Part shown: in pieces, positions 1 through 51,454 of the stretch | Layout of the letters: each line of letters begins with the position of its first letter | Numbering within the stretch: position 1 is the stretch's first letter | Origin: Solirubrobacterales bacterium | GTDB lineage: Bacteria; Actinomycetota; Thermoleophilia; Solirubrobacterales; 70-9 | Length of the DNA stretch: 51,454 nt | Assembly: GCA_020438445.1 (NCBI GenBank) | Contig: JAGQUO010000004.1 | Coordinates: 1 to 51,454, forward strand | Reading direction: 5' to 3' | Notes under the pieces: generated by a model | Told to the model about the DNA's origin: nothing | The model's input: only the letters and a program-made list of their open reading frames with translations | Database searches by the model: none | Translations under genes and position numbers: made by a program

Positions 1-413
1 ACCAGGGCGACGACCCCGGCGAAGCCGAGCCCTAGCCCCGCGAGGCGACGGCCGCCGACGCGTTCGCTGTGATCGAACGCGCGGGCGAGCACGGCGACGA
101 TCAGGGGGGAGGCCGCGATCAGGATCGCCGCTACCGAGGAGGAGACGTGCTTCTCCCCGAAGGCGATCAGCGGGAACGGGATCGCGATCTCGATGAGTGC
201 ATAGACGGCCAGCCAGCCGCGGTGCTGCCGCAGGGACGGCAGCAGGCCGAGGCGCCAGGCGATCGGAACCAGCACCAGGGCCCCGAGCAGGACGCGGGAG
301 AAAGCGAGGAAAGCGGGGGAGATGCCGTGGTCGACGGCGACGCTGATGAACAGGTAGGGGATGCCCCAGAGCACCGAGATCGCCGCGAACGACGCCCATG
401 CCCTGGTCGTCAA
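1..413 (-). CDS. EamA/DMT-family transporter, C-terminus beyond window edge
   Basis: Reverse-strand reading gives a hydrophobic protein starting LTTRAWASFAAISVLWGIP, then a GEKHVSSSVAAIL segment that is typical of the EamA repeat of drug/metabolite transporters. About four membrane segments are visible before the window ends, so only the N-terminal half is present. I chose the TTG at 413 because it overlaps the stop of the upstream DUF3159 gene as TTGA (410-413), the same coupling used elsewhere in this window. Family members export small metabolites or amino acids across the inner membrane; the substrate cannot be told from sequence. It probably forms one operon with the DUF3159 gene. Confidence 0.8.
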   Translation of the reverse strand, partial: MTTRAWASFAAISVLWGIPYLFISVAVDHGISPAFLAFSRVLLGALVLVPIAWRLGLLPSLRQHRGWLAVYALIEIAIPFPLIAFGEKHVSSSVAAILIAASPLIVAVLARAFDHSERVGGRRLAGLGLGFAGVVAL

Positions 414-1081
414 GGAGCGCTTGCCCCGGTCCGTGCCCGCAGGTCCGGCAGGGTGCTGCGCAGGAGCAGGTAGGTGAGCCAGACGCCGAGCGCGAACAGC
501 GGGATGCCGGTCACGACCCGCGCGACCGCGAGCGGCCCGACCAGCCCCGACAGGTAGAGCGGGAGCTGGATCGACAGCCGGAACGCGAACAGGCCGACCC
601 AGATCCAGCTCGCCTTCGTGTAGGCGCGGCGCCGCGTCGGGTCGCGGTACCAGGCGCGGCCCTCCCCGGTGACGGTCGAGACGAGCAACCCGATCAGGGG
701 CCTCCTGATCGCGATCGAGACGAGATAGACCGTGGCCGAGCCGGCGTTGATCAGGATTCCGGGAAGGAAGAAATCCTCGGCCCGGCCCGTCCGCGAGGCG
801 ACGAACGCTCCGAACGCGACGCCGATGACTCCGGACAGCGCGAACTGGGTCGTCTGCCTGCGGGCGATCCGCGCCGCCGCCAGTGTCGCGCTGATCGCCA
901 CCGCGACGATCCCGCCGACGAGGATGTCGCGACCGGTTGCCGTCCAGACGATCGTGAACGCGATGAAGGGCAGGGTCGCCTCGGCGATCCCGAGCCAACC
1001 CCCGACGGTGTTGAGCAGCGACGGCGGCCCGGCTGCGCCGCCGTCGGTCGCCCTCGCGATCCATCCGGGTTCTCGATCCAT
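410..1081 (-). CDS. DUF3159 family membrane protein
   Basis: 223 residues from an ATG at 1081. The sequence has a short charged N-terminus, then about five to six hydrophobic segments, with a conserved-looking stretch ending in RRAYTKASWIWVGLF and a final membrane segment before a basic tail. This arrangement matches the actinobacterial DUF3159 family of integral membrane proteins, whose function is not known. A TAGCGT hexamer at 1090-1095 sits eight bases before the ATG, so the transcript is probably leaderless. The stop overlaps the start of the EamA transporter by four bases, so the two are likely translated together. Nothing in the sequence points to a substrate. Confidence 0.8.
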   Translation of the reverse strand: MDREPGWIARATDGGAAGPPSLLNTVGGWLGIAEATLPFIAFTIVWTATGRDILVGGIVAVAISATLAAARIARRQTTQFALSGVIGVAFGAFVASRTGRAEDFFLPGILINAGSATVYLVSIAIRRPLIGLLVSTVTGEGRAWYRDPTRRRAYTKASWIWVGLFAFRLSIQLPLYLSGLVGPLAVARVVTGIPLFALGVWLTYLLLRSTLPDLRARTGASAP

Positions 1082-1089
1082 CGGGCCTG

Positions 1090-1095
1090 ACGCTA
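1090..1095 (-). promoter_or_regulatory. -10 hexamer TAGCGT before DUF3159 gene
   Basis: TANNNT hexamer eight bases before the ATG at 1081, with no ribosome-binding site in between; fits a leaderless transcript. Confidence 0.5.
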
Positions 1096-1185
1096 GCGTT
1101 CCCGGCGATCGCGGGCCACGGGCACGGTTCGCGTCTGCACGGTTGCGGGTCGCGCCCGGACGGCTGATCGGGGAGACTCCGGGGC

Positions 1186-1494
1186 GTGCCGGTCTGCCTG
1201 CTGACCTACGATTACGTGGAGGACATCCTCGAGCGACGCGCGCCCCATCGCGACGCCCACCTGGCCCACATCCGCGAGTTCTCGGCCCGACGAGGGCTCG
1301 TCGTCGCCGGGGCGGTCGGTGATCCGCCAAGTGGTGGCGTCTTCGCGTTCGAGTCCGACGCCGAGCCCGCCGCCGAGGCGGAGGCGTTCGCCGCGGCCGA
1401 CCCCTACGTGCGTGCGGGCCTGGTCGCCTCGCGGCGGATCGAGCCGTGGAATCTCGTCGCAAACACCTGGAAGCCGGACGCGGGGCCGGAGTGA
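1186..1494 (+). CDS. YciI-like domain protein
   Basis: 102 residues from a GTG, with GGGGAG at 1170-1175 as ribosome-binding site. The pattern of a short first strand (VCLLTYDYV), a helix with R..H..H (RRAPHRDAHLAHIREF), then GGVFAF and a DPYVRAGL segment is that of the YciI fold, a small ferredoxin-like dimer. The family is often suggested to have catalytic His/Asp residues, but no general reaction is established. It stands alone, divergent from DUF3159 and 52 bases before the SCP2-hydrolase gene. Confidence 0.8.
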   Translation: MPVCLLTYDYVEDILERRAPHRDAHLAHIREFSARRGLVVAGAVGDPPSGGVFAFESDAEPAAEAEAFAAADPYVRAGLVASRRIEPWNLVANTWKPDAGPE

Positions 1495-1532
1495 GCGAGG
1501 TCACGGCCCGGGTTGCCGTGTCCCTCTGCGGG

Positions 1533-1538
1533 TAGCCT
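1533..1538 (+). promoter_or_regulatory. -10 hexamer TAGCCT before SCP2-hydrolase gene
   Basis: TANNNT hexamer eight bases before the ATG at 1547; no ribosome-binding site between them. Confidence 0.5.
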
Positions 1539-1546
1539 TTGCCTCG

Positions 1547-2722
1547 ATGAGCAGCGCCACCGCCGAGCGGGGCAGCCCGGCCGTCGCCATCGAGTCGATG
1601 GTCGCCCGGTTCGATCCCGAATACATCGACCTGCCGGAGGGTTCGGCCCGGATCCGGATGGAGGTCGTGGACGGCGAGGACGTCGATGTCGTCATCGATC
1701 TTCCCGAAGCCCGGATCGAGCCTGCGGCGGGAGATGCCGACGCTCGCATCGTCGCCGACCGCCGTACCTGGGCGGCGATCGCCGATGACGTGGCCGGCGG
1801 GATGGATGCCTTTCGCCGCGGGCGGCTGCGGGTTCGCGACGACCTCCATCTCGGCGTCGGCCTGCTCGCCGCGACCAGCGGCTCCGACGAGCCCGGCCGC
1901 CTCCGGTTCGGCCGGGTCCGCACGGGCGACCACGAGATCGCCTTCTGCGAAGCCGGGGAGGGACCACCGCTGATCTGCATCCACGGCCTCGGGGGGACCA
2001 AGGCGTCCTTCCTGCCGACGCTGGCGGCGCTGGCGCCGGCGGGTCATCGCGTAATCGCCCTCGACCTCCCCGGCTTCGGCGACTCCGACAAGCCTCACGC
2101 CGCCCCTTACGACGCACCCTGGTACTCCGAGGTCGTTCGCGGCTTCGCCGATGCCCTCGGCTACGACACCGCGAGCTTCGCCGGCAACAGCATGGGCGGC
2201 CGGATCGCACTCGAGATCGGTCTGAGAGATTCCGGCCGGGTCGAGAACCTGGTGCTCCTCGCCCCGTCGCTCGCCTGGCTGAAGGAGCGCCGCTGGAAGT
2301 GGGCGCTGCAGGTTCCGCTGCCGCGGCTCGGCTACCTGCAGCCGACTCCGAGGATGCTGGTCGAGCCGGTCGTCCGCCGCCTCGTTCCGGGCGGCGATCG
2401 CGGCTGGACCGCTGCCGGCATCGACGAGTTCCTGCGCTCCTATCTGACCCCGGCGGGGCGCTACGCCTTCTATGAGTGCGCGCGCAACATCTACCGCGAG
2501 GAGCCGTACGGGGAGGCCGGCTTCTGGACCCGGCTGAAGAAGCTCGAGCCCGATTCGATGTTCGTCTGGGGCCGCGAGGACATCCTCGTCCCGATCACCT
2601 TCATGCGGCACGTCGAGCGCGCCCTGCCCGGTGCGGTGCACCTCGAGCTCGACTGCGGACACGTCCCTCAGCTCGAGCGGCCGGAGACGACGCACGAGGC
2701 GATGGCCGGCTTCCTCGGCTGA
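1547..2722 (+). CDS. SCP2-like lipid-binding domain fused to alpha/beta hydrolase
   Basis: 391 residues. Residues about 15-110 resemble a sterol-carrier-protein-2 domain: an acidic beta start, a DRRTWAAIADDVAGG motif and a FRRGRLRVRDDLHLG motif. Residues about 125-390 form an alpha/beta hydrolase with oxyanion loop HGLGG, nucleophile elbow GNSMGG (Ser215), acid in WGREDILVP (Asp345) and base in DCGHVPQ (His372), a complete catalytic triad. I chose ATG 1547 because it follows a TAGCCT hexamer and starts just before the SCP2 domain; the frame stays open upstream to 1319. The fusion suggests hydrolysis of a hydrophobic ester presented by the SCP2 domain; that is inference. It converges on the exonuclease gene. 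Confidence 0.85.
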   Translation: MSSATAERGSPAVAIESMVARFDPEYIDLPEGSARIRMEVVDGEDVDVVIDLPEARIEPAAGDADARIVADRRTWAAIADDVAGGMDAFRRGRLRVRDDLHLGVGLLAATSGSDEPGRLRFGRVRTGDHEIAFCEAGEGPPLICIHGLGGTKASFLPTLAALAPAGHRVIALDLPGFGDSDKPHAAPYDAPWYSEVVRGFADALGYDTASFAGNSMGGRIALEIGLRDSGRVENLVLLAPSLAWLKERRWKWALQVPLPRLGYLQPTPRMLVEPVVRRLVPGGDRGWTAAGIDEFLRSYLTPAGRYAFYECARNIYREEPYGEAGFWTRLKKLEPDSMFVWGREDILVPITFMRHVERALPGAVHLELDCGHVPQLERPETTHEAMAGFLG

Positions 2723-2738
2723 GCGCCGGCCCGCCCTG

Positions 2739-3599
2739 CTAATCCGCCGCCTCCCGGAGGCGCTCGGCGAGGCGGTTCATCCCGAATCGCTCGGCCGCCG
2801 CGGCAGCCGCAGCCCAGTCGGTCGGTGAGTCGGGCGGCCTCGTGACGCCGGCGTCCTGGAGCCTGGCCATCTCCCGGTAGGAGAGCAGCGCATCGCGATC
2901 GTCGCGCAGGACCCCCCGGATCCGCGGCGTGCTCTGCTCGATCGCGTGGTCGAGGACGCCGTCGAGGTCGCCGTACCGGCGGAGCAGCTCGGCCGCCGTC
3001 TTCTCGCCGATGCCCCTGGCGCCCGGGATCCCGTCGGAGGGGTCGCCGCGGAGGGCGATGAAGTCGGGAACCTGCTCGGGCTCGATGCCGTATCGCTTGC
3101 GCACCTCGGCGGGGCCGATCCTCTCCATGCCCTGCACGCCCTTCGCCGGATAGAGGATCGTCACCGAGTCGTTCGCGCATTGGAACATGTCGCGATCGCC
3201 GGTCATGATCAGCGTCGTCCCGCCGGCTGCGGTCTCGGCCTCGGCGAGCGATCCGAGCAGGTCGTCGGCCTCGAGGGTCTCGTGCCCGGCGATCTGCCAG
3301 CCGAACGACGAGAAGAAGTCGTGGCTGGCGGCCCACTGCGTCTCCAGCAGGTCGGGCATCTCGGGCCGGTCGGCGTGGTAGCCGGAGTAGAGCTCGACGC
3401 GGTAGTGCGCGGCCTCGGCGCCGAAGCAGAGCACGACCGCGCGCGGCCCGTACTCGGCCACTTCCCGGAGCACGAGGTTCGCGGTCCCGAGCAGCGCGTT
3501 GACCGGCCGGCCGTCGGTGCCCTTGATCGTCTTCGGCAGCGCGAAGAAGGCGCGATAGAGCATCGACGGGGTGTCGACGACGAGCAGCGGGTCGGCCAT
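2739..3599 (-). CDS. 5'-3' exonuclease (PolA N-terminal/FEN family)
   Basis: 286 residues, the length of a free-standing 5'-3' exonuclease rather than the domain of DNA polymerase I. The metal-binding acidic residues are in place: VVDTPSMLYRAFF near the start, the EADDLLG motif, MTGDRDMFQ, and the GDPSDGIPGARGIGEKTA helix-hairpin-helix segment that binds DNA. Such enzymes remove RNA primers and 5' flaps. A TAGGTT hexamer (3607-3612) lies seven bases before the ATG at 3599, and the stop converges on the SCP2-hydrolase gene only 16 bases away. Confidence 0.92.
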   Translation of the reverse strand: MADPLLVVDTPSMLYRAFFALPKTIKGTDGRPVNALLGTANLVLREVAEYGPRAVVLCFGAEAAHYRVELYSGYHADRPEMPDLLETQWAASHDFFSSFGWQIAGHETLEADDLLGSLAEAETAAGGTTLIMTGDRDMFQCANDSVTILYPAKGVQGMERIGPAEVRKRYGIEPEQVPDFIALRGDPSDGIPGARGIGEKTAAELLRRYGDLDGVLDHAIEQSTPRIRGVLRDDRDALLSYREMARLQDAGVTRPPDSPTDWAAAAAAAERFGMNRLAERLREAAD

Positions 3600-3606
3600 C
3601 GCCCGC

Positions 3607-3612
3607 AACCTA
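3607..3612 (-). promoter_or_regulatory. -10 hexamer TAGGTT before exonuclease gene
   Basis: TANNNT hexamer seven bases before the ATG at 3599 on the reverse strand; no ribosome-binding site. Confidence 0.5.
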
Positions 3613-3649
3613 CCGATCCGCCGGCAGCCGCTTCGTCTCCGCTCCGCCG

Positions 3650-4087
3650 CTAGGCGGCCTCGGTCTGCCGGTGCCCGTCGATCGCCCGCGCGTAGGCGCC
3701 GTGGTAGCTGCTGGGGGCGGTTACGCCCGTGAGGTCGTAGGCCTCGGCCATCGCGGCGCGCAGGGCGGCGGTGAACTCGCGGCCGTGCCAGCGCCGCCCC
3801 TCGGCCGCCGGCCCGACCGCGATGTGGACCAGCTCGTGCAGCAGGGTCTCGAGGACGTCGCCCCGGCCGATGCCGGGATAGGCCGTCACCGAGATCCGGT
3901 TCTCCGCCGGGACCGCGAAGCCGAGCCGCCGTCGCGGTCTCCGCGCGGGACGCCGCACCGTCAGCTCGGGCGGATGGGAGGCGAGCGCCCCGGCCGGCCC
4001 GCCGAGGGCATCGAGGCGGGAGAGCCTGGTGAGCTCGGCGGCGAGGTCCACGCCCGCGACCTCGAAATAGCCGGCCGGCCGCCGCAA
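3650..4087 (-). CDS. SprT-like zinc metalloprotease
   Basis: About 145 residues if the TTG at 4087 is used; the start is uncertain because no ribosome-binding site is visible and a GTG inside the frame (before DLAAELTRL) is also possible. The zinc-binding motif HELVH (His84, Glu85, His88 by this start) and the following RWHGREF, which supplies the third ligand in SprT and SPRTN proteins, are clear. Family members are soluble proteases or putative proteases; eukaryotic SPRTN cuts DNA-protein crosslinks. The neighbouring exonuclease would fit DNA repair, but the link is only positional. Confidence 0.8.
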   Translation of the reverse strand: MRRPAGYFEVAGVDLAAELTRLSRLDALGGPAGALASHPPELTVRRPARRPRRRLGFAVPAENRISVTAYPGIGRGDVLETLLHELVHIAVGPAAEGRRWHGREFTAALRAAMAEAYDLTGVTAPSSYHGAYARAIDGHRQTEAA

Positions 4088-4161
4088 CGGGCGGCGGCGG
4101 GGACGGGCGGGGGTGGGCTTGCGGCGACGGGCGAGGCGGATCTGCGGGAGGATGAACCATC

Positions 4162-4512
4162 GTGGTGCCGGAACCGGAGCAGGTGGACCTCGCCGAGGTG
4201 GAGGCGGACCTCCGGGCGCGGCTCGGCGAGGTCCGGGCGCGGCTCGCGGCGCTGAAGGCGCCGCCGGAGCGCGGCTCCGGCATCGGCTTCGGGAAGCGGA
4301 TCGGCGACGGGACGACGGAGGCGATCGGGCGCCTCACCGACGTGGGCGTCGCCGACCGGCTCGAGGCGATCGAGGCGCGGCTGCAGCGTGCGCTCGCCAA
4401 GCTCGCCGAGGGGAGCTACGGCGTCTGCGACGAGTGCGGAGCCCGGATTCCCGCCGGGCGCCTGCGGAGCGTCCCCGAGAGCGCCCTCTGCGTCAGCTGC
4501 GCCGGCCGCTAG
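4162..4512 (+). CDS. DksA/TraR-type C4 zinc-finger protein
   Basis: 116 residues from a GTG (a second GTG follows at once) after GGGAGG at 4146-4151. The N-terminal half is a charged helical hairpin (EVEADLRARLGEVRARLAAL...), and the C-terminus holds a four-cysteine zinc finger: Cys89, Cys92, Cys110, Cys113 in CDECGARI and CVSC. This is the layout of the RNA-polymerase-binding DksA/TraR family, which enters the secondary channel and alters promoter response to ppGpp. The coiled-coil tip acidic DxxDA motif of DksA is not evident, so a divergent role (CarD-like or TraR-like) is possible. It is divergent from the SprT-like gene. Confidence 0.85.
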   Translation: MVPEPEQVDLAEVEADLRARLGEVRARLAALKAPPERGSGIGFGKRIGDGTTEAIGRLTDVGVADRLEAIEARLQRALAKLAEGSYGVCDECGARIPAGRLRSVPESALCVSCAGR

Positions 4513-5276
4513 TCGATCAGCCGGCGCCGGAGGCGGTCGATGGCGAGCCTCCACATCGCGAAGGCCAGGACGACGAGCGCCGCGAGCCGCACCGGGTCGT
4601 AGGCGTCGAACCCGAACGAGGCGCTGCGGACCAGCACGACCAGCTGGTGCAGCGGGTTGAACTGCGAGAGCACCTGCGCCCACTCGGGCAGGCCCTCGAT
4701 CGGGAAGAAGGTGCCGGCGAGGAGGAACATCGGGGTGATCACGAGCGTCGTCACGTAGTTGAACTGGTCGATCTTCGCGACGCTCCCCGCCACCGCGATC
4801 CCGAACCCGGCGAAGGCGAGCGCCGTGACGAAGCAGAAGAACGGGACGAGGACCATCGCCGGCGCCGGGTCGAGCCCGAATGCCATCGTGACCAGCAGCG
4901 GGAACGTGCCGAAGATCCCGGCGCGAAGCCCGATCCAGAGCATCTCGCCGCTGACCAGCTCCTCGACGTCGACCGGCGCCGCCAGGATCGCGTCGTAGGT
5001 CCGCTGGAAGCGGTGCTTGACGAACGTGCCGAACATCGCCGGCAGTGCGCTGGAGAAGACGACGGCGGTCGCGACCATGCCGGTGCCGACGAACTCGACG
5101 TAGTCGACACCGTCGACCTGCGTCACGAGGGTGGTCCCGAGCCCGAGCCCGAATGCGAGCAGGTAGATCATCGGCTCCATCAGGCTCGAGAAGGTCGTGC
5201 TGCGCCAGAACGTCCTGAAGTTCGCGACCTCCCGGCTCATCACGCCGAGGACCGCCGCCGGCTCTATCCGTCTCAT
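4509..5276 (-). CDS. ABC-2 type transporter permease (NodJ/DrrB-like)
   Basis: 255 residues with six predicted membrane segments and the ABC-2 family motif region ending in MFLLAGTFFPIEGLPEWAQVLSQFNPLHQLVVLVR. The ATG at 5276 overlaps the stop of the ATPase gene as ATGA (5273-5276), so the two are translationally coupled and form one exporter. Related pairs export drugs, lipo-oligosaccharides or polysaccharides; the substrate here is unknown. The last codons overlap the stop of the convergent DksA-like gene by four bases. Confidence 0.9.
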   Translation of the reverse strand: MRRIEPAAVLGVMSREVANFRTFWRSTTFSSLMEPMIYLLAFGLGLGTTLVTQVDGVDYVEFVGTGMVATAVVFSSALPAMFGTFVKHRFQRTYDAILAAPVDVEELVSGEMLWIGLRAGIFGTFPLLVTMAFGLDPAPAMVLVPFFCFVTALAFAGFGIAVAGSVAKIDQFNYVTTLVITPMFLLAGTFFPIEGLPEWAQVLSQFNPLHQLVVLVRSASFGFDAYDPVRLAALVVLAFAMWRLAIDRLRRRLID

Positions 5277-6163
5277 TCGAGCTCCTCTCCCGTCAGCACC
5301 ACGAACACGTCCTCGAGCGAGCTCGGCCGGGTGATCGCCTCGTCGGGCACGAGGCCGTCCGGTGCTCGCTCGCATCCCACGATCACGACCGCCGGGCCCG
5401 CCGAGCGGACCGGCAGTCCCGCGTCCTCAGCGGCGGCGCGCACCTCGGCCCGGCGCTCGGGCGGCGCGTAGTACTCGGCCGTCCGCCGGCCCGCGTGCTC
5501 GGCGATCAGGTCGTTCGGCCGGCCGCGGGCGATGACCCGCCCGCTCGCCATCAGCGCGACCTCGTCGGCCAGCCGCTCGGCCTCCTCGATGTAGTGCGTC
5601 GACATCAGGATCGTCGTTCCCTCCGCCCGCAAAGCCTCGATCAGCGTCCAGATCTCGGCTCGGATCTGGGGGTCGAGCCCGACCGTGGGCTCATCGAGGA
5701 GGACGAGCCGCGGGCTGTGGACGAGGCCGCGCGCGACGAGCAGCCGGCGACGCATCCCGCCCGAGAGCTCATCGACCGCGTCATGGCGGCGGTCGGCGAG
5801 GCGGGCGAGCGCGAGGGCCCGATCGACCGCGGCCTCGATGTCGCCGACCCGGTAGAGGCGGGCGAAGACCTTGAGGTTCTCCTCGACGGTGACGTCGATG
5901 TCGAGGTTGTCGAGCTGCGGGACGACGCCCATCCGGGCCCGTGCCTCCTTCGACTCGCGTGGCAGCTCGTACCCGAGCACGCGCAGGCTCCCCGAGTCCG
6001 CGATCGCCTGCCCGGTCAGGAGCCGCATCGTGGTCGACTTCCCGGCTCCGTTGGGTCCCAGCAGGCCGAGGCAGATGCCCTCCGCGACGTCGAGATCGAG
6101 GCCGTCGACGGCCCGGATCGGCCCGAACGTCTTGACCACTCCCTGCAACTCGATCGCCGCCAT
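5273..6163 (-). CDS. ABC-2 transporter ATP-binding protein (NodI/DrrA-like)
   Basis: 296 residues. Walker A is GPNGAGKST, the Q-loop lies in GVVPQLDNLD, the signature is LSGGMRRRLLVARGL and Walker B is LVLLDEPTVGLDP, followed by the switch histidine in STHYIEEAE. The C-terminal 70 residues form the extension seen in DrrA-like drug exporters. It pairs with the permease downstream by a four-base overlap. It is divergent from a TetR regulator with 55 bases between the two starts, so the regulator probably controls this exporter. Confidence 0.92.
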   Translation of the reverse strand: MAAIELQGVVKTFGPIRAVDGLDLDVAEGICLGLLGPNGAGKSTTMRLLTGQAIADSGSLRVLGYELPRESKEARARMGVVPQLDNLDIDVTVEENLKVFARLYRVGDIEAAVDRALALARLADRRHDAVDELSGGMRRRLLVARGLVHSPRLVLLDEPTVGLDPQIRAEIWTLIEALRAEGTTILMSTHYIEEAERLADEVALMASGRVIARGRPNDLIAEHAGRRTAEYYAPPERRAEVRAAAEDAGLPVRSAGPAVVIVGCERAPDGLVPDEAITRPSSLEDVFVVLTGEELE

Positions 6164-6218
6164 CGGCCCGGCACCATCGCATACGGCGAACGAGGCCGGG
6201 GCTAGACTCGCCGGCATC
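6164..6218. promoter_or_regulatory. Shared intergenic control region, ABC exporter / TetR
   Basis: Only 55 bases separate the divergent starts at 6163 and 6219. The + strand carries TAGACT at 6203-6208, ten bases before the TTG. A GCCG...CGGC imperfect palindrome spans the hexamer and is a possible TetR operator. No convincing operator repeat longer than this is visible. Confidence 0.45.
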
Positions 6219-6818
6219 TTGACGCGACGGCCGCTGACAAGCGAACGCGCCCTGCGGCGGCGCGAGCAGCTGCTCGAGATCGCGCTCGGGCAGTTGCTCG
6301 CACGCGACTACGAGGACGTGTCCGTCGACGAGATCGCCGATCTGGCCGGTGTCTCGCACGGGCTCGTCTTCCAGTACTTCGGATCCAAGAAGGACCTCTA
6401 CATCGCATCGCTGGAGCCGCTCCTCAGCGGCTTCCAGGAGCGCTCCCGCAGCGCCCCGGCCGATCTGCCGCCGCGGGAGCGGCTCCGCCACGCGATCGCC
6501 TCCTACTACGACGACGCGATCGCGCACCCCGCGGGCTACCGCTCGCTGATGGCGGGCGGGGGAGGGTTCCGGGAGGTCTTCGACCGGATCGAGGCACAGC
6601 GGTGGGACGGGATCGGCCTGATCGCCGAGACGGTGGGGCTCGACGTCGAGCGCGCCGACGTGCGCGCCGTCCTGCGTGGCTGGGTCGGCTGGCTGGAGGG
6701 GGCGATACTCGCGTCGCTGGAACGCCCCGACGCCGACCGTGAGGCCCTCGTCGAATCGGCGCTCGCGGTCTTCGCGGCCGGGCTCGTGACGCTGGGTCCC
6801 GACCCCTCTCGGGCTTGA
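6219..6818 (+). CDS. TetR family transcriptional regulator
   Basis: 199 residues from a TTG, chosen because TAGACT lies ten bases upstream and because the helix-turn-helix begins shortly after. The DNA-binding domain is typical: REQLLEIALGQLLARDYEDVSVDEIADLAGVSHGLVF followed by QYFGSKKDLY. The C-terminal ligand domain is helical and not assignable. The divergent ABC-2 exporter is the obvious target, in the manner of drug-efflux repressors. Its stop overlaps the start of the LPG-synthase-like membrane protein as TTGA, so that protein is probably in the same regulon. Confidence 0.9.
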   Translation: MTRRPLTSERALRRREQLLEIALGQLLARDYEDVSVDEIADLAGVSHGLVFQYFGSKKDLYIASLEPLLSGFQERSRSAPADLPPRERLRHAIASYYDDAIAHPAGYRSLMAGGGGFREVFDRIEAQRWDGIGLIAETVGLDVERADVRAVLRGWVGWLEGAILASLERPDADREALVESALAVFAAGLVTLGPDPSRA

Positions 6819-7933
6819 GCACGGTCCCCGACCCGCCGCACCGCGAGTCGCTCGGCGACCGCATCGAGCGGGCCATCGACGCCCGCACCGACGCCGAGAC
6901 CGAGATCGCCCGCGGCGAGGCGGAGGCCGCGTCGCGCGGACCGAGCATCCGCCGGACCGCGTTCTGGCTGCTCGTCACCGGCGTCTCGCTCTATCTCGTC
7001 GCACCGAGCCTGATCGACGTGCTCGGCTCGTGGCAGAGCCTGAGCGAGATCTCGCTGCTCTGGTTCCCGCTGCTGGCCCTGCTGCAGCTGTTCTCGCTCG
7101 GCTGCATCTGGATCCTGCAGCGGCTGACGATCCCGCGGTCGCCGTGGTCGGCCGTGATCGACTCGCAGCTCGCCGGCAACGCTCTCGCCAAGATCGCTCC
7201 CGGCGGTGGCGCAATGGGAGCAGCCCTCCAGTACCGGATGCTCGTCGAGCGGGGGGTGGCGCGGGGAAGGGCGGTCGCCGGCATCACCGCGGTGAACCTG
7301 CTGACCTTCGCGGTCGTCCTCGGCCTCCCGGTCCTCGCCCTGCCGGCGCTGCTCGGGACGACCGTCGACCGCGATCTGCTCGAGGCCGCGGTGATCAGCG
7401 TGATCGTGTTCCTGCTCCTGACCGGGATCGCGACGATGCTGCTCGCCGCCGACACGCCGCTGCACCGGGTCACGGCCTTCGTCGAGCGGATCCGCAACCG
7501 CCTCCGCCGGCATTCGCCGCCGACCGACCACCTGCCGGAGCGCGTCAAGCACGAGCGCGACCGCATCCTCGGCGCGCTCGGCGACGATTGGCCGAAGGCC
7601 GTGCTCGCCACCGTCGGGAGGTGGGCGTTCGACTACGCGATCCTCCTCGCCTCGCTCGCCGCCGTCGGCGCGCACCCGGCGCCCGGCCTGGTCCTGCTGG
7701 CCTTCTGCGTCGCCCAGGTCCTCGCCCAGATCCCGGTCACGCCGGGCGGGCTCGGCTTCGTCGAGACCGGCCTCACCGCCCTTCTCGCCCTCGCCGGCGT
7801 CGGAGCCGGCGACGCAGTCCTGGCGACGTTCCTCTACCGGCTCTTCACTTACTGGCTGCCGCTGCCGCTCGGGCTGCTCGGGCTGGCGCTCCACCGGCGG
7901 CACATGGGGGGCGACGCCCGAAGCGGGGTCTGA
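6815..7933 (+). CDS. Lysylphosphatidylglycerol synthase-type (PF03706) membrane protein
   Basis: 372 residues from a TTG overlapping the TetR stop (6815-6818). After a charged N-terminal segment of about 45 residues come roughly eight hydrophobic segments, with the family signature TPGGLGFVETGLTALL near residue 310 and an RLFTYWLPLPLGL segment after it. This is the YbhN/AglD/MprF-N type flippase-like domain; the catalytic C-terminal domain of MprF (aminoacyl transfer) is absent. It may move or modify a lipid or glycolipid. Linkage to the TetR gene and the divergent exporter suggests a cell-envelope stress response. Confidence 0.85.
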   Translation: MSTVPDPPHRESLGDRIERAIDARTDAETEIARGEAEAASRGPSIRRTAFWLLVTGVSLYLVAPSLIDVLGSWQSLSEISLLWFPLLALLQLFSLGCIWILQRLTIPRSPWSAVIDSQLAGNALAKIAPGGGAMGAALQYRMLVERGVARGRAVAGITAVNLLTFAVVLGLPVLALPALLGTTVDRDLLEAAVISVIVFLLLTGIATMLLAADTPLHRVTAFVERIRNRLRRHSPPTDHLPERVKHERDRILGALGDDWPKAVLATVGRWAFDYAILLASLAAVGAHPAPGLVLLAFCVAQVLAQIPVTPGGLGFVETGLTALLALAGVGAGDAVLATFLYRLFTYWLPLPLGLLGLALHRRHMGGDARSGV

Positions 7934-7947
7934 GCCGGCACCCGCAG

Positions 7948-7987
7948 TGGGCGGGATCACGCCCGGATACGGGCGAAATCACGCCCA
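7948..7987. terminator. Bipartite palindrome after LPG-type gene
   Basis: Two 18-base arms (7948-7965 and 7970-7987) flank a GATA loop. Outer stem TGGGCG/CGCCCA and inner stem CGCCCG/CGGGCG are perfect; between them a GAT/ATC segment is bordered by small mismatches with A-rich 3' side. It follows the stop at 7933 and has no U-tract. Probably a terminator of the rightward unit. Confidence 0.5.
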
Positions 7988-8086
7988 ATGGTCCTCCGCC
8001 CGCTCCTGCCCGGGTTGCCGACTAGCCCGGGTCCGTGCCGGCCCGGACCCCTCTCGCCGGCCCGCGGACGGATCGAGACGACTCGG

Positions 8087-8092
8087 TAACTT
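8087..8092 (+). promoter_or_regulatory. -10 hexamer TAACTT before LLM oxidoreductase
   Basis: TANNNT hexamer six bases before the ATG at 8099; no ribosome-binding site. Confidence 0.5.
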
Positions 8093-8098
8093 GGCCGG

Positions 8099-9121
8099 AT
8101 GCCGCCGATCTCGGTCCTCGATCTCTCGCCCGTCGCCGCCGGCTCGACCGAGTCCCAGGCGCTGCGGGACACGATCGAGCTCGCCCGGCACGCCGACCGG
8201 CTCGGCTACGAGCGCTACTGGCTCGCCGAGCACCACGGGGGCGCCATGGTCGCCAGCTCCTCACCCGAGCTGATGATCGGGCAGGTCGCAGCCGCGACCG
8301 AGGGCATCCGCGTCGGCTCCGGCGGGGTGATGCTCCCGAACCACAGCCCGCTGCGGGTGGCGGAGCAGTTCAAGGTCCTCTCGGCCCTGTTCGGAGACCG
8401 GATCGACCTCGGAATCGGGCGGGCGCCCGGAACCGACCAGATGACCGCCTACGCCCTCCGGCGCAGCCGCGAGGCGATGGCCGCGAACGACCTGCCCGAG
8501 CAGCTCGGTGAGCTCCTCGCCTTCGCCGGCGTCCGGCCGTGGCCCGACGGGCACGCGTTCAGCCACGTCAGGGCGGCCCCGTTCGAAGCGCCCCTGCCGC
8601 CGATCTACCTGCTCGGCTCGAGCGATTACTCCGCCCGGCTCGCGGCATCGGCCGGCCTCGGATTCGCGTTCGCCGGGCAGATCAACCCCGAGCTGGCGGT
8701 CGACGCACTGCGGCTCTACCGGGACGAGTTCCAGCCCTCGGAACTGTTCGCGGAGCCCTACGCGATCGTCTCGCACGCGGTCGTCGTCGCCGAGGACGAC
8801 GAGACGGCTGATCGGCTCGCGGCCCCCTCCCGCGTCGCATTCCGCCGCCTCCGCGCCGGCCGGCCGACCGCGCTTCCGACGGTCGAGGACGCGCTCGCGG
8901 AGGAAGGACCCCAGCACCGGCCGCCGGGCCGTCCCGGGCGGATGATCGTCGGCTCACCGATCACCGTCCGCGACCGGATCGACGAGCTGATGACGCGCAG
9001 CGGCGCCGACGAGCTGATGGCGATGACCAACGTGCACGACGCCGGCGACCGGCGGCGCTCCTACGAGCTCCTCGCGGAGGCGTACGCGCTCGAGCCCAGG
9101 GCCGGCGGGGTGCCGGCCTGA
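8099..9121 (+). CDS. LLM class flavin-dependent oxidoreductase
   Basis: 340 residues with the bacterial luciferase-like TIM-barrel signatures: PISVLDLSPV at the N-terminus, RYWLAEHHGGAMVASSSPELMIGQVAAAT, the VGSGGVMLPNHSPLRVAEQF segment and DLGIGRAPGTD. This set is characteristic of the MsnO8-like subgroup, which uses reduced flavin (FMNH2 or F420H2) to oxidise organic substrates. It leads a three-gene rightward cluster with a PatB/MalY C-S lyase and an amidohydrolase, with gaps of eight bases or less, so it probably works in one pathway, perhaps of sulfur compounds; that is inference. Confidence 0.9.
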   Translation: MPPISVLDLSPVAAGSTESQALRDTIELARHADRLGYERYWLAEHHGGAMVASSSPELMIGQVAAATEGIRVGSGGVMLPNHSPLRVAEQFKVLSALFGDRIDLGIGRAPGTDQMTAYALRRSREAMAANDLPEQLGELLAFAGVRPWPDGHAFSHVRAAPFEAPLPPIYLLGSSDYSARLAASAGLGFAFAGQINPELAVDALRLYRDEFQPSELFAEPYAIVSHAVVVAEDDETADRLAAPSRVAFRRLRAGRPTALPTVEDALAEEGPQHRPPGRPGRMIVGSPITVRDRIDELMTRSGADELMAMTNVHDAGDRRRSYELLAEAYALEPRAGGVPA

Positions 9122-9129
9122 GCACGAGC

Positions 9130-10275
9130 GTGCCGGCGCAGCTGACCGAGCTCCGGCTCTCCGAGCTCCGCGAGCGGCGCAGCGCGAAGTGGACGCAGTA
9201 CGGGGCCGACGTGCTCCCGTCGTGGGTCGCCGAGATGGACTTCCCCCTCGCCGAACCGGTTCGGGAGGCGCTCACCGACGCGATCGCGCGCAGCGACACG
9301 GGCTACGCCAACCCGGCCGGCTCGGGCCTCGCCGCCGCGCTTGCGGGCTTTCTCGGCCGCCGCCAGGGCTGGGCGCCCGATCCCGAGCAGGTCGTGCCGT
9401 GCAACGACGTCGTCGCCGGCCTTCGCGATCTCCTGCGCCTGCTGCTCGAGCCCGGCGCCGGAGTGGTCGTGACACCGCCCGTCTACCACCCGTTCTTCAG
9501 CCTCGTGCCCGAGGCCGGCTGCCGGGTAGCCGAGGTGCCGCTCGCCGGCGGCCGCGAGCTCGACCTCGCGGGAATCGAGGCCGCGTTCGCGGCCGGAGCG
9601 CGCGCGATGCTCCTCTGCAACCCGCACAACCCCACGGGCGCCGTCGCCGGCCGGGACGAGCTCGAGGCGCTTGCGGCGATCGCCTCGCGCCACGACGCAT
9701 GGATCCTGGCCGACGAGATCCACGCTCCGCTCACGCTTCCCGGCGCCGAGCACGTCCCGTTCCTGACCGTGTCGTCCGGCGCCGCAGCCCGGGGGATCGC
9801 GCTCGTCTCAGCCTCGAAGGCCTTCAACCTCGCCGGTCTCGGGTGCGCACAGATCGTCACCGCCGCTGAGCCCGCCCGCTCCGCGGTCGCCGAGCTGCCG
9901 TTCTCGGCGCGGCACTGCGGGCATCTCGGCGCCATCGGGTCCGAGGCCGCCTACCGCCACGGCGACGAGTGGCTCGACGGCGTCCTCGCCGTCCTCGACG
10001 GCAATCGCACGCTGCTCGGCGAGCTCCTCGCCGAACGGCTGCCGGGTGCCGGCTACACGCCGCCGCGCGCCGGATACCTCGCCTGGATCGATCTCTCCGC
10101 CTACGAGCTCGGAGCCGACCCCGCAGCGCCGATCCTCGAGCGCGGCCTGGTCGCGTTCAGCTCGGGCCCGATGTTCGGTAGGGGCGGGGAGGGCCACATC
10201 CGCCTCAACGCCGGGACCTCTCCCGCCCTCGTCGGCGAGGCCGTCGACCGGATGGCAGGGGCGATCGATGCCTAG
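9130..10275 (+). CDS. PatB/MalY-type PLP aminotransferase, putative C-S lyase
   Basis: 381 residues from a GTG eight bases after the previous stop. The N-terminal RRSAKWTQYGADVLPSWVAEMDFP is the hallmark of the MalY/PatB subgroup of class I/II aminotransferases (cystathionine beta-lyase activity). PLP lysine is Lys230 in SASKAFNLAGL, with ILADEIHAPLTLPG supplying the Asp/Glu pair and NPHNPTGA the substrate loop. The expected reaction is beta-elimination of cystathionine or other cysteine S-conjugates to give a thiol, pyruvate and ammonia. It sits between a flavin oxidoreductase and an amidohydrolase. Confidence 0.9.
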   Translation: MPAQLTELRLSELRERRSAKWTQYGADVLPSWVAEMDFPLAEPVREALTDAIARSDTGYANPAGSGLAAALAGFLGRRQGWAPDPEQVVPCNDVVAGLRDLLRLLLEPGAGVVVTPPVYHPFFSLVPEAGCRVAEVPLAGGRELDLAGIEAAFAAGARAMLLCNPHNPTGAVAGRDELEALAAIASRHDAWILADEIHAPLTLPGAEHVPFLTVSSGAAARGIALVSASKAFNLAGLGCAQIVTAAEPARSAVAELPFSARHCGHLGAIGSEAAYRHGDEWLDGVLAVLDGNRTLLGELLAERLPGAGYTPPRAGYLAWIDLSAYELGADPAAPILERGLVAFSSGPMFGRGGEGHIRLNAGTSPALVGEAVDRMAGAIDA

Positions 10276-11404
10276 CGCCGCGAGCATGGAGCCGATCGAT
10301 CGTGCGCTCGCGCCCTGGTGGACGCCGATCCGCGGGCTGCTCGGTGATCAGGTCCTCTACGACGCCCACACCCACATCGGCCGCAACGACCCCGACGGCT
10401 ATCGCCAGGAGCCCGACGAGCTCATCGACGCGCTCGATCCTCTCGGCGCGCGCGCGGTCACCTTCCCGATGCACGAGCCCGGCGGCTACCCGGAGCCGAA
10501 CGACCGTGCCCTCGCCGCGGCGGCGGGCGCACCGGACCGCATCGTCGCCTTCTGCCGGGTCGATCCACGCGCCGACGCGCTCGCCGAGGCGACGCGCTGC
10601 CTCGATGCCGGGGCGCTCGGGATCAAGCTCCACCCCCGAGCCGAGGGCTTCACCCTCGAGGAGCCGGCGGTCGAGGACCTCTTCGCCCTGGCGCACGAGC
10701 GACGGCGGCCGATCCTGATCCACGCCGGCCGGGGAATCCCGGCGTTGGGCGAGAACGCGGTCACGCTCACCCGCCGCTATCCGGACGCGCGCCTGATCCT
10801 CGCCCATGCGGCCGTCTCCGACCTCGCCTGGATCTGGTCGGAGATGCCGGACCATCCGAACCTGCTCGTGGACACGGCCTGGTGGAGCCCCGGCGACATG
10901 ATGGCGATGTTCAAGCTGATTCCCTCCGGCCAGATCGTCTGGGCCAGCGATTCGCCCTACGGCCGGCCGATGAACTCGGCCGTCACGCACCTGCGGTTCG
11001 CCCTCCAGGCCGGCGTCGGAGCGGACGCTCTGCGCTCGATCGCGGGGGGCCAGATCGAGCGTGTCCTCGCCGGCGAGGATCTCGAGCAGCACGGGCGGCC
11101 GCCCGGCGAGGCGACGCCGATCAGCCCCCACCTCGAGCGGGTCGTCGACCACCTCGTCGGCGCCGTCTCCCAGGTCGTCACCGGGAACGAGCCGACCGAG
11201 CCGGTCTCGCTGGCCCGCCTCGCCTGCGATGCGGGCGGCGACGACGAGGCGAGGCCCCTCCTGGACGGGATCCACACGCTGATCGCCCGCGCCGGAGAGC
11301 TGGCCGAGGAGGAGACCGGCGAGGTCCGCTTCCCGCCCTCGGCCGTGCTGCTGACCGCGGCGCTGTCGATCGCGCGGACGCCGGCAGCCCCGGGCCCGGT
11401 CTAG
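10268..11404 (+). CDS. Amidohydrolase family protein (Amidohydro_2 type)
   Basis: 378 residues from ATG 10268, which overlaps the preceding stop by eight bases; a second ATG at 10286 is an equally possible start. The N-terminal metal motif is DAHTHIGRND, a KLHPRAEG strand follows, then ILIHAGRG, RLILAHAAV and the ASDSPYGRP motif with the catalytic aspartate, so the TIM-barrel hydrolase core is complete. A helical C-terminal extension of about 90 residues is not typical and is of unknown role. The substrate is unknown. It ends the LLM-PatB cluster. Confidence 0.85.
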   Translation: MPSAASMEPIDRALAPWWTPIRGLLGDQVLYDAHTHIGRNDPDGYRQEPDELIDALDPLGARAVTFPMHEPGGYPEPNDRALAAAAGAPDRIVAFCRVDPRADALAEATRCLDAGALGIKLHPRAEGFTLEEPAVEDLFALAHERRRPILIHAGRGIPALGENAVTLTRRYPDARLILAHAAVSDLAWIWSEMPDHPNLLVDTAWWSPGDMMAMFKLIPSGQIVWASDSPYGRPMNSAVTHLRFALQAGVGADALRSIAGGQIERVLAGEDLEQHGRPPGEATPISPHLERVVDHLVGAVSQVVTGNEPTEPVSLARLACDAGGDDEARPLLDGIHTLIARAGELAEEETGEVRFPPSAVLLTAALSIARTPAAPGPV

Positions 11405-11441
11405 AGGGGCGAGCGCGGCCCGCCGCCTCAGGACCGCAAGC

Positions 11442-11894
11442 TCAGCCCAGCGCCGCGCGGATCTCCTCGATCGCTGCGGTCTCGTGTGCGGTCACCCGCT
11501 CGCCGCCGATCCCGAGGAAGCCGCCGCTCTTGTCCGCCTCTGCGACCCGCTGGACGACCGTGAGGATGAAGTCGCGAAAGGTCGAGACCTCCTCCGCATC
11601 GGCCTTCGCCGCGAGCGTCTCCTTCGCGCGTCGGATCTCGCCGACGGCCTCGGTGCGGAACTCCTCCTTGCTGGAGAACTCGTTCGGCGACACGGAGTTG
11701 ATCCCGGCCACGATCTCGTCGACCAGCGCCGAGCCGGTCGTGTCCTCCCGCGCCTCGGCGTAGACCTTGCCGACGGCCATGCTCTCGCGCAGCGCGCCGC
11801 CCTTCTCGGAGGTGATCACGTACATGGCCGCGATCGCGGGGGCGCGGGTGATCCGCTCCCACTCCTCGGCGTCGAACTGGGACTTCTCGGTCAT
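11442..11894 (-). CDS. Conserved hypothetical protein
   Basis: 150 residues from an ATG preceded by AGGAGAGGA, a good ribosome-binding site. The sequence is soluble, acidic and almost entirely helical in character, with a glycine-rich GGFLGIGGERVTAHE segment near residue 125 that looks like a conserved loop. I recognise no catalytic motif, signal peptide or membrane segment. It lies 22 bases after the M1 peptidase start-to-stop order on the same strand and so could be cotranscribed with it. Confidence 0.7.
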   Translation of the reverse strand: MTEKSQFDAEEWERITRAPAIAAMYVITSEKGGALRESMAVGKVYAEAREDTTGSALVDEIVAGINSVSPNEFSSKEEFRTEAVGEIRRAKETLAAKADAEEVSTFRDFILTVVQRVAEADKSGGFLGIGGERVTAHETAAIEEIRAALG

Positions 11895-11916
11895 CGGGAT
11901 CCTCTCCTGTCGGTGC

Positions 11917-13461
11917 TCAGAAATCGCTCGGGGTCAGGTGCGGACGCTTCTGCCACAGCAGCCACTGCCGCAGGTACCTGCCCAGCCGCTTCAGCTTCCC
12001 GCCGTGCAGGCCGCTCGCCCGCTTCGCCTCGCCGACGAACTCGCCGCGGCTGATGTTCCCGTAGCCGTGACGGTCGTTGAGGTCGTGCGCGAAGGCGAAG
12101 AAGCGCTTGTTGCCGATGATCTCCCGCAGGCCCTCGAGCATCGCCCCCGGGCGGTTGTAGACGGCGACCCCGTCGAACAGGTTGGCCGGGTCACCGTCGA
12201 GCTTCGCCGGAGCGATCTTCCAGTACTTCGGCTTGATCTCGTACACCGCCTTGAAGAACTTGCGCGGAGTCATCTCGGCGCCATCGACCTTGTTGTCGAA
12301 CAGCACCTCCGAGAACGTCGCCCAGCCCTCGTTGAACCAGATCGTGCTCCAGTTGGCGGGCGAGATGCTGTCTCCCATCCACTGGTGGGAGAGCTCGTGG
12401 GCGAGGGTCGAATCGTCCACCTGCGGGCCCTCCTCGTCGCCCGAGAAGTGCGGCTTGGTCTGGTTCTCGAGCGCGTAGCCGACCGCCGGCACCCAGTCGG
12501 CCACCAGCCCGACCGTCTCGAACGGGTAGGAGCCGAACTTGCGGGCGAGGAAGTTGACCATCTCCGGGATCCTCATGGCGGCGGTCGCCACCTCGTCCTT
12601 GCGCTGCTGCGGCCCGGCGCTGTCGATCGCCGTGAACGTCGGAATCTCCGTGCCGTCGGTGTGGTCGGTCATCGTCCCCTGCTCGACGTCGAAGCGGCCG
12701 ACGGTGCCGGTCGCGAGGTAGGTCGCCATCGGCTTGTTCTCGGCCCAGGTGGTCGTCGCGGTGCCGTCGCCGTTGTCGACCCGGGAGACCTGCTTGCCCG
12801 AGCCGATCGCCGTGTAGGCGGCCGGCGCGGTCGTCGCCAGCCGCAGCTTGGCCTTGTCGGAGGGATGGTTGTTGGCCGGAAACCAGCTCTGAGCGCCGAT
12901 CGGCTCGTTCACCGTGAACGAGCCGTCGCAGTCGCCGGGGGACGAGCACGCCTGCACCCATCCTTCGAACGACGTGTCGGCATCGACGATCGCCTTCGGC
13001 TCACCGTGGTAGGCGACCACGACCGAGAACTTCGAGCCCCGCGCGAGACCGGTCGGCGGCTTGATCGTCAGCTTCGCCGGCTGGGTGACCTCGGGGTTGC
13101 TGCTGAGCTTCGGCTTGGCGTCGGCCCGGGAGTACGACGCGTCGGCGCCGTCGACCTCGACGCCGTCGATCGCCAGGTCGCGCTGGAAGTCGAGGCTGAA
13201 CCGGGAGAGGCCCTGGGTCGCCTTCGCCACGATCAGCGTCTTCGTGCCGGCGAGGAAGCGGTTCGTGACCGGGTCGTAGCTGAGATCGATCTCGTACTTC
13301 TTGACGTCGTAGCCACCGTTGCCGACCTGCGGGATGATCGGGTCCCCGAGCGTCTTCGCGCCCGGCGAGAAGCCGGCCGATGCCGGCGCCGCGAAGGCGA
13401 GGAGGGCGGTGAGGACGGAGAGGGCGATGGCGCCGCGGGCGGCGCTGGTGGGTCTGTTCAC
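11917..13461 (-). CDS. Secreted M1 family zinc aminopeptidase
   Basis: 514 residues from a GTG. A Sec signal peptide is clear: basic start, hydrophobic core ALSVLTALLAFAAP and a cleavage site after ASA. The zinc site HELSHQW with downstream NEGWATF gives the HExxH-x18-E ligand set of gluzincin aminopeptidases. The GxMEN motif of classical M1 enzymes appears as the variant GYALENQTKP, as in other bacterial secreted M1 members. The expected role is trimming peptides outside the cell. It is divergent from the flavin monooxygenase with 55 bases between starts. Confidence 0.92.
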   Translation of the reverse strand: MNRPTSAARGAIALSVLTALLAFAAPASAGFSPGAKTLGDPIIPQVGNGGYDVKKYEIDLSYDPVTNRFLAGTKTLIVAKATQGLSRFSLDFQRDLAIDGVEVDGADASYSRADAKPKLSSNPEVTQPAKLTIKPPTGLARGSKFSVVVAYHGEPKAIVDADTSFEGWVQACSSPGDCDGSFTVNEPIGAQSWFPANNHPSDKAKLRLATTAPAAYTAIGSGKQVSRVDNGDGTATTTWAENKPMATYLATGTVGRFDVEQGTMTDHTDGTEIPTFTAIDSAGPQQRKDEVATAAMRIPEMVNFLARKFGSYPFETVGLVADWVPAVGYALENQTKPHFSGDEEGPQVDDSTLAHELSHQWMGDSISPANWSTIWFNEGWATFSEVLFDNKVDGAEMTPRKFFKAVYEIKPKYWKIAPAKLDGDPANLFDGVAVYNRPGAMLEGLREIIGNKRFFAFAHDLNDRHGYGNISRGEFVGEAKRASGLHGGKLKRLGRYLRQWLLWQKRPHLTPSDF

Positions 13462-13516
13462 CTCGCCATCGTTGCAGACCCTCGGATGGATAACCTCCGT
13501 TTCCGGAGCGCTGGAG

Positions 13517-14875
13517 ATGACCGTCGAGAAGAACCCGAGAACCTGCCTGATCGGCGCCGGCTCGAGCGGGATCGCCGCCGCGAAGGCCCTGCACGAGCGG
13601 GGGCTGCCGTTCGACTGCTACGAGCTCAGCGACCGGGTCGGCGGCAACTGGGTCTTCCGGAACCGCAACGGGATCTCGTCCTCCTACCGGTCGCTGCACA
13701 TCAACACGTCGCGTGAGCGGATGGAGTTCTCCGACTTCCCGATGCCGAAGTCCTATCCGGACTTCCCGCGCCACGACCACATCGCCCGCTACTTCGACGA
13801 CTACGTCGATCATTTCGGGTTCCGCGACCAGATCCGCTTCGGGGTCGGCGTCGACCACGTCGAGCGGCTCGACGACGGGCGCTGGCGGGTCCGGACCAGC
13901 GAGGGCGAGACCGAGACCTACGACGCCGTCGTCGTCGCCAACGGTCATCACTGGGACCCGCGCTGGCCCGAGCCGCCGTTCCCCGGGAGCGACACCTTCG
14001 AGGGCGAGCAGATCCACTCGCACGACTACAAGGAGGAGACCCAGGTCGCCGACAGGGACGTGGTCGTCCTCGGCATGGGCAACTCGGCGATGGACATCGC
14101 CGTCGACGCCTCCTACCACTCCCGCAACACCTACCTGGCGGCGCGCCGCGGCGCCTACGTGATCCCGAAGTACATCTTCGGCAAGCCCGTCGACCAGATC
14201 GGCGGGGCGGAGTGGATGCCGCACTGGATCCGGTTCCCGCTGATGGCCGGGCTCCTCCGGCTGAACGTCGGGAAGATGGAGGACTACGGGTTGCCCGAGC
14301 CCGACCACAAGTTCGCGCACGCCCATCCGACGATCAGCGGCCGCATCCTCGACCGGCTCGCCCACGGCGCGATCACCGCGAAGCCGAACATCGCCGCCCT
14401 CGAGGGGGACAGGGTCCGATTCACCGACGGCAGTGAGGTCCATGCCGACCTCGTCGTCTACTGCACGGGCTACAAGATCACCTTCCCGTTCTTCGACGAG
14501 GACTTCATCTCGGCCCGCGACAACGAGCTGCCCCTCTACAAGTTCATGTTCCATCCCGAGTACGGGAACCTGTTCTTCCTCGGGCTCGTCCAGCCGCTCG
14601 GGGCGATCATGCCGATCGCCGAGCGCCAGTCGGTGCTGATCACCGAGGCGCTGCGCGGACGGCTGGAGCTGCCCCCGCGGGCGGAGATGGAGGCTGACAT
14701 CGCCGCGAAGCGCAGGAAGATGCGGAAGCGCTATGTCGCGTCGAAGCGCCACACGATTCAAGTCGACTACGACGACTACATGCGCGAGCTCAGCAAGGCG
14801 CTCGAGGACGGCCGGGACCGGGCCGACCGGCACCGGGCGGCCCCGGAGGCGGGCGTCGTCGGCGCTGCCGCCTGA
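13517..14875 (+). CDS. Flavin-containing monooxygenase
   Basis: 452 residues. FAD-binding GAGSSGIAAAK is at residues about 12-22, the NADPH-binding GMGNSAMDIA near residue 190, and between them FEGEQIHSHDYK resembles the FxGxxxHxxx(Y/F) fingerprint of FMO and Baeyer-Villiger-type enzymes. The late CTGYKITFPFFD motif is also typical of FMOs. ATG 13517 was chosen because GGAG lies at 13504-13507 and the Rossmann motif follows within ten residues; a TAACCT hexamer at 13491-13496 could be its promoter. Expected reaction: oxygenation of a soft nucleophile or ketone using NADPH and O2. Confidence 0.92.
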   Translation: MTVEKNPRTCLIGAGSSGIAAAKALHERGLPFDCYELSDRVGGNWVFRNRNGISSSYRSLHINTSRERMEFSDFPMPKSYPDFPRHDHIARYFDDYVDHFGFRDQIRFGVGVDHVERLDDGRWRVRTSEGETETYDAVVVANGHHWDPRWPEPPFPGSDTFEGEQIHSHDYKEETQVADRDVVVLGMGNSAMDIAVDASYHSRNTYLAARRGAYVIPKYIFGKPVDQIGGAEWMPHWIRFPLMAGLLRLNVGKMEDYGLPEPDHKFAHAHPTISGRILDRLAHGAITAKPNIAALEGDRVRFTDGSEVHADLVVYCTGYKITFPFFDEDFISARDNELPLYKFMFHPEYGNLFFLGLVQPLGAIMPIAERQSVLITEALRGRLELPPRAEMEADIAAKRRKMRKRYVASKRHTIQVDYDDYMRELSKALEDGRDRADRHRAAPEAGVVGAAA

Positions 14876-14878
14876 CGC

Positions 14879-15265
14879 CTACTCGCCGGCGTCGAGGGGG
14901 TGCAGCTCCGAGTAGGTGAGCGCCTCGGTCCGCAGGTGCGCGATCGCCTGGTACTCGGGCGAGCCGATCATCTCCAGGAACGCCGCGCGGCTCGGGTAGC
15001 GGACGAGCAGGACCAGGTCCCAGGTCCGGTCGCCTCCGATCAGGGCCCTGCCGCCGGTGGCCGTGAAGACCGGCTTGCCACCGACGCCCTCGAGGATCGG
15101 CGCCACCGCCTCGCCGTATTCCATGTACTTCTCGCGCCCGCCGTCCGGCTTGAACTCGAGCAGGTTGAGCATCACGACCGGGCCGTCGTCGCCGGAGCGG
15201 GAGCGCTCGAGGAACCCCCGGAACGCGTCGGGGTTGAGCTGCTCGGCTTCGGCGGGTTCGGCCAT
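14879..15265 (-). CDS. DUF1330-like small protein
   Basis: 128 residues with the alpha-beta barrel pattern of DUF1330/EthD-like proteins: VVMLNLLEFKPDGGREKYMEY, then GGKPVFTATGGRALIGGDRTWDLVLLVRYPSRAAFLEM and SPEYQAI...RTEAL. Such proteins form dimers; some act on small aromatic compounds, but no general reaction is known. The ATG at 15265 is eight bases after a TAGGAT hexamer. It converges on the flavin monooxygenase, with three bases between the stops. Confidence 0.8.
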   Translation of the reverse strand: MAEPAEAEQLNPDAFRGFLERSRSGDDGPVVMLNLLEFKPDGGREKYMEYGEAVAPILEGVGGKPVFTATGGRALIGGDRTWDLVLLVRYPSRAAFLEMIGSPEYQAIAHLRTEALTYSELHPLDAGE

Positions 15266-15273
15266 GGCACCGG

Positions 15274-15279
15274 ATCCTA
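15274..15279 (-). promoter_or_regulatory. -10 hexamer TAGGAT before DUF1330 gene
   Basis: TANNNT hexamer eight bases before the ATG at 15265 on the reverse strand; no ribosome-binding site. Confidence 0.5.
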
Positions 15280-15441
15280 TTGAGTTCGAGTCAACATTGC
15301 CGGAGACGGCTCCGAGCACTCGAGTTGGCCTAGTACTCTCGGCGGAGCGCTGCTTATCCCGGCTGGGGAGAGGGTGTGCGAGGGCGGCCGGATCGGTTGC
15401 ACACGGTCGCCGGCGAGCCCGCGGCCGGGGACCCGTGGTCG

Positions 15442-15490
15442 GCTCGTGGGCGGAAAACCCCTGATAGTCAGGGGAATTCCGCCCACGAGC
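15442..15490. terminator. 49-base bipartite palindrome
   Basis: Arms of 23 bases (15442-15464 and 15468-15490) around a three-base TAG loop. The outer 14 base pairs and inner 7 base pairs are perfect; between them sits a 2x2 AA/AA internal loop. It has no U-tract. It lies about 160 bases beyond the glutamine synthetase stop and may end that transcript or act as an RNA processing signal. Confidence 0.5.
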
Positions 15491-15552
15491 TGCTTGGTCA
15501 AGCAAGCGACCCCTTTTCCAGGCAGCGCCCCGGCCTGCTGGAGCGTTGAGAA

Positions 15553-15632
15553 GGCCCCGGCGGGTACGGGCCTGACGGGACTCGAGCACGCGCGAAGCGC
15601 GTTGCCCCGGCAGGACCGTGCCCGCCGGGGCC
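15553..15632. terminator. 80-base hairpin after glutamine synthetase
   Basis: Arms 15553-15569 and 15616-15632 pair over 17 positions with one mismatch, continue through CCTG/CAGG and close on a perfect ACGCGC-GAA-GCGCGT hairpin (15588-15602). It begins 16 bases past the stop codon of the type III glutamine synthetase. Likely a strong terminator or 3'-end stabiliser; an independent small RNA is an alternative. Confidence 0.5.
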
Positions 15633-15647
15633 TACCGCACTAAGCGA

Positions 15648-17801
15648 CTACTTGATGAACAGGATCTCCGAGTACTTCGGCAGCGGCCAGAGATCGTCGG
15701 CGACGATCAGCTCGAGCGCGTCGGCCACCTCGCGGACCTCCGACATCTTCGCGAGCTGCTTGTCGCGGGCGTACTCGGCCAGCTCGAGGCCCTCGATGCC
15801 GTCCGGGTAGACGTTCGCCTGCTCGAGCTCCCCGATCTTCTCGACGAACGCCGTGATCAGCGGCTCGAGCTCGGAGGAGACACCGCCGACTCCGGCGGCG
15901 TCGACCTCGACCGCGTAGCGGATCGCAGCGGGGAGGAGCATCGTCTTCGCGATCGCACGGGCCGTCTCGGCCTCGATGTTGGCGCGGACCGCGTACTGCT
16001 CGACCCAGACCTCGAACCGAGCCTCGAGCTCGCGCTTCGAGAGCACGTTGTACTTCTCGAAGGCGGCGACGGTGTCGTCGGCGACCACCTCGGGCAGCGC
16101 GTCCGGCGTCGTGCGGAGGTTCTTGAGCCCCCGCTGCTCGGCCTCGGCGTGCCACTCCTCGGAGTAGTTGTCGCCGCCGAAGCAGACCTGCTTGTTGGCG
16201 GAGTAGCTCTCCTTGACGACGTCCGCCACGGCGGCACCGATCTCCTCGCCCGAGTTGATCTTCTCCTCGAGCCTGCCGGCGAGCTCGTCGATCGCCTCGG
16301 CGACGATCGTGTTCAGGACCGTGTTCGGGAAGGCGAGCGACATGCTCGAACCGAGTGCCCTGAACTCGAACTTGTTGCCGGTGAACGCGAACGGCGAGGT
16401 CCGGTTGCGGTCGCCGCCGTGGAGCGGCAGCGGCGGCAGGACCGGCGTCCCGAGACCTAGCGTCGCATCCTCGGTGACGCCGTCGCCCTCACCCGAGACG
16501 ATCGACTCGAACGCCTTGTCGAGCTCGGCGCCGAGGAAGATCGAGATGATCGCCGGCGGCGCCTCGTTCGCCCCGAGGCGGTGGTCCTGGCCGATGTTCG
16601 CGACCGAGGCCCGGAGCAGCCCCTGATGCTTGTTGACCGCCTGGATCACGGCGGTGCAGAAGAACAGGAAGCTGGCATTCTGCGCCGGCGTGTCGCCCGG
16701 GTCCATCAGGTTGTGGCCCGTATCGGTGCCCATCGACCAGTTGTTGTGCTTGCCGGAGCCGTTGACCCCGGCGAACGGCTTCTCGTGCAGCAGGCAGACG
16801 AGCCCGTACCGGCGGGCGACGTTCTGCATGACCTGCATCGTGAGCTGCTGGTGGTCGGAGCCGACGTTCGAGTTCTCGAAGATCGGCGCGACCTCGTACT
16901 GGCCGGGAGCGACCTCGTTGTGCCGGGTCTTGACCGGCACGCCGAGCTTGACCAGCTCGCGCTCGGTCTCGAGCATGCAGGCGAGCACGCGCTCCGGGAT
17001 CGAGCCGAAGTAGTGATCGTCGAGCTCGTGGCCCTTCGGCGGCTGAGCGCCGAACAGCGTCCGCCCGGTGGTCACCAGGTCGGGGCGCTCGAAGAAGTAC
17101 TGCTCGTCGATCAGGAAGTACTCCTGCTCGGGGCCGACGGTGGTGAACACGCGCTGCGTCTCCTTGTCGCCGAGGAGGTGCAGCGCCTTGACGGCCGAGC
17201 TCGAGAGCGCGTCCATCGAGCGCAGGAGCGGGATCTTCGCGTCGAGCGCCTCGCCGGTCCACGAGGCGAACGCGGTCGGGATGCAGAGCAGGACGCCGTT
17301 GGGGTTCTCGAGCAGGAACGCCGGGCTCGTCGGATCCCAGGCGGTGTAGCCGCGGGCCTCGAACGTGGCCCGGATGCCGCCGGTCGGGAACGACGAGGCG
17401 TCGGGCTCGCCCTGGATCAGCTCCTTGCCGGAGAAGCCGGCGATCGCGTCGGAGTCGCCGCCGGGCTCGAAGAACGAGTCGTGCTTCTCCGCCGTCAGGC
17501 CGGTCAGCGGCTGGAACATGTGCGTGTAGTGGGTGGCCCCGTGCTCGAGGGCCCACTCCTTCATCGCGTCCGCGACCTCGTCCGCCAGCGACGGGTCGAG
17601 GGCGGCACCGGACGCGAGGGTCTCGTTCAGCCGGTCGAAGGTCTCAGCCGACAGCCGCTCCTTCTGGACGGCGGGAGAGAAGACGTTGGCGCCGAACGGG
17701 TGGTTGGCGGCATCGCGGAGGTCGCCGGTCTCGATCGATCCCCCGTTCGCGCTCCAGCTGGCGGCGGTGAGGTTGTGCTTGCGGGCCCTGGTGATGGTCA
17801 T
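15648..17801 (-). CDS. glnN: Glutamine synthetase type III
   Basis: 717 residues, the size of GSIII and much longer than GSI or GSII. The family signature [11 protein letters not shown] is present, together with [23 protein letters not shown]-like metal-binding glutamates ([19 protein letters not shown]) and the [29 protein letters not shown] segment. The reaction is ATP-dependent glutamine synthesis from glutamate and ammonium in a dodecamer. ATG 17801 follows AAGGAG at the correct distance. No PII protein, ammonium transporter or nitrogen regulator is in view, so it appears to be a single-gene unit. The region before it carries an inverted repeat, and large hairpins follow it. Confidence 0.96.
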
Positions 17802-17915
17802 GGTGTCTGTTGACTCCTTCTCGTGGCTGCGCGGCTCATCCCGGGGCAGGGGAAAGCCGTCCGTGCATCGTCGCAAAGTTCTGACCTGAACCGTAGGGCC
17901 AGAGTGCGGTTCTTC

Positions 17916-17935
17916 CTTTGTCCGCGCGTACAAAG
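17916..17935. promoter_or_regulatory. Inverted repeat CTTTGT-N8-ACAAAG
   Basis: Perfect 6-base arms with an 8-base GC-rich spacer, about 115 bases before the glutamine synthetase start and 146 bases before the divergent desaturase start. The AT-rich arms stand out in this GC-rich DNA. It looks like an operator for a dimeric regulator; it does not match the actinobacterial GlnR box that I know. Confidence 0.45.
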
Positions 17936-18081
17936 TCCCGGATGTAGGGTTCGCCACGCGGACGGGGGCGGGTCCGGAGCCGGCCGCTTGCCCCTCAAAG
18001 CCGAATATGCTGTCGGTAGTCGCGTCGGGAGTCGCGGCCAGCCGATCCGGACGATCCAACCCCCGCGGGAGCCCCGACGCA

Positions 18082-19122
18082 ATGACCGACACCTCCACCG
18101 ACCCCTACTGGCGCGAGGCGATGGCGCCTTACGCCCGCCCCGATCGACTCCGTTCGATCGTCGACATCCTCACCGCGCCCGTGGCCTTCATTGCTCTCTG
18201 GGCGCTGATGTACGCGGCGTTCGACGTCTCCTACTGGCTCGTCCTGCTGATCTCGATTCCCGCCGCCGGATTCCTGCTGCGGACGTTCATCCTCTTCCAC
18301 GACTGCACGCACGGCTCGTTCTTCGCCACGCGCCGGGCCAACGTCTGGGGCGGCCGCATCTTCGGCCTGCTGACCTTCCAGTGCTTCGCCAACTGGCGCC
18401 ACCACCACGCGATCCATCACGGCTCGGCCGGCGATCTCGATCGCCGTGGCACCGGCGACGTCCCGACCTGGACCGTCGACGAGTACTTCGAGAAGCCATG
18501 GCGCTCGCGGATCGGCTATCGCCTGTTCCGCAATCCGCTGGTGATGTTCGGCGTCGGCCCGATCTGGTCGCTGCTGATCGGCCCCCGCATCTGGGCGGGC
18601 TCGAAGCCGGGGCCGCTGCGGAACAGCATCCTGCTGACGAACGTCGGAGTCGTCGTCATGGTCGGCGCCGCGTGCCTCGCCTTCGGATGGCAGGCCGTCC
18701 TGCTGATCGAGGCGCCGCTCGTCGTCATCGCCGGCACCGCGGGGGTCTGGCTCTTCTTCGTCCAGCACCAGTTCGAGGACGTCTACTGGGAGAACAGCGA
18801 CGCCTGGGACTACTCGGAGGCGGCGCTCAAGGGCAGCAGCTACCTGAAGCTGCCGCAGCCGATGCAGTTCTTCACCGGCAACATCGGCCTCCACCACGTC
18901 CATCACCTCAGCGCGCGGATCCCGAACTACAACCTCCAGCGCGCCCACGACGAGAACGAGGTCTTTGCCCAGGTCCCGGTCCTGAACTTCCGCCGGTCCC
19001 TGCGCAGCCCCCGGCTCAAGCTCTGGGACCCGGCCGGCAAGCAGCTCGTCGGATTCGCCGCCGCGAGGTCGATCTGGCGGCGCACACAGGTCCAGGCGAG
19101 ACCGGCGGCGTCACAGGCCTAG
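18082..19122 (+). CDS. Fatty acid desaturase (membrane di-iron)
   Basis: 346 residues. All three histidine boxes of membrane desaturases are present: [15 protein letters not shown] and, near the C-terminus, HHVHHLS. Four hydrophobic segments flank them. The enzyme would insert a cis double bond in acyl chains of lipids, probably as a delta-9 or DesK-regulated-type enzyme. ATG 18082 was preferred over the upstream GTG-type starts because GGGAG precedes it and the conserved protein starts shortly after; a TATGCT hexamer at 18006-18011 could start a 70-base leader. It is divergent from glutamine synthetase. Confidence 0.93.
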
Positions 19123-19212
19123 GGCGAGCGCCGGCCGGGGGCGGGCTGAGCGGCCGGGCGGGAACGCCGGCCGGGCGGAATCGAGGCGCGTAACGGTGGC
19201 GGGCGAAACCAC

Positions 19213-19252
19213 CGATCGGGATATTGCCCACATAGCGGGAAAATCCCGATCG
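19213..19252. terminator. Palindrome between convergent desaturase and MBL genes
   Basis: CGATCGGGAT at 19213-19222 pairs perfectly with ATCCCGATCG at 19243-19252. The loop can form a second short CCC/GGG stem separated by ATTG/AAA, repeating the bipartite design seen elsewhere. It lies between two convergent genes and probably terminates both. Confidence 0.5.
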
Positions 19253-19300
19253 CTGGAAGGCGGAGCCGGTCGCCCCGGCGGACCGACCGCCCGCCGGGCC

Positions 19301-19999
19301 CTAGCTGTGAGCCGCGATCTCGGCCGATTTGGCGATCGCGTCGTCCATCTGCTCGAGGGCGTCGATGTTGACCGGCCCGTGCCCGGGGGCGATCGCCGAC
19401 GGCTCGTGGGTGCGGAGCTCGATCGCGCTCTCCAGCTCCAGCTCCTTGTTCCAGGTCGCCATCGTGGGGAGCGGGAAGAGCGGGTTGGCGCGGGCGGTCG
19501 TGTAGACGCCGAACAGGGTCGAGAAGACGTCGCCGCAATAGAGGGTCCGATCCCGGGTGTCGAGGAAGGCCAGGTGTCCGGGCGTGTGCCCGGGGGTGGC
19601 GATCGCTTCCAGCGAGCCGATCCGATCGCCGCCCTCGATCGTGCGCGTGGGCTTCGTCTTCGCGCCCGGGTAGCTGCCCTTGAGCTTGCCGGTCTCGCCC
19701 TCCTGGAGGGTCTTGTCCCCGCTCAGCAGGATGGCGTCGCGCGAGCTGATCAGGACCTCGGCTTCGGGAAGCTGCCGGTGGAGCTCGTCGAGGGAGCCGA
19801 TGTGATCGCCGTGTGCATGGGTGAGGACGATGCGGACGATCGGTTTGCCGAGGGCGGATGCCTGAGCGAGGATCTTCTTGCCGGTGCCCTTGAGCGCGGT
19901 GTCGATCAAGGTCAGGCCGTCGTCCTCCTCGACGAGGAAGGCGTTGACCATGCCGTAGCGGCTGATCCGGGTGTGGCTCTCGGCGGTGGGAACGCTCAT
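19301..19999 (-). CDS. MBL-fold metallo-hydrolase
   Basis: 232 residues. Metal-binding motifs of the metallo-beta-lactamase superfamily are complete: THAHGDHIG, TPGHTPGH, the Asp in YCGDVF and a final APGHGPV. The length and simple layout match the glyoxalase II/YqgX-like group rather than true beta-lactamases; the substrate is unknown. A TAGGAT hexamer (20006-20011) lies six bases before the ATG. It is divergent from a second, unrelated MBL-fold gene 67 bases away. Confidence 0.9.
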   Translation of the reverse strand: MSVPTAESHTRISRYGMVNAFLVEEDDGLTLIDTALKGTGKKILAQASALGKPIVRIVLTHAHGDHIGSLDELHRQLPEAEVLISSRDAILLSGDKTLQEGETGKLKGSYPGAKTKPTRTIEGGDRIGSLEAIATPGHTPGHLAFLDTRDRTLYCGDVFSTLFGVYTTARANPLFPLPTMATWNKELELESAIELRTHEPSAIAPGHGPVNIDALEQMDDAIAKSAEIAAHS

Positions 20000-20005
20000 G
20001 CCCTG

Positions 20006-20011
20006 ATCCTA
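20006..20011 (-). promoter_or_regulatory. -10 hexamer TAGGAT before MBL gene
   Basis: TANNNT hexamer six bases before the ATG at 19999 on the reverse strand. Confidence 0.5.
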
Positions 20012-20052
20012 GCCTGAGCGGGCCGGCGCCCCGCGCCGGGCCCGGCCCTGGA

Positions 20053-20058
20053 TAGGCT
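20053..20058 (+). promoter_or_regulatory. -10 hexamer TAGGCT before second MBL gene
   Basis: TANNNT hexamer eight bases before the ATG at 20067; divergent partner of the site at 20006-20011. Confidence 0.5.
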
Positions 20059-20066
20059 CGGGCGCC

Positions 20067-21065
20067 ATGAGCCCCGACCGGCGCAACGAGGTCGCCCGCA
20101 GCGAGCGGATCCTGCCGGGCGTCTGGCGCCTCCGGCTCCCGTGTCCGTGGCCGGGCGTTCCGCACTGCAACTCGTGGGCCGTCACCCGCGGCGACGGCGT
20201 CGTCCTCTTCGACACCGGGATCGGCGGCGAGGAGGGCCTGCATCAGCTCGAGCTCGCGCTCGGGCAGGCGAAGCTGAAGCTCCGCGACGTCCGCCTCGTC
20301 GTCTGCACCCACTCGCACGCCGACCACTACGGCGCCGCCGCGGGCATCGTCGACGCGGCCGGGTGCGAGCTCTGGATGCATCCCGCGTGGGGTCACGTCC
20401 GGGCGATGGCCGAGGACCCCGACCGCGCGCTCGACAACCGGATCGAGGTGGCTCGCCAGAGCGGGGTGCCCGCCGCCACCCTCGAGCGGTACGAGGCCCG
20501 GCGTGGCGAGAGCACCTACATCGACCGGGCGATCCCGCCGGACCGGGAGCTTCTCGACGGCGTCGAGGTCGCCACCGACCTCGGCTTCTTCCGCGCCTAC
20601 GAGACCCCGGGCCACGCGCCGTCCCACGTCGTCCTCCACGAGCCCGAGAGCGGCCTGCTGGTCTCCGGGGACCACCTCCTCGGCCGGATCTCGCTCTTCT
20701 ACGACCACGGCCACACGCCCGACCCGGTCGGTGAGTTCATCACCTCGCTCGACGTCGTCGACGAGCTCGACATCCGCCTCTGCCTGCCGGGTCACGGCCG
20801 CACGTTCCGCGACGTCGACGCGAAGATCGCCGCCTACCGCAAGGAGGTCGAATCGCAGCTCGGCACCGTTCGCGACGCGCTGGCCGACGGCGAGACGACG
20901 CCGTACGGCGTGGTCGAGCACATGCTCGGCGCCGAGAACCTCGGCGGGCCGGCCGCCGCCTGGGCGCTGCAGCTCTCGCTCGCATACCTCGACCATCTCG
21001 AGGTTCTCGGCGAGGCCGAGCGGGTCGACGGCGCCGATCCGGTCCTCTGGCGCACGACCGGCTGA
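20067..21065 (+). CDS. MBL-fold metallo-hydrolase with C-terminal helical domain
   Basis: 332 residues. Motifs THSHADHYG, TPGHAPSHV, SGDHLLG and LPGHGRTF give the full di-metal site. After about residue 250 a helical segment (DAKIAAYRKEVESQLGTVRDALADGETTPYGVVEHM) forms the winged-helix-like tail found in LACTB2-type MBL proteins. Such enzymes hydrolyse thioesters or nucleic acids; the substrate is not identifiable. It differs clearly in sequence from its divergent MBL neighbour, so this is not a recent duplication. Confidence 0.9.
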   Translation: MSPDRRNEVARSERILPGVWRLRLPCPWPGVPHCNSWAVTRGDGVVLFDTGIGGEEGLHQLELALGQAKLKLRDVRLVVCTHSHADHYGAAAGIVDAAGCELWMHPAWGHVRAMAEDPDRALDNRIEVARQSGVPAATLERYEARRGESTYIDRAIPPDRELLDGVEVATDLGFFRAYETPGHAPSHVVLHEPESGLLVSGDHLLGRISLFYDHGHTPDPVGEFITSLDVVDELDIRLCLPGHGRTFRDVDAKIAAYRKEVESQLGTVRDALADGETTPYGVVEHMLGAENLGGPAAAWALQLSLAYLDHLEVLGEAERVDGADPVLWRTTG

Positions 21066-21200
21066 ACGCGACTCTGTACGCACCGGCCGACCTCCACGGT
21101 CGAGCTTGTGCCTCGCCGAACCCCACGGAGGCGCCGATTTCGGGTAGCGTCGCCGCGTCCGTCCAGAGACGAGTGCCGCGTGGGAGAGGAGGCGAGGCAC

Positions 21201-22259
21201 GTGGAGAGCAGCAGCGAGAACGGCTCGAGGCCCGACGTGCACCTCGTCGGGCTCCGTAAGACCTACGGCGAGGTCGTCGCGGTGGATCGGGTCGATCTCG
21301 ACATCCGGCGCGGTGAGTTCTTCACGATGCTCGGCCCGTCCGGCTCCGGCAAGACGACCATGCTGAGGATGATCGCCGGCTTCGAGCTGCCCGACGAGGG
21401 ACGCGTCGAGCTCGCCGGCACGGACGTCACCGATCTGGCCGCCTACGACCGCGACGTCAACACCGTCTTCCAGGACTACGCGCTGTTCCCGCACATGACG
21501 GTCGGCGACAACGTCGAGTACGGCCTGCGGGTTGCGAAGGTCGGTAAGGACGATCGGCGCAAGCGTCGCGCGGAGGCGCTCGAGATGGTCCGCCTGCCCG
21601 GCTACGACGATCGCAAGCCGAACGAGCTCAGCGGCGGTCAGCGTCAGCGCGTCGCCCTCGCCCGGGCGATCGTCAATCAGCCTCGCGTGCTGCTCCTCGA
21701 CGAGCCGCTCGGCGCTCTGGACCTGAAGCTCCGCGAGCAGCTCCAGATCGAGCTCAAGCAGATCCAGCGCGAGGTCGGCATCACCTTCGTCTACGTCACC
21801 CACGACCAGGAGGAGGCGCTGACGATGTCCGATCGGATCGCCGTCTTCAACGAGGGCCGGATCGAACAGGTCGGCGAGCCCGAGAGCGTCTACGAGCGCC
21901 CGGCCAACTCGTTCGTGGCCGGGTTCGTCGGCGTGTCGAACGTGATCCACCGCGACGGCGGCACGTTCACCGTCCGGCCCGAGAAGGTCCGGCTGCTCGC
22001 CCCGGGGGATCCGACCGAGGGCCTGGTCGTCGAGGAGGGAAGGATCGCCGACGTCTCCTACGCAGGGATGGTGACGCGGTTCCACATCGAGCTCGAGGGC
22101 GGCGACCGCCTCCAGGTGGCGCGACAGAACCTCGAACAGACTTCGCATGAGGACGAGGGGATGCGGGGAGAGCGGGTCAAGGTCGCTTGGCGGCGCGAGC
22201 ACACGGTCGCGGTCGCTGAGCAGCAGGGGGTAGGTCAATCAACAGAGGAGGAAACATGA
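21201..22259 (+). CDS. potA: Polyamine-type ABC importer ATPase
   Basis: 352 residues from a GTG preceded by GGAGAGGAGG. Walker A GPSGSGKTT, Q-loop in VFQDYALFPHMTV, signature LSGGQRQRVALARAI and Walker B VLLLDEPLGALDLKLRE are all intact, and a C-terminal TOBE-type domain follows residue about 240 (VRPEKVRLLAPGD). Together with the downstream lipoprotein and two permeases this is a spermidine/putrescine-family importer. Its last codons overlap the ATG of the binding-protein gene as ATGA (22256-22259). An alternative upstream start in the same frame (21108) lacks homology support. Confidence 0.93.
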   Translation: MESSSENGSRPDVHLVGLRKTYGEVVAVDRVDLDIRRGEFFTMLGPSGSGKTTMLRMIAGFELPDEGRVELAGTDVTDLAAYDRDVNTVFQDYALFPHMTVGDNVEYGLRVAKVGKDDRRKRRAEALEMVRLPGYDDRKPNELSGGQRQRVALARAIVNQPRVLLLDEPLGALDLKLREQLQIELKQIQREVGITFVYVTHDQEEALTMSDRIAVFNEGRIEQVGEPESVYERPANSFVAGFVGVSNVIHRDGGTFTVRPEKVRLLAPGDPTEGLVVEEGRIADVSYAGMVTRFHIELEGGDRLQVARQNLEQTSHEDEGMRGERVKVAWRREHTVAVAEQQGVGQSTEEET

Positions 22260-23482
22260 GTAGCGATGCGCGCTCTGCACGGTGGGCCTGGCTCGCCGTG
22301 GCAGGCCTGAGCGTCTTCATCGCCGCCTTCGCGATCGGATGCGGAGGCAGCGACTCGAGCGACAGCACGAGCGGCGGTGGAGAGATGCTGAGTGAGGTCG
22401 GCGAAGGAGAAGGCCAGCTCAATCTGATCTGCTGGCCGAGCTACTGCGAGAACGGCTCGACCGACCCCGATGTCGACTGGATCAGCGACTTCGAGAAGCA
22501 GACGGGCTGTGAGGTCAACGTCAAGATCGGAAACACCTCCGACGAGATGGTGCAGCTGATGAGGACCGGCCAGTACGACGGGGTCTCCGCGTCCGGTGAC
22601 GCGACGCTGCGGCTGATCGACGGTGGCGATGTCGCCCCGGTCAACACCGATCTGGTCTCCAACTACGCGGACATATTCCCGGGGCTGAAAGACCAGCCGT
22701 TCAACAGTGTCGACGGGCAGATGTACGGGATTCCGCATGGACGCGGGGCGAACCTGCTGATGTGGAACACCGATCAGGTCAAGCCCGCACCGAACTCGTG
22801 GGGGGCCGTCTTCGACCCCAACGAGGCCGCCAAGCAGAAGGGCCACGTCACTGCGTACGACAGCCCGATCTACATCGCCGACGCGGCGCTGTATCTGATG
22901 GCGACGCAGCCGGACCTGGGGATCACCAACCCCTATGAGCTGGATGAGGATCAGTTCAACGCTGCGATCGACCTGCTCAAGCAGCAGCGCGAGTTCATCG
23001 GCGAGTACTGGTCGGACTACGCCAAGCAGATCCAGTCGTTCGCGAACGGCGACACGACGGTCGGGACGACCTGGCCATACCAGTACCTGGCGCTGCAGGC
23101 CGAAGGCGATCCGGTTGCCTCGACCGTTCCCGAGGAGGGATCGACCGGCTGGTCGGACACGTGGATGATCAGCTCGGAGGCGAAGCATCCGAACTGCATG
23201 TACATGTGGATGGATCACATCACCGAGCCACAGGTCCAGGCGGACGTGGCCGAGTGGTTCGGCGAGGCGCCGGCCAACAGCAAGGCGTGCGAGCCGCAGT
23301 ACCTGAAGAAGGGGCCGTTCCCCGATGTCAAGCACTGCGAGAAGTACGACGCGTCCGGCGAGAAGTACCTGGACGACCTCTACTACTGGACCACCCCCGT
23401 ATCCGATTGCGGCGATGACCGCGGCGACGTGTGCAAGACATACGACGATTGGGTCCAGGGCTGGACGGAGGTGAAGGGCTAG
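22256..23482 (+). CDS. potD: Polyamine-type substrate-binding lipoprotein
   Basis: 408 residues with a strong GGAGGA ribosome-binding site. The signal peptide ends in a lipobox (AFAIGC), so the protein should be lipid-anchored outside the membrane, followed by a Ser/Gly-rich linker. The body begins GQLNLICWPSYCENG, matching the NLYNWxxY start of PotD-like proteins (family 1 solute-binding proteins), and includes GIPHGRGANLLMWNTD. About eight cysteines remain in the mature protein after the lipobox, unusual for this family and suggesting several disulfides. The ligand could be a polyamine or another small cation or opine. Confidence 0.9.
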   Translation: MSSDARSARWAWLAVAGLSVFIAAFAIGCGGSDSSDSTSGGGEMLSEVGEGEGQLNLICWPSYCENGSTDPDVDWISDFEKQTGCEVNVKIGNTSDEMVQLMRTGQYDGVSASGDATLRLIDGGDVAPVNTDLVSNYADIFPGLKDQPFNSVDGQMYGIPHGRGANLLMWNTDQVKPAPNSWGAVFDPNEAAKQKGHVTAYDSPIYIADAALYLMATQPDLGITNPYELDEDQFNAAIDLLKQQREFIGEYWSDYAKQIQSFANGDTTVGTTWPYQYLALQAEGDPVASTVPEEGSTGWSDTWMISSEAKHPNCMYMWMDHITEPQVQADVAEWFGEAPANSKACEPQYLKKGPFPDVKHCEKYDASGEKYLDDLYYWTTPVSDCGDDRGDVCKTYDDWVQGWTEVKG

Positions 23483-23506
23483 GACGGCCGGAGGAAGCGG
23501 GCGGCC

Positions 23507-24403
23507 ATGGAAGCGACGGGGCTGGGAGCCCCGAAGCCGAGGAGGTCGGCGGGCCACAGGCTCGCCGACCTCTTCCATGGTCGCCCGCGCCTTCAGGCCG
23601 GCACCCTGCTCGCCGGGCCGGTCGGCTGGCTCGTCATCGGTTACCTCGGGTCGCTCGCGATCCTGCTGATCGCGAGCTTCTGGTCACTCGGCGAGCTCAG
23701 CGGCGAGGTCGAGAGGTCGTTCACGCTCGACAACTTCAAGACCATCGTCGAGGACTCCGTCTACCGGACGGTGACACTGCGTACCGTGGGCATCGCGGCG
23801 GCCGTCACCGTCACCGATGCGTTGCTCGCCCTGCCGCTCGCGTTCTACATGGCGAAGGTCGCGAGGCCGAGCCGCCAGAGCCTGCTCGTGGTCGCCGTCC
23901 TGGTGCCTCTCTGGTCTTCCTATCTCGTCAAGGCCTTCGCCTGGCGGACCATCCTCAGCGAAGAGGGGATCCTAAATTGGGCGCTCGATCCCCTCGGCTT
24001 GTCCGGGCCCGGCTACGGAACGCTCGCCGTCTGGCTCGTGATGAGCTACATCTGGTTGCCCTACATGATCATTCCGATCTATGCCGGCTTCGACCGGATC
24101 CCGGACTCGGTGCTGAGCGCCTCCGATGACCTCGGGGCCAAGGCCTGGATGACCTTCCGGCGAGTGATCTGGCCGCTCGTCTTCCCGGCGATCGTCGCAG
24201 GCTCGATCTTCACCTTCTCGCTCACCCTCGGCGACTTCATCGCGCCGACCCTGGTCAGCTCGACCCAGTTCATCGGCACCGTCGTCAAGTCGACGATCAC
24301 GACCAACCTCCCGCTCGCCGCTGCATATTCGGTGGTGCCGATCCTGATCATGATCATCTACCTGCTGATCGCCCGCCGGCTGGGCGCATTCGAGCACGTC
24401 TGA
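23507..24403 (+). CDS. potB: ABC importer permease, PotB type
   Basis: 298 residues with a GGAGG-containing leader. Six membrane segments, and the cytoplasmic EAA loop appears as ASDDLGAKAWMTFRRVIWPLVFPAI, which docks on the ATPase. The N-terminus of about 40 residues before the first membrane helix is basic. It follows the binding-protein gene by 24 bases and precedes the second permease by one base. Confidence 0.92.
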   Translation: MEATGLGAPKPRRSAGHRLADLFHGRPRLQAGTLLAGPVGWLVIGYLGSLAILLIASFWSLGELSGEVERSFTLDNFKTIVEDSVYRTVTLRTVGIAAAVTVTDALLALPLAFYMAKVARPSRQSLLVVAVLVPLWSSYLVKAFAWRTILSEEGILNWALDPLGLSGPGYGTLAVWLVMSYIWLPYMIIPIYAGFDRIPDSVLSASDDLGAKAWMTFRRVIWPLVFPAIVAGSIFTFSLTLGDFIAPTLVSSTQFIGTVVKSTITTNLPLAAAYSVVPILIMIIYLLIARRLGAFEHV

Positions 24404-24404
24404 G

Positions 24405-25259
24405 ATGCGGCTCACTCGGCGCAACGAGTTCCTGCTCAAGCTCGCGTCGGGCGCCACGCTGGCGTTCATCTACCTGCCGCTGCTGGTCATCCTGATCTAT
24501 GCGTTCAACTCCACGAACACGCAGGTCTGGCCGCCTGATGGTCTGACGACGAAATGGTTCGGGGAAGCGTTCGACAACAGCGGCGCGCGCGACGCCTTCC
24601 TGCTCTCGATCGAGGCCGCGGCTCTGGCGACAGCGGTCGCAATCGTCCTCGGGACGCTCGCTTCGATGGCGGTCGCGCGCTATCGCTTCTTCGGACGCGA
24701 GACCATCTCGTTTCTCGTGATCCTGCCGATCGCCCTGCCGGGGATCGTCACGGGCGTCGCCCTGAACACCAGCTTCACGCAGATCCTCGGCATGGAGTTG
24801 AGCCTCTTCACGATCATCGTCGGCCACGCCACGTTCTGCATCGTCGTCGTCTACAACAACGTCGTCGCTCGCCTCCGTCGCGTGTCGGGGTCGTTCGAGG
24901 AGGCATCTGCGGACCTGGGAGCGACGCCTTGGACCACGTTCCGCCGGGTGACGCTTCCGAGCATGCGGACGGCGCTCGTCGCCGGCGCTCTACTGGCCTT
25001 CGGCCTCTCGTTCGACGAGATCATCGTGACCACGTTCACCGCCGGGGCGGGTGAGCAGACCCTGCCCATCTGGATCCTCACGAACTTCTCCCGCCCCGCC
25101 CAGCTCCCGATCGTCAACGTGGTGGCAGTGCTGGTCGTGTTGATCTCGATCGTTCCGGTCTACCTCGCCAACCGTCTGAGCCGTGATGTGGGCGGGGCGG
25201 CTCCGACCCGGGGCGGAGCGGCGGGCGCGGTTGCCGCCGAGGGGACGGCGATTCCCTAG
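24405..25259 (+). CDS. potC: ABC importer permease, PotC type
   Basis: 284 residues with six membrane segments and the EAA loop ASADLGATPWTTFRRVTLPSMRTAL. The start is one base after the previous stop, so translation is coupled. The C-terminus carries a short Gly/Ala-rich cytoplasmic tail. It completes the four-gene importer in the order ATPase, binding protein, permease, permease. Confidence 0.92.
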   Translation: MRLTRRNEFLLKLASGATLAFIYLPLLVILIYAFNSTNTQVWPPDGLTTKWFGEAFDNSGARDAFLLSIEAAALATAVAIVLGTLASMAVARYRFFGRETISFLVILPIALPGIVTGVALNTSFTQILGMELSLFTIIVGHATFCIVVVYNNVVARLRRVSGSFEEASADLGATPWTTFRRVTLPSMRTALVAGALLAFGLSFDEIIVTTFTAGAGEQTLPIWILTNFSRPAQLPIVNVVAVLVVLISIVPVYLANRLSRDVGGAAPTRGGAAGAVAAEGTAIP

Positions 25260-25297
25260 GTCGCTCGCCGACGCCGGCTCCTGCCGGCGGGGCCTGG

Positions 25298-25343
25298 ACC
25301 GGGGAGGATCCGCGTTGCACGGCGCCGGGGATCACTCCCCGGT
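25298..25343. terminator. Hairpin between Pot operon and VTT gene
   Basis: ACCGGGGAG (25298-25306) pairs with CTCCCCGGT (25335-25343) across a 28-base loop, and a smaller GCCGG/CCGGC hairpin lies just upstream (25273-25288). The right arm overlaps the last codons of the convergent gene. Probable bidirectional terminator. Confidence 0.4.
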
Positions 25344-26144
25344 GGATCCGGTGACCCGCGGCTCGGCCGGTGGCTCCGGCTCGGGCGCCGAGGGCTCGTG
25401 GGAGGCGTTCAGCATCGGCAGGACCCTCCGGGTGACGAGGATGAAGAAGATGAGCCCGACGGCTCCGATCCAGATCGCGGGGTCGTTCGGGGACAGTTCC
25501 TCCAGCTTCGAGCCCAGGTAGACGAAGAGCGCGGTCAGCGGCAGGTACCCCACGGCGGTCGTCCACATGAAGGTGCCGAGCGGGACGCGGGCCGATCCGG
25601 CGACGTAGCTGAACAGGCTGAACGGGACGATCGGGACCATCCGGCAGGCGAGCAGGAGCGTGATGCCGCCGCGCTCGACGACCCCCTCGTACCGGCCGAA
25701 CCGCTCGGCGCCGAACATGCGCACGAGCGCCGGGCGGGCCGCGTGGCGACCGATCTGATGGCAGACGAGGCCGTTGAGCAGCCAGCCGGCCATGACCAGC
25801 GGCAGGCCGAGCCAGAACCCGTAGACGAAGCCGACGGCCGCGTCGAGGATCTCGGCCGGGTAGAAGATGATCGCGTGCGAGACCGCGAGGGCGAGCACGA
25901 GCAGGACTCCGCCGACGCCGAACCCGCGCAGGTCCTCGCGCAGCGAGGCGGTATCTCCGCTCAGCGCGTCGGTCACGGCCTGGCGAAGCGGATGGACGAG
26001 CAGGACGAGCGCCACGATCGAGAGCGCCAGCCCGATCGAGGCGATGATCGGGATCCAGTTGGTGTGCTCCTCGGCGAGGTCCTCGACCGCCGCTTCGACC
26101 CGGGTCACGTCCGGCTCGAGGGGCTCGTGCTGATCAGCTTCCAC
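25332..26144 (-). CDS. VTT-domain (TVP38/DedA-like) membrane protein
   Basis: 270 residues from a GTG. The VTT signature is visible: FYPAEILDAAVGFVYGFWLGLPLVMAGWLLNG, then FGRYEGVVERGGITLLLACRMVPIVPFSLFSYVAG, with about six membrane segments. Members of this superfamily move phospholipids or undecaprenyl phosphate between leaflets. The C-terminal 25 residues are Pro/Glu-rich and probably cytoplasmic. It lies between the Pot operon (convergent) and the GH26-like gene on the same strand. Confidence 0.88.
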   Translation of the reverse strand: MEADQHEPLEPDVTRVEAAVEDLAEEHTNWIPIIASIGLALSIVALVLLVHPLRQAVTDALSGDTASLREDLRGFGVGGVLLVLALAVSHAIIFYPAEILDAAVGFVYGFWLGLPLVMAGWLLNGLVCHQIGRHAARPALVRMFGAERFGRYEGVVERGGITLLLACRMVPIVPFSLFSYVAGSARVPLGTFMWTTAVGYLPLTALFVYLGSKLEELSPNDPAIWIGAVGLIFFILVTRRVLPMLNASHEPSAPEPEPPAEPRVTGSTGE

Positions 26145-26165
26145 CGGACGAGTCTCGCATCCCGG

Positions 26166-27269
26166 TTACCGCAAGAGCCTTCGCACCTCTGCCGGCGGCG
26201 GGATTCCGTCGGGGCCGCCGCGGCTGTGCCCGCCGCCGCCGGGCCGCCTGGAATCGGGCGCCCGCTTGACCCAGCGCTTGCCCTTCAGCTCCTTGCGCAG
26301 CGCCTTCCTGCTCCGCGGGTAGTGGCCGAGCTCGAACGGGTTGCCGGGTCCGAACCCCTGGTAGTAGATCGCCATCCGGGCTCTGCCGTGGCTGCGGATC
26401 CAGCGGAACAGGTGCCGCGTGAAGGCCGGGCGGTCGACGTCCCACGGCCCCCACTCGCCGAGCACGAACGGCAGCCGCTTGTAGTCCTTGTAGAAGCGGT
26501 TGAGCCCGCCGAAGTTCGGGAACTTGCCGTAGATGTCGGCCCCGACCCAGTCGACGTACCTGGCCCCCGGCCAGTAGGCGCGAGGCCCGTTGCCCCTGCG
26601 GTCCGGCGACCCCGACGTCTGCGGGACCCAGAGGAAGGCGACCTTCGGCTCCGGTATGTGCTTCGGGGGGTGGGCGCTGTTGCGGCCGGTGGTCAGCGGC
26701 GGCATCCGGTTGCTCTTCAGCTTGTGGTTGATCTCGCGCCGCGGGCCGCCGCGGATCACGATCACCGCCCGCTTCCACGCCTTCCGGAACTGCGCGGTCT
26801 TGTGTGAGCGTCCGCGCCGAGAACCGTCGGCGTCGAACGCCGAATAGGGGTTCCAGTGGCCGTTCATCTCGGGCAGGAGCCGGATGTAGGTCGGCCGCCC
26901 CCACTGCGCGAGCCGGCGGTTCACCGTCAGCAGGTAACGGTCGCCCTCGCCACGGCGGATCGCCCGCGGGCTGATCACGCCCTCGCACTCGTAGCAGCCG
27001 GTGGTCGAGATGCTGAGCATCCCGCGGGTCTCGGTCCGCTTCCAGCGCTTGATCGCCTCCTGGTTCCAGGCGTTCCAGGTCTCGAAGGCCTGCATCACCG
27101 GTACGTGCTGTCCGACGGCGCCCGCGAAGTCGAAGTAGTCCTGTTTGGAGCCGCCGTCCGAGACGCCCGCGTAGAGGTCCTTCCCGCGCGGCGGGTAGGT
27201 CCCGGCGTCCGCGACGGCGGGGACCGTCACGACCAGGAGCGCGGCGAGGAGGGCGGTCCGGCGAAGCAC
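26166..27269 (-). CDS. Secreted GH26-like glycoside hydrolase
   Basis: 367 residues from a GTG that begins a signal peptide (basic start, LLAALLVVTVPAVADA). The fold signatures resemble family GH26 beta-mannanases: WNAWNQE early, the acid/base glutamate in RLLPEMNGHWNPY, a VDWVGADIYG strand and the nucleophile glutamate in VLGEWGP. The two glutamates are in the expected order, so the enzyme may be active on a mannan or other beta-glycan. The C-terminal 60 residues are strongly basic. TACCAT at 27276-27281 lies six bases before the GTG. Confidence 0.82.
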   Translation of the reverse strand: MLRRTALLAALLVVTVPAVADAGTYPPRGKDLYAGVSDGGSKQDYFDFAGAVGQHVPVMQAFETWNAWNQEAIKRWKRTETRGMLSISTTGCYECEGVISPRAIRRGEGDRYLLTVNRRLAQWGRPTYIRLLPEMNGHWNPYSAFDADGSRRGRSHKTAQFRKAWKRAVIVIRGGPRREINHKLKSNRMPPLTTGRNSAHPPKHIPEPKVAFLWVPQTSGSPDRRGNGPRAYWPGARYVDWVGADIYGKFPNFGGLNRFYKDYKRLPFVLGEWGPWDVDRPAFTRHLFRWIRSHGRARMAIYYQGFGPGNPFELGHYPRSRKALRKELKGKRWVKRAPDSRRPGGGGHSRGGPDGIPPPAEVRRLLR

Positions 27270-27275
27270 CCGCCG

Positions 27276-27281
27276 ATGGTA
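27276..27281 (-). promoter_or_regulatory. -10 hexamer TACCAT before GH26-like gene
   Basis: TANNNT hexamer six bases before the GTG at 27269 on the reverse strand. Confidence 0.5.
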
Positions 27282-27372
27282 GGCATGCGCCGGTGCCGTT
27301 ATTGCGAGATCGGTTGCAGGCGCGCGCTGGGTAGAGTCGCTCCCGCCGGCGTCCGAGCGCCGGAGCATCGGG

Positions 27373-30348
27373 GTGGCAATGTCGATAATCAGCGATCTGA
27401 TCACTGCGCCGGCCGGCCGGCTCGCCGACGCCGCGCAGAACGCGCTCGAGGTCGCCCGCTTCGGCGGCTTCGAGACCGAGGAGGAGCCCTCGCCCTACGA
27501 GGTCGTCTCCGAGCATCGCGTCTATCGGCTCCGGCGTTACTTCCCGCCCTCCGGGGACGCGACCGCCGAGGACCGGCCGGCTTTGATGCTGGTCCCGCCG
27601 ATGATGCTGGCGGCGGACATCTACGACGTCGCGCCGTCGACGAGCGCCGTCGAGATCCTCGCCCGCAACGGCATCGACCCCTGGGTCGTCGACTTCGGCG
27701 CCCCGGAGGAGGAAGAGGGCGGCCTCGAGCGCTCGCTGACCGACCACGTCCTGGCGATCGACGAGGCCATCGACACGATCCGGGAGCGGACCGGCCACGA
27801 TCGGATCCACATCGGCGGCTATTCGCAGGGCGGGATGTTCTGCTACCAGGTCGCCGCCTACAGGCGTTCGCGGGGGATCGACTCGGTGGTCGCATTCGGC
27901 AGCCCCGTCGACACGCGCGGGACCCTCAGCTTCGGCTTGCCCGAGGACGCCGCCATCGCCGCCGCCTCGTTCCTCGCCGAGAACGTCTTCGCGAACTCGG
28001 GAGTCCCCGCCTGGATGAGCCGGACCGGGTTCCGCCTGCTCGACCCCGCGAAGACGATGCGGCAGCGCCTCGACTTCGTGCGCCAGCTCCACGACCGCGA
28101 GGCCCTGTTGCCTCGGGAGCGACAGCGGCGGTTCCTCGAGGCCGAGGGCTGGGTCGCCTGGCCCGGCCCGGCGCTCGCCGAGGTGATCCGCCAGTTCGGC
28201 GTCCACAACCGCCTCGTCTCCGGTGGGTTCGTGATCGAGGACCGGCTGGTGACGCTGGCCGACATGACGAACCCGATCCTCGCGTTCGTCGGCGAGACCG
28301 ACGAGATCGCTCCCGCCAAGTCGGTCCGAGCCGCGCGCTGGGCGGCACCGCGCTCCGACGTCTACGAGGTCACCCTGCCGGCCGGCCACTTCGGGCTCGT
28401 CGTCGGGACGACCGCGGTCGAGACGACCTGGCCGACGGTGGCCGCCTGGGCGCGCTGGCGCGCCGGCGAGGGCGAGCTGCCGGAGCAGGTCGAGCGGATC
28501 GAGGAAGACGTTCAGGGCCCGGACGGCGACGGCATCAGCGGCCGCGATCGGTTCAGCGCCGGCGCACAGCTCGCACTCGGAGCCGGGATCGGCACGGTCC
28601 AGGCGCTGGCCGGGGCCGCCATGGGCGCGACCCGGACGCTGCGGGAGATCGTCGGCGACACGGCCGGGCAGCTCGACCAGCTCAACCGGCTGGGCCGCGT
28701 CAACCCGGGAACCCGGATCTCGCTCGGACTGCTGCTCGACGAGCGCGCCGAGGAGGAGCCCGAGGACGTCGTGCTCCTGTTCGAGGACCGCGCCCACACG
28801 CAGGAGGCCGTCAAGGGCCGGGTCGACAACGTGGTCCGGGGACTGCTGGAGATCGGCGTCCGCCAGGGCGAGCACGTCGGGGTGCTCATGCAGACGCGGC
28901 CGAGCGCCCTCACAGTCGTCGCCGCCCTCAACCGGCTCGGGGCCGTCGCAGTCCTGATGCGCCCCGACGGTGATCCCGCCCGGGAAGCGGAGCTCGGCCG
29001 GGTCCGCCGGATCGTCGCGGACCCGCAGAACGGGGAGGCGGCGATGGCGGCCACCGACCTGCAGGTCTACGTCCTCGGCGGCGGCGGCGGCGAGCGGGAG
29101 CTGGCGCGGGGCCTGATCGACATGGAGCGGATCGACCCCGACGCCGTCGAGGTGCCGGCGTGGTTCGAGCCGAACCCCGGGCGCGCGGGTGACCTCGCGT
29201 TCATCCTGTTCACGGGGAGCGGCGAGCGAACCCTCGCCAACCGGATCACCAACGGGCGCTGGGCCCTGTCCGCCTTCGGCACCGCCTCCTCGGCCTCGCT
29301 CAGCCGCAGCGACACCGTGTACAGCGCCAGCCCCGTCTACCACCCGTCGGCACTGCTGATGAGCGTCGGCGGCGTCGTCGCCGGCGGCGCCCGGCTGGCG
29401 GTGGGCTCGCGGTTCGAGCCGTCGACGTTCTGGGACGAGGTGCGTCGCTACGGCGCGACCGTCGTCTCCTACACCTGGGCGATGATGGAGCAGATCGCCG
29501 AGGCTCCGCCGAATCCGGGCGAGCGCCACCACCCGGTCCGCCTGTTCATCGGCTCGGGGATGCCGCGCAGCCTCTGGAAGCGCGTCTCCGAGCGCTTCAG
29601 CCCCGCCACCGTGCTCGAGTTCTACGCCTCGACCGAGGGCGATGCGGTCCTCGTCAACATCACCGGTCGCAAGGCCGGCTGCAAGGGCCGTCCGCTGCCC
29701 GGCAGCACGGAGGTGCGGGTCGCCGCCTACGACCCGCTCGGCCGCGGCCTGATCCTCGGCGACAACGGCTTCGCGATCGAGTGCGCCCGCACCGACCCGG
29801 GGATGTTGCTCGCCCGCGTTCGCCACGATGCGGTCGGGATGGGGGACGGGGTTCTCCGCGGCGTCTTCGAGCCCGGTGACGCCTGGCTCGAGACCGGCGA
29901 TCTCTTCGTCGTCGACGAGGAGGGCGACTTCTGGCTGGTCGATCACCTGTCGACGATGATCCGAGCCGCCTCGGGAGTGGTCTTCACCGGGCCGATCCAG
30001 GATGCGCTCGGGGACGTGCCCGCGGTGGCTCTCGCCGTCGCCTACGGCGTCCGCCGGGAGGACGGGACCGAGGTCCCCTGTGCGGCGGTCACGCTTCGCG
30101 AGGGGCACGGCCTCGACATCCACGAGGTCGAGGCGGCGCTGGAGGACCTCGGCGACGGCGGCATCCCCTGGGTCGTCCGCGTCGTCGACGAGATCCCGCT
30201 CACGACCTGGTACCGGCCGATCACGGGCCCGCTGAGGGAGGAAGGGCTGCCGCTGCCCGCGACGCCGCCCGACTCCTGGTACTGGGATCCGCGCAAGGGC
30301 GGGTTCCGGCGGATGAGCAAGGCCGCCCACGCCCGGCTCCTCGGTTGA
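27373..30348 (+). CDS. Lipase/PHA-synthase-like domain fused to acyl-CoA synthetase-like domain
   Basis: 991 residues. The first half (about 70-370) is an alpha/beta hydrolase of the PhaC-like group, PPMMLAADIYDVAPSTSAVEILARNGIDPWVVDFG, with GGYSQGG as nucleophile elbow: Ser151 stands where PHA synthases use cysteine. The acid lies in VGETDEIAP and the histidine in AGHFGLVVG. The second half is an AMP-forming ligase with EFYASTEGD and TGDLF...DFWLVDH, but the P-loop that is normally TSGTTGxPK is degenerate (FTGSGERTLANRITN). The arrangement resembles M. tuberculosis Rv1683, annotated as a long-chain acyl-CoA synthase/lipase. The GTG at 27373 is preceded by GGAG; ATG 27379 is an alternative. 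Probably acts on storage lipid. Confidence 0.85.
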   Translation: MAMSIISDLITAPAGRLADAAQNALEVARFGGFETEEEPSPYEVVSEHRVYRLRRYFPPSGDATAEDRPALMLVPPMMLAADIYDVAPSTSAVEILARNGIDPWVVDFGAPEEEEGGLERSLTDHVLAIDEAIDTIRERTGHDRIHIGGYSQGGMFCYQVAAYRRSRGIDSVVAFGSPVDTRGTLSFGLPEDAAIAAASFLAENVFANSGVPAWMSRTGFRLLDPAKTMRQRLDFVRQLHDREALLPRERQRRFLEAEGWVAWPGPALAEVIRQFGVHNRLVSGGFVIEDRLVTLADMTNPILAFVGETDEIAPAKSVRAARWAAPRSDVYEVTLPAGHFGLVVGTTAVETTWPTVAAWARWRAGEGELPEQVERIEEDVQGPDGDGISGRDRFSAGAQLALGAGIGTVQALAGAAMGATRTLREIVGDTAGQLDQLNRLGRVNPGTRISLGLLLDERAEEEPEDVVLLFEDRAHTQEAVKGRVDNVVRGLLEIGVRQGEHVGVLMQTRPSALTVVAALNRLGAVAVLMRPDGDPAREAELGRVRRIVADPQNGEAAMAATDLQVYVLGGGGGERELARGLIDMERIDPDAVEVPAWFEPNPGRAGDLAFILFTGSGERTLANRITNGRWALSAFGTASSASLSRSDTVYSASPVYHPSALLMSVGGVVAGGARLAVGSRFEPSTFWDEVRRYGATVVSYTWAMMEQIAEAPPNPGERHHPVRLFIGSGMPRSLWKRVSERFSPATVLEFYASTEGDAVLVNITGRKAGCKGRPLPGSTEVRVAAYDPLGRGLILGDNGFAIECARTDPGMLLARVRHDAVGMGDGVLRGVFEPGDAWLETGDLFVVDEEGDFWLVDHLSTMIRAASGVVFTGPIQDALGDVPAVALAVAYGVRREDGTEVPCAAVTLREGHGLDIHEVEAALEDLGDGGIPWVVRVVDEIPLTTWYRPITGPLREEGLPLPATPPDSWYWDPRKGGFRRMSKAAHARLLG

Positions 30349-30803
30349 CCTCGTTCGCGGTCAGCCGCGAGTTCGAGGTCCCGGCGGAGGTCGCATTCGA
30401 CGTCTTCACCAACGGCGGGCGGTATCCGGAGTACACCCCGATCCGTCGAGTCGAGGTGGAACGCGCCGGGGAGGGCGGCGGCGACGGCAGCGGCGCCGTC
30501 CGGGCCCTCCATGGCGGTCCACGGCCGCTCCGCGAACGGGTGCTCGAGAGCCGGCCGCCGGAGCGGTTCGAGTTCGAGGTCCTCTCCGGCGCGCCGGTTC
30601 GCGCCTATCGCGGTGTGCTCCGGTTCGAGCCCGCGGACCGCGGTTGCCGCGTGACCTACGAGGTCGATCTCGAGCCGCTCGTCCCCGGCACCGGCTGGGC
30701 CGTCGCCGCCGGGTTCCGCTCGGCGATCGAGGTTCTGATGCGGCTCGCCGGGCCCGAAGCGCGACGGCGGGCGGCGGGATCAGCGTCCCCTAGTCTCCGC
30801 TGA
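30345..30803 (+). CDS. SRPBCC-fold protein
   Basis: 152 residues from a TTG that overlaps the preceding stop as TTGA (30345-30348). The sequence SREFEVPAEVAFDVFTNGGRYPEYTPIRRVEVE... with RPPERFEFEVLSGAPVRAYRGVLRFEPADRGCRVTYEVDLEP fits a START/polyketide-cyclase-like ligand-binding pocket. Such proteins bind lipids or polyketides. Translational coupling to the lipase/ligase fusion suggests it carries or removes the product or substrate of that enzyme; this is inference. Confidence 0.82.
   Translation: MTSFAVSREFEVPAEVAFDVFTNGGRYPEYTPIRRVEVERAGEGGGDGSGAVRALHGGPRPLRERVLESRPPERFEFEVLSGAPVRAYRGVLRFEPADRGCRVTYEVDLEPLVPGTGWAVAAGFRSAIEVLMRLAGPEARRRAAGSASPSLR
30791..30796 (+). promoter_or_regulatory. 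-10 hexamer TAGTCT inside end of SRPBCC gene
   Basis: TANNNT hexamer eight bases before the GTG at 30805, overlapping the last codons of the SRPBCC gene; likely a second, internal start of transcription. Confidence 0.5.
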
Positions 30804-30804
30804 C

Positions 30805-31293
30805 GTGCGCATCCTCTTCGTCTGCCTCGGGAACATCTGTCGCTCGCCGACCGCCGAGGGCGTCCTCCGCCACAAGCTCGGGGAGGCGGGACTCGGGGAG
30901 GACGTCGACGTCGAGAGCGCGGGAACCGGCGGCTGGCACGTCGGGCACCCGCCCGACGAGCGCGCGCAGTCGGCGGCCGCCGCGCGCGGGATCGCTCTCG
31001 AGAGCCGCGCCCAGCGGTTCGAGGCCTTCCATTTCGAGGACTTCGACCTGATCGTGGCGATGGACCGGCAGAACCTCGCCGACATGCGGGCGATCGCTCC
31101 CCACGCCGCGGCTGAGGGGAAGCTGCGTCTGCTCCGCGAGTTCGATCCGCTCGCGGTCGAAGCCGGAGACCTCGAGGTTCCCGATCCCTATTACGGCGGA
31201 AGCCGGGGCTTCGAGGACGTGCTCGACATGGTCGAGCGGGCCTGCGACGGGCTGATTGCGGAGATCCGCTCGGCGATGACGGCGGGAGGGTGA
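30805..31293 (+). CDS. Low-molecular-weight phosphotyrosine-type phosphatase
   Basis: 162 residues. The active-site loop CLGNICRS gives nucleophile Cys7, Cys12 and Arg13, and the general acid is Asp127 in PDPYYGG, complete for the LMW-PTP family. The stop overlaps the next start as GTGA (31290-31293). Pairing with a fructosamine-kinase-family gene is known in bacteria, where the phosphatase is thought to act on protein-bound sugar phosphates as well as on phosphotyrosine or phosphoarginine. Confidence 0.93.
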   Translation: MRILFVCLGNICRSPTAEGVLRHKLGEAGLGEDVDVESAGTGGWHVGHPPDERAQSAAAARGIALESRAQRFEAFHFEDFDLIVAMDRQNLADMRAIAPHAAAEGKLRLLREFDPLAVEAGDLEVPDPYYGGSRGFEDVLDMVERACDGLIAEIRSAMTAGG

Positions 31294-32174
31294 GCGGGCC
31301 GCCGGTGATCGCGGCCGCCTCGCGAGCGCTCGGCACCCCCATCGATGCCGCCGCCCGCGTGGCGGGCGGTGACATCAACGAGGCCTGGCGCCTGCGGCTC
31401 GCCGACGGGAGGGAGGCGTTCCTGAAGACGAGGCCGGGAGCCGAGCCGGGCGAGTACGAGCACGAGGCGGCCGGGCTCGAATGGCTGGCGGAGCCCGCGG
31501 GCGGGCTGCCGGTCCCGGCAGTGCTGGCGGTCTTCGACGAGGACGAGGGACGCGGTCTCGTCCTCGAATGGGTGGAGGAGGGGCGGCTGGACGGAGGGGG
31601 TGAGGAGCTCCTCGGTGCCGGCCTCGCCCGGATCCACCGCGCGGGCGCACCGGCGTTCGGCGCGACGGCCCCGAGCTCGCCCGACGTCCCGCTGCGGTTC
31701 GGCGGCGTCGAGGTGCCCGCGGGCGAGGGGCCCTGCTGGCCGGAGCTCTACGCGGAGCGGATCGATCGCCTTGCCGCGCGCGCGTACGACGGCGGGCGCC
31801 TCGACCGCCGCGCCGCCGCGGCGGTGAACGCGGTCGCGAAGTGTCTCGACGAGCTCGCCGGGCCCCGGGAGGAACCGTCGCGGGTCCACGGCGACCTCTG
31901 GAGCGGCAACGTCCACGCCGCCTCCGATGGGCGCCCGTGGCTGATCGATCCGGCCGCGCACGGCGCCCACCGCGAGATCGATCTCGCGATGCTGCGCCTG
32001 TTCGGGTCGGTGTCCGGGCGGACGCTCGCCGCCTACGAGGAGGTCTCCCCGCTCTCCCCGGGGCACGAGGACCGGATGGCGCTGTGGCAGATCCAGCCGC
32101 TGCTCGTGCACGCGATCCTCTTCGGTGGCTCGTACGGCTCCGCCGCGGGCCGGGCAGCTTCGCTTTACCTCTGA
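31290..32174 (+). CDS. Fructosamine/ketosamine kinase family protein
   Basis: 294 residues from a GTG. The kinase core is clear: VAGGDINEAWRLRLADGREAFLKT (nucleotide loop and lysine), catalytic loop HGDLWSGN (His200, Asp202) and the metal-binding IDPAAHGAHREIDLAM, which is diagnostic of fructosamine kinases as against general aminoglycoside phosphotransferases. These enzymes phosphorylate sugars attached to protein amines (ribulosamine, erythrulosamine, fructosamine), making the adduct unstable. It forms a two-gene unit with the LMW phosphatase. Confidence 0.9.
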   Translation: MSGPPVIAAASRALGTPIDAAARVAGGDINEAWRLRLADGREAFLKTRPGAEPGEYEHEAAGLEWLAEPAGGLPVPAVLAVFDEDEGRGLVLEWVEEGRLDGGGEELLGAGLARIHRAGAPAFGATAPSSPDVPLRFGGVEVPAGEGPCWPELYAERIDRLAARAYDGGRLDRRAAAAVNAVAKCLDELAGPREEPSRVHGDLWSGNVHAASDGRPWLIDPAAHGAHREIDLAMLRLFGSVSGRTLAAYEEVSPLSPGHEDRMALWQIQPLLVHAILFGGSYGSAAGRAASLYL

Positions 32175-32186
32175 GCGGCCGCCGAC

Positions 32187-32192
32187 TACGGT
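32187..32192 (+). promoter_or_regulatory. -10 hexamer TACGGT before GNAT gene
   Basis: TANNNT hexamer nine bases before ATG 32202 (six before the GTG at 32199). Confidence 0.45.
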
Positions 32193-32201
32193 CCATGGGT
32201 G

Positions 32202-32963
32202 ATGGACGAAGTCGCTCGTCCCGCAATCGACGGCCTCGAGATCGAGATCGAGCTCTTCGGCAGCTGCTCGGATTCCTGCTCGGTGTTCAGGCGCCACGGC
32301 GTCATCGCCTCGATCTCGCCGCCGACGCCCGAGCGGTCGATCTTCAACTCGGTCTTCGCCGAGGGGTCCGACCGGCTCGCCCCGGTGATCGACGAGCTCG
32401 CCGCCGCCTACGAGGAGGCGGGCGTCCGCGCCTGGACCGTGTGGGTGCCGGATCACGACCGCCGCAGCGCCCAGCTCCTGGCCGTTCGCGGTCACGCTCT
32501 CGATGGTGCGCCGAGGGCCATGGAGCTCGGCCTCGACGACCTGAAACCGCCGGCCCAGCCCTTGCCGGCCGACGTCGAGCTGACCGCGGGCGGGGTGAAC
32601 GCCCTGAGCCGGATCAACGACCGCGCCTACGGCATCGATGGGCCGGGGTGGAATGCGGCGATGGATCGCGATCCCGAGCTGCCCCACGAGACGCTGCTCG
32701 CGCTGATCGACGGCGAGCCGGTCGCCGGGGCACTGGTCCTCGACCGCGAGGACGACGCCGTGGTCAGTGCGGTCGCCACGCTGCCCGAGCATCAGGGAAG
32801 GGGCCTGGCGGGCTGGATCGTCACCGAGCTGCTGCGGTCGGCACGGGGGCGGGGGCTGAAGACGGGAAGCCTCCAGGCCAGCCGTGCCGGCGCCCCGGTC
32901 TACGAGCGCCTCGGCTTCGCGGATGCCGGCTACGTCGAGCTCTGGGAGCGGCGCGAGCCGTGA
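32202..32963 (+). CDS. GNAT-family N-acetyltransferase
   Basis: 253 residues. The acetyl-CoA-binding region is visible as VVSAVATLPEHQGRGLAGWIVTELLRSARGRGLKTGSLQASRAGAPVYERLGF, with the Q-G-R-G-L pyrophosphate loop. The N-terminal 120 residues hold a second, weaker GNAT-like half, so the protein may be a tandem GNAT. The substrate is unknown. ATG 32202 and GTG 32199 are both possible starts; neither has a ribosome-binding site. It lies 27 bases after the fructosamine kinase and 16 before rlmN. Confidence 0.85.
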   Translation: MDEVARPAIDGLEIEIELFGSCSDSCSVFRRHGVIASISPPTPERSIFNSVFAEGSDRLAPVIDELAAAYEEAGVRAWTVWVPDHDRRSAQLLAVRGHALDGAPRAMELGLDDLKPPAQPLPADVELTAGGVNALSRINDRAYGIDGPGWNAAMDRDPELPHETLLALIDGEPVAGALVLDREDDAVVSAVATLPEHQGRGLAGWIVTELLRSARGRGLKTGSLQASRAGAPVYERLGFADAGYVELWERREP

Positions 32964-32979
32964 TGCCAGACTCCCGTTC

Positions 32980-33969
32980 GTGGACCTGAAGCGCCTCGAC
33001 GAGATCCTCGACGCCCGCGGGGAGCCGCGGTTTCGCGCCGGACAGGTGTGGGAGTGGCTCGCGGGCGGCGCGCGCACCTACGCCGAGATGACCAACCTCC
33101 CGCAGACGCTGAGGGAGGAGCTGGATGCGGACCTCCCGATCTCGACGCTCGACCCGGTCCGTGAGGTCAAGTCCGTCGACGGGACGCGAAAGGCATTGTT
33201 CGAGACCGTGGACGGGCGCCCGATCGAGGCGGTCCTGATGAGCTATCGCGACGGGCGGCGCTCGCTCTGCCTCTCGAGCCAGTCGGGGTGCCCGCTGACC
33301 TGCAACTTCTGCGCGACGGGGAGGATGGCATTCGGCCGCAACCTGACCGAGTCCGAGATCCTCGACCAGGCGCTCCACTTCCGCCGGCAGGGAAGCGTCA
33401 ACCACGTCGTCTTCATGGGCATGGGCGAGCCGCTGATGAACCTCGACGCCGTGCTCGCCGCCTGCGAGCGCCTGCCCGCGGTCGGCGTCTCGACCGCTCA
33501 CACCACGATCTCGACGGTCGGCTGGGTTCCCGGGATCGAACGGCTGGCGACCGAAGGACCGCGCGTCCGCCTCGCACTCTCCCTCCATGCGGCCGAGGGC
33601 GATGTGCGCAGCGGCCTGATGCCCGTCAACGACCGCTATCCGATCCCGGAGGTGATCGAAGCCTGCCTGCGCTGGCGCGAGGCCCGCAACCGCCGCGTCT
33701 ACATCGAGTACCTGATGCTCGCCGGGGTCAACGACGCTCCCGACCAGGCCGTCGTCCTCAGCGAGGTCCTGAAGCCGCACGACGCCTTCAAGGTCAACCT
33801 GATCCCTTTCAACCCGACGCCGGGCGAGTTCACCGGCTCATCGCCGGAGGCGATCGCCGGCTTCCGCGACACCCTGATCGCTCACGGCGTCCCCGCCACG
33901 GTCCGCCTGACCCGGGGCCGCGACATCGAGGCCGCCTGCGGCCAGCTGGCGGCAGGGCGGGCGGCGTAG
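32980..33969 (+). CDS. rlmN: 23S rRNA/tRNA adenine-C2 methyltransferase RlmN
   Basis: 329 residues from a GTG; a weak CAGACT hexamer lies seven bases upstream. The radical-SAM cluster CPLTCNFC (Cys104, Cys108, Cys111) follows SLCLSSQSG, and the GMGEPLMN, STVGWVPGI and HAAEGDVRSGLMPVN motifs are those of RlmN. The enzyme methylates C2 of adenosine 2503 in 23S rRNA and adenosine 37 in some tRNAs. The C-terminal methyl-carrying cysteine is in RDIEAACGQL, also present. It is the last gene of this rightward run. Confidence 0.95.
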   Translation: MDLKRLDEILDARGEPRFRAGQVWEWLAGGARTYAEMTNLPQTLREELDADLPISTLDPVREVKSVDGTRKALFETVDGRPIEAVLMSYRDGRRSLCLSSQSGCPLTCNFCATGRMAFGRNLTESEILDQALHFRRQGSVNHVVFMGMGEPLMNLDAVLAACERLPAVGVSTAHTTISTVGWVPGIERLATEGPRVRLALSLHAAEGDVRSGLMPVNDRYPIPEVIEACLRWREARNRRVYIEYLMLAGVNDAPDQAVVLSEVLKPHDAFKVNLIPFNPTPGEFTGSSPEAIAGFRDTLIAHGVPATVRLTRGRDIEAACGQLAAGRAA

Positions 33970-34071
33970 GCGTCCGAGGCACGGACGGCATGGCCAGGCG
34001 ACGGAGGTATCGGCTGGGGAAGGGGAAAGTCGGCGGCCGTAGGGGCGCGAACGGTCCGATCAGGCGGTCGG

Positions 34072-34108
34072 TGGCAAGAACCGACGAGTCAGTGGACGCT
34101 TCTTGCCA
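34072..34108. terminator. Hairpin after rlmN
   Basis: TGGCAAGAA (34072-34080) pairs perfectly with TTCTTGCCA (34100-34108) around a 19-base loop. First of two tandem palindromes between convergent rlmN and cyclophilin genes; probable terminator. Confidence 0.5.
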
Positions 34109-34119
34109 TCCACCCGGCC

Positions 34120-34164
34120 TCGGATGCAGAAAACGACCACGACGTGGTCGAAATAAGCATCCGA
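34120..34164. terminator. Bipartite palindrome between rlmN and cyclophilin
   Basis: Outer stem TCGGATGC (34120-34127) with GCATCCGA (34157-34164); inner stem CGACCAC (34134-34140) with GTGGTCG (34144-34150); GAC loop. The two stems are separated by a 6x6 internal loop of AGAAAA and AAATAA, the most AT-rich bases in the neighbourhood. Probable bidirectional terminator or RNA-processing site. Confidence 0.55.
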
Positions 34165-34244
34165 GCTCGACGAGGGGCCCGGCCGGCCGATCAACCTCCC
34201 CTCTCCAGCCGAACCCACCTTCGCCGGCCGGCCGCCGGCCGCCG

Positions 34245-34700
34245 CTAGTCCAGCTCGATGCTGGTGATCACCTGGGGTTCGACCGGCCGGTCGCCGGGTC
34301 CCGTCTCGGTGCCCTCGATCGCGTCGACCGCCTCCATGCCGGAGACGACCCGCCCGAAGACCGTGTGCTTGCCGTCGAGCCAGGGCGCGGACTCGGTGGT
34401 GACGATGAAGAACTGGGAGCCGTTGGTGTTCGGCCCGGCGTTGGCCATGGCGAGCGCTCCCCGCTCGACCTTGTGCTGGTTGAACTCGTCCTCGAACGTG
34501 TAGCCGGGGCCACCGGTCCCGGTGCCCTCCGGGCAGCCGCCCTGAATCATGAAGTCGGCGATCACCCGGTGGAAGGTGAGGTCGTCGTAGAAGCCCTCGG
34601 AGGAGAGCTTGCGGAAGTTCTCGACCGTCTTCGGAGCGTCCTCGTCGTGGAGCTCGAGCTCGATCGGGCCGGCATTCGTGTGCATCGTGGCGCGTGACAT
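34245..34700 (-). CDS. Cyclophilin-type peptidyl-prolyl isomerase
   Basis: 151 residues, no signal peptide, so cytoplasmic. The catalytic-site segment [13 protein letters not shown] (arginine and phenylalanine of the active site), GSQFFI and the HTVFGRVV motif are as in PpiA/PpiB. It speeds cis-trans isomerisation of X-Pro bonds in folding proteins. TAGTGT at 34708-34713 lies seven bases before the ATG. It converges on rlmN across the two palindromes. Confidence 0.94.
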
Positions 34701-34707
34701 GGGCCCA

Positions 34708-34713
34708 ACACTA
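34708..34713 (-). promoter_or_regulatory. -10 hexamer TAGTGT before cyclophilin gene
   Basis: TANNNT hexamer seven bases before the ATG at 34700 on the reverse strand. Confidence 0.5.
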
Positions 34714-34790
34714 GAGCAGGGGCGGAGGGCGTCCGCTCCCGTCGGTGGGCGCGACTTTTCGGCCTGTGCGATGTTGCAGCCCCAAGGGAC

Positions 34791-36335
34791 GTGTTCGCCG
34801 TACAGACATCGGGGGTCCTGCGCCGCTCGGCTGCGGTCGTGGCCGCCTGCCTCCTGGCGGGCCTGATCGTCGTGGCGGCCGGTGGATCGGACGCCGCGGC
34901 GAAGCCGAAGGCGGGGTCGAAGGCGCCGAACATCGTCGTCGTAATGACCGACGACCAGGCACGCTCGACGCTGTCGCCGGAGGCGATGCCGAACCTCTAC
35001 TCGCGGATGGTGGAGGAGGGGACCTCGTTCAGCGACTACGTGGTCACGACGCCGCTGTGCTGCCCCTCCCGGGCGGGCTTCCTGACCGGCCAGTACGGGC
35101 ACAACAACGGTGTCCTCGGGAACTTCTATCCGGACCTGAAGCAGAAGAAGCAGGTCCTGCCGGCCTGGTTGCAGCAGCGCGGGTACAAGACGGCGCACGT
35201 CGGCAAGTTCCTCAACAAGTACGAGGAGCAGGACAAGCCCCAGACCGTGGCCCCGGGCTGGGACCGGTGGTTCACGCAGCTGGAGAAACGCAAGTACTAC
35301 GACTGGAAGGCGTCGAAGAACGGGCGGATAGTCAGGTTCGGGGAGGAGGACTCCGACCACCTGACGACGGTCACGAACGAGTACGCCACCGACTGGGCGG
35401 GCCGGCTCGCGGCCAAGGACAAGCCCTTCTACCTCGAGGTCGACTACTACGCCCCGCACACCGGGCCGGGCCGCGACGACACCTGCAAGTCCGCGCCGAA
35501 GCCGGCACCGGAGGACGTCGGCAGGTTCGCGGCGACGCCGCTGCCGGATCCGCCCAGCTTCAACCAGCCCGACGTCAGCCAGATGCCCTCGTTCATCCGC
35601 GACCGTCCCCAGCTGACGCCGGAGCAGATCGACCAGGTGACCCAGCACTACCGCTGCTCGCTGGACTCGCTCTACGGCGTCGACCGCGGCATCGGCCAGA
35701 TCTTCGACGCGATCCAGGCCCAGGGCGAGCTCAACCGCACCGTCTTCGTCTTCACCTCCGACAACGGCTACTTCTACGGCGAGCACCGGATCCCGAAGGG
35801 AAAGCCGTACCCCTACGAGGAGAACATCCACATGCCGCTGACGATCCGGGTCCCGACGCGATACCGCGGCGGCGGGCCGGTCGTGCCGCAATCGGATGCA
35901 CCGAGCGCGAACATCGACATCGCACCGACCCTGCTCGAGCTCGCCGGCGCAAGCCCGTGTATCCGCAGCGACCGCTGCCGGACCCTCGACGGCCGGTCGC
36001 TCATGCCGGCGATCCTCGGGACCGGGGGCCTGCCCGAAACGCGCGGGATCGCGCTCGAGCGCTCGAACTGCGACTTCCGCGGGGTCCGCTGGGACCGGAA
36101 GCTCTACATCTCCTACTCGGCGGAGGGCACGACCGGCTGCGTCCCCGGCGAGGCGGAGATGTACGACGTCGGTGCCGATCCCTTCCAGCTCGACGACCTC
36201 CTGCCCACGCAGGAGGGAACGCCGAACGACGAGCTGCGTCGCAAGCTCGCCCGGAAGATGCGCCGCCTCGGGAGCTGCCAGGGGATCCGCCATCGCGACC
36301 CCGAGCCGCCCGCGGGCATCCACTTCTGCGAGTAG
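34791..36335 (+). CDS. Secreted type I sulfatase
   Basis: 514 residues from a GTG; other nearby starts are possible. A hydrophobic stretch at residues 14-31 followed by Ala/Lys-rich sequence is a signal peptide or anchor. The mature part opens [11 protein letters not shown] (metal aspartates) and has the formylglycine motif C-x-P-S-R with Cys90 as the residue to be oxidised, then LTGQ, GHVGKF-like and [12 protein letters not shown] segments, all as in arylsulfatases of family S1. Activity needs a formylglycine-generating enzyme, which is not in this window. It should cleave sulfate esters outside the cell. Confidence 0.9.
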
Positions 36336-36366
36336 CCGAACCGGCACGCGGCGAGCCGGGCTCGGT

Positions 36367-36372
36367 TAGGCT
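36367..36372 (+). promoter_or_regulatory. -10 hexamer TAGGCT before subtilase gene
   Basis: TANNNT hexamer nine bases before the TTG at 36382; supports that start. Confidence 0.5.
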
Positions 36373-36381
36373 GCGACCGCC

Positions 36382-39300
36382 TTGGGAGAGGGAGGATCGA
36401 TCGGCAGCCCGGCCGGCCGCGCGCTGCGCGCCGTCGGTTCGCTGCTCGCCGCCCTGCTCGTCTTCCTGCTGGCGGCGGCCGTCGCCGATGCCGAGTTCCC
36501 CTACAGCCGCAACGCGTCTCCGAGCGGCTACGACGACCTCTACCTGAACGCCGGCCAGGTCCCCGCCGATCTCGGCGGCAACACCTTCAAGTTCGCGGCT
36601 ACGCCCGATCCCGCCAACGCGAACATCAACTCCGACCCGGTCGAGCTCGGCGGCGTCCGCGGTGCCCATGTCGTCGATGCCGACGCCGCGGTCCAGACCG
36701 CTTTCCGCACGACGACGGGGCGGCCCGACGTGACGATCGCGATCCTCGACTCGGGGATCAAGTGGAACAGCGCCGGGGACATGAACGACCTCCGTCGGAA
36801 GACGAGGATCAGCACCGGGGAGGCGCCGAAGCCGCGCAACGACGGACTGGCGACGCCGAACGAGGCGGGTGAGGATTGCAGTGGCTCCGGTCCCTACGTG
36901 AACGCCGGCGACTGGGACCTGAACGGCGACGGCGTCTTCAACCTCATCGACTACTCCTGCGACGACCGGGTCCGGGCGGACACCCCCAAGGGCGTCGGGC
37001 CGCCCGGGATGTTCGAGCCGAGGACCTGATCCTCGACCCCGCCTTCAGCGACGGCGTCGACGACGACGGCAACGGCTACGTCGACGACCTCGTCGGCTGG
37101 GACTTCCTCGATGACGACAACGACCCGTTCGACGACGTCCAGTACGGCCACGGAACCGGTGAGGCGAAGGACTCGACGGCCGAAGCGGACAACGGGGGGG
37201 AGGTCGGCTCCTGTCCGAACTGCATGGGCGTCTACCTGCGGGTCGGCGACAGCTTCGTCGCCGATGTCAACCGGTTCGGCGCCGCCGTCACCTACGCGAC
37301 CGACAACGACGTCCAGATCGTCCAGGAGGCGCTCGGCACCCTCAACAACTCGAGCCTCGCCCGGGAGGCGGTGGACTACGCCTATCGCCACGGCGTCACG
37401 GTGATGGCCTCCGCCGCCGACGAAGCCGCCCAGCACAACAACTGGCCGTCGAGCCTGCCGCACGTGATCGTCGCCAACTCGGTGACCGACGGCGACGCCG
37501 GCGTCCCGGACAAGTCCTACCTCGCGTTCAACGGCTGTACGAACTTCGGCGCGAAGATCACGATCGCGATCCCGAGCACGGCCTGCTCCTCGAACGCGGT
37601 CGGCCTCGCCGCCGGCTTCGCCGGACTGATCTACAGCGCCGCCCTGAACGCCGAGGAGGCCGGTGCGCTCGACCCCTATCCGGACGAGTCGAAGTGCCGG
37701 CTCGTGAGCGGCGATCGATGCCCGATCACCCCGAACGAGATCAAGCAGCTGATGGCGTCAGGGACCGTCGACGGCACGCCGCAGGCCGACGACGTCGATT
37801 TCGCCGGGTCGCCGGCGGGCTCGGGGAACGAGCCGTCGTGCTCGCCGGTCCCGCTCCCGGACTGCACCAGCCCCTATGGGCCCGGGGGAGCCCTGCGCGA
37901 TCAGGTGAACGCGAACCGCGAGGTCCTCGGGGCGCCCGTCCCCTCCACCAGCTACCCGGCGCGGAAGGGCTTCGACCAGTTCTACGGATACGGCAGGGCG
38001 AACATGAACCGGGCGGTCAAGGCCGTCGTCGACGACCCGGCGAGCCCGAGCGCGGCCGAGCTGCCTCCGGAGGCCGACATCACCGCACCGGGATGGTTCG
38101 CGGAGATCGATCCCTCGCAGCCAGGCCTCGACGTCTCCGGAACGGTCTTCGCCCGCGGCGAGCCCTATCGCTGCGAGCTCCTCGTGGCACCCGGCCAGTA
38201 CCCGAACAACGCGCTGGCGACCGATCCGTCGCCCGGCGACTTCGCGGCCGCCGGTAACGGGTGGTGCGACGGCTCCACGGTCCACGGCGCGGCGGCGGCG
38301 GCGAGCGCACACGACGGAGTCCTCGGCTCCATCGACCTCGCCGAGCTGCGAGAGCGCTTCCCGGCCGGGACCGACTTCACCGGGCCGCTCCCGACCGCAT
38401 CCGCCGCGACCGGCAACGGCCGCCCGTTCTTCGCCCCGCACGCCTTCACCGTCAAGGTCGTCGTCTCGCCGACGACGGGCACGCCGCGGACCGGGGAGGA
38501 CCAGCGCACGGCCTGGCTGCACCGCGACGCCGACCTGTTGCCCGGGTTCCCGCGGGCGATCCGGGCCGGCGCATCCGTCGGCGGGCCCGCCGACGTGCCG
38601 ACGGCGGACGGAGCCTCCTCGCCCGCCTTCGCCGATCTCGACGGCGACAATCGCAACGAGCTCGTCCTCGCCGACTCGGACGGGTTCGTCCACGCGATCG
38701 GTCCCGACGGCGACGAGCTGCCGGGCTGGCCGGTCCGCGGCGACGAGCCCGGCTTCGTTGCGGCCCACGAATCCTCGCCCGCCTACTCCGACGGCGTCGG
38801 CACCGATCTCGGGGGCGCAATCCTCGGCGCGGTCGCGGTCGGCGACGCCGACGGCGACGGGGTGCCGGAGGTCTATGCCGCCGACGCCGAGGGCAAGCTC
38901 TACGGCTGGTCGGCGGACGGGTCGAGGGTGTTCACCGAGGAGTCGAACCCCGACTGGTCCGGACGTCCCCTCGAGCCCTTCGTCAACGTCCGCCAGGGCA
39001 AGACGAACCGGACCCAGCACGGGTTCTTCGGCGCTCCCGTACTCGCCGACCTCGACGGTGACGGCGATCAGGAGATCATCGCGGCGGCGATGGACCGCCA
39101 CGTCTACGCGTGGGAGGCCGACGATGCCGACCCGGCGAATCCGGGCGGCGCGCCCGATGCGCCCGGCTACCCGATCCTGGTCGTCGATCCCGCGAAGGTC
39201 GACTCGGTCGATCCCGCCACCCACGCCGTCAGCTTCGCGGGAGACGCCGGCTCCTTCATGCAGGGAGCGATCATCGACACGCCCGCCGTCGGCGACATCA

Positions 39301-40925
39301 ACGGCGACGGGCGTCCGGAGGTCGTCGTCGGCACCAACGAGGAATACGACGAGGCGCTCAACCTCGGCAACCCCGGAGGGCTCGGCATCCTGATCGGCGC
39401 CGGGTTGGTCGATCCGGGTAACTCGAGGATCTACGCGCTGGAGGCGCACGGAGGCGCCGACGCCGACCCGCTGCCCACCGACGCGCTGGTGCCCGGATGG
39501 CCCTTCCACACCGGGATGCTCCTTACCGAGACGCTGCCGATCGTCGGCGAGGGAACCGCCGGTCCTCCAGTGATCGGCCCGGTCGACTGTCCCAGCGGCG
39601 GCGCCGGCGCGAAGGTCGGCACCGCGACGGCCGCCGGCCCCGCCTACGTCCTCAACGGCGACGGCACCTCCTGTTACGGGGCGTCGGCAGGCGCGGCGAA
39701 CGGCCTCGCCGCCGACTTCGGCGGCGCGCACGCCACGGACTCCCCGCTGATCCCCGCCTTGGGCAATCCCGCATTCGGCGCCGCGGGGGGCGCGAGCGCC
39801 GATGCACCGGCGTTCGTGATGGGTGCGATCGGCCTGTTCAAGGCGCTTGACCTCCAGCTCGTCGACTACCAGAGCGGCCAGGACCTGCTCGGCGTCTGGA
39901 ATCCCGCGAGCGGCCAGTTCCGCTCGGGCTTCCCCGCCACGGTCAACGACCTCCAGCTCCTCACCGGGCCCGCCGTCGCCGACATCGACGGCGACCAGGG
40001 CGAGGAGGTTCTGACGGGCAGCTCCAGCCAAGACCTCGTCGCCTACGGCGCCGACGGCACCCCGGCCTCCGGCTGGCCGAAGCTGACTACGGACTGGACG
40101 GTGGCCACGCCGCTGATCGGGAGCTTCGGGACCGACGACACCGACCAGGGCGCGGGCAAGGTGGTGGTCGGGATCACCAGGTCCGGGTACATCCACGCCT
40201 ACTCGACCGGCGCACCGGCCTGCTCGCCGTCTTCGTCGCCGCGGTTCCACCACGACAACGCGAACTCGGGCGACTACACGCGCGATGCGGTGCTTCCCGG
40301 GGCGCCGACGTCGATCAAGGTGAAGAACGGTGAGATCAGCTTCCGGGCGCCGGGCGACGATCTGCTCTGCGGCACCACCGACCACTACGAGCTCGCCACC
40401 GCCAAGCAGGCGATCGACGAGGAGTCCTTCGCCGCCGCGAAGCCCCTGGCAGGGGCGCCGAGCCCGAAGGCGCCGGGCGGGAAGCAGAAGCTCGAGGTGC
40501 CGAAGAAGTCGAAGGGCTGGGTGGCCGTCCGCGCCGTCGACGAGCAGGGCAACGTCGGTCGGGTGGCGACGGTGAAGGCGAAGGCGCCCGCGCCGGGCGC
40601 CGGGCGGTGCAGTGTCGCGATCCACGGTACGAAGCGGGCCGACAGAATCCGCGGCACCCGCGCCGGCGAGCGCATCGACGGCCGCGGGGGCAAGGACCGG
40701 CTAGACGGGCGCGGGGGCAAGGACTGCGTCCGCGGCGGCAAACGGGCCGACCGCCTGAAGGGCGGTCCGAACAAGGACGAGATCAACGGCGGCCGCGGCC
40801 GGGACCGGATCGCTGCCCGCGACGGCAAGCGCGATGAGATCTCCTGCGGCCCCGGCCGCGACACCGTGATCGCCGACCGCAGGGACCGCGTCTCCCGCAA
40901 TTGCGAGCAGGTCCGCACCCGCTGA
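36382..40925 (+). pseudogene. Very large secreted subtilisin-like protease, interrupted by one-base frameshift
   Basis: Two overlapping frames make one protein of about 1,510 residues. The first (TTG 36382 to 37029) has a signal peptide (SLLAALLVFLLAAAVADA) and the catalytic Asp in AILDSG. It ends after FEPRT, while the next frame continues EDLILDPAFSDG at 37020; one base added near 37018, restoring a GAGCCCGAGGAC-like context, would join them. The second frame has the His in YGHGTG and a Ser in the ACSSNA equivalent of GTSxA; the oxyanion Asn position appears to be Asp (ASAADE). Then follow FG-GAP/VCBS-type repeats (DLDGDNRNE, DADGDGVPE, DLDGDGDQE, DINGDGRPE) and a degenerate RTX-like tail. 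Either a true mutation or a sequencing error. Confidence 0.82.
40626..40922 (+). repeat. Degenerate RTX-like glycine/aspartate repeats coding the subtilase tail
   Basis: The last 99 codons encode repeats of the form D-R-I-x-G-x-x-G and G-G-x-x-x-D (RADRIRGTRAGERIDGRGG, KDRLDGRGGKD, RADRLKGG, GRGRDRIAA, GPGRDTVIAD). They resemble calcium-binding RTX nonapeptides but with arginine and lysine replacing many small residues. The same type of tail is common on secreted proteins of Thermoleophilia. Confidence 0.65.
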
Positions 40926-40968
40926 GCGGGCTCGTATCCGCGGTTCGACGGCGCGGCTCGCGCGAGGT

Positions 40969-41001
40969 TGCAGAAACGTGCCCTCACATGACGTTTCTGC
41001 A
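40969..41001. terminator. Hairpin between subtilase and MBL genes
   Basis: TGCAGAAACGT (40969-40979) pairs perfectly with ACGTTTCTGCA (40991-41001) around an 11-base loop. It lies between convergent genes and probably terminates both. The remainder of the 197-base gap shows no gene. Confidence 0.55.
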
Positions 41002-41122
41002 GGTTCACTGACGAATCCGGCGCGGGCGGGAGCAGCCGAACCAAGGAAGAGGGTCGCGAAAGCGGCCGTTCGGGCCGTGAGCGGTCCGATGACGGCGAGT
41101 CGGCGCCTCCCGCGCCGCCGGA

Positions 41123-41854
41123 TCAGCCGCGGTTCGCGGCCTGCTCGAGCAGCATCCGCATCGTCGCCGGTGCGGCTGCCATCGGCTCGGAGTGGCCGGC
41201 GGCTACGAGGCGCGGCTCGAGCGCCGCGAGCTTCCGCAGGCTCTCGATCGCCTGATGGTGGTCCTGGTTGAAGACGCGGTTCGGGACGTTCGCCCAGTCG
41301 ACCGGCTTGAACTTCATCGAGTCGACGAAGTAGGTGGTGTCGCTGACGATCGCGACGCGGTCGCTCTCGCGCCAGAGGCCGATCAGGCCCGGTGCGTGGC
41401 CGGGGAAGTGCTTGACGACGAAGCCGGCGATCTCGTCGCCCTCGGTGACCGTGTCGTCGACCTCGGCCGGACCGCCGTCCCAGTGCCGGAGCAGCGTCGG
41501 GTAGACCGCACGCGGAAACCGGTAGGGGATGCGATCGAGATCGAAGTAGTGCCAGCCGCCGTCGCCCTCGACGTCGGCGCGCTCGTCGACGTGACAGATG
41601 ACCGGCGCTCCCAGGCTCGCCGCGATGCCGCGGTGATCGGCGTGGCCGTGACCGAGCACCAGGCGCTTGATCGGCCCGAACCGCTCCGCCGCTTCGCGGA
41701 CACCGGCGGTCATCGCCGCCGTCCCGCCGTCGAAGATCGTGACGCCGTCGTCCTCGGGCAGGAGGTAGACGTTCATCCCGTGCTTGAGATCGCCGGCGTG
41801 GCGCCAGACGCCCGGCGCGATCTCCTCGGTGATCGGCTTCAGCGGGTTGGCCAT
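41123..41854 (-). CDS. MBL-fold metallo-hydrolase
   Basis: 243 residues from ATG 41854. Motifs GHGHADHRG, FPGHAPGLIG, VSDTTYF and AAGHSEP give a complete superfamily metal site, with a first histidine box starting GHG instead of the usual THx. I preferred ATG 41854 to the GTG at 41863 because a TAGGGT hexamer (41862-41867) overlaps that GTG and lies seven bases before the ATG. The substrate is unknown. It is divergent from the microprotein-tadA unit. Confidence 0.88.
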   Translation of the reverse strand: MANPLKPITEEIAPGVWRHAGDLKHGMNVYLLPEDDGVTIFDGGTAAMTAGVREAAERFGPIKRLVLGHGHADHRGIAASLGAPVICHVDERADVEGDGGWHYFDLDRIPYRFPRAVYPTLLRHWDGGPAEVDDTVTEGDEIAGFVVKHFPGHAPGLIGLWRESDRVAIVSDTTYFVDSMKFKPVDWANVPNRVFNQDHHQAIESLRKLAALEPRLVAAGHSEPMAAAPATMRMLLEQAANRG

Positions 41855-41861
41855 CGCGGTC

Positions 41862-41867
41862 ACCCTA
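41862..41867 (-). promoter_or_regulatory. -10 hexamer TAGGGT, left half of back-to-back promoter
   Basis: Seven bases before ATG 41854 on the reverse strand; only six bases from the opposing hexamer at 41874-41879. Confidence 0.5.
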
Positions 41868-41873
41868 AAGCCT

Positions 41874-41879
41874 TAGGCT
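41874..41879 (+). promoter_or_regulatory. -10 hexamer TAGGCT, right half of back-to-back promoter
   Basis: Seven bases before ATG 41887. The two hexamers and the CCTAAAGCCTTAGG sequence joining them are nearly palindromic. Confidence 0.5.
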
Positions 41880-41886
41880 TGCGGAC

Positions 41887-41973
41887 ATGCCCCGCACGTG
41901 GACCGTGGCGATGGTCATCCTCGTCATCTGCCTGATCGCCTCGATCGTGATCGGGGCGACCAAGCTCTGGTGA
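41887..41973 (+). CDS. 28-residue single-membrane-segment microprotein
   Basis: ATG 41887 to TGA 41973. The peptide has a short basic start (MPRTWT), an unbroken hydrophobic helix of about 20 residues (VAMVILVICLIASIVIGA) and a TKLW end, the layout of a one-pass inner-membrane protein with the N-terminus inside. TAGGCT lies seven bases upstream. Its stop overlaps the tadA start as GTGA (41970-41973), so its translation is coupled to tadA. I know of no family for it; evidence is promoter, composition and coupling. Confidence 0.6.
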   Translation: MPRTWTVAMVILVICLIASIVIGATKLW

Positions 41974-42416
41974 ACGACGAGGAGCTCATGCGGCTGGCCG
42001 TGGCGGCAGCCACATCCGCGCCCGAGCACGACGACGTTCCGATCGGTGCCGTCCTCGCCCGCGACGGCGAGCCGCTCGCGACGGCGGCGAACGAGCGTGA
42101 GCTGCGGCGCGACCCGACCGCGCACGCGGAGATCCTCGTGATCCGCGAGGGTGCGGAGCTGCTCGGCGGCTGGCGGCTGCCGGACACGACCCTCTACGTG
42201 ACGCTGGAGCCGTGCGCGATGTGCGCCGGGGCGGTCGTCCTCGCCCGCGTCCCCCGCGTCGTCTACGCAGCACCGGACCCGAAGGCTGGTGCCGCCGGCT
42301 CCGTCCTGGACGTCCTCGGCGAGCCGAGGCTCAACCACCGGCCGGAGCTCCTCGGCGGGGTCCTCGCCGAGGAGGCGGGGGAGCTCCTGCGCGGGTTCTT
42401 CCGCTCGCGGCGCTGA
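41970..42416 (+). CDS. tadA: tRNA-specific adenosine deaminase TadA
   Basis: 148 residues from a GTG that overlaps the microprotein stop. The cytidine/deoxycytidylate deaminase zinc site is complete: HAE (His52, Glu54) and PCAMC (Cys82, Cys85). VPIGAVLARDGE and the C-terminal LLRGFFRSRR are typical of TadA, which converts adenosine 34 to inosine in tRNA-Arg(ACG); a guanine deaminase is a less likely alternative because of length and C-terminus. Two bases separate its stop from that of the convergent kinase gene. Confidence 0.9.
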   Translation: MNDEELMRLAVAAATSAPEHDDVPIGAVLARDGEPLATAANERELRRDPTAHAEILVIREGAELLGGWRLPDTTLYVTLEPCAMCAGAVVLARVPRVVYAAPDPKAGAAGSVLDVLGEPRLNHRPELLGGVLAEEAGELLRGFFRSRR

Positions 42417-42417
42417 C

Positions 42418-43308
42418 TCAGTCCCCGGCGCCGCGGAGGGCGAGCCGCCCGCCGCCCGCGTCGAGCGCCGGCAGGTAGATCGAGATCGTGGTGCCGGCGC
42501 CCGGGATCGAGTTGATCCGCAGATCGCCTCCCGCCCTGCGGGCGATCGAAGCGGCACCCGCGAGCCCGAGACCGCCGCCGCGGTCTTCCTTGGTCGAGAA
42601 GTAGGGCTCGAGCGCTCTGCTCGCGACCTCCGGGCTCATCCCACAGCCCGTGTCTCCGAAGGTGATCCGCACGTGCAGGCCGGTTCCGAGCCGCGCGTCC
42701 CCGGGAGGGACCGGCACGAGCGCGGTGCGGATCGTCACCGCGCCGCCGTCCGGCATCGCGTCGCGTGAGTTGGCGGCGAGGTTGAGGAGGGTGCGCTCGA
42801 GGTCGGCGGCCGCGATCCCGACCCGCGGCAGCACCCCGTCGGAGCGCAGCTCCAGCCGGATGCCGGCGCCGAGTGCCCGCTCGATCAGCTTCAGCGACCC
42901 CCGGATGGCTTCGTCGACCGCGACGGCCGGCCCGCCTGCGGTGTCCCGCCCGGTCGCGACCGCACGCTCATCCGCGATCAGCCCCCGGGTCAGCTCGGCG
43001 CCGCGCAGCGCCGCCTCGCGGATCTCCTCCGCCCGCGTGCGCTGCTCCCCGTCGGCCGCGCCGGCGATCTCCCCGGCGCAGACCAGGATCACCGAGAGCA
43101 GGTTGTTGAAGTCGTGCGCGACGCTCGCGGTCCTGCGGCCGAGCTCCTCCAGCTCGGCGGCGCTCGGCGCCCGCTGCGGCTTCGCCCGCTCCGGGAGCAC
43201 CACCGGCGGCGAGCTCGCGAATCCCGTCACCGGCTCCCAGGGCAGTCCTCCGGCGAAGCGCCGGTCGGGCATCCGGTGGGGGATCTCAGCTGTCGCTTCC
43301 TCGGTCAT
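42418..43308 (-). CDS. Soluble orphan sensor histidine kinase
   Basis: 296 residues. The H-box is RRTASVAHDFNNLLSVI (His65), N-box NLAANSRDAM, G1 DTGCGM, and G2 GGGLGLAGAASIARRAGG, so the kinase core is complete and of the HATPase type found in PAS-linked bacterial kinases. Only 50 residues of Pro/Arg-rich sequence precede the dimerisation helix; there is no membrane segment and no PAS or GAF domain. No response regulator is adjacent. The sensor input must come from a partner protein or be absent. ATG 43308 was chosen from the ATG positions before the conserved core. Confidence 0.85.
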   Translation of the reverse strand: MTEEATAEIPHRMPDRRFAGGLPWEPVTGFASSPPVVLPERAKPQRAPSAAELEELGRRTASVAHDFNNLLSVILVCAGEIAGAADGEQRTRAEEIREAALRGAELTRGLIADERAVATGRDTAGGPAVAVDEAIRGSLKLIERALGAGIRLELRSDGVLPRVGIAAADLERTLLNLAANSRDAMPDGGAVTIRTALVPVPPGDARLGTGLHVRITFGDTGCGMSPEVASRALEPYFSTKEDRGGGLGLAGAASIARRAGGDLRINSIPGAGTTISIYLPALDAGGGRLALRGAGD

Positions 43309-43389
43309 GGTCGGCGCGCACACGGCGCACTGGCTAGTTCGCCGTATTCGACCCACTCCCTGCGCCCCCCTCACCCAGCGCCCGGGGAG

Positions 43390-44085
43390 TCAGCCCCGCC
43401 CGCCCGCCACCTCGAGCCGGCCCTCGCGATCGCCGACGACCACGATCCGCCCACCGCCGGCGCGTGCCGTCACCTCGGTCCGGAAGGGGGTTGCCCGCCG
43501 CTTCGTCGGCATCCAGTTCCGCTCTGGGGAGGAGAGGACGAGCGTGTGTCCCTTCCGGCCGGCGAATGCGATCCCGGCACCGGGATCCCCGTCCCATACG
43601 GGCACGCCGGCGACGCCGAGCAGGCGAGCCGCCGCCGCCGGCTCGGCCACGACCAGCCCCGCCTCCGAGATGCCGAGCAGCTCGTCGCCCGAGAAGGGCC
43701 CGCCCGCCCCCGGCTCGCCGACTCCGCGGTGGGAGATGAGCTCGACGATGTTCCCGGCGGGATCGGTGAAGTAGACGGCACGGGCCGACCAGGCGGCGAA
43801 CTCGAAGACCGGCCCGCGCCCGCCGCCGAGAAGCTCGGTGGCGCCGGTGATCCATGCGCGCGCGGCCTCGAAGCGATCGGCGGGCACGAGCAGCGCGAAA
43901 TGGTGGAAGGGATCGCCGGCCGAGGGGTGGAGGACGAGCTTCGCACCGCCGACCGCGACCTCGACCCCGCCGTCGGCGCTGCTCACGGTCTCGAGGCCGA
44001 GCCGGGCGCCGTAGAACTCCATCAGCTCCGGAGCCGCCGAGGCCGAGGTCTCCAGCGCGAGGGTCTCGATCTCGAAGTCGTCCAA
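43390..44085 (-). CDS. Two-domain VOC (glyoxalase/bleomycin-resistance) protein
   Basis: 231 residues from a TTG at 44085, one base after the 3' end of the tRNA-Ser gene. The first VOC domain runs from IETLALETSA to FTDPAGNIVELISH (residues about 5-115) and the second, weaker half to the C-terminus (LLGVAGVPVWDGDPGAGIAFAGRKGHTLVLS). VOC proteins bind a metal and act as glyoxalases, dioxygenases or antibiotic-binding proteins. The open frame continues upstream through the tRNA on the same strand, but starting inside the tRNA is implausible. It is probably expressed by processing of a joint tRNA-mRNA transcript. Confidence 0.82.
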   Translation of the reverse strand: MDDFEIETLALETSASAAPELMEFYGARLGLETVSSADGGVEVAVGGAKLVLHPSAGDPFHHFALLVPADRFEAARAWITGATELLGGGRGPVFEFAAWSARAVYFTDPAGNIVELISHRGVGEPGAGGPFSGDELLGISEAGLVVAEPAAAARLLGVAGVPVWDGDPGAGIAFAGRKGHTLVLSSPERNWMPTKRRATPFRTEVTARAGGGRIVVVGDREGRLEVAGGRG

Positions 44086-44086
44086 A

Positions 44087-44175
44087 CGGAGAGGGTGGGA
44101 TTCGAACCCACGAGGCAGCTTTCGCCGCCCACACGATTTCCAATCGTGCACCTTAAGCCACTCGGTCACCCCTCC
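44087..44175 (-). tRNA. tRNA-Ser (anticodon GGA)
   Basis: 89 bases. Acceptor GGAGGGG pairs with CCTCTCC with one G-U pair; the anticodon stem CACGA/TCGTG encloses TTGGAAA, giving anticodon GGA. A long variable arm (GGCGGCGAAAGCTGCC) marks a class II tRNA, and the T-arm GTGGGTTCGAATCCCAC is standard. No CCA is encoded. The VOC gene begins immediately after it. Confidence 0.95.
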
Positions 44176-44220
44176 GGGTGAGGCCCGGAAGATACCGGGG
44201 GAGAGACGGCCGATCGATGC

Positions 44221-44565
44221 TCAGGCGGGTGCGGGAACGTCGCGGCGGGGCTCGAGGCGTCCGCACCAGAGAGCGAACAGGACGATCGCCAGCAGCGCGC
44301 CGAGCCAGTGCAGGCCGACGATCACCGCGAGCAGGCTCGGGAGGCCGGCGAGGATCGCGCCGACCATCGTCATCCCGAGTGGTAGGCGCAGGGCCGTGGC
44401 GGTGATCAGCGAGCAGACGACCCACGCGGACGGGCCGCTGAGCCACCCCCAGTCCTCGAAGAACGAGTGGGGCAGGGCGATCGCGAGGACGATCGAGATC
44501 ACGGCGACACCGGTGAGCTGGATCAGCCCCGAGCGAAGCATCAGCGATCGATCGATCTCGGACAC
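44221..44565 (-). CDS. Small hypothetical membrane protein
   Basis: 114 residues from a GTG, eight bases after the IclR stop on the same strand, so probably one operon. Four hydrophobic segments are separated by short loops, beginning LIQLTGVAVISIVLAIALPHSFF and ending LLAIVLFALWCGRLEP. I do not recognise a family. Linkage to the IclR regulator suggests a role in uptake or regulation for that locus, but this is inference from position. Confidence 0.75.
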   Translation of the reverse strand: MSEIDRSLMLRSGLIQLTGVAVISIVLAIALPHSFFEDWGWLSGPSAWVVCSLITATALRLPLGMTMVGAILAGLPSLLAVIVGLHWLGALLAIVLFALWCGRLEPRRDVPAPA

Positions 44566-44573
44566 GGGCCCGA

Positions 44574-45353
44574 TTATCGCGCTTCGCCGCCGAGGAGCCG
44601 GGTTCCTGCGACAGCCGCGTCGCGGACCGCCTCGGCGTACTCCTCGCGGCGGTCCGCGAACCGCTGGGTCGGGATCGGCATCGAGATGGCGCCCGCCGGT
44701 CCCGCCGGGTCGAAGACGACGGCGCCGACGGCGCTGATCCCCTCGGTGTGCTCCTGGTCGTCGAATGCGAAGCCGGCCTCACGGATCGCCGCGAGCTCGT
44801 TCAGCAGCTCGGAGCGCGACACGATGGTCCGCTCCGTGAAGCGCTCGAGCCGAGGGGGCAGCAGCAGCGCCACCTCCTCGTCCGTGAGGGCGGCGAGCAG
44901 CGCCTTCCCGTTCGCCGTGCAGTGGGCGGGGAACGACGTTCCCACGCCGGAGACGGCCCGCAGCCGGTGCGGCGCCGGGAACTGCTCGACGAAGGTGACG
45001 GCGTCGCCCTCGAGGACGGCGAGATCGACGGTCTCGTCGAGGGTCCGGCGAAGCCCGAGCATCACCGGTCCGAGCTGGAAGCGCAGTCCCCTCCGGGTCG
45101 CGGCGCCGAGGCGGACGAGCCCGCTGCCGAGCCGAGCCGCGCCGTCCGCGCCGATCTCGACGAGATCCTCGGCGGCGAGCGCGGCGAGCAGGCGGTGGAC
45201 CGTCGATTTCGGCAGCTCGACGGCGACGGCGAGCTCGGTGACGCCGACGCCCTCCGGCGCCGCCTCGAGCGCGCGCAGCACGTTCGCCGCCCGGGCGATG
45301 GCTTGGACCCCTCCGGCCGGCGGGGTCCCGAGCGCTGATTGGTTGTCCCGCAT
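44574..45353 (-). CDS. IclR family transcriptional regulator
   Basis: 259 residues. The winged helix-turn-helix is at the N-terminus (AIARAANVLRALEAAPEGVGVTELAVAVELPKSTVHRLLAAL), and the effector-binding GAF-like domain follows, with SGVGTSFPAHCTANGKALLA typical of IclR. Regulators of this family usually control catabolism of aromatic compounds or organic acids and are often autoregulated. It is divergent from the FAD oxidase gene with 33 bases between ATGs, and that gap holds repeated TGGAACAAC sites. Confidence 0.92.
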   Translation of the reverse strand: MRDNQSALGTPPAGGVQAIARAANVLRALEAAPEGVGVTELAVAVELPKSTVHRLLAALAAEDLVEIGADGAARLGSGLVRLGAATRRGLRFQLGPVMLGLRRTLDETVDLAVLEGDAVTFVEQFPAPHRLRAVSGVGTSFPAHCTANGKALLAALTDEEVALLLPPRLERFTERTIVSRSELLNELAAIREAGFAFDDQEHTEGISAVGAVVFDPAGPAGAISMPIPTQRFADRREEYAEAVRDAAVAGTRLLGGEAR

Positions 45354-45385
45354 AATGGAACAACAATACTGTATGGTGGAACAAC
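45341..45385. promoter_or_regulatory. Putative IclR operator array and divergent promoters
   Basis: TGGAACAAC occurs at 45356-45364 and again at 45377-45385, exactly 21 bases apart, two helical turns. A third, inverted copy (GGTTGTCCCG) lies at 45341-45350, inside the first codons of the regulator gene. Between the direct repeats lie opposing -10 hexamers TATTGT (reverse, 45363-45368) and TATGGT (forward, 45372-45377), each nine bases from its start codon. Confidence 0.6.
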
Positions 45386-45386
45386 C

Positions 45387-46721
45387 ATGACGAAGGACTT
45401 CAGGTTCGACGGTGCGACCTTCACCCGCGGGAGCGACGGTTACGAGGCGGCGAGGTCGGCGACGGTCTGGAACGCGCGCACTCCCGAGCGGTATCCCGAG
45501 CTGATCGTCCAGGCGGTCTCCGAGCGTGACGTGGCCACCGCGGTCCGCCTCGCCGGCGCCGAGGGGATGAGCGTCGGCATCCGCGCCGGCGGCCACAGCT
45601 GGGCCGGCAGTCACGTTCGCGACGGCGGCCTTCTGCTCGACGTCTCGCGGCTGCGGGATACGACCATCGATGCCGAGGGCATGCGCGCGACTGTCCAGCC
45701 CGGTGCGCCCGGCAGCGAGACGATGCAGGCGCTGATCGACCAGGACCGGTTCTTTCCCGGCGGCCACTGCGTCGGCGTCTGCTTCGGCGGCTACCTGCTC
45801 CAGGGCGGCTTCGGCTGGAACGGCCGCGTCCACGGCCCGGCCTGCATGAGCGTCGAGGCCATCGACGCGGTGACGGCCGACGGCGAGCAGATCCGGGCGA
45901 GCGAGACCGAGAATGCCGACCTGTTCTGGGCGGCGCGGGGTTCCGGTCCGGGATTCTTCGCGGCGGTGACCCGGTTCCACCTGCGGATCTACGAGGCGCC
46001 CGAGGTGACCGCCAACGCCGTCTACACCTACCCGCTCGAAGAGCTCGAGGCCGTGTTCGAGTGGGCCGCCGAGATCGGCCCGGAGGTGCCCCGCTTCATG
46101 GAGCTGATGCTCTTCATCCATCGCGACCAGGCCGGTGAGGTCGAGGTCGCGGTGACTGGGCCGGTGCTCGCGGCGACCGAGGCCGAGGCGGCCGCGGCAC
46201 TGGCGCTGCTCGAGACCTGCCCGGTACGCGATCGGGCCAAGCTCGCGGTGCCCCGCGTCGACGTCGGCCTCGCCGACCTCTACGCAGGCGTCCACGCGAA
46301 CTATCCGGACGATCACCGCTACTGCGTGGACAACATGTGGACCCACGCTCCCGTCGCCGAGCTGCTCCCGGGACTGGAGCGGATCGCGGCGACGATCCCC
46401 TCCGCGCCGTCGCACATGCTGTGGATGAACTGGGGCGATAGCCCCGAGCGTCCCGACATGGCCTACTCCGTCGAGGATGAGACCTACATCGCCTGCTACG
46501 GGATCTGGGCGGACCCGGCCGACGACCGGCGATATGGGGACTGGGCGACCGACAACATGCGGGCGATGGAGGCGGCGGCCTCGGGCATACAGCTCGCCGA
46601 CGAGAACCTCCGCAACCGCCCGGCCCGGTTCGTCACCGAGGCGAACCTGGCACGGCTCGACGAGGTCCGCGCGAAGTGGGACCCCGACGGGCGCTTCCAC
46701 TCCTGGCTCGGCCGGCCGTGA
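45387..46721 (+). CDS. Berberine-bridge-enzyme-like FAD-linked oxidase
   Basis: 444 residues. PCMH-type FAD domain with GIRAGGHSWAG, where His70 is the expected covalent 8-alpha-histidyl FAD site. A second attachment cysteine is plausible at Cys128 or Cys132 in GGHCVGVCFGGYLLQGG; Cys132 has the same distance from the histidine as in plant BBE. The C-terminus NLARLDEVRAKWDPDGRFH is the BBE motif (NYxRLxxVKxxYDPxxxF). These enzymes oxidise alcohols, sugars, phenols or alkaloids and give H2O2. No signal peptide. It leads a two-gene unit with the C-C hydrolase below. Confidence 0.9.
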   Translation: MTKDFRFDGATFTRGSDGYEAARSATVWNARTPERYPELIVQAVSERDVATAVRLAGAEGMSVGIRAGGHSWAGSHVRDGGLLLDVSRLRDTTIDAEGMRATVQPGAPGSETMQALIDQDRFFPGGHCVGVCFGGYLLQGGFGWNGRVHGPACMSVEAIDAVTADGEQIRASETENADLFWAARGSGPGFFAAVTRFHLRIYEAPEVTANAVYTYPLEELEAVFEWAAEIGPEVPRFMELMLFIHRDQAGEVEVAVTGPVLAATEAEAAAALALLETCPVRDRAKLAVPRVDVGLADLYAGVHANYPDDHRYCVDNMWTHAPVAELLPGLERIAATIPSAPSHMLWMNWGDSPERPDMAYSVEDETYIACYGIWADPADDRRYGDWATDNMRAMEAAASGIQLADENLRNRPARFVTEANLARLDEVRAKWDPDGRFHSWLGRP

Positions 46722-46725
46722 GCGG

Positions 46726-47523
46726 ATGGGCGACGCCTACCTCGAGAGCCTGCTCGACCGTCCGCTCGCGGAGCCGGATCCGGGTGCGGTCGCCGCAGTG
46801 GCGGCGGGTCCGATCGATCCCGGGCTGAGCCTCCGCAGCGACGATCTCGATCGCCTTCTCGATCCGGCACCGGTCGAGGCGGAGACCGGCTGGTGCACGC
46901 TCGCCGACGGGATCGGCTACGTCGCCGCGAGGACGGCCATGCCCGGTGTCACCGGCGAGATGATCGACTGGTGGTTCGACTGGCACCCGCGCGAGCCGAT
47001 CCGCTACCGGGTCTGGCATCCCGCCGCCCACGTGTCGAACTCGCTCGAACCGCCCCAGCCCCCGGGGGAGAAGCCGCACTGGGGCGCCACCCATCACCCG
47101 GTCGAGGATGTCGGAGTCGGCGTCGCCCACGCCCGGATCTCGTTCATGCGCCCGACGGGGATCGGGTTCTCCACCGACGCTCTCGACGACCCCGCAGTCG
47201 CGACGATCGTCGGCGGCCATGTCGGCGACGATCGCCGCCGCTCCCGACACTCGCTGATGGTCCACGTCTTCCTCGACGACGGCGACGGCGTCGTCCTCCG
47301 CAGCCGGTTCTGGTTCGGCGCCCTGATGCGCCCCTACCTCCCGGCGCCGATCGCGAGCGCGGCCGAGCCGCTGCTCAACACCGGATTCGCCCGCCGCCGC
47401 CTACTGCCGGCAGGGCTCCCGCGCGCGGTGGCCCGTCACTGCATCGAGGAGTACGCGAACCTCGCCGAGCTCCTGCCGGAGCTGTACGCGCGGTACGGGG
47501 GAGAGGCGGAGAATCCGGAATAG
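46726..47523 (+). CDS. DAPG hydrolase (PhlG)-family C-C hydrolase
   Basis: 265 residues, ATG four bases after the oxidase stop. The core MPGVTGEMIDWWFDWHPREPIRYRVWHPAAH with EVGVGVAHARISF-like (VEDVGVGVAHARISFMRPTGIGF) and a late HVFLDDGDGVVLRSRFWFG match the zinc-dependent PhlG family that removes an acetyl group from 2,4-diacetylphloroglucinol. His and Glu residues that could be zinc ligands are present, but I cannot prove their identity. The substrate here is likely another acyl-phenol or beta-diketone. Linked to a FAD oxidase and an IclR regulator. Confidence 0.85.
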   Translation: MGDAYLESLLDRPLAEPDPGAVAAVAAGPIDPGLSLRSDDLDRLLDPAPVEAETGWCTLADGIGYVAARTAMPGVTGEMIDWWFDWHPREPIRYRVWHPAAHVSNSLEPPQPPGEKPHWGATHHPVEDVGVGVAHARISFMRPTGIGFSTDALDDPAVATIVGGHVGDDRRRSRHSLMVHVFLDDGDGVVLRSRFWFGALMRPYLPAPIASAAEPLLNTGFARRRLLPAGLPRAVARHCIEEYANLAELLPELYARYGGEAENPE

Positions 47524-47553
47524 GTGGTCGTTGACTGCCCCGGTTCCGGCGGG

Positions 47554-47559
47554 TACCGT
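47554..47559 (+). promoter_or_regulatory. -10 hexamer TACCGT before secreted protein gene
   Basis: TANNNT hexamer twelve bases before the ATG at 47572; GGGGG just before the ATG may also act as a weak ribosome-binding site. Confidence 0.4.
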
Positions 47560-47571
47560 CGCCGCGGGGGA

Positions 47572-48074
47572 ATGAAGCGACTGCTCCTGATCACCGCCCT
47601 GGCACTCCTGGCGATCTCCGCCCAGGCGTCGGCGAAGGGCTTGAGGTGGGTCGAGGTCTGCGGCCCGGTGGACTGCCACCGCGTCGCCGGTGAGCGGCTG
47701 GCGGGCCGGACGCTGATCTTCCCGCCCTGGGTGATGAGCGGCGGCCCCGACGAGCCGCCGGCCCACGGCGGTCGGTGGCTCCGCGTCCGGGTCGTCGTCG
47801 ACGGCAGCAAGCGTCGCCTGCGGTCGGTGGTGATCCCGGCGCTCGGCTACGCCGGCGGCGATCAGGGTGGTGGTTACGGATTCGTCTGGGAGCGGCTCGG
47901 GCGTGACGCACGCGCCACCTACCGGCGCCTGGCACGCGGGGTCGAGCGCTATCCGGCCGCCACGGTGCCGGGACTGGCGGCCGCGCAATCGGCCGGAGGA
48001 TCGGCCGAGCGCCCGGCCGCGCTCACGGTGGCGGCCGCCGTCCGGCGAGCCGCCGTGCCGCTGACCGGCCCCGC

Positions 48075-48078
<4 letters not shown>
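47572..48078 (+). CDS. Small secreted hypothetical protein
   Basis: 168 residues. A signal peptide is clear ([21 protein letters not shown]), leaving about 145 residues with two cysteines near the mature start ([11 protein letters not shown]) that could form a disulfide. The rest is Arg-, Ala- and Gly-rich with no motif I recognise. It converges on the S-adenosylhomocysteine hydrolase gene with a four-base overlap of the stops. Confidence 0.72.
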
Positions 48079-49529
<1,451 letters not shown>

Positions 49530-49671
49530 GGAGAATCTCCCATCGGTCGCGGAGTCCTGTGACCCCTAGATTGATTGAAGATCCTGCGAAGCACCCGGCG
49601 CACGCTGCCGGAGCCTCTCCCCGAGCCGTTGGCCGGGACGGCGCGCAGCGGATCTCGTGCGTGCGGCCGCA

Positions 49672-49702
49672 ATTATGCCGGACCGCGGCGGCTGCGGTCC
49701 AA
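49672..49702 (-). promoter_or_regulatory. Promoter of ahcY with inverted repeat in its spacer
   Basis: On the reverse strand TTGGAC (49697-49702) and CATAAT (49672-49677) are separated by 19 bases. Most of the spacer is a perfect GGACCGC-N7-GCGGTCC inverted repeat (49680-49700), suited to a repressor that competes with RNA polymerase. Confidence 0.45.
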
Positions 49703-49750
49703 TTTCGGCGGTGGATCGCCCGCTGCACCGGCCACGACCGGGACGGTTCA

Positions 49751-49756
49751 TACCGT
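49751..49756 (+). promoter_or_regulatory. -10 hexamer TACCGT before ion channel gene
   Basis: TANNNT hexamer seven bases before the GTG at 49764; decides that start against the longer frame beginning at 49575. Confidence 0.5.
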
Positions 49757-49763
49757 TCGGCGG

Positions 49764-50417
49764 GTGCTGAGCGTCGCCAAGCGAGAGCCGTCGGCGTTCC
49801 TGTTCGCCGGTCAGCTCGTCGGGGTCCTGCTCTACCCGGTGATGACCGGGAGCGTCGGCCGCGCCGCCTTCAGCCTCTTCGGCATCGCCCTGCTCGGGCT
49901 CGTCGTCCTCGCCGTCCACGACTCGCCCGGGCTAACCGGAGTCGCCATCGGCCTCGCCCTCCCCGCCTCGGTGCTGCTCCTGATCCAGGTCGTGACCGGC
50001 AGCGACGCGCTGCTCCCGTACTCCTCGGCGCTCGAGGCCGTCCTCTACTTCTACGCCGCCGGTGCCCTGATCGCCTACATGCTCGCCGACCACGAGGTCA
50101 CCCGGGACGAGCTCTTCGCCGTCGGTGCCACCTTCACCCTCGTCGCCTGGGCCTTCGCCTACGTCTACGTCGTCTGCCAGGCGATCGAGCCCCACACCTT
50201 CACCGCTGCCGTCGACCCGTCCGGCGAGCGCAGCTGGATGGAGCTGCTCTTCATGAGCTTCACGACCCTCTCGAGCACCGGCCTCGGCGACGTCATCCCG
50301 GTCCGGTCGTTCGGCCGCAGCGTCGTGATGATCGAGCAGGTGGTCGGGCTCGCCTTCGTCGCGATGCTGGTCTCGCGGATCGTCGGGCTGACGGTCCTCC
50401 GCCGTGCCCAGCGCTGA
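49764..50417 (+). CDS. Two-pore-helix type ion channel (Ion_trans_2) protein
   Basis: 217 residues from a GTG chosen because TACCGT lies seven bases upstream and because the preceding in-frame sequence is GC-rich and non-hydrophobic. About six hydrophobic segments; the last pair flank the pore loop MELLFMSFTTLSSTGLGDVIP, whose TGLGD resembles the potassium-channel filter TxGYGD/TVGYGD but with Leu for Tyr. The cytoplasmic RCK domain is absent. Probably a potassium or other monovalent cation channel; selectivity is uncertain. It is divergent from ahcY. Confidence 0.85.
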   Translation: MLSVAKREPSAFLFAGQLVGVLLYPVMTGSVGRAAFSLFGIALLGLVVLAVHDSPGLTGVAIGLALPASVLLLIQVVTGSDALLPYSSALEAVLYFYAAGALIAYMLADHEVTRDELFAVGATFTLVAWAFAYVYVVCQAIEPHTFTAAVDPSGERSWMELLFMSFTTLSSTGLGDVIPVRSFGRSVVMIEQVVGLAFVAMLVSRIVGLTVLRRAQR

Positions 50418-50469
50418 CCGCGGCCTTCCGGTCCCGCGCTACCCTTCCGGCTCGCGCTTCGGCGCCCTC

Positions 50470-50559
50470 GGAGGGGTGGCAGAGCGGTTGAATGCGGCGG
50501 TCTCGAAAACCGTTATACGTCGATTAGGCGTATCGAGGGTTCGAATCCCTCCCCCTCCG
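50470..50559 (+). tRNA. tRNA-Ser (anticodon CGA)
   Basis: 90 bases. Acceptor GGAGGGG pairs with CCCCTCC; the anticodon loop CTCGAAA gives CGA. A long variable arm with stem ATACG/CGTAT identifies a class II tRNA, and the T-arm reads GAGGGTTCGAATCCCTC. No CCA is encoded. It stands alone between the ion channel and the PEP-mutase-family gene. Confidence 0.95.
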
Positions 50560-50634
50560 CTAGTCACCTGAAGTGCCGGCGAACTTGGCTCTCCCGCCGA
50601 CGCCGTTCCCACTTGGGATTGCGCTCGATCGGCC

Positions 50635-51441
50635 CTAGCTCCCGAGCCACTCTCCGATTCGGCTCGGAGCGCTCAGGCTCGAGAAGTCGCCAGCCTCGAA
50701 GATCCTCTCCGCCGCGTCGGCCGCCGCCTTGACCGCTGTCAGGGCAAGCCAACCGCCGACGCTGACCCGTTGCGCGCCTGCGCCAACGATCTCATCGAAG
50801 CTCAGACCCAGGCCCGGAAAGGCCAGGACGTTCACCGGCCTCTCGACCGCGGTGCAGATCGCCTCGATCTCCCCGACTCCAGTCAGCCGTGGTGCGTAGA
50901 GCACGTCGGCGCCGGCCTCCCGAAAGGCGAGGAGCCGGGCGATCGTGTCGTCGAGATCGGGATTGCCCCGAAGGTGGTTCTCGGCCCGGGCGGTGAGCGT
51001 GAAGGGGAAGTCGAGGGCCCGGGCCGCCGCCACGGCTGCGCTCACGCGGTCGACCGCCTCACCGAGCGTGTAGAGCCGCCCCTCATCGCGGTCGTAGTCC
51101 TCGATCGAGCCGCCCACCGCGCCCGCGGCGGCGACGCTGGTGATCGCTCGCTCCACGTCGGCGGCCGTGGGGCCGTAGCCGTGCTCGAGGTCGACCGATA
51201 CGGGAAGGTCGGTAGCCTCGCGCAGCGCGTCGACATGGCCGACGATCTCGTCGAGCGTCACCGTGCCGTCGGGACGGCCGAGGGCGAACGCGAGGCCACT
51301 GCTCGTTGTGGCAAGCGCCTTGAAGCCGGTGCCGGCGAGCATCTTTGCCGACCCGGCGTCCCAGGGGTTGGGGATCACGAAGGGGTCGCCCTCATGGAGG
51401 GCACGGAATGCCTTGCCCTTCTCCTGCTGGGTCGGGGCCAC
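50635..51441 (-). CDS. Isocitrate lyase/PEP mutase family protein
   Basis: 268 residues from a GTG. The superfamily motifs are in order: IPNPWDAGSAKMLAGTGFKALATTSSG, SVDLEHGYG with the metal aspartate and glutamate, SIEDYDRDEGRLY, and TARAENHLRG. The catalytic-cysteine loop of isocitrate and methylisocitrate lyases (KKCGH) is missing, so the protein more likely belongs to the oxaloacetate-hydrolase/carboxyphosphonoenolpyruvate group of unknown substrate. The gene ends 75 bases before the tRNA-Ser on the opposite strand; its promoter lies at or beyond the window edge. Confidence 0.88.
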   Translation of the reverse strand: MAPTQQEKGKAFRALHEGDPFVIPNPWDAGSAKMLAGTGFKALATTSSGLAFALGRPDGTVTLDEIVGHVDALREATDLPVSVDLEHGYGPTAADVERAITSVAAAGAVGGSIEDYDRDEGRLYTLGEAVDRVSAAVAAARALDFPFTLTARAENHLRGNPDLDDTIARLLAFREAGADVLYAPRLTGVGEIEAICTAVERPVNVLAFPGLGLSFDEIVGAGAQRVSVGGWLALTAVKAAADAAERIFEAGDFSSLSAPSRIGEWLGS

Positions 51442-51454
51442 CGTGCCTTGATAT

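What the first reader, a model, noticed from the sequence alone, without database searches (positions are those of the whole stretch)
44081..44175. A protein start codon one base after a tRNA 3' end
On the reverse strand the discriminator base of tRNA-Ser(GGA) is 44087 and the TTG of the VOC gene begins at 44085. The tRNA encodes no CCA, so normal 3' maturation (RNase Z cut after the discriminator) would release an mRNA with a one-base leader: a leaderless mRNA made by tRNA processing rather than by a promoter. The VOC domain starts within a few residues, leaving little room for another start. That would tie expression of the enzyme to tRNA synthesis and processing.
Basis: partly seen in the sequence, partly recalled or inferred. 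Interest (0 to 1): 0.75.

Follow-up and report, generated by a model that had tools for sequence, protein, structure and literature searches.

The report
Gene start touching a tRNA end
In this uncultured actinobacterium a protein-coding gene begins one base after a tRNA gene ends, so cutting out the tRNA should by itself create the front end of the messenger RNA; this particular pair is unique to this one genome, but the same layout recurs, and is conserved between species, for two widely conserved genes of the lineage.

Summary
On the minus strand tRNA-Ser(GGA) runs 44175 (G1) to 44087 (discriminator G73), encodes no CCA, and the in-frame TTG of a two-domain VOC gene (toxoflavin-lyase-like) lies at 44085-44083, one base later. 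Homologues begin three codons further in, so the real start must be at or near this TTG; there is no room for a promoter or Shine-Dalgarno site. Against it: no relative searched has an orthologue (other genes follow the same tRNA in both same-genus genomes), and TTG is a poor leaderless start, in published mycobacterial assays and in my count for a sister genome. For it: leaderless-type promoters are common in this genus, RNase Z is present in a sister species, and the same architecture is conserved elsewhere in the genome: tRNA-Ile(GAT)-BFN-domain gene (1 nt, TTG, three species; 2-3 nt, GTG, three more genomes) and tRNA-Glu(TTC)-lgt (3-15 nt, five genomes), where most relatives carry a promoter near the gene. 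Best reading: tRNA 3' processing makes near-leaderless mRNAs in this lineage ('tRNA punctuation'); VOC is a recent, probably weakly translated instance. No RNA data exist here.

The parts
44189..44194 (-). putative -10 element TATCTT of the tRNA promoter, 19 nt before G1
   Evidence: read from sequence; the stretch TATCTTCCGGGC is kept in the same position in both same-genus genomes although the flanks differ. The strict sigma-70 scan found no site, so this is a lineage-type -10 only.
44087..44175 (-). tRNA-Ser(GGA), G1 to discriminator G73, no encoded CCA
   Evidence: ARAGORN, Rfam RF00005 match 44087-44175, 55.2 bits; tRNA 100% identical in sister genome G002
44086..44086 (-). single base between discriminator and start codon (would-be one-base leader)
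44083..44085 (-). TTG start codon of the VOC gene
   Evidence: only in-frame start codon outside the tRNA consistent with the homologues
43390..44085 (-). VOC-fold gene, 231 aa plus stop, toxoflavin-lyase-like two-domain protein
   Evidence: PDB 3oul/3pkv toxoflavin-degrading enzyme E about 1e-22 over residues 18-204; PF18029 19.8 bits, below its cut-off of 23.6; homologues 30-33% identical in the family
44020..44022 (-). next in-frame ATG (codon 22), rejected as main start
   Evidence: would remove the first strand conserved in homologues
44167..44169 (-). in-frame GTG inside the tRNA, rejected as start
   Evidence: reading frame is open through the tRNA but would require translating an intact tRNA
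44221..44565 (-). upstream 114-aa gene, found just before this tRNA also in G002 and G007
42418..43308 (-). histidine-kinase-like gene downstream of VOC; marks the far side of the variable slot, conserved in G001 and G002
   Evidence: HATPase_c 8.8e-17; synteny

Best explanation
The VOC gene sits in a variable slot between tRNA-Ser(GGA) and a histidine-kinase gene and has come to lie flush against the tRNA in this species only. It is transcribed by read-through from the tRNA promoter; the endonuclease that makes the mature tRNA 3' end (most likely RNase Z, cutting after G73) also makes the 5' end of the VOC mRNA, 5'-p-U-UUG..., a near-leaderless message translated by the leaderless route that this lineage uses widely. 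The same arrangement exists at other tRNAs of the genome and is conserved for the BFN-domain gene behind tRNA-Ile(GAT) and lgt behind tRNA-Glu(TTC), so it is best seen as tRNA punctuation arising repeatedly when spacers shrink. Because UUG is a weak leaderless start, VOC output is probably low, and no dedicated regulatory link is implied. Shown: geometry, gene identity, species distribution, recurrence and conservation of the layout for other genes, abundance of leaderless-type promoters, RNase Z gene in a sister species. Inferred: co-transcription, the cut, its position, and translation from the TTG.
For: Geometry and start. No terminator found and no separate promoter possible in one base. 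A -10 inside the tRNA is unlikely: the hexamer at the right distance is CACCCT, and CANNNT is hardly enriched at that distance in 1821 genes of sister genome G001 (12,12,13 against a background of 9.8), whereas TANNNT is (69,93,67 against 5.1). So leaderless-type promoters precede about 13% of genes (229 of 1821 at -12 to -14). RNase Z gene in G001, 281 bits against the curated cut-off 252 of NF000801; none of the G001 tRNAs surveyed shows an encoded CCA. Recurrence: BFN start codon is NTG at the same position in 60 of 60 loci; in G000, G001, G002 it is TTG one base after the tRNA-Ile discriminator, in G035, G009, G021 GTG two or three bases after it, while most relatives with a tRNA-Ile further upstream carry a TANNNT and/or SD in the gap. 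lgt: five genomes with ATG 3-15 nt after tRNA-Glu and no TANNNT at -12 to -16 (0 of 5), against 33 of 48 when the tRNA is far or absent. Published: processing sites lie close to the 3' ends of most tRNAs in P. acnes (PMC3848588); a 5' phosphate is needed for leaderless translation in E. coli (review PMC9031893).
Against: TTG was ineffective at a leaderless position in M. smegmatis (PMC4633059), and in G001 TTG genes have the leaderless-type promoter less often (2 of 76 against 227 of 1745, Fisher p = 0.004). UUG does occur in 3% of leaderless mRNAs of P. acnes. The VOC pair is in one genome only. In E. coli-type 3' maturation the first cut falls a few bases downstream, which would destroy this start; P. 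acnes lacks an obvious tRNase Z. The predicted 5' end of the cut VOC mRNA folds (-19.8 kcal/mol for 60 nt, with the UUG paired), which should hinder leaderless initiation. RNase Z was not searched in the window's own genome. For BFN an ATG nine bases further in could serve instead of the TTG.
Confidence: 0.55

Rival explanations
1. Accident of gene packing: the VOC gene was inserted or left next to the tRNA by a recent rearrangement, reads through from the tRNA promoter, but is scarcely translated; the position has no function.
For: Pair found in one genome only; the slot holds an S8 protease in G002 and unrelated opposite-strand genes in G001; TTG weak at leaderless positions; short same-strand gaps are common. 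The first bases after the tRNA resemble the trailer in G002 (GACGAC-TTCGAGATCG against GACGACATTCGA-ATCG; 3.7% of random pieces score as well locally, 0 of 1000 when anchored at the tRNA end), as if codons 1-3 were old trailer sequence, before the point where homologues start.
Against: The frame keeps ordinary codon usage for this genus (0.37 bits per codon, between the 10th and 25th percentile of G001 genes and like its neighbours) and an intact fold with invariant residues. The same layout is conserved for BFN and lgt, so it can be functional.
Confidence: 0.3
2. A promoter inside the tRNA gene starts a leaderless VOC mRNA; tRNA processing plays no part.
For: Leaderless-type -10 elements are common in the genus, and a -10 about 13 nt before the TTG would fall in the T-arm and acceptor of the tRNA.
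Against: The hexamer there is CACCCT, never seen at -12 to -14 in G001, and CANNNT is hardly enriched there. tRNA sequence is fixed by its own function.
Confidence: 0.08
3. Translation begins elsewhere: at GTG 44169 inside an unprocessed tRNA-mRNA transcript, or at ATG 44022 in a shortened protein.
For: Both codons are in frame.
Against: The first would need a tRNA to be left uncut and unfolded; the second removes the first strand of the VOC fold that all homologues keep, and the only purine-rich stretch before it (CCGGAGCTG) is too close to the ATG.
Confidence: 0.07

Closest known systems
tRNA punctuation of animal mitochondrial transcripts
   Same: tRNA excision itself creates the ends of neighbouring mRNAs, which are leaderless or nearly so
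   Different: There it is the general rule on genome-long transcripts; here it concerns single tRNA-gene pairs in a bacterial chromosome, where most genes have their own promoters. Not shown by RNA data.
Bacterial tRNA-mRNA co-transcripts (E. coli secG-leuU, tRNA-tufB; from general knowledge)
   Same: a tRNA and a protein gene share one transcript separated by tRNA-processing enzymes
   Different: in secG-leuU the tRNA follows the protein gene, and in tRNA-tufB the message keeps a leader with a ribosome-binding site (general knowledge); here the cut would leave 1-3 bases before the start codon
Leaderless mRNAs of Actinomycetota (Mycobacterium, Streptomyces, P. acnes)
   Same: message begins at or within a few bases of the start codon; no SD
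   Different: known ones start by transcription initiation with 5' triphosphate, mostly AUG or GUG; here the 5' end would come from processing and the codon is UUG
Leaderless mRNAs made by endonuclease cleavage (MazF model in E. coli, cited in PMC3848588)
   Same: a nuclease rather than a promoter sets the 5' end near the start codon
   Different: that is a stress toxin leaving 5'-hydroxyl ends; here it would be housekeeping tRNA maturation leaving 5' phosphate
Toxoflavin lyase TflA/TxDE (PDB 3oul, 3pkv)
   Same: closest solved relative of the encoded protein, two VOC modules, E about 1e-22
   Different: distant; substrate unknown; metal site not checked residue by residue

Membership tests
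Leaderless mRNA (0 to a few bases of leader, no SD) | start codon at or within a few bases of the mRNA 5' end | not testable with these tools
   no RNA data; follows only if the tRNA is cut after G73
Leaderless mRNA (0 to a few bases of leader, no SD) | no Shine-Dalgarno site before the start | tested here: met
   the 20 bases before TTG are TCGAATCCCACCCTCTCCGT, tRNA sequence without an SD match
Leaderless mRNA (0 to a few bases of leader, no SD) | AUG or GUG start, as required in mycobacteria | tested here: not met
   start is TTG; TTG ineffective in PMC4633059 and under-represented at leaderless positions in G001
tRNA punctuation | gene directly abuts a tRNA on the same strand | tested here: met
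   one base between discriminator and start
tRNA punctuation | tRNA excision generates the mRNA end | not testable with these tools
   needs 5'-end mapping and RNase Z depletion
tRNA punctuation | precise 3' endonuclease available (RNase Z, CCA not encoded) | tested here: inconclusive
   RNase Z gene in sister species G001; CCA not encoded here; RNase Z not searched in the window's own genome
tRNA punctuation | spacing conserved in relatives | tested here: not met
   not for VOC: absent from relatives. It is met for BFN (three g1 species with 1 nt) and roughly for lgt (3-15 nt in five genomes)
VOC superfamily (toxoflavin-lyase-like) | sequence similarity to a solved VOC enzyme over both modules | tested here: met
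   3oul and 3pkv, residues 18-204, E about 1e-22
VOC superfamily (toxoflavin-lyase-like) | Pfam Glyoxalase_6 at curated cut-off | tested here: not met
   19.8 bits against 23.6
VOC superfamily (toxoflavin-lyase-like) | metal-binding residues | not tested
   H62, E115 and E141 are invariant among the five aligned sequences, but were not mapped on the structure

The most novel reading that the evidence does not exclude
A bacterial form of tRNA punctuation: in this genus of Solirubrobacterales several protein genes, among them the widely conserved lgt and a BFN-domain gene, have lost their own promoters and ribosome-binding sites and depend on tRNA 3' maturation to make the 5' ends of near-leaderless mRNAs, tying their expression to tRNA transcription and RNase Z; the VOC gene is the newest recruit.
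Probability: 0.4. Interest if true: 0.8.

Novelty: new variant of a known kind. Interest (0 to 1): 0.5.

Why it matters
If 5'-end mapping confirms it, housekeeping tRNA maturation would be a source of translatable leaderless mRNAs in bacteria, a role known to me only from mitochondria. It would show how a gene can lose its promoter and ribosome-binding site and still be expressed, and would tie the expression of conserved genes such as lgt to tRNA output. It also gives gene finders a rule: in leaderless-rich lineages a start flush with a tRNA need not be an error.

Tried and rejected
VOC orthologues: none in 60 relatives, 49 family genomes or the genome-contig scan, only 28-36% homologues (up to 40% over a short stretch) elsewhere; those scanned have no tRNA nearby. 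Plasmid search: three distant hits. Consensus sigma-70 promoters and terminators around the site: none. Order-wide pattern search for tRNA-Glu-lgt: the extra hits in G124, G143, G206, G050 have no tRNA and the reversed control pattern also gave several hits, so only the known genomes count; the G227 BFN hit also has no tRNA. Literature: searches combining tRNA processing, RNase Z and leaderless found no bacterial tRNA-punctuated leaderless mRNA in the open library; subscription papers are not covered.

Full report
What is there. On the minus strand the window holds an IclR regulator (45389-44574), a 114-aa gene (44565-44221), tRNA-Ser(GGA) (44175-44087), a VOC gene (44085-43390) and a histidine-kinase-like gene (43308-42418). 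The tRNA has a 7-bp acceptor with one G-U pair, discriminator G73 at 44087 and no encoded CCA. One T (44086) separates it from TTG 44085-44083.

Is the TTG the start? The reading frame is open through the tRNA back to 44220, with GTG codons at 44169 and 44151 inside the tRNA, then TTG 44085, then no ATG, GTG or TTG until ATG 44022 (CTG, ATC and ATT were also listed). Codon usage turns coding-like from about the TTG on. Four aligned homologues begin with M-R/P-I-x-x-L/I-T aligned to codons 4-10 of the query, so a start at codon 1 is needed to keep the first strand, and codon 22 is too late. The protein resembles toxoflavin-degrading enzyme (3oul, 3pkv; E about 1e-22); Pfam Glyoxalase_6 falls below its cut-off.

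Is the pair conserved? No. Neither same-genus genome (G001, G002) nor any other relative has an orthologue; the best matches are 28-36% identical (40% over a short stretch in one), and those scanned lie away from tRNAs. In G002 the tRNA is 100% identical and the upstream genes are conserved, but an S8 protease gene follows; in G001 other genes on the opposite strand follow; the histidine kinase marks the far side of the slot in all three. The tRNA -10 (TATCTT) is kept in all three. Named contigs that share the tRNA-Ile-BFN layout are Solirubrobacterales or Actinomycetota MAGs, one labelled Conexibacter sp. (order placed in Thermoleophilia, Actinomycetota).

Does the lineage use leaderless mRNAs? 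In 2.0 Mb of G001 I called 1823 genes with a simple codon-usage caller. TANNNT begins 12, 13 or 14 bases before the start in 69, 93 and 67 of 1821 genes, against about 5 per position further upstream, which places transcription start at the start codon. So about an eighth of genes have a leaderless-type promoter. ATG (136 of 1079) and GTG (91 of 666) are equally frequent there; TTG is not (2 of 76; Fisher p = 0.004). This agrees with M. smegmatis reporters, where TTG and CTG were poor leaderless starts (PMC4633059). In P. acnes 3% of leaderless mRNAs have UUG (PMC3848588), so the codon is weak rather than impossible.

Is the machinery there? G001 encodes RNase Z (322 aa, 281 bits on NF000801, cut-off 252; just below the TIGR02651 cut-off), and none of its surveyed tRNA genes shows an encoded CCA. 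RNase Z cutting after the discriminator and leaving a 5' phosphate is established knowledge for CCA-less precursors; a 5' phosphate supports leaderless translation in E. coli (PMC9031893). The window's own RNase Z was not searched.

The pattern is wider than the VOC gene. A survey of 139 tRNAs led to two conserved pairs elsewhere in the genome. (a) tRNA-Ile(GAT) and a BFN-domain gene (PF02577; present in 60 of 61 genomes). In all 60 loci examined the codon three before the first conserved residue block (usually ATG) is NTG (28 ATG, 20 GTG, 12 TTG), so it is very probably the true start. In G000, G001 and G002 it is TTG one base after the tRNA discriminator, the same geometry as VOC; in G035, G009 and G021 it is GTG two or three bases after. 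These belong to three genera; in two of them (g8, g11) other members have gaps of about 50-90 bases, so the collapse happened more than once or was reversed. Most loci with a longer gap have TANNNT, often TATAAT, and/or an SD in it. (b) tRNA-Glu(TTC) and lgt. In G000, G001, G002, G004 and G007 the ATG lies 3-15 bases after the tRNA end reported by ARAGORN with no TANNNT at the right distance (0 of 5), while 33 of 48 lgt genes with the tRNA far away or absent have TANNNT 12-16 bases before the start. In both cases a promoter close to the gene is missing exactly where the tRNA has moved in. In G000 a DJ-1/PfpI-like gene also starts (GTG) two bases after tRNA-Ser(GCT).

Mechanism. Shown: geometry, distribution, recurrence, promoter loss in collapsed BFN and lgt loci. 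Inferred: read-through transcription from the tRNA promoter, RNase Z cleavage after the discriminator, and translation of the released near-leaderless mRNA. A promoter inside the tRNA is unlikely because the hexamer at the right distance (CACCCT) is not of a type enriched at that distance. For VOC itself the TTG and the predicted folding of the released 5' end argue for weak translation, and the one-genome distribution argues against selected regulation. The similarity of the first bases to the G002 trailer suggests that codons 1-3 are old tRNA trailer that became coding when the VOC gene arrived; this is suggestive only.

Verdict. Observation confirmed, interpretation partly supported. The VOC instance alone is modest; the lineage-level pattern is the better finding and is directly testable. 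All counts depend on a simple gene caller, on ARAGORN ends and on genomes of which many are MAGs or fragmented.

Noticed in passing
L186, L187, L188 (tRNA-Ile to BFN junctions of G000, G002, G001); L191, L203, L207 for other genera: BFN-domain gene starts 1-3 nt after the tRNA-Ile(GAT) discriminator in six genomes of three genera; most relatives have a promoter and/or SD in a longer gap.
   Followed up: yes
L216, L217, L218, L239, L281 (tRNA-Glu to lgt junctions): lgt starts 3-15 nt after tRNA-Glu(TTC) in five genomes without a TANNNT at the usual distance; most other lgt genes of the order have a leaderless-type -10.
   Followed up: yes
L171 (G000:C223:1000-4500): DJ-1/PfpI-like gene with GTG two bases after tRNA-Ser(GCT); not seen behind that tRNA in G002.
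   Followed up: partly
window 43390-44086 against L046 6020-9440 and L047 8610-10500: The slot between tRNA-Ser(GGA) and the histidine-kinase gene holds different genes in each of three same-genus genomes: VOC, S8 protease, or a CrcB-like pair with another gene on the opposite strand. Possible insertion hot spot at the tRNA.
   Followed up: partly
window 44086-44067 and L046 6020-6037: First bases after the tRNA are similar in G000 and G002 although the genes differ; possibly shared old trailer.
   Followed up: partly
L321-L420 (G001): TANNNT peaks sharply 12-16 bases before called starts (323 occurrences over 1821 genes), so leaderless-type promoters are a major class in this uncultured genus.
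   Followed up: partly
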